21,721 bases of DNA from a virus: positions 1 to 21,721 of the IMG/VR virus record IMGVR_UViG_3300040809_000450. One strand, given 5' to 3'. The notes beneath the pieces were generated by a model that worked only from the letters and a program-made list of their open reading frames with translations, ran no database searches and was not told where the DNA came from. Every line of letters starts with the position of its first letter. Position 1 is the stretch's first letter. The translations under genes and the position numbers were made by a program. Below are positions 1 to 21,721 of this stretch, in pieces.

Positions 1-120
1 GTAGTGGGCGCAGAAGATCTGTCTGAAGAGGACTTTTCTTCTTTTCCGCTAGGCGAACTTTCAGAACTTTCTACACATGTTATGCGTGTATCAGGTCTCG
101 GGGGCGTTGAGGGAAACTAA
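1..120 (+). CDS. Tail assembly chaperone (lambda G-like), C-terminal end only
   Basis: This is the last 39 codons of a gene that starts outside the window, read from base 1 to TAA at 118-120. The visible tail is acidic and ends in GLGGVEGN. The identification rests on position and on the frameshift signal rather than on domain similarity. It lies just before a T-like reading frame, a gp10-like tail gene and the tape measure gene, and its last two sense codons form the slippery heptamer GGGAAAC. In lambda and most long-tailed phages the G and GT proteins coat the tape measure protein and recruit tail tube subunits during assembly. They are absent from the finished virion. Confidence 0.7.
   Translation, partial: VVGAEDLSEEDFSSFPLGELSELSTHVMRVSGLGGVEGN
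111..117 (+). other. Programmed -1 ribosomal frameshift site
   Basis: The heptamer GGGAAAC is phased as G GGA AAC in the upstream frame, an exact X XXY YYZ pattern, and it stops directly against the TAA at 118. Lambda's G/T site is GGGAAAG. Slipping back one base leads into a frame that is open from 111 to 455 and encodes a T-like domain. A G-rich stretch at 98-104, a few bases upstream, could act as an internal Shine-Dalgarno stimulator. I see no convincing pseudoknot downstream. Confidence 0.88.
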
Positions 121-455
121 CTCAATCCGAAGAGACTATATACGATATTGCTTATTCGCTAGGTATGCCTGTTTACAAGATAATGCAGGAAATGCCCCAA
201 GAAGAACTTATAAAGTGGGCTAATTACTTTAGAAAGCGTCCAATTGGGTGGAGAGAAGATCAGAGGACATACTTGCTTTTGCAAGCCCAAGGATACAAGG
301 GAAGACCTGAAGATTTATTTCCCTCCATAAAACAACTTAAAGAAAACATTCCGGCTGAAACTAAAGCTCTACCAAAGGGCAAGTTCCTTGATATGATGCT
401 CAAAGCTAAAAACGGGGATGAAGAAAGTTGGACACCATTTTGGACAGGTAAATGA
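111..455 (+). CDS. Tail assembly chaperone T-like extension, made by -1 frameshift as a GT fusion
   Basis: After slipping at 111-117 the ribosome reads LTQSEETIYDIAYSLGMP and continues for about 96 more residues to TGA at 453-455. The region contains a repeated helical pattern known from phage T proteins: a short helix with an invariant small-Leu-Gly turn (AYSLGMP), an 'EMPQEELIKWANYF' helix, then RRPIG-like and acidic stretches. An ATG at 165 lies inside this frame but lacks a Shine-Dalgarno sequence, so independent initiation is unlikely. The fusion protein is expected at a low molar ratio to the G form and would bind the tape measure protein and tail tube subunits. The stop overlaps the next start (ATGA). 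Confidence 0.85.
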   Translation, partial: GKLTQSEETIYDIAYSLGMPVYKIMQEMPQEELIKWANYFRKRPIGWREDQRTYLLLQAQGYKGRPEDLFPSIKQLKENIPAETKALPKGKFLDMMLKAKNGDEESWTPFWTGK

Positions 456-778
456 CAAACATCTCTTTGGAAGTAATAAATTTCAGACAGGAGATGGAGC
501 GAATAGAAAATGAAATGCTCCAACTTGCTGGCGCAGAAATAGAAGAACAAATAGCTTATGCCGAAACACAGTTAAAGATTGTAACACCTGTTGACACAGG
601 AGAGGCAAGAGCAGGGTGGCGTTCAAATGTCATCAAAGACTCTCGGGGAAGATTCCTTGGGGGTACTATATTAAATCAAGTTGAGCATATTAGTGCTCTA
701 AATAACGGGCATTCAAAGCAAGCCCCTAAGTACTTTATTGAACAAGTACTACTAACTATTGGTATTCTAACCCCCTAG
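452..778 (+). CDS. HK97 gp10-like tail completion / minor tail protein
   Basis: This is a 108-residue protein. It has an N-terminal helical part (residues 8-42) followed by TPVDTGEARAGW at about 46-57, the hallmark of the HK97 gp10 / tail completion family, in which small proteins close the head-tail or tail-tube end. The rest is beta-rich, with FLGGTILNQVEHISALNNGHS matching the family's 'valN...YA..lE.G.S' region. The start ATG at 452 overlaps the stop of the T extension, with AGG 6 bases upstream, so translation is probably coupled. The family is usually encoded before the major tail protein, so its place between GT and the tape measure gene is slightly unusual. Confidence 0.65.
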   Translation: MTNISLEVINFRQEMERIENEMLQLAGAEIEEQIAYAETQLKIVTPVDTGEARAGWRSNVIKDSRGRFLGGTILNQVEHISALNNGHSKQAPKYFIEQVLLTIGILTP

Positions 779-794
779 CATACTAAATTATAAT

Positions 795-847
795 AGCCCT
801 TGATGGTGTTTCCGAAATACGGATTCTTACCTTCAGGGGCTTTTTTA
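795..847 (+). terminator. Intrinsic terminator before the tape measure gene
   Basis: AGCCCTTGA (795-803) pairs with TCAGGGGCT (833-841) as nine base pairs with one G-T wobble. An inner stem TCCG/CGGA sits within the loop, and a run of six T follows at 841-846. It lies in the only sizeable gap of the tail operon, 18 bases before the tape measure start. It could trim the dose of tape measure mRNA relative to upstream structural genes. Confidence 0.75.
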
Positions 848-865
848 TTATTAGGAGGCACACGA

Positions 866-3800
866 ATGAGTGGTGTAAATATTAAGATCCGTGCTGATGC
901 CCGTCAAGCACAAAACGAGATATCTAAAATTAATAAGTCTATGGGCAACCTAGACCAACAAGCAAGAAAGGCAACAGATACCTTCCGTAGGCTTGCCATT
1001 GGTATTACTGCGGCTTTTGGTGCTAGTGCCTTTACAAAAGGGATTAGCCGAGCTGCCGACTCTATGACTATGCTAGAGAACCGGACACGGCTTGTTACGA
1101 AAACAGCAAGACAAACTACCGCTACGCTAAACGAGTTGTTTAACGTGGCTGCAAGGTCAGGTTCTGACGTAGATGCTGTTGCAGAAACATTTAACCGTTT
1201 TGGGTTAGCTCTAAAAGACTCTAGAAAACCAATAAAAGAACTTTTGTTAGTTACGGAGGCAGTACAACAAGCAGCTGCTATTTCTGGATCTGGAGCTCAG
1301 TCGGCAAAGGCTGCCATTATCCAGTTAGGTCAGGGTCTGGCATCTGGACAGCTCCGTGGTCAAGAACTTAATTCTGTTCTTGAACAAATGCCAAGGCTAG
1401 CTCAAGCCATTGCTGATGGTATGGGTATTCCTTTTGGGAAACTTCGTGAAGAAGCTATGGCAGGTAAAGTTACTGCTGAGGCGGTATACAGCGCTATTTT
1501 AAAAGGCGCTAAAGATATTGATTCTGAGTTTAAAACACTTGAATTTACAACTGGGCAGTTTGCAGTAATTTTTGCCAATGAGCTAAAACGAGCAGTTGCT
1601 GTATTTGATGATGTCACTGGTTTTTCAGACGATATTAAAGTAGGTCTAAAGATTGGGGCAGATGCCGCTAGGTTCTTTGCTCAAAACTTTAGACGCTATA
1701 TTCAACTTGCTGGCCTAGAATTAATGGTTCTTAAATCCGATCTAAGATTCTTTGCAACAGACTTTAAATCATTCTTTTCAGATTTATTTTCTGGAGACTT
1801 TGACGCAAAAAGCTTTGTTGATGGTGTTGCAAAATCTATTGATAATGTAAAAGCTTCTATGAAAGAGAAGTTTACAGTTGTATTGAATTTCACTACAGAA
1901 AAAGTAGACCTTATAAAAGACAAGTTCCCGGGCATAAATGATGCCTTAACAGCCTTAACAAATTTCAAAGATGCCGTAATCCGCATATTTGAGGAGATTG
2001 TAGACAGGGTGCTTAGAAGATCTCCTTGGACAGGTCTCTTTGATCCCAATCACGAAGAGCCGGGGGCTCCTGCCATCGGTAATACTAAGTTTATGTGGAA
2101 ATGGCTCAGTAAGGCTCTTAATGCTTTAACCGCCTTTAAGAACTCTGTAATTGATAGATTTAAGTCGATTAATATAGGTGCTACTGAAAAGTGGGCAGAG
2201 CTTAGGAACTCTATCGAGACCAAAGGGATTACCGTAACTATCTCGGAGCAAACAGAGAATGTGTGGAATAGTCTTAGAACATCTTATAACGAGCTAATTC
2301 AATATCTCTCTACAAAGGAGATAGACACCCCCAGTGGTTTACAGATGGTTGAAACAAACTTTGGTCTTGCTATCCGGCGTATCAAAGAGCAATATAATAG
2401 CCTAGCGGATAGTATCCTTAAAGATGAGGTGTTTGTTGAAGGGCTTGGGCAAAACGGCGGGGAGTTTGTTCAGGTAGAGGCTGCCTGGATTAAAAGCTTC
2501 CGTTCTGGTTTAGATGAGGCCCAAGGTTATTTTGATTCTTTTGTTGAATTACTTAAAAATACTCCGTTAGTAATTGGTATTACCGTATTAGCTACTAGCA
2601 TTAAAGAAAACTTTGATAAAGTTTCTGAAGATATTACAACCTATTTTGACGAAAATAGTGATCAGCTTGCGGCGGCAGTTTCGGCTAGTATTGCCTTTTT
2701 CTTAAGCCAAAAGCTTAGAGGGATTGTTCTTGGACCTGCCTTGGCAACAGCCTTTTTAGCTAGTGCTGGCACTCTTGGAAATAACCAAGAATTCTTAGAT
2801 GCTGCTAAAAAGGTAGCAACGGGTTTTGGTAAAGCTATTAAAGACGTATTTTCAGACGATGGGGATGATGTTGTAGCAGATATTTTAGACGGGCTTAAAA
2901 ACCTTGCGTCTACAGTTGCGGATGGTTTCCTAGAAGGTCTATTTGGGCCAGAGTTTGAGAATGATGTAGTTCAAAAACTAACTACGGCTCTAGTAATTGC
3001 CACAGGTGCCTTTATACTCGCCCCGGGGTTAGTAACAAGTTTAGGAAACATAGCACTCAAGATTTCTTCGGTTATGTTTGGAGCCCGTTGGGCGGGATAC
3101 TTAGCAGATGGTTTTGTAATTGGTATTACAGACGCAGCGGATATGGTCAAGGGGCGAAAGCGTATACAAACCGCACTAGAAAACCTTGGTCTTAACATAG
3201 GGCAAGGTATTCGCAAAGGTGCTTTTGGATTGATCGCAGGGGGTATCCTCGGTTATCAAATTAATGAACTCTTCGATATCGACCAGACCTCAACAGAAGG
3301 TATTGGCGTAACTATTGCTACCTCAATTGGTACTGGTATCCTTTCTTATGCGCTTTATGATTCTGTCGCTGCCTTGGTTGCAAGAGTTGGTGCTTCAGCA
3401 GGAGTAATTGCCGCTTCTACCTCTCTTGGTGGGACAATTAGTGGCTTTATTGCCGCAGGTATTGCCGCTGCACCGTTTGCTATTATTGCAGCCGTAGGTG
3501 CTGCGATTGGTCTTGCTGTTGTTAAAGGTGTTACTTATTTTAACGACAGAGAAATAAGTAAAAACGCATCTATTAACTTAAGCCTTGGGGTGTCTACTGC
3601 TTTAGACAGAGCGTCACTAGGTAGAGCGAATGCTAAATTAAAAGCACCTTTAGATAAGTTTATCGCAGAGATCAGTGATACCGCCGAAGATAATATCAAC
3701 AAAGGGCTTGTAGGTGCTGAACTTATCGATGCAACCTTTGCAAACGATATTGTTAATGAATTCGAAAAGAAGCTCAATGATACTCTTAAGAAACGTGGCG

Positions 3801-6319
3801 TCTTTGAAGACCCAACTGAGCTTACCGAGGCATTGCGCCTAAACTTCCCAGGCTTCCAGTTTGATGAAGCTGAAGTTAAAAATATGGCCGAAATGGGCTA
3901 TCTGGACTTAAGTGAGCTTCTTACAAAGGGTACACTGTTTAAGAAACCTATCGATATTGCCCCAGATCTTGCTCTTTCAGCCGAAAGTAAGGTAGATTTA
4001 GACACTATCCGCAACTCATTACTAGATGCTGGTGCGGCTAATGCCGGGGATATCCTTGCGGAGACCTTGACTAAAATCTCTGAATCTCCTATTATTACTC
4101 CTGAACAACTTACTTCGCTAGACCAAGGCTCTACAGCAATTGAAAAGTTAGCGTCTGCGTTTGAAAGGTTAGGGCAGGTTGTTAGGGATGCTACTGGCTT
4201 TAGCTTCTCCTTTAATAACACTAAATCTGTTATGGATAACTATTCTACCTCTGCGTTTTCTTCAGGGGGTAGAGTAAGCGGAGCTGGCACAGGAACCTCT
4301 GATGACATCCCAGCGATGTTGTCTAATGGTGAATATGTAATGCAGCAATCTGCTGTACAGAAGTTTGGCCCTGATTTTATGGATGCTGTTAATTCTGGCA
4401 CGGTACCTCAGTTCCGAAACGGTGGCGGAAGTATCGGGGATTTGGCTCAGCTAGCAACGAGCGCTGGTACGGGAATCGGCGCTTATCTAGAGGGGAAAAC
4501 TTTTGCAAATGTTCTTGCAGAGCTAACTGGCACGAGTGATGAAAACGTAACTAAGCAAGTAAACACTTTACTTCCAGAATTAGCTAGTATTATGAACGAG
4601 CCTATGACTGCTCCTAATACTGTTGCTGAACTAGAGTCAATAACTGGTGCTAACGTACTTGTTAATCCAAATGGTGTTGTCGATTATGTTGCATCAAGGG
4701 CAGCTCTTTCAAGCGGAAGTTTTGCTTATGAAAATCAAGGTGGGCTAGTCGGGCTTGTTGATGCTGTACTTTCACGAATGGGTCTTGAACTCCCTTATCT
4801 TCCTGAAACTCTTTCAGATGTTTTGCCGTTTGCTGCCGACTCCTTAAAATTAGCCTCGGGCGTCATGGGGTTTCTTGGCGATTCTCAAGTAAAGAAATGG
4901 AAGCCAAAGATTAGAGCAGTTGATGCTTTCCTTATGAGCCAAAGTGAAGACAAGCAAAGAGGTGCTCTTAGGGACTCATTCTTCCAAGATGGACTTCCTG
5001 AATTTCCTAGAGGCGCTCTTTATGGTGGTGTAGCAGGAGTTTCTTCCGCCATACTTGGATCTGGATTTAAAGTTATAAAAGGTCTTGGAAAAACTCTAAG
5101 CAGTTTAGCCAAGGGTGATATAAGGGGCGCAGGGCTTGGAGCCTTAAGTAGCGTAGGTACAATTGCTAAAACAGTTGCTATGGGCGGCGTTATTGGCGCT
5201 GCTGTTCAAGGGGCTATTGGCTCTGTTGTCGGGGGTTCAATCTATACCCTAACAGGCATGATTAATGGTTTATTTGCGGATTCAAAACAAGAAGGGTTTC
5301 CTTCGTCAGGAGTAATGGCTTCTGCTGATCCGCAGTATTTTAACTCTGGCGGCTCAGTCAGTGGACCTGGGACTTCGACATCTGACGGCGTCCCAGCAAT
5401 GCTTTCTAATGGCGAATATGTAATGCAAGCCTCGGCTGTCCGTAAATTCGGTCCAGGATTTATGGCTAGTATTAACGCAGGGATTGCCCCTATTTTCCGG
5501 GCACCGGGCGGGGATACTAAGTCAGCCGCTTCCATTTTAGGTGTTGAAACTGAGAGTTCTACTTCCGCTACTATCCGAAGAGTTCTTGCACAAATAAGGC
5601 AAGCGGAAGGGCGTCGTGATGCTGTTGGTGCTGAAGAGGCTGTAAAACTTAGACAAGCATTGCAAGATCTTTATGAAATAACCGCCGAGCAAGTTGCTGT
5701 TCTTGAAGAGGGAGGCGAGGGCGCAAAGGCAGTTGTTGGTAATGCAGATGCTAATAAAAAGCGTCAAGAGGCGATAAAAGACTTTACCGAAGAATTCAAA
5801 AATGAACTTGCATCGGGGCTTTCCTATGCTCTTAAAACAGGCGATTTTAAAGGTGCTCTTAATGGTATTCTTGATACTTTCACCTCCAAGATAATTGATA
5901 ACTTTGCCTCTAATTTCGCAGATAGTCTTACATCAGGCTTTGATTTTGAAAAGATCTTTGATGCATTCGGAAGCGGCGGCACGGGCGGTGGCTTTGGCGG
6001 AGGCCTCGGGAGCCTGATCAAATCAGGCCTTGGTTGGCTCAATATCCCAGGGTTTTCTCAAGGTGGCGTTGTGCCTAGCACACCGTTTTCTCAAGCAGGT
6101 AAAGACTCTGTCCCTATCTTAGCTATGCCGGGTGAGGTTGTTCTTTCCAGGAATGATGTTCGAAACATGGAAAGCAACAAAGGCTCTAATACACAATCCT
6201 TTAACATCAACGTCCAAGGCGATGTATCAAGACAGACTCGTAGAGAGATTGTCAAGATGATACCTCAAATTACTAGTGGTGTTAACTCACAAAACAAAGA
6301 GTCTAATTATAGACGATAG
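866..6319 (+). CDS. Tape measure protein (tail length determinant)
   Basis: The protein has 1817 residues from the ATG at 866, chosen because AGGAGG lies 8 bases before it; an upstream in-frame ATG at 800 is inside the terminator. The first 250 residues look like the phage tape measure N-terminal domain: amphipathic helices, then GQGLASGQLRGQELNSVLEQ and PRLAQAIADGMG. Residues of roughly 560-930 contain long hydrophobic Ala/Gly/Ile/Val runs, which could cross the inner membrane during DNA ejection. Two copies of a Gly-rich PAMLSNGEYVM module lie near 1132-1190 and 1492-1552, with a diverged third near 1730-1765. At about 1.5 angstrom per residue, it predicts a tail near 270 nm, so a long-tailed virion. 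The C-terminus, with FNINVQGD and a basic end, is typical of the family. Confidence 0.93.
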   Translation: MSGVNIKIRADARQAQNEISKINKSMGNLDQQARKATDTFRRLAIGITAAFGASAFTKGISRAADSMTMLENRTRLVTKTARQTTATLNELFNVAARSGSDVDAVAETFNRFGLALKDSRKPIKELLLVTEAVQQAAAISGSGAQSAKAAIIQLGQGLASGQLRGQELNSVLEQMPRLAQAIADGMGIPFGKLREEAMAGKVTAEAVYSAILKGAKDIDSEFKTLEFTTGQFAVIFANELKRAVAVFDDVTGFSDDIKVGLKIGADAARFFAQNFRRYIQLAGLELMVLKSDLRFFATDFKSFFSDLFSGDFDAKSFVDGVAKSIDNVKASMKEKFTVVLNFTTEKVDLIKDKFPGINDALTALTNFKDAVIRIFEEIVDRVLRRSPWTGLFDPNHEEPGAPAIGNTKFMWKWLSKALNALTAFKNSVIDRFKSINIGATEKWAELRNSIETKGITVTISEQTENVWNSLRTSYNELIQYLSTKEIDTPSGLQMVETNFGLAIRRIKEQYNSLADSILKDEVFVEGLGQNGGEFVQVEAAWIKSFRSGLDEAQGYFDSFVELLKNTPLVIGITVLATSIKENFDKVSEDITTYFDENSDQLAAAVSASIAFFLSQKLRGIVLGPALATAFLASAGTLGNNQEFLDAAKKVATGFGKAIKDVFSDDGDDVVADILDGLKNLASTVADGFLEGLFGPEFENDVVQKLTTALVIATGAFILAPGLVTSLGNIALKISSVMFGARWAGYLADGFVIGITDAADMVKGRKRIQTALENLGLNIGQGIRKGAFGLIAGGILGYQINELFDIDQTSTEGIGVTIATSIGTGILSYALYDSVAALVARVGASAGVIAASTSLGGTISGFIAAGIAAAPFAIIAAVGAAIGLAVVKGVTYFNDREISKNASINLSLGVSTALDRASLGRANAKLKAPLDKFIAEISDTAEDNINKGLVGAELIDATFANDIVNEFEKKLNDTLKKRGVFEDPTELTEALRLNFPGFQFDEAEVKNMAEMGYLDLSELLTKGTLFKKPIDIAPDLALSAESKVDLDTIRNSLLDAGAANAGDILAETLTKISESPIITPEQLTSLDQGSTAIEKLASAFERLGQVVRDATGFSFSFNNTKSVMDNYSTSAFSSGGRVSGAGTGTSDDIPAMLSNGEYVMQQSAVQKFGPDFMDAVNSGTVPQFRNGGGSIGDLAQLATSAGTGIGAYLEGKTFANVLAELTGTSDENVTKQVNTLLPELASIMNEPMTAPNTVAELESITGANVLVNPNGVVDYVASRAALSSGSFAYENQGGLVGLVDAVLSRMGLELPYLPETLSDVLPFAADSLKLASGVMGFLGDSQVKKWKPKIRAVDAFLMSQSEDKQRGALRDSFFQDGLPEFPRGALYGGVAGVSSAILGSGFKVIKGLGKTLSSLAKGDIRGAGLGALSSVGTIAKTVAMGGVIGAAVQGAIGSVVGGSIYTLTGMINGLFADSKQEGFPSSGVMASADPQYFNSGGSVSGPGTSTSDGVPAMLSNGEYVMQASAVRKFGPGFMASINAGIAPIFRAPGGDTKSAASILGVETESSTSATIRRVLAQIRQAEGRRDAVGAEEAVKLRQALQDLYEITAEQVAVLEEGGEGAKAVVGNADANKKRQEAIKDFTEEFKNELASGLSYALKTGDFKGALNGILDTFTSKIIDNFASNFADSLTSGFDFEKIFDAFGSGGTGGGFGGGLGSLIKSGLGWLNIPGFSQGGVVPSTPFSQAGKDSVPILAMPGEVVLSRNDVRNMESNKGSNTQSFNINVQGDVSRQTRREIVKMIPQITSGVNSQNKESNYRR

Positions 6320-6323
6320 TACT

Positions 6324-6351
6324 AGGGGTCATCTTTTAGGAGATGGCCTCT
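6324..6351 (+). other. Hairpin enclosing the HNH gene start
   Basis: AGGGGTCATCT (6324-6334) pairs with AGATGGCCTCT (6341-6351) over eleven base pairs with two G-T wobbles, leaving the six-base loop TTTAGG. The start ATG of the long HNH frame (6343) lies in the 3' arm and the putative ribosome binding site is in and next to the loop. No T run follows, so it is probably not a terminator. It could hide the start in transcripts read through from the tail operon. Confidence 0.5.
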
Positions 6352-6699
6352 ACACAAAGCCCGTATAATAGAAGTGGGAGAAATTGGACCTCTATAATGA
6401 AGAAATGGGATAAACTATTTACTCGGAAGGGTGGCAAGCTCTATTGGAAAGAATCTCGTGGCAGAAAAGCTGCAGGATCCGAAGCTGGCACTAATCATGG
6501 TGACGGTTACAAGACTGTGCGGATAGACGGAAAAGCTGTTTATGTACACCGTATTGTAAAAGAGATGTCAACTAAAAAACCAGTCAAAAAAGAGCTGGAT
6601 CATAAAAATCGGAAGCGCTCGGACAACCGTCCAAGCAATTTAAAGCCGACAACACGATCTATGAATAATAAAAATCGTAAATCGTGGAATAAAAAATAA
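6343..6699 (+). CDS. HNH homing-type endonuclease
   Basis: The product is 118 residues from ATG 6343, or 100 from ATG 6397. Motifs fit the phage HNH_3 family: YKTVRIDGKAVYVHRIV (first catalytic His in VHR, residue 69), then LDHKNRKRSDNRPSNLK (Asp86-His87, Asn95, Asn99) and a basic C-terminus rich in Lys, Arg and Asn. Such enzymes nick or cut DNA and often act as free-standing homing endonucleases between phage genes. The start is uncertain. At 6343 the AGGAG overlaps the ATG, leaving no spacing, and a class I phage promoter (6372-6405) lies inside the frame with its own ATG at 6397. Family members usually begin just before a 'W..LF....G.LYWK' stretch, which here follows 6397. Confidence 0.8.
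   Translation: MASTQSPYNRSGRNWTSIMKKWDKLFTRKGGKLYWKESRGRKAAGSEAGTNHGDGYKTVRIDGKAVYVHRIVKEMSTKKPVKKELDHKNRKRSDNRPSNLKPTTRSMNNKNRKSWNKK
6372..6405 (+). promoter_or_regulatory. Class I phage promoter, copy 1 (inside HNH reading frame)
   Basis: This copy has the same length and phasing as the copies at 6783, 7557 and 8821: AAGTGGG at the 5' end and CCTCTATAATGAAGAAA at the 3' end. The middle differs (GAGAAATTGGA in place of the G/T-rich segment). Its ATAATG supplies the possible internal HNH start at 6397. Confidence 0.6.
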
Positions 6700-6706
6700 T
6701 AAAATT

Positions 6707-6732
6707 GGGATACCTACGGGTGTCCCTTTTTT
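6707..6732 (+). terminator. Intrinsic terminator after HNH gene, C(UACG)G loop
   Basis: GGGATACC (6707-6714) pairs with GGTGTCCC (6719-6726) around a TACG tetraloop closed by C-G. Six T follow. The stem has eight pairs with one wobble. It separates the tail/HNH transcript from the promoter at 6783. Confidence 0.88.
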
Positions 6733-6747
6733 ACCAAATCCGGTACT

Positions 6748-6777
6748 ATTTTGATCAAAAATGGCATAAAATAGCCA
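6748..6777. other. Two inverted repeats between terminator and promoter
   Basis: A 12-bp perfect palindrome TTTTGATCAAAA lies at 6749-6760. It is followed at once by TGGC-N8-GCCA at 6762-6777. Both sit just upstream of the class I promoter at 6783. They may be protein binding sites or only AT-rich symmetry; nothing in the window tells which. Confidence 0.3.
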
Positions 6778-6782
6778 AAAAA

Positions 6783-6816
6783 AAGTGGGGGTTTTTCACC
6801 CTCTATAATGAAGAAA
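6783..6816 (+). promoter_or_regulatory. Class I phage promoter, copy 2
   Basis: The element begins AAGTGGGGGTTTTTCAC and ends CCTCTATAATGAAGAAA. It is identical over 33 of 34 bases to the copy at 8821 and nearly so to the one at 7557. It lies in a non-coding gap, 41 bases before the next start. The core resembles the SP6/T7 promoter core (ACTATAGAAG / ACTATAGGG), and no -35 hexamer is conserved at sigma70 spacing. It is read here as a promoter of the phage-encoded RNA polymerase, with transcription starting in or just after the ATG AAG part. Confidence 0.77.
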
Positions 6817-6856
6817 GCAATCAGGCCGACTTCCTAAAATCCAAGTGGAGAATCAA

Positions 6857-7057
6857 ATGACTAAAGTATCAAATACAATCGACTCAATAATAGTAGCATT
6901 TGCTATGGCAGTATCAGGGCTGACTAAAGCTGTCATGGTACTAATAGCAAGCGGGACCGTACTTGCGGCAGTTTCAATAATACTACTTGCTATTTTCTCA
7001 TGGGTATCTGGTCCAACCCCGTATACTGCAGAGTGGTGGGCTATGCTAAAAAACTGA
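6857..7057 (+). CDS. Small membrane protein (holin candidate)
   Basis: The protein has 66 residues. The ATG at 6857 is preferred because GGAG lies 7 bases upstream; a GTG at 6845 overlaps that site. Residues 10-24 and 26-51 are hydrophobic (SIIVAFAMAVSG, then VMVLIASG through LLAIFSWV), giving one or two membrane segments, followed by a short polar end with three Trp/Tyr residues. It is the first gene behind a class I promoter and shares a cassette with a SleB-type hydrolase, so a holin or other membrane-active lysis or early protein is possible. I do not recognise a family. Confidence 0.6.
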   Translation: MTKVSNTIDSIIVAFAMAVSGLTKAVMVLIASGTVLAAVSIILLAIFSWVSGPTPYTAEWWAMLKN

Positions 7058-7085
7058 GAAAATTGACGCATCTATAATGATATAA
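7052..7085 (+). promoter_or_regulatory. Degenerate class I phage promoter
   Basis: Aligned on TCTATAATGA (7071-7080), this element matches the copy at 6372 through much of the 34-base length (AACTGAGAAAATTGACGCA against AAGTGGGAGAAATTGGACC) but lacks the final GAAGAAA. It begins inside the last codons of the preceding gene and lies 43 bases before the next start. Alternatively TTGACG at 7063 could be taken for a host -35 box, but its spacing to either nearby TATAAT is wrong. Confidence 0.45.
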
Positions 7086-7127
7086 TAATATATCACACAA
7101 CCAAGTGGAAACCAAGAGGAAAATCTA

Positions 7128-7490
7128 ATGAAAAATGTAATCACAGTAATTGCGCTATATATTGTAATGAATACTTCTGTACACGCAGAGCCTGAGTATG
7201 CATTGATACCTGTTGAAAATTCAGTGCAGTGTTCTAATACTGATGTAGCTATTGGCGCAGGTGTAGGGCTAGTATCTGCAGTAGTCATCGGTGTAACTAC
7301 AATAGCCGCCTCTAGTGTAATTGGCATTGCAGCACCACTAGGTGTAGTTGGTATAGCGGGGGCTACTTCAGGTGCAATTTTAACTAATTCTACTCTCCCG
7401 GCAATAGGCGCTGCTAGTGTATTGTTAGCACCTGTGATTGGTACCGCTGGGTTTTATGCATCCTGTGTATACAACTCAGCCACCAAGTAA
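7128..7490 (+). CDS. Exported, glycine-rich hydrophobic protein
   Basis: The protein has 120 residues. A basic N-terminus, hydrophobic core and a VHA site near residue 20 give a likely signal peptide. The mature part has two Cys (35 and 113), either side of two Gly/Ala/Val-rich hydrophobic stretches at about 40-80 and 91-112 (DVAIGAGVGLVSAVVIGV, then PAIGAASVLLAPVIGTAG). The Gly-rich helices and the possible disulfide suggest an inner-membrane or periplasmic protein, for example a spanin-like, pore-forming or superinfection-exclusion protein. No family is recognised. The ribosome binding site is AGAGGAAAA, 5-9 bases before ATG, and a weak class I promoter precedes it. Confidence 0.65.
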   Translation: MKNVITVIALYIVMNTSVHAEPEYALIPVENSVQCSNTDVAIGAGVGLVSAVVIGVTTIAASSVIGIAAPLGVVGIAGATSGAILTNSTLPAIGAASVLLAPVIGTAGFYASCVYNSATK

Positions 7491-7500
7491 AAATATTATG

Positions 7501-7522
7501 TGGGGCTGCTACGGTGGCCCCA
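7501..7522 (+). other. C(UACG)G hairpin without U tract
   Basis: TGGGGCTGC (7501-7509) pairs with GTGGCCCCA (7514-7522) around TACG, with two wobble pairs. It resembles the stem-loops at 6707 and 12540 but is followed by TTACTACAG rather than a T run. It may be an RNA 3'-end stabiliser, a processing site or a weak terminator after the 7128 gene. Confidence 0.5.
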
Positions 7523-7556
7523 TTACTACAGAATTGTACGGGCTTTGTGACTAAAA

Positions 7557-7590
7557 AAGTGGGGGTTTTCTACCCTCTATAATGAAGAAA
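7557..7590 (+). promoter_or_regulatory. Class I phage promoter, copy 3
   Basis: AAGTGGGGG, TTTTCTA, then CCCTCTATAATGAAGAAA: it differs from the 6783 copy only in the middle (TTTTCTAC against TTTTTCAC). It lies 18 bases upstream of the next start. It is followed by CCAAATGGAG, a leader and ribosome-binding sequence also seen with variations after other elements (CCAAGTGGA at 6842 and 7103; CCAAATGGAG at 12569). Confidence 0.77.
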
Positions 7591-7608
7591 CCAAATGGAG
7601 ACTGAGCT

Positions 7609-7848
7609 ATGCTTGAATTTATATCTGTAATATTTGTAGGGCTTTCACTAAGACTTCTTCTTGCAGCTATGTTCTATAGCATAACGAAGAGTTACCTACT
7701 TATACAACCAATGCCGTTTATCGCAATACCTTGCATGATTGGCATGATTTACTATGGTCATCAATTCGATGTCCCAACACTAATCGGAATATTCATTCTG
7801 GATATCCTATGGATTCCAGTGACACTTAACAAACTATCTAGGAGATGA
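7609..7848 (+). CDS. Small multi-pass membrane protein, unknown
   Basis: The protein has 79 residues. Hydrophobic segments lie near residues 3-22 (ISVIFVGLSLRLLLAAMF), 31-50 (PMPFIAIPCMIGMIYYG) and 56-72 (TLIGIFILDILWIPV), with a basic C-terminus (NKLSRR). GGAG lies 8 bases before ATG. It directly follows the class I promoter at 7557, and its stop overlaps an ATG of the next frame. Its size and topology would fit a three-helix holin, but there is no sequence signature to confirm this, and the smaller 6857 product competes for the role. Confidence 0.6.
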   Translation: MLEFISVIFVGLSLRLLLAAMFYSITKSYLLIQPMPFIAIPCMIGMIYYGHQFDVPTLIGIFILDILWIPVTLNKLSRR

Positions 7849-7850
7849 AG

Positions 7851-8144
7851 ATGTTTAAATTTTATCGTGGCACCTGCCAACGTGAAGCGCACGAACTTGT
7901 AAAAGATATTCAGACCCGGAATGTTACTCACTGGACTGACTCTTTTAAAAACGCTGCTAAGTACTCTAAAGGTGCTGTAGTAGAAATCATAATGGATGAC
8001 TTGCCACCCCACTTCCAACACTATAAGGGTGTGTGCGAGGGAGATGCTGCTCATGGAACTTTTTCAGAGTGGGTATTACCTCGTGATTACTTTGAAAACA
8101 GAGTATCTTGCTTTGTTGAAGAGTCTAAGGTCATTGCTGCATAA
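7851..8144 (+). CDS. Small YRG/WTDS protein, possible ADP-ribosyltransferase fold
   Basis: The product is 97 residues from ATG 7851, which has GGAG at an ideal 6-base spacing; the ATG at 7845 touches the GGAG. The order of motifs resembles the R-S-E ADP-ribosyltransferase layout: FYRGT (Arg6) on a first strand, HWTDSFKNAAKYS (Thr29, Ser31) before a strand GAVVEIIM, and FSEWVLPRDYF (Glu73) near the end. This is far shorter than classical enzymes, and a second acidic residue of an ExE motif is absent. Phage ADP-ribosyltransferases such as T4 Alt and ModA modify host RNA polymerase. The assignment here is inference from spacing and motif shape only; it could be an unrelated small phage fold. Confidence 0.5.
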   Translation: MFKFYRGTCQREAHELVKDIQTRNVTHWTDSFKNAAKYSKGAVVEIIMDDLPPHFQHYKGVCEGDAAHGTFSEWVLPRDYFENRVSCFVEESKVIAA

Positions 8145-8155
8145 GGAGCAAAAGA

Positions 8156-8419
8156 ATGAAAGTAGAACTTGAACTTTTCATTGATGGTCTTGATTGTACA
8201 CTTAACGCTGAAATGACTGACTACGGTGTTGTAATTCGGCATCGTGGTACATGGAATGAACCTGCCGAAATAGAAGTTGTAGAAGGTCCAGAATTTGCTA
8301 TTATCAATATCACTGATTGGGATGGTAATCAATGGACTCCCCAAGGTAAACAACTAGAAGAAGTTGATGACTTACTACACGAATGGTGGTATACTGAAAT
8401 AGAGGAAAACAGACTATGA
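8156..8419 (+). CDS. Acidic hypothetical protein
   Basis: The product has 87 residues, is acidic (many Glu and Asp), and is predicted beta-rich: alternating strands MKVELELFIDG, TLNAEMTDYGVVIRH and FAIINITDWDG, then a C-terminal helix LEEVDDLLHEWWYTEIEE. AAGGAG precedes ATG by 7 bases. There is no membrane segment. Its stop overlaps the start of the hydrolase gene (ATGA), so the two are co-translated. No family recognised. Confidence 0.7.
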   Translation: MKVELELFIDGLDCTLNAEMTDYGVVIRHRGTWNEPAEIEVVEGPEFAIINITDWDGNQWTPQGKQLEEVDDLLHEWWYTEIEENRL

Positions 8420-8823
8420 TTATGACAGCAGCAGCAACATGCTTAGCCTTAAATATCTTTTTTGAGGCACGACATGAAAATATAACTGGTCAACTTGCAG
8501 TGGCAGAAGTCACTTTAAACCGTGTAAAAGACAAGCGTTACCCGGATAACGTCTGTGATGTGGTCTGGGAGGGAAAACAATTCTCATGGACTCACGATGG
8601 GAAACATGACAATCCCTCTCGGATGTCTTATCTAGATCGTAAGGCCTGGAAGCGTATCAAAGAGCTATCAGTTAGCATCTTAGATGGGTCTACTAATCTA
8701 ATGGGGCTCTCATCAACACACTACCACTCTGTGGAAGTCTCGCCATTTTGGAAATCCCACTACAAGTTTGATGGTCAGATTGGCAACCACATATTCTACA
8801 CTAATGAAACTCCCCACAAATAG
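8416..8823 (+). CDS. SleB-like cell wall hydrolase (endolysin)
   Basis: The protein has 135 residues and matches the Hydrolase_2 / SleB family of lytic transglycosylase-type spore-cortex and phage lysis enzymes. Diagnostic features are CLALNIFFEARHE (catalytic Glu17), AVAEVTLNRVKDKRYP, a VCDVVWEGKQFSW segment, THYHS and PFW, and the family ending GNHIFY. No signal peptide is visible, so release through a holin from one of the neighbouring membrane genes is expected. It would break peptidoglycan at the end of infection. ATG 8416 has GAGG upstream; a second ATG two codons on is possible. The TAG stop forms the first bases of the promoter at 8821. Confidence 0.85.
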   Translation: MIMTAAATCLALNIFFEARHENITGQLAVAEVTLNRVKDKRYPDNVCDVVWEGKQFSWTHDGKHDNPSRMSYLDRKAWKRIKELSVSILDGSTNLMGLSSTHYHSVEVSPFWKSHYKFDGQIGNHIFYTNETPHK

Positions 8824-8854
8824 TGGGGGTTTTTCACCCTCTATAATGAAGAAA
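8821..8854 (+). promoter_or_regulatory. Class I phage promoter, copy 4 (overlaps hydrolase stop)
   Basis: TAGTGGGGGTTTTTCAC followed by CCTCTATAATGAAGAAA: this is 33 of 34 bases like the 6783 copy, the only difference being the first A changed to T, which makes the TAG stop of the upstream gene. The next gene starts 15 bases after the element. Confidence 0.77.
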
Positions 8855-8869
8855 CCGAAAGGACTAACC

Positions 8870-9031
8870 ATGACTAATTCTGAATACCGCAAATCCCCTG
8901 AGTTCATGAAAGAAATTTCTTTTAAAGAACTTGTAAAGGCAATTGACGAAAAGTGGAGTCATACTTACGAATCAGTGCTTGACCTTGACTATGAAGAATA
9001 TATGGAAGAGGTTGAACAAACAAACCAATAA
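8870..9031 (+). CDS. Small hypothetical protein behind promoter copy 4
   Basis: The protein has 53 residues from ATG 8870, with AAAGGA 6-12 bases upstream. It is hydrophilic and mostly helical (EFMKEISFKELVKAIDEKW, then DLDYEEYMEEVEQ). The ATG inside the promoter core at 8846 is in the same frame, which would add eight residues starting MKKPKGLT, but that would need leaderless initiation. Codon phase and the good ribosome binding site support a real gene; no family is recognised. Confidence 0.6.
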   Translation: MTNSEYRKSPEFMKEISFKELVKAIDEKWSHTYESVLDLDYEEYMEEVEQTNQ

Positions 9032-9069
9032 TAATGTTTTAGAGTGTAGCCTTAAGAGGCTGCATTAAT

Positions 9070-9082
9070 GAGCATTATGCTC
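9070..9082 (+). other. Short hairpins in the leader of the 9110 gene
   Basis: GAGCAT-T-ATGCTC is a perfect 13-base inverted repeat. Just before it, TGTAGCC (9045-9051) pairs with GGCTGCA (9058-9064). Both lie in the 78-base gap between two small genes. Only short T stretches follow, so RNA stability or a weak attenuator is as likely as termination. Confidence 0.35.
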
Positions 9083-9109
9083 TTTAACCCCAATATTGGA
9101 GACTATCAT

Positions 9110-9292
9110 ATGACTACTATTCTTACACACGCAACAACTTCCGCAGCCTTCTCTTACACAGTAGGTGGTAAATCAGTTCGTGAAACTTGGTTGGATGGTT
9201 CAGGAAAAGTAATCAACTATTCAACAAAAACCCCTCGGGGGCGTTACCTTGCTAGCTTGGTTGCCCGTAAGGGTTTTGCTAAGACTAAATAA
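9110..9292 (+). CDS. Small basic hypothetical protein
   Basis: The product is 60 residues from ATG 9110, which has TTGGAG 8 bases upstream; an earlier in-frame ATG at 9068 lacks a site and lies on the hairpin. The sequence begins with a Thr/Ala-rich part (MTTILTHATTSAAFSYTVGG), then WLDGSGKVINYSTK, and ends basic (GRYLASLVARKGFAKTK). It could bind nucleic acid through the basic C-terminus. It is the last gene before the strong terminator at 9326. No family recognised. Confidence 0.6.
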   Translation: MTTILTHATTSAAFSYTVGGKSVRETWLDGSGKVINYSTKTPRGRYLASLVARKGFAKTK

Positions 9293-9325
9293 AACTAACT
9301 AGACACGTTTTTCCCTCCCTTACTT

Positions 9326-9360
9326 CCCTCTCTGCCCTAGCGGGTGGAGGGGGCTTTTTA
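9326..9360 (+). terminator. Strong intrinsic terminator ahead of the RNA polymerase region
   Basis: CCCTCTCTGCCC (9326-9337) pairs with GGGTGGAGGGGG (9342-9353) around TAGC: twelve pairs including three wobbles, then CTTTTTA and, slightly further on, a run of ten T (9369-9378). It isolates the small-gene cassette from the RNA polymerase transcription unit. Confidence 0.85.
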
Positions 9361-9391
9361 ACAACTTATTTTTTTTTTCGAAAGCCTTTAT

Positions 9392-9451
9392 ATGACTCTT
9401 TTTGTTATCCTTGTGATCTTGACCTATGTAGTATTTGGCAGAGTCAAGTAA
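9392..9451 (+). CDS. Possible 19-residue hydrophobic microprotein
   Basis: This short frame runs ATG to TAA and encodes MTLFVILVILTYVVFGRVK, a near-perfect single membrane helix with a basic C-terminus. It lies between the terminator and the RNA polymerase gene. There is no good Shine-Dalgarno sequence and the candidate sigma70 promoter overlaps its end, so transcription would have to come from further upstream. Composition alone makes it worth listing; it may be chance in an AT-rich gap. Confidence 0.2.
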   Translation: MTLFVILVILTYVVFGRVK

Positions 9452-9464
9452 GAAGAGTTATACT
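9435..9464 (+). promoter_or_regulatory. Host sigma70-type promoter for the RNA polymerase gene
   Basis: TTGGCA (9435-9440), an 18-base spacer and TATACT (9459-9464) each differ by one base from the sigma70 consensus. Expected start of transcription is near 9471, leaving a leader of about 48 bases. In T7-type phages the RNA polymerase gene must be read first by host polymerase, so a host promoter here, behind a strong terminator, fits. A weaker TTGTTA-17-TATGTA pair lies at 9402-9430. Confidence 0.6.
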
Positions 9465-9473
9465 GTCCTAAAT

Positions 9474-9501
9474 AACGGAGAGCCATTTGCTCCCAGTCCG
9501 T
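9474..9501 (+). other. Hairpin in the RNA polymerase gene leader
   Basis: ACGGA (9475-9479) pairs with TCCGT (9497-9501), with an inner GAG/CTC pair, just downstream of the predicted transcription start. The ribosome binding site (GAAGGAA, about 9506-9512) is left free. It might stabilise the 5' end of the message. Confidence 0.35.
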
Positions 9502-9518
9502 AAAAGAAGGAATAACGA

Positions 9519-11714
9519 ATGAATCCAATGGAACTTCTAATAGAGCAAGTCAGTGCACAACAAAAGTTCTTAATGAATATAAAAGGAGATAAACCTGATA
9601 CAAGAAAGAAAGCTTGGAAACTACATGACAAAGAACCTAGAGAAATAATTGAGTGTACCTATGGTCAAATACTTTCTCACATTGAAATAAAAAGTGAGCT
9701 AGCTAACATGATTGCTAGCATAGGCGGCTCTTTAAATCGCCGATTCCGACTAAGGGTTGACGAGATTGAGGAAGCCCATCTTGGCTGGGAAGTTTTCAAA
9801 GCCTACCTAGATATAGGAATCCTAGCAATACAAAAGAAGAGAGGTATGTCTAATGGACGCCGAAAGAAACACTCTTCATATCACATCACAGTAAAAGACT
9901 CAGAGGCTCTAAACTCTATCATGGACTTGGTAGATACAGAGTCTGTTGAGTTATTTCCAACCGCCCATAAACCTGCGGAGTGGGTCTCTGGAGAATACTA
10001 TCATGAAACAGGGTTTCCTCTAATTAAAAAGAGGCCCCATGAAGACGCAATATCGGCTGTAAAAGAAGGTAATATGGATTATCTGCTAGATGTCCTAAAC
10101 AAACTATCTTCTACAGGGTGGCGCATAAACAAGTTTGTCTTTGAGACATTCCAAGCTGCCAAGTACAGTAAAGACAAAACACCCTTCAAAGCAATGAAAG
10201 AAGTTGACCCTATTAAAAGGGCTTCTTTGGAAGTTGAAATGAGAGCTATCGAGAGACTAGCAGAAAGGAATATTGACAATGCTTTCTACCATCTGTATAA
10301 TGTTGATTTTCGTGGTCGCATATACCCTAACACTGCGTTTCTACATGAGCAATCCTCTGACAATGCCAAGGGGCTTCTATTGCTCGACACCCCCGTACCT
10401 CTAGGTAAAATGGGGTTCTATTGGTTATCTGTACACACAGCTAATATGTGGGGCAATGATAAGGTCTCTTTAGATGATCGTGCCCAGTGGGTCCAAGATA
10501 ACTTCTTTGATATCTGCTCTTATGTAGGAGATCCTATGAAAAACACAGGGTGGATGGACGCTGACAAGCCATTCTGTTTTCTTGCCTGTTGTAAGGAGTT
10601 AAATGACTTAGCGGAGTGGGGTGTTCACAGAGATCCTGAAGACTTCCCTTCTTGCCTTCCTATCTATATTGATGGCTCAAATAACGGTGTTCAGCACTTA
10701 ACCGCCATGTCTAAAGATGAAACTGTTGCTCCACTAGTAAATCTTGTCCCTCAAGAAGTCCCTGGGGATGTATATATGTTTATCGCAGAGCATAGCCAAG
10801 AACAAGTTCGCAAAGACTTCTTAGCTGCAGGTGATGAAGTAAATAACCGCTTTGTTGAGGTATTTACTAAAATCAAAGACTTCAAAGCGGATATTAATAA
10901 GTATAGCAAAAACCCTAAGAGCCAACTATATAAGGATGCAATGGCTCGATTTAACGAAGGCCGAAACCATCTATGGGAAATCAAGGGTAAACTTGGTCCT
11001 GCTTTCTGGAACGCCATCGAGGATAAAAAGATATGGCGCAAGACAGTAAAACGCCCAGTTATGGTATTAGGCTACGGCGGCACTAAGCAGGGCATGAAGA
11101 CTATGGTAGAGGAAGATACTTATGATCTTTCTGAGTATCTTCGTGACAAAGACAAAGCTTGGTCGTCCTACCTAGGCGGTCTAATCTACGATACTTGCTA
11201 TGCTAAACTAAGAGGACCAGCTAATTTGCTTCTTATGTTTGAAACGTTGGGCGCTCAGGAAAACGAAAAGAATAGGCATGTTGCCTATGACCAGATTGTT
11301 ACTGGATTTAAAGTTGTTCAACCCTACACTGCAACTAAACTAAAACAAATAGAGTTACAGCACGGGGAAGATATGTATCGTATTAGCATCCACATCCGAA
11401 AAGAAAAGGAGCTTAACAACAAAAAACAGAAACAATCATTAGCGCCCAACATCGTACATAGTGTAGACGCTGTTCATGTGGCTATGTATGTTAAAGAAAC
11501 AGAGTACCCTGTAACTGTAGTTCATGACTCCTTCGGGTGTCACGCAGGTAATATGGATAAAGCCTTCCTCGATGTAAGAAGCCTGTTTATTGACCTGTAT
11601 GAAAGAGAACCTCTTGAGCATATCTTTGCTCAGATGGATGCACTAAACTTAATTCCTAAAAAGGGAAACCTTAAAATTTCATCAATAATGGAGTCTGACT
11701 ATGCATTTGCCTAA
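9519..11714 (+). CDS. Single-subunit T7-type DNA-directed RNA polymerase
   Basis: The product has 731 residues and transcribes phage genes from phage promoters without host subunits. Family landmarks are clear: YNVDFRGRIYPNTAFL (T7 'YNMDWRGRVY'), IYIDGSNNGVQH with the first catalytic Asp385 (T7 Asp537), VKRPVMVLGYGG with Lys511 and Tyr519 (T7 Lys631 and Tyr639), and the palm segment NIVHSVDAVH followed by VVHDSFG with the second catalytic Asp670 (T7 Asp812). The C-terminus ends AFA, as T7 ends FAFA. It is about 150 residues shorter than T7's 883, and the deficit lies before the catalytic Asp, i.e. mainly in the N-terminal and promoter-recognition side. GAAGGAA precedes ATG; a host-type promoter lies upstream. 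The end overlaps the next gene by 14 bases. Confidence 0.95.
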   Translation: MNPMELLIEQVSAQQKFLMNIKGDKPDTRKKAWKLHDKEPREIIECTYGQILSHIEIKSELANMIASIGGSLNRRFRLRVDEIEEAHLGWEVFKAYLDIGILAIQKKRGMSNGRRKKHSSYHITVKDSEALNSIMDLVDTESVELFPTAHKPAEWVSGEYYHETGFPLIKKRPHEDAISAVKEGNMDYLLDVLNKLSSTGWRINKFVFETFQAAKYSKDKTPFKAMKEVDPIKRASLEVEMRAIERLAERNIDNAFYHLYNVDFRGRIYPNTAFLHEQSSDNAKGLLLLDTPVPLGKMGFYWLSVHTANMWGNDKVSLDDRAQWVQDNFFDICSYVGDPMKNTGWMDADKPFCFLACCKELNDLAEWGVHRDPEDFPSCLPIYIDGSNNGVQHLTAMSKDETVAPLVNLVPQEVPGDVYMFIAEHSQEQVRKDFLAAGDEVNNRFVEVFTKIKDFKADINKYSKNPKSQLYKDAMARFNEGRNHLWEIKGKLGPAFWNAIEDKKIWRKTVKRPVMVLGYGGTKQGMKTMVEEDTYDLSEYLRDKDKAWSSYLGGLIYDTCYAKLRGPANLLLMFETLGAQENEKNRHVAYDQIVTGFKVVQPYTATKLKQIELQHGEDMYRISIHIRKEKELNNKKQKQSLAPNIVHSVDAVHVAMYVKETEYPVTVVHDSFGCHAGNMDKAFLDVRSLFIDLYEREPLEHIFAQMDALNLIPKKGNLKISSIMESDYAFA

Positions 11715-11898
11715 AATCGGAGACAACCTAGAAGTATACTTTGAAGGTGAAGTAAATGAAGTTCTTATAGACGGTATTGGCTTTTCTGAAGGGTGTCACG
11801 TTGTCGAATATTACCAAGTTACTGTAGACCCCGAAGGAGACCCTTTCTACGCAGAACTTTATGTAGAAGATATGGACAAGTTCTGGAACTTCTGCTAA
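11701..11898 (+). CDS. Small acidic hypothetical protein overlapping the RNA polymerase gene
   Basis: This is a 65-residue acidic, beta-rich protein (NLEVYFEGEVNEVLIDG, then CHVVEYYQVTVDPEGD, then FYAELYVEDMDKFWNF). GGAG lies 7 bases before ATG 11701, inside the last codons of the polymerase gene, so the two are coupled. Small acidic phage proteins sometimes inhibit host enzymes, but no family is recognised and no function is assigned. Confidence 0.65.
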   Translation: MHLPKIGDNLEVYFEGEVNEVLIDGIGFSEGCHVVEYYQVTVDPEGDPFYAELYVEDMDKFWNFC

Positions 11899-11906
11899 TA
11901 AAACAT

Positions 11907-11934
11907 GGGTAAAAATACCCGCAAATAATGACTA
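11907..11934 (+). promoter_or_regulatory. Class II promoter-like element, copy 1 (before SSB)
   Basis: A 23-base sequence at 11912-11934 (ending CCCGCAAATAATGACTA) recurs exactly at 21352-21374; both copies lie 49 bases before the start of a replication gene. It shares ACCC followed by ATAATGA with the class I core (ACCCTCTATAATGAAG), with one extra base between. Here an inverted repeat GGGTA-AAAA-TACCC (11907-11920) overlaps the 5' half. No host -35 box is conserved. It is likely a second set of phage RNA polymerase promoters or an operator. Confidence 0.55.
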
Positions 11935-11982
11935 ATAAGTCTAATGACAAATATCCCGGATATATCAGATAAGGAAATCCAA

Positions 11983-12519
11983 ATGGCTAATCAAACACAA
12001 ATTATCCCTAATGCTGAACTCTTCTTTGCTAAGTTGGACCCAGCACGCCCTAACGCTTCTTTCAACAAGGAAAACCCAACATGGGAAGTTCAAATTCGTA
12101 CCCGTGACAAAAAAGTTGCTAAAAGCTGGAAAGACATGAACCTGCGTGTTCAACCCAAAGAAGACGATGAGGGCCTATACTATGCTGCTAACCTAAAGAA
12201 GAAATCTATGAAGCGTGACGGCTCCCCTATGGCACCGGTTAATGTTGTTGCTGGTGACTTATCCCCTGTTGATCCCAAGACAATTGGTAATGGTTCTGTA
12301 GGTAACTTGAGCGTCTATCAGTACGACTATAACGTCAACGGCTCAACAGGCATTGCATCTATGTTGATGGGGGTACAGATTACAACCCTTAATGAATACA
12401 CCCCTCGGCCTAATCAAGGTGGCTTTGAGATTACAGACTTTAAAGTTAACAAAGTTTCAGATAATCAAGAAGTAGACGATGATATGCTGACAAGTGTTGA
12501 AGACGATCTTGACTTCTAA
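11983..12519 (+). CDS. Single-stranded DNA-binding protein, T7 gp2.5-like
   Basis: The product is 178 residues from ATG 11983, chosen for AAGGA 7 bases upstream; an in-frame ATG at 11944 has no site and lies just after the promoter-like element. The body is a single OB-fold-like domain (NPTWEVQIRTRDKK, then LYYAANLKKKSMKRDG, then GSVGNLSVYQYDYNVNGSTG). The C-terminus is strongly acidic and ends in an aromatic residue, DDDMLTSVEDDLDF, as in T7 gp2.5, where that tail contacts DNA polymerase and helicase-primase. It would coat single-stranded DNA during replication and recombination. The gene is followed by a strong terminator. Confidence 0.87.
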   Translation: MANQTQIIPNAELFFAKLDPARPNASFNKENPTWEVQIRTRDKKVAKSWKDMNLRVQPKEDDEGLYYAANLKKKSMKRDGSPMAPVNVVAGDLSPVDPKTIGNGSVGNLSVYQYDYNVNGSTGIASMLMGVQITTLNEYTPRPNQGGFEITDFKVNKVSDNQEVDDDMLTSVEDDLDF

Positions 12520-12539
12520 AAATAAGAATCGAAATAATC

Positions 12540-12567
12540 GGTCATCCCTACGGGGGTGGCCTTTTTT
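12540..12567 (+). terminator. Intrinsic terminator after SSB gene, C(UACG)G loop
   Basis: GGTCATCCC (12540-12548) pairs with GGGGTGGCC (12553-12561) around TACG; nine pairs with two wobbles, then six T. The sequence CCTTTTTTACCAAAT after the stem is shared with the terminator at 6707. SSB mRNA could thus be made at a higher level than the downstream operon. Confidence 0.88.
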
Positions 12568-12585
12568 ACCAAATGGAGAACTATT

Positions 12586-12786
12586 ATGAGACTTTCTAAG
12601 AGAAGCATAATATCAGGTAAAATTAATGAGATGGATCTCGACATAACAGAAGAACAGTACTTTAGCTGGAAAAACGGAGACTTAGTACAAAGGGCATTCC
12701 CTCAATTAAGCTCTGGGGAAAGAGAGTTTATAGTCTCAGGAATAACACCTAAAGAATGGAAAGAAGTATTTGGAGAAGAAGCATGA
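12586..12786 (+). CDS. Conserved small phage protein, unknown
   Basis: The product has 66 residues from ATG 12586 (GGAG 8 bases upstream; the longer frame begins inside the terminator). The pattern MRLSKRSIISGKINEMDL, then WKNGDLVQRAFPQLS, then REFIVSGITPKEWKEVFG, corresponds to a small protein seen in many unrelated phage genomes ('REF...GIT..EW'). Its function is unknown to me. The stop overlaps the start of the next gene (ATGA). Confidence 0.75.
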   Translation: MRLSKRSIISGKINEMDLDITEEQYFSWKNGDLVQRAFPQLSSGEREFIVSGITPKEWKEVFGEEA

Positions 12787-12920
12787 ATCGTAAAGATTTC
12801 TTTAACTGGCTTGACACTATCATTGACAATGGAAACTCCGACTGGGAGGTTATAGAAGACTTTGGAGATGGGAATATCTGGATTAGGTTTACTAACATTA
12901 GTGAAGAGGAAGAAATATGA
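12783..12920 (+). CDS. Small acidic hypothetical protein
   Basis: A 45-residue frame runs from ATG 12783 to TGA 12918-12920, with ATGA overlaps at both ends, which strongly supports a coupled gene. It reads MNRKDFFNWLDTIID, then GNSDWEVIEDFGDGNIWIRF, then an acidic end (NISEEEEI). GGAGAAGAAG precedes the start. No family recognised. Confidence 0.65.
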   Translation: MNRKDFFNWLDTIIDNGNSDWEVIEDFGDGNIWIRFTNISEEEEI

Positions 12921-13357
12921 AACTACTTAAAGGTGTGTACCTAGCTGGCCCTATGGCTGGTTTCTCAGGTAAAGAAATGAAAGAATGGAGAAAATATGCA
13001 GGAACAGTTCTAGAAGATCATGGTATTGAGTTTCTAGATCCTTCTCGTAGGATTTCTTTCCACGAACAACTCTTAGATGACAGAGGTTTAGAAAGCAATA
13101 TCGCCAAGCGTATATTTAAACAAGATCTTCGAGATATCGCACGATGTGAGATCTTATTAGTTGATATGCGTAATCATCCAAAGGCCAAGGGTCAAGGTAC
13201 AGCTTGTGAGGTTATGTTTAGCCACATGAAGAACAAGACAATTATTATGTTTAAAAATAAGCATGATCGTATCAACCCCTTCATGACAGCTATGGCAACA
13301 GAAGTTCACAACAGTTTAGATGAAGCTCTTGAAGCTTGCATTGATTATTCGGAGTAA
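12917..13357 (+). CDS. Nucleoside 2-deoxyribosyltransferase-like protein (DUF4406 type)
   Basis: The protein has 146 residues. It starts with a Rossmann-like strand-turn GVYLAGPMAGFSG typical of the nucleoside 2-deoxyribosyltransferase / DUF4406 group. A middle segment DLRDIARCEILLVDM is followed by GQGTACEVMFSHMKNKTIIMF, in which GT-x-x-E carries the probable catalytic Glu of deoxyribosyltransferases. Such enzymes exchange bases on deoxynucleosides; relatives hydrolyse nucleotide N-glycosidic bonds. In this replication operon a role in nucleotide salvage or in handling modified or signalling nucleotides is plausible. Its specificity cannot be read from sequence. Confidence 0.72.
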   Translation: MKLLKGVYLAGPMAGFSGKEMKEWRKYAGTVLEDHGIEFLDPSRRISFHEQLLDDRGLESNIAKRIFKQDLRDIARCEILLVDMRNHPKAKGQGTACEVMFSHMKNKTIIMFKNKHDRINPFMTAMATEVHNSLDEALEACIDYSE

Positions 13358-13362
13358 TAAAT

Positions 13363-13803
13363 ATGACCAGAAAAACACTCGGGGATATTCTCTTAGAAAG
13401 CCTTAACAATAACAAGCGCACCTATTCCTATGAGGAAGAGGGCGATATGTTCTTTCCTGAATCTATCTTCCTCCATACTGTTCGGTTTGGTAGTGCTACT
13501 GTTATGGGGCGAGGTAAGGACTTAGATTATCTTACTCTCACATCAGACTTAGGAAAAGCATTCCCTTATCTATTAACACGAGACTGGGAATACACAGGAA
13601 CGGAAGAACAGTATTTAGCCAACCCACAACAGGTGGAGTTTCAGACTTTCCGCTTAGGCTGTTATAACCTTGTTGTCGTATCAAACGCTAAACATTTCCG
13701 TATGATGGTAAAAGCTAACGATCTCTGCGTTAAGCTTAAACTAGCCAACAGAAGTGATCGTATTGCGGTATTTGATTCGATCTGTGCAAAAGGAGAAATC
13801 TAA
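13363..13803 (+). CDS. Conserved phage protein of unknown function
   Basis: This 146-residue protein has an N-terminal part DILLESLNNN and a central YLTLTSDLGKAFPYLLTRDWEYTG. The C-terminal half, FRLGCYNLVVVSNAKHFRMM, is followed by ANDLCVKLKLANRSDRIAVFDSI. The 'R.G..NL.V....F....A..LC..L.L....RI.vF' pattern recurs in phage early proteins and faintly recalls the nucleotidyltransferase fold, but key catalytic Asp pairs cannot be placed. ATG 13363 follows the previous stop by 5 bases with a GGAG upstream. Confidence 0.6.
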   Translation: MTRKTLGDILLESLNNNKRTYSYEEEGDMFFPESIFLHTVRFGSATVMGRGKDLDYLTLTSDLGKAFPYLLTRDWEYTGTEEQYLANPQQVEFQTFRLGCYNLVVVSNAKHFRMMVKANDLCVKLKLANRSDRIAVFDSICAKGEI

Positions 13804-14006
13804 TGGGATTTAGTCCAAGGATGTATGAAATACACGTTTTCCTTGAAGGAGAAAACGGAGTATGGTGGTGGGAGCATATTGATACTCTTGCTGACTTAAC
13901 AGAAGCATCCGAATGGTATAATAGGTACAAAGATACAAACATGAGTGTTCGTATTATCGAAACTAAAATAGTAAAGGCTTTTGAAGATGGAAAGGAATAC
14001 ACATAA
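13803..14006 (+). CDS. Small hypothetical protein
   Basis: The product has 67 residues: MYEIHVFLEGENGVWWWEHID, then a helix LADLTEASEWYNRYKDTN and a strand MSVRIIETKIVKAFEDG. The predicted beta-alpha-beta order is that of a compact soluble domain. AAAGGAG lies 7 bases before the ATG, and the start shares its A with the preceding TAA. Unknown function. Confidence 0.65.
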   Translation: MGFSPRMYEIHVFLEGENGVWWWEHIDTLADLTEASEWYNRYKDTNMSVRIIETKIVKAFEDGKEYT

Positions 14007-14185
14007 TGAATGTAGTATGGATATTGATTTGGTTTGTTGTTGTACCAGAAAACGGGGTTAGATACTATCACCTTGGTACATACGACAATGAAACATTATG
14101 CAATGTTGGCCTAAGAGATGCTTCAGTGATGGTCAACGATAAAAATGAAACAATAGAATGTATCGGAGTAAAAATTGATGGCTAA
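14006..14185 (+). CDS. Small exported or membrane-anchored protein with two cysteines
   Basis: The protein has 59 residues, running from ATG 14006 (sharing a base with the preceding TAA, AAGGAA upstream) to TAA 14183-14185. The N-terminus [15 protein letters not shown] is a hydrophobic signal or anchor. The rest is polar and probably periplasmic, with Cys34 and Cys54 able to form a disulfide (TLCNVG and IECIG). Small phage proteins of this plan are common and unassigned. It could act at the cell envelope. Confidence 0.6.
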
Positions 14186-14396
14186 ACTGTATGACTTAGA
14201 ACCAATGATACTGGACTGCTGGCATGTATGCAATGACCTACAGGTAGTGTTCAGACAGATAGGTGACGGTGAACGTGAGCCTACCCATGATGAGATGATG
14301 AACACCTTAATGGGTATGCAACAACTATACGAGTGGAAGTTTGAGCAGTTGTTTAACAAGTATGAAGATGTATTTAAAGCGCAGAGAGAGGAATAG
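14178..14396 (+). CDS. Conserved small phage protein, helical
   Basis: The product is 72 residues from ATG 14178 (GGAG 9 bases upstream; a TTG one codon earlier is less likely). The pattern [21 protein letters not shown], then [26 protein letters not shown], matches a small all-helical protein widespread in phages ('LE..Im.CW.v..Dl ... N.L.G...lYe.kF...f'). Its function is not known to me. It overlaps the end of the preceding gene by 8 bases. Confidence 0.72.
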
Positions 14397-14400
14397 TATA

Positions 14401-14565
14401 ATGACTATTGAAGTTCGTGAAGAGTATTATCAAGTTTATTTGGATGGTCAACTCTACCACGAAGGCCGTTTTGAAGACTGTAAAGAATACGTACTACGCT
14501 CTTTAGATGACGACTGCGCAGAGTTATACAAAGTAACTGTAACAGAGGAGAAGATAATTGTTTGA
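14401..14565 (+). CDS. Small hypothetical protein
   Basis: The product is 54 residues from ATG 14401; GAGAGG lies 8-13 bases upstream, and the longer frame from 14341 only shadows the previous gene. It reads as a beta hairpin and helix: MTIEVREEYYQVYLDGQLYH, then FEDCKEYVLRSLDDD, then ELYKVTVTEEKII. It is acidic and soluble. Unknown. Confidence 0.6.
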   Translation: MTIEVREEYYQVYLDGQLYHEGRFEDCKEYVLRSLDDDCAELYKVTVTEEKIIV

Positions 14566-14740
14566 ACATCAACAAGTCTTAATACCGATTAATAGCGCAG
14601 AAGAACTCTCTATTGTATCTATCAATGGGAAGCCTGAAATAGCTATATGTGGCCCGGAAGGGGTATATCATAATACTGTAACCCCTTTGGGCAATGAGAA
14701 AGACTTACGCAACTTCATGAAGAAATGGTTTGGAGAATAA
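14558..14740 (+). CDS. Small hypothetical protein with TTG start
   Basis: The product is 60 residues. The start is TTG 14558, supported by GAGGAG 8 bases upstream and an 8-base overlap with the previous gene. No in-frame ATG occurs until the last residues (Met54), so a non-AUG start is required if the gene is real. It reads FEHQQVLIPINSAEEL, then SINGKPEIAICG, then a C-terminal NEKDLRNFMKKWFGE. Unknown function. Confidence 0.55.
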   Translation: MFEHQQVLIPINSAEELSIVSINGKPEIAICGPEGVYHNTVTPLGNEKDLRNFMKKWFGE

Positions 14741-14741
14741 T

Positions 14742-15137
14742 ATGCTTGACTCAATGACAACCAATATGAATAAAGTTTACACCAAATATCTATCAAAACC
14801 AGTTGGAAAAGACAAAGGAGTTTATACAGTGTACCATATATTTGTAGAAGGAAAACATAGAGGAATCCATCAAGGTTACGTGGGCCGTTCAAAGCTTAAT
14901 ATCACGGGAATAAAGTTTCGCTACTGGTATGAAGTAAAGGAGGCAATGTCTGAGAAATACTCTAGAAAGAAACGTCCTGTACTTACCAATATAAATAATC
15001 ACATGAAGGATATAAAGATTGTTTCATTAGCCTCTGGCTTAACCTTGGAGGAAGCAAAAGAGATGGAAAAGGCTTTGCGTCCAAATACGGGGGTATGGAA
15101 AAATAAGTTTACTTGGAACGTAAAAAAAGGAGGCTAA
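14742..15137 (+). CDS. GIY-YIG-like nuclease
   Basis: The product is 131 residues from ATG 14742 (GGAG 6 bases upstream, just inside the preceding gene; the TTG at 14730 overlaps that site). GIY-YIG landmarks appear in order: GVYTVY at 26-31, GYVGRS at 45-50, Arg60, the Glu-rich helix TLEEAKEMEKALRP at 101-114 holding the catalytic Glu candidate, and TWNVKKGG at the end. Such single-domain enzymes cut one or both DNA strands and in phages are often homing endonucleases or recombination helpers. No added DNA-binding domain is seen. Confidence 0.78.
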   Translation: MLDSMTTNMNKVYTKYLSKPVGKDKGVYTVYHIFVEGKHRGIHQGYVGRSKLNITGIKFRYWYEVKEAMSEKYSRKKRPVLTNINNHMKDIKIVSLASGLTLEEAKEMEKALRPNTGVWKNKFTWNVKKGG

Positions 15138-15138
15138 A

Positions 15139-15702
15139 ATGTATACCCGTGATGTAAAGCTAATTAAAGACTACGTATTAAACAGAGGGCCAGAGGGGGT
15201 GGTAGATGTGTTTAGCACAGTTATTGCTTCTATTCGTACAGGGTTCAAAGATCTAACTAATCTGTCAAATGACATCCGGATTAATAAACATCAATCAAAG
15301 GCTCTTTGGGGCCATAAAATTGATAGTTACTCAGGAGTTGTAGAGCTTAAAGACGAGCTTTATTCAATGTTTGAAGAGAGCGCTTCACAACAAAAAATGC
15401 TTAATACAGTACTGAGTATAAAAGGGCTAGGGCTAGCAAAGGCTAGTTTTGGATTACAAATGCTAGGTTATAATCTGGCTTGCCTCGACACTCATAACTT
15501 AAAACGACTTGGGTATTCTAGCTCTTATTTTAATAACAAAAAGAGAGTGGAAGAATATGTAAGTGTTGTACAACAAAAAGGAACAGAATACTGGTGGAAT
15601 ACTTGGTGTGAGTTAATCCCACAAACAACTGTTAACAAGAAACACTTCAAAACAGCAGAGGAAGTTTCTTATGAACACGTAATAGCAGTAAGAGGGGATT
15701 AA
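15139..15702 (+). CDS. Helix-hairpin-helix (HhH-GPD-like) DNA-binding protein
   Basis: The protein has 187 residues, with AGGAGG 6 bases upstream of ATG. Residues 92-126 contain LSIKGLGLAKASFGLQMLG followed by ACLDTHNLKRLG. This is the helix-hairpin-helix and Asp loop of the endonuclease III / OGG1 glycosylase superfamily ('PGVGRKTA ... VDTH'). The catalytic Asp is conserved (Asp117), but Ala100 occupies the Lys position of bifunctional glycosylases, with Lys101 next to it. The four-Cys iron-sulfur loop is absent. It could be a monofunctional base-excision enzyme or a non-catalytic binder of damaged or branched DNA. It directly follows the GIY-YIG nuclease. Confidence 0.62.
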   Translation: MYTRDVKLIKDYVLNRGPEGVVDVFSTVIASIRTGFKDLTNLSNDIRINKHQSKALWGHKIDSYSGVVELKDELYSMFEESASQQKMLNTVLSIKGLGLAKASFGLQMLGYNLACLDTHNLKRLGYSSSYFNNKKRVEEYVSVVQQKGTEYWWNTWCELIPQTTVNKKHFKTAEEVSYEHVIAVRGD

Positions 15703-15703
15703 C

Positions 15704-16090
15704 ATGAAAGTAGCAGCCTACTATAATCTCCATAAAAATACATTCTCTTTACAGTCACGTAACAAAGAGGACTACGGTAAAGTGATTAAACACACTGACC
15801 ATGTAATCTTGAAGAACGCAAAGTTTACAGTAAGAAGTGCTGGTAGACAAAAAGTTCTAAATGAGAATAAGAAGAACGTTCATGCTTTTGTTGTGGGCGA
15901 AGTCGTAGAAGGACTAGGTCCACAGAGGGCCACAGAGAAACACGTAAGGTACAACCCATATCGTGGCGATCGATTTACACGAACAGATACAGGAGAGGCT
16001 GTCTCTGTGGCAGACTATGTCATTCTCCGTAAAGGGGCCGACGATAAACCAATTATAGGAGCTTACTTAGAATGGGACGAGAAAGACTGA
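15704..16090 (+). CDS. Conserved phage protein of unknown function
   Basis: This 128-residue beta-rich basic protein begins with AAYYNLHKNTFSLQSR. It contains VILKNAKFTVRSAGRQKVL and the diagnostic KKNVHAFVVGEV, a pattern repeated in many phage genomes. The end (RGDRFTRTDTGEAVSVADYVI) looks like a further strand pair. It may be a nucleic-acid-binding early protein, but I know of no assigned role. ATG follows the previous TAA by one base. Confidence 0.68.
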   Translation: MKVAAYYNLHKNTFSLQSRNKEDYGKVIKHTDHVILKNAKFTVRSAGRQKVLNENKKNVHAFVVGEVVEGLGPQRATEKHVRYNPYRGDRFTRTDTGEAVSVADYVILRKGADDKPIIGAYLEWDEKD

Positions 16091-16266
16091 ACGATTGGAA
16101 ACTAATAGAAGACTTGTTTGAGGAGAGGGCTGCGATATTAGAGTATGATGCAGGTTATACTCGTTATGCCGCAGAACAATCCGCAGCTCAACAGATGGGC
16201 TATGCAAACAAAGCTGACTTAAAAATACATATCCAAAAAATAAAGGCAGAAATAGTCAATGGGTAA
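16072..16266 (+). CDS. Small helical hypothetical protein
   Basis: The product has 64 residues, overlapping the previous gene by 19 bases and the next by 8. TAGGAG lies about 9 bases upstream of ATG 16072. It is charged and helical (LIEDLFEERAAILEYDAGYTR, then AAEQSAAQQMGYANKADLKIHIQKIKAEI). Unknown. Confidence 0.6.
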   Translation: MGRERLNDWKLIEDLFEERAAILEYDAGYTRYAAEQSAAQQMGYANKADLKIHIQKIKAEIVNG

Positions 16267-16978
16267 ATTCATCTATAGAGTATACAAATCACCATCTTCA
16301 ACTATTCTAGAATACGAGGTTGATAGCTGGCAACAAGCAATAGATATCTGGTCAAACTTAAAACAATCAGGTAATTCACCGTACATAAGCTGTATAGGTG
16401 AGGAACGCAGCATGATTGTAAATAGTCAATCAGGTATACGGGAGTGGAGTGATTATCTACTAGTGAACAATTACAATCGAGTGGAGCGGAGAATTATGTT
16501 GGATATGCAAGATCAGGAGATGAACGGTATGAAAGTAGTAGAAGTAAAAGAAACAGGTAATTTCGGGTATAGCGCTTATCTAGAGCGGGAAGCCGAGGCC
16601 GAGTATCAGGCTTTAGTTAAAGAATCAAATTACACAGTAGCAGAAGAGTGTGAAAAGAAAAAAGCAATAGACTTTCACGGCAACTTCAGTAGGATGGATC
16701 AATCATCTCAAGATGAAATTATTAATCCGAAGCACTATAAGATGATTCCAAAAGAAGCTTATGATCGATTCCCCGAGGGGCTAGAATATATGGATCTTAT
16801 GGAGTATATCTTAGATAGCCATAGCGGTGTTAACTCACATCTATTGGGTCAAATCTTTAAGTATTCTTGCCGACTAGGTAAGAAGGATGCTGACCTTCAA
16901 GACGCCCGTAAGATCGAGTGGTATGCCTCTCGTCTTGTTAAATCCCTAGAGCATCAACTCATTGGCGGAGAGTTTTAA
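16259..16978 (+). CDS. DUF3310 protein (T7 gp1.7-like nucleotide kinase group)
   Basis: The protein has 239 residues. The C-terminal 155-230 region is DUF3310: INPKHYKMI, EYMDLMEYIL, HLLGQIFKYSCRLGKKD and DARKIEWYASRLV. T7 gp1.7, a dGMP/dTMP kinase, carries the same domain, so a nucleotide kinase is the best family guess. The N-terminal 70 residues form a separate small domain (FIYRVYKSPSSTILEYEVDSW), joined by an acidic helical linker (about 75-150). This looks like a fusion of two phage modules. Only a weak AAGG lies 12 bases before the ATG, so translation probably depends on coupling to the overlapping gene before it. Confidence 0.72.
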   Translation: MGKFIYRVYKSPSSTILEYEVDSWQQAIDIWSNLKQSGNSPYISCIGEERSMIVNSQSGIREWSDYLLVNNYNRVERRIMLDMQDQEMNGMKVVEVKETGNFGYSAYLEREAEAEYQALVKESNYTVAEECEKKKAIDFHGNFSRMDQSSQDEIINPKHYKMIPKEAYDRFPEGLEYMDLMEYILDSHSGVNSHLLGQIFKYSCRLGKKDADLQDARKIEWYASRLVKSLEHQLIGGEF

Positions 16979-17223
16979 TGAGTGTGTCTGGCTGGTATGA
17001 AGGGGAATACAACATTATTAACTTCCATTACGATAATGTAAAAGACCCAACACATCTTGCACAGCTATTGCTAAATCAGTTTGGTAAAGATTGCGTAGGT
17101 GTTGATCTAGAGGTTTCAGGTGAATATTCAGATGGATCCGATGCAGAAGACAACTTAGAAAAGTTGTTTGATGTATTAGATCCGCCTGAGTGGCCTGACT
17201 TTGTAGAAGGAGAATTAGTATGA
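16978..17223 (+). CDS. Acidic hypothetical protein
   Basis: The protein has 81 residues and is very acidic. An N-terminal strand region SGWYEGEYNIINFHYDNVKD is followed by a helix THLAQLLLNQFGKDCVGVDLEV and a C-terminal EDNLEKLFDVLDPPEWPDFVEGEL. Its start shares a base with the preceding TAA and GGAGAG lies 6-11 bases upstream. DNA-mimic or inhibitor roles are possible for such acidic proteins, but there is no specific evidence. Confidence 0.65.
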   Translation: MSVSGWYEGEYNIINFHYDNVKDPTHLAQLLLNQFGKDCVGVDLEVSGEYSDGSDAEDNLEKLFDVLDPPEWPDFVEGELV

Positions 17224-17435
17224 TAACCCAAGAAGATATTGATGCTATGGGCTATACCCCAAGCGATTTTGAAGCAGTAAGGAAAGATGTTGAACGGGCT
17301 TTGCATGAAGTTCAATCAGCTAAACATTGGCTAGACGAGACCGGAGACTATAATTCTGAACGGTTAAACGATGCTTATGACAATATAAAGATGGCTGAAC
17401 GACAACTATTAAGAGTATTATCGGAGGTAAACTAA
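17220..17435 (+). CDS. Helical hypothetical protein
   Basis: This 71-residue, wholly alpha-helical protein probably forms a two- or three-helix bundle (SDFEAVRKDVERALHEVQSAKHW, then SERLNDAYDNIKMAERQLLRVLSEV). An ATGA overlap joins it to the upstream gene and TAATG to the next; AAGGAGAA precedes the start. Unknown. Confidence 0.65.
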   Translation: MITQEDIDAMGYTPSDFEAVRKDVERALHEVQSAKHWLDETGDYNSERLNDAYDNIKMAERQLLRVLSEVN

Positions 17436-17602
17436 TGAAACTGTCACCTGATTCCCGTGTTATTCGTAAACTTGCTGAGTCTCTTCGAGAAAGAGACTTA
17501 GAATTAAACATTCATCGTGCCATCCACCAAGCCGCTATGGCACTGGATTTAGTACGTGATGCAGAATACCGAGTACAAGACGAATACTTAGATCAACAAT
17601 AA
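17435..17602 (+). CDS. Small helical hypothetical protein
   Basis: The protein has 55 residues from ATG 17435 to TAA 17600-17602. CGGAGG lies 8 bases upstream and the start shares a base with the preceding stop. The sequence is charged and helical (RVIRKLAESLRERDLELN, then RAIHQAAMALDLVRDAEYRVQDEY), resembling its upstream neighbour in style. Unknown. Confidence 0.6.
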   Translation: MKLSPDSRVIRKLAESLRERDLELNIHRAIHQAAMALDLVRDAEYRVQDEYLDQQ

Positions 17603-17617
17603 ATAGGAGAATATACT

Positions 17618-18082
17618 ATGCCAAATTGGTGTATGAATAGCGTACAAATTTCTGGGGACAAAGAAACTCTAGAGAAAATTAAAACAGCCGCAGATAATGA
17701 CGAACTGCTTAATTTCTTAGCCCCCTTGGGACAGGATTGGGATTATCGTGCGGCGGTAGACACTTGGGGGACTAAGTGGGACGTAAGGGAATGTTATTGT
17801 GACTGGGATGGTGAGGACACTCTTCAGCTTAGTTTCGATACTGCTTGGGGGCCACCCTTAACAGCTTATGACACAGCAGAGTCCACATTAAACTTAGACA
17901 TCACAGCAAGCTTCTACGAGCCTGGAATGTGTTTTGTAGGTGATCGAGATGATAGCTGGGAGTTTGACTTTGAGGATGAAGACTGGGCGGATGGTATCCC
18001 CCAAGAACTAATTGATGATTGGGCTCTAGACGATGAATATGACAATTGGAAACAGTGGCAAGAAGAAGAAGAAATGGAGTAA
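17618..18082 (+). CDS. YubB / DUF1281-like ferredoxin-fold protein with acidic tail
   Basis: This 154-residue protein opens with MPNWCMNSVQISGDKETLEKI, the signature of the DUF1281/YubB family found on plasmids and phages. It then has WGTKWDVRECYCDWDG and FDTAWGPPLTAYD, both typical of the family (which places a WGTKWD block before aromatic strands). The last 50 residues are extremely acidic (EFDFEDEDWADG, then EEEEME). The biochemical role of the family is unknown to me. TAGGAGAA precedes ATG. The next gene starts two bases after the stop. Confidence 0.75.
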   Translation: MPNWCMNSVQISGDKETLEKIKTAADNDELLNFLAPLGQDWDYRAAVDTWGTKWDVRECYCDWDGEDTLQLSFDTAWGPPLTAYDTAESTLNLDITASFYEPGMCFVGDRDDSWEFDFEDEDWADGIPQELIDDWALDDEYDNWKQWQEEEEME

Positions 18083-18084
18083 AT

Positions 18085-19926
18085 ATGAAATTAGTATTTG
18101 ACATTGAAGCAGATAACTTACTACCTAAGTTGACTAAGTTTCATTGTGCAGGTGCTATTGATATTGATACCGGGGCGGAATATTGGTTTCGCCCCAATCA
18201 ACTTCAAGAGTTTATTGACTTGTTAGACAGCGCAGAGGTGATTATCGCCCATAATGCCTTCGGGTATGACGTACCTGCGCTAACTAAACTAACGGGTTGG
18301 AAGCCTAAAGCAACCGTACAGTGTACTAAAGTAATGTCCCAAGTGCTTAACTATAGGCGCTTTGGATTTGGACACTCCCTAAAAAAGTGGGGAGAGTTCT
18401 TTAATGACCATAAGGGAGACTATGCTGGAGGATTCGAAACTTTTAACGAGGACATGTTTGTATATATGCAACAAGACGTCCGGCTACTTGTTAAGGTATA
18501 CAGGCATCTTATACAAGAAACTAAAAACTATATTAATGCCTCAAAATCTAAAGTTATTCTCAAGGCTTTGCGTTCAGAAATGTCAATGGATGCAATCATG
18601 GCTGAACAATGCCAGAACGGTTGGAAGTTTAACTTGGAGGGAGCTAAAGAACTTAGTGAAACAATTGATCAAAGGATGCAAGAAATTGAATCTTTTATTA
18701 ATCCGCTACTCCCAGGAAAGGCAAACGTAGTTGACCCAGACACTATAAAAGAACATGAACCAATAACGGGGAAGCGTTATGCAATCAAAAAGAAGCCAAC
18801 CTACACGAAGTCGGGAAAGCTCACAAGCCACATTAGCCGTTGGTTTGAGCTTGACTTGGGCACCACTGTTGATACTTGTCCCGTTTGGGGTGAATACTGT
18901 CGTGTTACTTTTGATACTGGCGATATTGGTAACACTGATACGGTTAAACGTTATCTTGGAACAATCGGGTGGGAGCCGGACGAATGGAACTGGAAGCGGG
19001 TTAACGGAGAGTTTATCAAAGTCTCAGCAAAACTCTCAGATAGTTCCTTGGAAGGACTCGGAGATGTAGGCCAGGCTCTTATGGAGTATTATACCTTGCG
19101 CTCTCGGAAGTCTATTCTAGAGGGTTGGTTTCAATACGTTGATGATAACTCTCGTTTACACGGCGATGTATTCAATATCGGCACCCCAACATTTCGTCAG
19201 ACCCACAAGATTATTGCGAACTTGCCGGGAGCTTACGCTACGCTTGGTAAGGAGTTCCGAAGCTTGTTTGTGTCAGAACCGGGTTATACCTTGGTTTCAG
19301 CCGACTCCGCAGCCTGTCAGTTAAGATTGTTAGCTCACTATATGGGAGACGATAAGTTTACCGATACCGTACTTAACGGAGATGTTCATCAAATGAATGC
19401 CGATATTCTAGAATGTACCCGACCTCAAGCTAAACGATTTATCTTTGCTTATCTTTACGGCGCTGGTGCTCAAAAACTTAGCGGTTATATCGGAAAGACT
19501 GTACCTCAAGCTAAAAAGGCAATGGCCAAATATAAGAAAGAACTCCCCGCTCTAGCTAGGCTCATAAACAATGTAAGTAACTTAATTGAGTCTCAGGGGT
19601 TTATCCCCGGTCTAGATGATCGTAGGATTATGCTAGATAAGTCTGAGCGGCACAAGTCTTTAAATTATCTCATTCAAGGTGCAGAGGCAGTTGTTATGAA
19701 GGCAACTGTTGTTATGATTGACGAGGAGCTTAAGAAGGCTAATATTGACTTTAAACATGTGTTGTTTTACCACGATGAACACACTGTTGAAGTTCGTGAA
19801 GATCAAGCAGAACAGACACGAGAGATAATAATGCGCTGCTTTGAAGAGGCTCCAAGGGCTTTGGGCATTGATATTATGACTTGTGGTGATTGTAACATTG
19901 GAGACAACTACTATGACGTCCATTAA
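18085..19926 (+). CDS. Family A DNA polymerase, T7 gp5-like, with 3'-5' exonuclease domain
   Basis: The product is 613 residues from ATG 18085 (GGAG 5 bases upstream; T7 gp5 has 704). The N-terminal exonuclease domain has FDIEADNLL (Asp6, Glu8), IIAHNAFGYDVPAL and YMQQDVRLL. The central TGKRYAIKKKPTYTKSG region resembles the T7 thumb insertion where thioredoxin binds. Polymerase motif A is SADSAACQLRLLAHYM (Asp407); motif B RPQAKRFIFAYLYGAG (Arg446, Lys450, Tyr458); motif C YHDEHTV (His563, Asp564, Glu565). Two unusual sites: the motif A Glu (T7 Glu480) is Gln412, and the T7 Tyr526 position is Phe454. It replicates phage DNA, presumably with the SSB at 11983 and the exonuclease at 21422. Confidence 0.95.
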   Translation: MKLVFDIEADNLLPKLTKFHCAGAIDIDTGAEYWFRPNQLQEFIDLLDSAEVIIAHNAFGYDVPALTKLTGWKPKATVQCTKVMSQVLNYRRFGFGHSLKKWGEFFNDHKGDYAGGFETFNEDMFVYMQQDVRLLVKVYRHLIQETKNYINASKSKVILKALRSEMSMDAIMAEQCQNGWKFNLEGAKELSETIDQRMQEIESFINPLLPGKANVVDPDTIKEHEPITGKRYAIKKKPTYTKSGKLTSHISRWFELDLGTTVDTCPVWGEYCRVTFDTGDIGNTDTVKRYLGTIGWEPDEWNWKRVNGEFIKVSAKLSDSSLEGLGDVGQALMEYYTLRSRKSILEGWFQYVDDNSRLHGDVFNIGTPTFRQTHKIIANLPGAYATLGKEFRSLFVSEPGYTLVSADSAACQLRLLAHYMGDDKFTDTVLNGDVHQMNADILECTRPQAKRFIFAYLYGAGAQKLSGYIGKTVPQAKKAMAKYKKELPALARLINNVSNLIESQGFIPGLDDRRIMLDKSERHKSLNYLIQGAEAVVMKATVVMIDEELKKANIDFKHVLFYHDEHTVEVREDQAEQTREIIMRCFEEAPRALGIDIMTCGDCNIGDNYYDVH

Positions 19927-20074
19927 ACCAATAGTGCCTGTTATTCGTTCTATGACAAAAGAAGAGCAACAGGCTTCAAAAGATCGTGATAAGAAGAATG
20001 GTTGGCGCAAATGTGTTAGCTGCGGCAATGCAAGTAAAGGAACTTGGTGTGGATTCTGTCTCGAAGAAGAGTGA
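19913..20074 (+). CDS. Small zinc-ribbon protein
   Basis: The product is 53 residues from ATG 19913, which has GGAG 9 bases upstream and overlaps the polymerase gene end by 14 bases. A basic helix (MTKEEQQASKDRDKKNGW) is followed by CVSCGN and CGFC, two Cys-x2-Cys knuckles about 12 residues apart, fitting a single zinc ribbon. It could bind nucleic acid or a polymerase partner. No named family. Confidence 0.65.
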   Translation: MTSIKPIVPVIRSMTKEEQQASKDRDKKNGWRKCVSCGNASKGTWCGFCLEEE

Positions 20075-20324
20075 AGAGATTAGACTTAGGATTAGGCTTA
20101 GTGTAGCTGCCTATTCTTATGAGTACAAGAATAAAAGCATTATGTCTGACGCAGAGTTTGATCGTTTATCTTACTTGGTAGATACTAACATTACTACTGG
20201 TAATCGTAAGCTGGATAACTTCTTTAAAAAACATTTCGAACCTGCTACTGGCATGTGGGTTCGAAAACACCCCGATAAAGCAGGACTAGAAAATATCTAC
20301 CATAGGATCTGGAAGGATTATTAA
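20049..20324 (+). CDS. Conserved phage protein resembling the Ia domain of NAD-dependent DNA ligase
   Basis: The frame is open from 19986. GTG 20049 is favoured because AAAGG lies 8 bases upstream; ATG 20028 is an alternative without a good site. From GTG it has 91 residues. The segment AAYSYEYKNKSIMSDAEFDRLSYLV mirrors the 'YY..d.P..sDaEYD.L...L' helix pair of the LigA Ia domain, which binds the nicotinamide half of NAD. The rest (TGNRKLDNFFKKHFEPATGMW, then HPDKAGLENIYHRI) recurs in phage genomes. No adenylation domain follows, so it is not a ligase by itself. Confidence 0.6.
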   Translation: MDSVSKKSEEIRLRIRLSVAAYSYEYKNKSIMSDAEFDRLSYLVDTNITTGNRKLDNFFKKHFEPATGMWVRKHPDKAGLENIYHRIWKDY

Positions 20325-20325
20325 T

Positions 20326-20637
20326 ATGTATATCAGCGTACAAGAAAACATCCGTATTGAGTTTGATCGCTTTTATGAGGCGATAAAATTCCACGGGCAT
20401 AATATAGACAGTGATGTGAGTGATCTCTTAAATATATTAGAGGAAAATATTATTCAAGAATATAACGGGAAAACTGACGAAATATATCAAGATGGCTGGG
20501 ATGAAGGCTATTACATTGGGCGTGACGAGGGTCATTCTGAGGGCTATTCTGAAGGTAGAGAAATAGGCCAGGATGAGGGCTTCTCAGAAGGTTTAGCAGA
20601 AGCCCTTGAAAATTGTAACTGTAAAGAGGAAGATTAA
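20326..20637 (+). CDS. Acidic protein with EG-repeat tail
   Basis: The product has 103 residues; AAGGA lies 8-12 bases before ATG. An N-terminal helical region (ENIRIEFDRFYEAIKF, then DLLNILEENIIQEY) is followed at about 56-92 by four-residue repeats of the form G-x-x-E/I: GWDEGYYIGRDEG, then HSEGYSEGREIG, then QDEGFSEGLAEAL. This is a deca-GX3-like pattern such as in Yae1/FliH-type proteins, which can form helical glycine-zipper hairpins. The end carries a C-x-C pair (ENCNCKEED). Function unknown. Confidence 0.65.
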   Translation: MYISVQENIRIEFDRFYEAIKFHGHNIDSDVSDLLNILEENIIQEYNGKTDEIYQDGWDEGYYIGRDEGHSEGYSEGREIGQDEGFSEGLAEALENCNCKEED

Positions 20638-20858
20638 TGTTTACTGTCGAACACGAAGACGCCTATACAATTGTAACCACCTTAGATCAGACAGGGTTGT
20701 ATTCAGATGTTGAGGTCATTTTAGACGAGACTGATGTTGTTCTACGACAATTCAACGAGGATACAAAGTGTTATGATCTAATTAATCTTTCCCATCAACA
20801 ATTCAGAGACATAATTGCGTCTCTATCAAAAGCTGAAGGAGCATACTATGCAAGCTAA
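20637..20858 (+). CDS. Small hypothetical protein
   Basis: The product has 73 residues. It is an acidic, beta-rich small domain: MFTVEHEDAYTIVTTLD, then DVEVILDETDVVLRQFNED, then LINLSHQQFRDIIASLSKA. The 'vvLrQfne...d.I.Ls..q..' pattern recurs in small phage proteins. It overlaps the preceding stop (TAATG; AGAGGAAG upstream) and the following start by 11 bases. Unknown. Confidence 0.65.
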   Translation: MFTVEHEDAYTIVTTLDQTGLYSDVEVILDETDVVLRQFNEDTKCYDLINLSHQQFRDIIASLSKAEGAYYAS

Positions 20859-21123
20859 CTTATATGAAACTATCGCTTTACAATTTTTTAAACCCGAGCA
20901 TCGGCATCATAATGACTTAGCCACGGGTCTTCGTGAAGAAGCCGAAGAAGTAGAAGATGCAACCCAAATGGGAACACGATCTCAAATCTTGGATGAGCTA
21001 GGTGATGTTCTTTGGTATGTTACTATTATGGCAAGTAATGAGGGTAGTAGCCTGTCTGAGATTATGAAGATCAATTATGAAAAACTTGAAGCACGAGCAA
21101 TTAACGGAAAGGTCAAGCCATGA
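20848..21123 (+). CDS. MazG-like nucleotide pyrophosphohydrolase
   Basis: The product is 91 residues from ATG 20848 (AAGGAG 7 bases upstream). It belongs to the all-alpha NTP pyrophosphohydrolase (MazG-like) group: the metal-binding EExxE motif REEAEEVED (Glu30, Glu31, Glu34), the ILDELGDVLWYV helix (Glu50, Asp53), and the ending NYEKLEARAINGKVK. It would hydrolyse NTPs or dNTPs to monophosphates. In phages it may trim host nucleotides, (p)ppGpp-related signals or non-canonical dNTPs before replication. The stop overlaps the next start (ATGA). Confidence 0.82.
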   Translation: MQANLYETIALQFFKPEHRHHNDLATGLREEAEEVEDATQMGTRSQILDELGDVLWYVTIMASNEGSSLSEIMKINYEKLEARAINGKVKP

Positions 21124-21353
21124 ATGAAGATATCCAAAAGTTAATCCAAGTATTTAAAGAAACACCAAAGCAGCCTCTCCGGGAAAATTTACTAGTTAGC
21201 ATAGAAATGTTAGCCTCTTCATTTATCCTGTTAATTGTTGGGCTAGTTATCTTTACTTACAGTTTAGCGTATTCCCTGTACAAGACTACTAAAACCTTAA
21301 TAACAGCAGTAGTAGTATTTATTCGAGCTATGATTATGAAAAGAAAGGAGTAA
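21120..21353 (+). CDS. Small membrane protein, unknown
   Basis: The protein has 77 residues. A charged N-terminus (NEDIQKLIQVFKETPKQ) is followed by a hydrophobic region 25-50 (LLVSIEMLASSFILLIVG, then LVIFTYSLAYSLY) and a second moderately hydrophobic stretch TLITAVVVFIRAMIM, ending KRKE. One or two membrane spans are likely. It is coupled to the MazG-like gene and followed by the class II promoter-like element. Unknown function. Confidence 0.6.
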   Translation: MNEDIQKLIQVFKETPKQPLRENLLVSIEMLASSFILLIVGLVIFTYSLAYSLYKTTKTLITAVVVFIRAMIMKRKE

Positions 21354-21374
21354 AATACCCGCAAATAATGACTA
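21352..21374 (+). promoter_or_regulatory. Class II promoter-like element, copy 2 (before exonuclease)
   Basis: The 23 bases are identical to 11912-11934 and start at the stop codon of the preceding gene. A small hairpin ATTCCC/GGGAAT (21381-21397) follows, in the leader of the exonuclease gene. It is probably a phage RNA polymerase promoter placed before a replication gene that needs extra expression. Confidence 0.55.
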
Positions 21375-21421
21375 TCAGGCATTCCCATTAGGGGAATTCT
21401 TAATTAATAAAAGGAGCTATT

Positions 21422-21721
21422 ATGACTATAGCTATTATCGATGGTGATGTCCTTGTATATATGTCAATATGGAAGAGCGATACACTAGAAGAAGGAAAGA
21501 AGAAATTCTTAGAACATTTTAATGACGTCTTAAACAACCTTTTTACAAAAGACTACGTTATGGCCATTGGTGGTCCTGACAACTTTCGTGCAGAGCTGTA
21601 TACCGAGTATAAAGGTAACAGAAAGAAAGCCAAAGACAATAGACCAGACTGGTTTCTTGACTTGAAGTCTTGGGTTGAATCCTTAGAGGGGGTTGTAGTG
21701 TCCGACAACTGCGAAGCAGAT
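21422..21721 (+). CDS. 5'-3' exonuclease, T7 gp6-like, N-terminal part only
   Basis: One hundred codons are present before the window ends; AAAAGGAG lies 6 bases before the ATG. The sequence IAIIDGDVLVYMSIW matches the opening strand with a metal-binding Asp of the FEN / T7 gp6 5'-3' exonuclease family. The following AIGGPDNFRAELYTEYKGNRKK holds the helical-arch start ('F R ... Y K . N R') and VVVSDNCEAD the next acidic cluster (family 'E.DD'). In T7 the enzyme removes RNA primers and degrades host DNA, and works in recombination with SSB and DNA polymerase. The 3' part lies outside the window. Confidence 0.85.
   Translation, partial: MTIAIIDGDVLVYMSIWKSDTLEEGKKKFLEHFNDVLNNLFTKDYVMAIGGPDNFRAELYTEYKGNRKKAKDNRPDWFLDLKSWVESLEGVVVSDNCEAD

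Follow-up and report, generated by a model that had tools for sequence, protein, structure and literature searches.

A Family-Wide Promoter of Marine Siphoviruses and Its Probable Reader, a T7-Type Polymerase Joined to a Minor Head Protein

INTRODUCTION

Which RNA polymerase reads a set of short, near-identical elements that lie between the tail tape-measure gene and a T7-type RNA polymerase gene in a marine virus? The DNA in question (the window) comprises the 21,721 nucleotides at positions 1 to 21,721 of IMG/VR virus record IMGVR_UViG_3300040809_000450. A first-pass annotation of this sequence had proposed that the elements are promoters and that the neighboring polymerase is their partner. 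We have examined both parts of this proposal by comparing the window with the genomes of its relatives.

RESULTS

P1 elements in the window

The first-pass annotation listed four near-identical elements, and all four are found where it placed them, on the plus strand. A search with the 17-mer CCTCTATAATGAAGAAA, allowing up to three mismatches, yields four matches in the window versus 0.08 expected, and the family consensus for this element (P1), AAAASTGRGRN8SCMTCTATAATGA, yields five versus 0.00 expected (at 6370, 6781, 7050, 7555, and 8819). The conserved block is slightly longer than the 34 bp originally assigned to it, measuring 37 bp, with its ends at about -28 and +8 relative to the inferred start. 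The additional copy at 7052 had been described as degraded, but its sequence, AAAACTGAGAAAATTGACGCATCTATAATGATATAA, is the consensus of most relatives (type B) with 0 mismatches, and a stem-loop follows it. This fifth copy thus belongs to another, intact sub-type, and the window is a type-A genome with one type-B P1 site.

The P1 sites and the genes around them, all on the plus strand, are as follows:

800..6319, +, tail tape-measure gene, the left border of the P1 cluster
6369..6405, +, P1 promoter, type A; inferred +1 = A6397
6397..6699, +, HNH endonuclease gene; start codon inside the P1 promoter
6780..6816, +, P1 promoter, type A; inferred +1 = A6808; a small membrane-protein ORF starts 49 nt on (ATG 6857)
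7049..7085, +, P1 promoter, type B (a consensus type-B site); inferred +1 = A7077
7078..7095, +, predicted 5'-terminal RNA stem-loop (UGAUAUA-AUAA-UAUAUCA), encoded from +2 of the type-B site
7554..7590, +, P1 promoter, type A; inferred +1 = A7582; before ORF 7609-7848
8416..8823, +, cell wall hydrolase (endolysin) gene, within the cluster that P1 would drive
8818..8854, +, P1 promoter, type A; inferred +1 = A8846; before ORF 8870-9031
9326..9353, +, intrinsic-terminator-like hairpin; lies after the last P1 site and before the RNA polymerase gene
9519..11714, +, gene for a 731-aa T7-type (non-virion) RNA polymerase

As had been noted, the elements point toward short gene starts; all five precede short ORFs, and the leaders measure 24-51 nt at four of the five sites. 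At the first site, the ATG at 6397-6399 (the ATG of TATAATG) is likely the start codon of the HNH gene, and the mRNA would be leaderless. The endolysin gene in the cluster is no less compatible with late than with early expression. A further terminator-like hairpin, at 8811-8829, is overlapped by the upstream half of the P1 site at 8818..8854.

P1 is common to a phage family

A motif search of the relatives, which the first-pass annotation had recommended, revealed that P1 is common to a phage family encoding a T7-type RNA polymerase. It is present at 34 of the 34 family polymerase loci with at least 3.4 kb of upstream sequence. Strong P1 sites at the family loci are all on the coding strand and all between the tape-measure and polymerase genes, and at every family locus P1 lies 0.5-6.6 kb upstream of the 731-aa polymerase gene on the same strand. 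Among 129 non-redundant sites, CTATA is present in every one, and the +1 nucleotide is always a purine (122 A, 7 G). P1 therefore has a T7-like melting core adjoining a purine start and, as is also typical of T7-type promoters, it recurs as near-identical coding-strand sites upstream of genes.

Outside this family, P1 was absent from the other phage records in a collection of 50,697, and a scan of genome contigs returned matches at chance level with one exception. The viruses that carry it form a siphovirus family, Naomviridae and relatives. We conclude that P1 is a real phage promoter common to this whole family of marine bacterial viruses. The original proposal was thus right about the kind of element, in that the P1 sites are family-wide promoters whose core at -5 to +1 (CTATA|A) is T7-like and which are not of the sigma-70 kind.

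A covarying stem-loop fixes the start site

Most type-B copies encode an RNA stem-loop that starts exactly at +2 and whose arms covary. A perfect stem of at least 4 pairs from +3 is encoded at 60 of 93 type-B sites, versus 2.3 in shuffles. When arms other than GATAC are considered, 20 of 50 are paired, versus 2.1 when arms are swapped (maximum 8 in 2000 swaps). The +2 nucleotide pairs in 64 of 64 cases and pairing of +1 is at the random level. Both arm sequence and loop length vary even inside one genome with pairing kept, and type-A sites lack the inverted repeat. A covarying stem-loop that begins exactly at +2 pins down where transcription starts and rules out a sigma-70 promoter.

We also considered a hairpin promoter like that of the N4 vRNAP, which has a paired repeat upstream of +1. 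Such a repeat is not significantly enriched at type-A sites (2 versus 2.2 expected) and is only marginally so at type-B sites (10 versus 5.2 expected, with a maximum of 9 in swaps), and this candidate was rejected.

A second T7-type polymerase is fused to a minor head protein

A second match to PF00940 is found in 9 of 12 genomes. A single ORF adjoining the portal gene joins a Mu-F/minor-head protein (PF04233/phrog_241) to a T7-type RNA polymerase (PF00940), and this arrangement is conserved in relatives. The contig of the window does not include its own fusion gene. The protein carries no annotation as a polymerase. Its polymerase part has the T7 RNA polymerase fold, and the catalytic residues are invariant (motif A, D1060; motif B, Y1136-G1137; motif C, H1377-D1378). 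The family has two hallmarks of a virion RNA polymerase (vRNAP) system, namely a polymerase domain fused to a virion protein and T7-type catalytic residues.

The P1 sub-type co-segregates with this fusion polymerase. Types A and B split its tree cleanly (support 100/100), although the A/B switch occurred once on that tree, such that the correlation amounts to one event plus a recombinant genome, G004. In G004, the fusion gene has the top B/A similarity ratio among 39 ORFs and the P1 sites are type B, whereas the 731-aa polymerase groups with type-A genomes. A one-clade split of P1 sub-types is rejected on the 731-aa polymerase tree (AU p = 0.0008). Residues of the fusion protein that discriminate A from B number 0 of 292 in the head part and 99 in the rest. 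The specificity-loop region differs little between the types, with 1 discriminating column.

The 731-aa polymerase has its own candidate promoters

A second motif, P2, has the T7 architecture AATA-N8-TAAT/TAAA-G. Two exact copies are present in the window:

11914..11931, +, P2 promoter AATACCCGCAAATAATGA; inferred +1 = G11930; before the ssb gene; candidate promoter of the 731-aa polymerase
21354..21371, +, P2 promoter, second exact copy; inferred +1 = G21370; before ORF 21422

P2 is found in 34 of 40 regions after the 731-aa polymerase gene, versus 2.0 when shuffled, and genome-wide its sites are scattered, with 68 forward versus 2 reverse. Its core differs by lineage of the 731-aa polymerase, which itself has the T7 fold and, like the fusion polymerase, intact catalytic motifs, whereas P1 is nearly constant and does not covary with this enzyme. 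The T7 AATA box at -16..-13 is present in P2 only. Two other candidates were rejected. A single specificity-loop residue of the 731-aa polymerase that might explain the A/B difference was not identified, as the candidate columns are confounded by phylogeny, and a conserved host promoter directly before the polymerase gene was not apparent (8.85 versus 8.59 mean matches of 12 in shuffles).

DISCUSSION

Alternative readers of P1

The adjacent 731-aa polymerase might read P1, in which case it would recognize two unrelated promoter classes. The position of P1 upstream of its gene on the same strand and the resemblance of the P1 core to that of T7 at -5..-1 are consistent with this possibility, and the KP34 RNA polymerase offers a precedent by reading two unrelated promoters (PMC6834552). 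However, the P2 core shifts between lineages of the enzyme while P1 does not, the P1 sub-type conflicts with its tree, the AATA box is confined to P2, and the family has a second T7-type polymerase. We therefore regard this assignment as unlikely. The first-pass annotation was correct that a T7-type polymerase gene is present nearby, but it was probably wrong to name this enzyme as the P1 reader, given that the enzyme has its own P2 promoters and that sub-type follows the other polymerase.

P1 could also be an early promoter for the host RNA polymerase, with TATAAT serving as the -10 element or with an alternative host sigma factor. The TATAAT is perfect, short genes follow it, and host polymerase is usual for early phage genes (PMC4496689). 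Nevertheless, there is no -35 hexamer at any usable spacing, including 16-18 bp upstream of TATAAT, and matches to TTGACA at the -35 distance are depleted (1.47 versus 2.55 in shuffles). Moreover, the covarying stem-loop begins 2 nt past the TATA, which puts the RNA start too near TATAAT for sigma-70, and P1 is missing from the other phage records of the collection and its sub-type tracks the fusion polymerase. A phage sigma factor was not found in 12 genomes. These observations make a host reader very improbable. Inverted repeats near promoters are often operators, and P1 sites are clustered, so the repeat after the TATA might instead be a repressor's DNA operator, in which case the conserved block would be a composite regulatory site and not a polymerase promoter. 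This is the least probable of the readings, as arms and loop lengths vary within one genome with pairing kept, type-A sites have no repeat, and the stem always starts at +2.

A proposed mechanism

By analogy with N4 and P23-45, we consider it quite likely that P1 serves as an early promoter and that its polymerase, a single-subunit T7-type enzyme fused to a minor head protein, is carried in the virion. The minor-head (Mu F-like) fusion polymerase probably enters the cell with the DNA and would read double-stranded P1, with predicted contacts at -25..-18 and -9..-1 and a start at the A after CTATA. It would transcribe the small-gene/HNH/endolysin cluster and perhaps the 731-aa polymerase gene as well. 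Subsequently, the 731-aa polymerase would transcribe the remaining genome from its own T7-like P2 promoters. The stem-loop from +2 of type-B RNAs would protect the 5' end against decay. That the fusion polymerase is in the virion and is injected, which enzyme goes with which promoter, the timing of their action, and the function of the hairpin are all inferred from sequence. A polymerase carried in the particle could allow transcription to begin as the DNA enters, independently of the host enzyme.

In DSS3_VP1, a phage of Ruegeria pomeroyi DSS-3, the fusion protein is gp28 (1,463 aa, with the polymerase part at residues ~640-1463), and starts are predicted at 35818 and 36265 for P1 and, for example, near 45941 for P2. 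DSS3_VP1 has uracil-substituted DNA (PMC12697855), and perhaps such DNA may be read poorly by host polymerase. The fuller picture, which we consider reasonably probable, is a widespread siphovirus family with a minor-head-fused T7-type polymerase, a double-stranded early promoter P1, transcripts that often carry 5' stem-loops, and early transcription that is independent of host polymerase, in DSS3_VP1 on deoxyuridine-substituted DNA.

Few phage groups are known to carry a polymerase in the virion; the precedents we found are N4-type podoviruses, crAss-like phages, and P23-45. If our proposal is true, a T7-type virion polymerase on a minor head protein together with a sequence-defined double-stranded promoter would be a new architecture, and it would account for how these marine phages begin transcription. 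Two new polymerase-promoter pairs (P1 and the P2 set, the latter diversifying rapidly) would also become available for in vitro work and for studies of the evolution of promoter specificity.

Comparison with known systems

The N4 vRNAP is a podovirus protein of ~3,500 aa, whereas the polymerase here is a ~1,460-aa minor-head fusion in siphoviruses. Both systems tie a T7-type single-subunit polymerase to a virion protein, and in both a few clustered early promoters would give way to a second phage polymerase (PMC4496689). However, N4 promoters depend on a DNA hairpin extruded upstream of +1, whereas P1 has no clear upstream repeat and its hairpin lies downstream, in the RNA.

In EBPR siphovirus 1, gp47/gp49 (JF412302) combine a head protein and a T7-type polymerase and are homologous to the fusion along 89% of its length, with 31% identity, although here an HNH gene breaks up the coding sequence. 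The P1 motif was not found in this partial genome. Thermus siphovirus P23-45 also encodes a pair of phage polymerases, of which one is fused to a virion protein, and has two different promoter motifs, including an AT-rich one for pre-early genes (PMC10770324). Its enzymes are two-barrel (cellular-type) and the partner is the tape measure, whereas the present family has two T7-type enzymes and a minor head protein as the partner.

P2 shares the layout of T7/SP6/K11 (Autographiviridae) promoters (AATA box, variable core, TAAT/TAAA, and +1 G), in keeping with the T7 fold of the 731-aa polymerase, and P1 shares CTATA at -5..-1. P1 differs from these promoters by extra conserved bases at -28..-18, an A start, and confinement to one small cluster. 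Finally, Klebsiella phage KP34 likewise has two promoter classes in one genome (PMC6834552), but one polymerase reads both classes in KP34, whereas two polymerases are encoded here.

Distribution and architecture of P1 elements

The window comprises the entire 21,721-base IMG/VR record, which is a fragment of a siphovirus with genes for a tape measure protein (PF20155), an HNH protein, a cell-wall hydrolase, an ssb-like protein, and a family-A DNA polymerase. Its features relevant to transcription are the following:

6369, 6780, 7554, 8818: P1 promoter elements
7049: P1 element of type B
8811-8829: hairpin resembling a terminator; its 3′ arm and T-run make up the upstream half of the P1 element at 8818
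9326-9353: terminator-like hairpin separating the last P1 site from the RNA polymerase gene
9519..11714 (+): 731-aa T7-type RNA polymerase (PF00940, E 7e-78)
10273-10301: perfect sigma-70 consensus (TTGACA-17-TATAAT) within the polymerase coding sequence
11914-11931, 21354-21371: exact copies of the repeat AATACCCGCAAATAATGA

Four P1 elements are located where the first-pass annotation had placed them, and a fifth copy that it considered degraded (7050-7080) carries 0 mismatches to the type-B consensus. The 17-mer core of P1, allowing up to 3 mismatches, matches the window 4 times (0.08 expected), and the family consensus matches 5 times (0.00 expected). In a weight matrix built on 41 non-redundant sites, conservation spans approximately -28 to +8 around the A that follows CTATA. 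Among loci that carry the RNA polymerase gene, 109 matches exceeding 12 bits reside on the coding strand versus 4 weaker matches on the opposite strand. Strong sites number 2-5 in each of 12 near-complete or long genomes and all lie between the tape-measure and RNA polymerase genes; a few weak sites (16-24 bits) fall outside this interval. P1 is present at 34 of 35 polymerase loci with at least 3.4 kb of upstream sequence, the one lacking it being that of the distant Pelagibacter phage Kolga. In six checked P1-bearing contigs without the polymerase gene, sequence runs for another 0.15-3.3 kb past the site before the contig stops, which is where the gene would follow. When 50,697 phage records were searched with a 46-nt P1 query, only DSS3_VP1 and DSS3_PM1 (Naomviridae) scored above chance. 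Judged by RNA polymerase (45% identity), these two phages are the closest relatives with names, and IMG/VR contains many closer ones.

Several individual sites are worth recording. Weak P1-like sites occur in DSS3_VP1 at 67796 (22.5 bits) and, conserved in two related contigs (L366 and L357; G061 ~34225 and G045 ~38565), far from the main cluster (23.6 bits). A 38-bit P1-like site immediately upstream of a phage-integrase gene in the Roseobacter genome Thalassobium sp. R2A62 (L253:1450) could represent a phage satellite or chance. The hairpin at 8811-8829 and its overlapping P1 element have the sequence of a composite terminator-promoter. At 6397-6699, the likely HNH start codon lies inside P1, an arrangement shared by several relatives that have no in-frame starts upstream, which implies that the mRNA would be leaderless; in G018 and G017, a more internal ATG offers an alternative start. 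Positions 8177-8354 (178 bp) share 90-92% identity with Roseobacter phages CRP-13 and CRP-4, whose DNA is otherwise unrelated, which points to recent gene exchange and hints at the host group.

The probable P1 transcript start and its stem-loop

CTATA is invariant among 129 non-redundant P1 sites and is followed by A (122) or G (7). At positions -20, -18, -9, and -7, in that order, type-A sites have G, G, C, and C, and type-B sites have A, A, G, and A. Four or more pairs form a perfect stem from +3 at 60 of 93 type-B sites (2.3 expected after shuffling) and at 0 of 35 type-A sites. The arms covary, with non-GATAC arms pairing with their partners in 20 of 50 cases; over 2000 swaps this count averaged 2.1 and never exceeded 8. 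Position +2 is always within the stem (61 T:A and 3 T:G pairs), where the stem ends, and pairing at +1 is random. The simplest reading is that the transcript starts at this A (+1) and that the stem-loop begins at +2, as ViennaRNA predicts for 7077-7095. RppH of Bacillus requires at least 2 unpaired 5′ nucleotides (PMC3997798). If, as we infer, this rule holds in the host of these phages, the stem-loop might possibly shield transcripts from 5′-dependent decay.

P2 and the 731-aa polymerase

Copies of AATACCCGCAAATAATGA within 3 mismatches are expected 0.01 times in the window. The layout of this repeat, AATA-N8-TAAT/TAAA-G, defines a second promoter class of T7 architecture (P2). It appears no more than 400 bp past the end of the 731-aa polymerase gene in 34 of the 40 distinct regions, versus 2 on the reverse strand and 2.0 in shuffles. 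Every genome repeats its own P2 version (68 forward versus 2 reverse in 13 genomes), with DSS3_VP1 carrying 12 copies of AATAGGGTGCGTTAAAGA over 75 kb. The P2 core varies with polymerase lineage (CCCGCAAA, GGGCGGAA, CCTGACGT, CTTGACCC), which is what one would expect of a T7-type enzyme with its specificity loop. The P2 sequence of locus L013 is AATACGACGTACTAATGA, and the T7 promoter consensus is AATACGACTCACTATAGG. We assign P2 as the probable promoter of the 731-aa enzyme.

No conserved host promoter was found ahead of this gene among family polymerase loci with upstream sequence. The gene is split by group I introns in G045 and is also split in G054 and G061. Group I introns also reside in G017 and G021 in the gene for a second polymerase (vRNAP, below), directly after motif B (FYGAG). 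Positions for the two genes together are:

L356:19152-19336: group I intron
L394:3106-3460: group I intron
L391:13410-13700: group I intron

A second polymerase fused to a head protein

A second PF00940 match is present in 9 of 12 family genomes, within an ORF of ~1,450-1,760 aa in the head-gene cluster. Where no such match was found (G045, G013, G001, G057, and others), the genome is a fragment. The DSS3_VP1 copy is gene 28, whose annotation reads 'minor head protein-like'. Residues 1-340 of its product are similar to head-morphogenesis families (phrog_241, E 2e-53; PF04233, E 2e-13), and residues ~900-1430 match RNA polymerase (phrog_414, E 5e-25; PF00940, 27 bits). The protein carries the catalytic motifs NDASASG, FYG, and HDAF, whose key residues do not vary among homologs, and the C-terminal part of an AlphaFold2 model (pLDDT 82) most closely resembles T7 and mitochondrial polymerases (E 2e-19). 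Because gene 28 follows the portal gene, its product is probably a virion RNA polymerase. Relatives were found in 361 IMG/VR stretches. In EBPR siphovirus 1 (L475:25771-31144), a homolog with 31% identity is split over gp47/gp49 by an HNH gene, and its polymerase part is annotated as hypothetical.

The likely reader of P1

The first-pass annotation had suggested pairing P1 with the T7-type polymerase encoded nearby. There is precedent for one enzyme using two unrelated promoters, as with the KP34 RNA polymerase (PMC6834552), and the 731-aa enzyme might likewise read P1 as well as P2. However, P1 is near-constant across the family while the P2 core shifts among 731-aa polymerase lineages, making this unlikely. 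Two other readings of P1 were rejected. For sigma-70, the start implied by the stem-loop is too near TATAAT, and the -35 hexamer is depleted; for an N4-type promoter, P1 has no clear upstream hairpin.

The type of P1 instead follows vRNAP. One branch of the vRNAP tree (23 rows) splits type-A from type-B genomes with support of 100/100 and in all bootstrap trees. In the 731-aa polymerase tree, type-A genomes fall into more than one group, which forces two changes, and a single clade is rejected (AU p = 0.0008). Genome G004 (L011) is the telling case. It has a 731-aa polymerase that groups with the type-A clade of the window, and the majority of its genes look A-like or neutral, but its vRNAP gene is strongly B-like (2039 versus 1357 bits, the top ratio among 39 ORFs) and its P1 sites belong to type B. 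Residues separating A from B occupy 0 of 292 columns in the head part of vRNAP (residues 1-300) versus 99 of ~1150 in the rest. We favor vRNAP as the likely reader of P1 because P1 type co-segregates with it, P1 itself is near-constant, and P2 forms a set of its own. This choice is limited by the single switch on the vRNAP tree, the off-contig position of the window's own vRNAP, and the one type-B site within a type-A genome.

Proposed mechanism and comparison with known systems

The P1 and P2 sets, the covarying stem-loop anchored at +1, the two T7-type polymerases, and the co-segregation of P1 type with vRNAP are evident from sequence. We propose that vRNAP would enter the cell with the phage DNA and transcribe the P1 cluster, after which the 731-aa enzyme would transcribe from P2. 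The endolysin gene is located in the P1 cluster, an arrangement that would suit late activity of P1 no less than early activity. DSS3_VP1 DNA contains deoxyuridine in place of thymidine (PMC12697855), so promoter recognition by its polymerases would have to work on DNA that contains U.

No description of the head protein-polymerase fusion, P1, or P2 was found in the literature searched, which did not include the original DSS3_VP1 description. Early transcription in N4, a precedent for a virion RNA polymerase (PMC4496689), and in P23-45, whose virion polymerase is fused to the tape measure (PMC10770324), works much like the system proposed here from sequence. P23-45 differs from the P1/vRNAP phages both in polymerase type and in fusion partner, which is the tape measure rather than a minor head protein.
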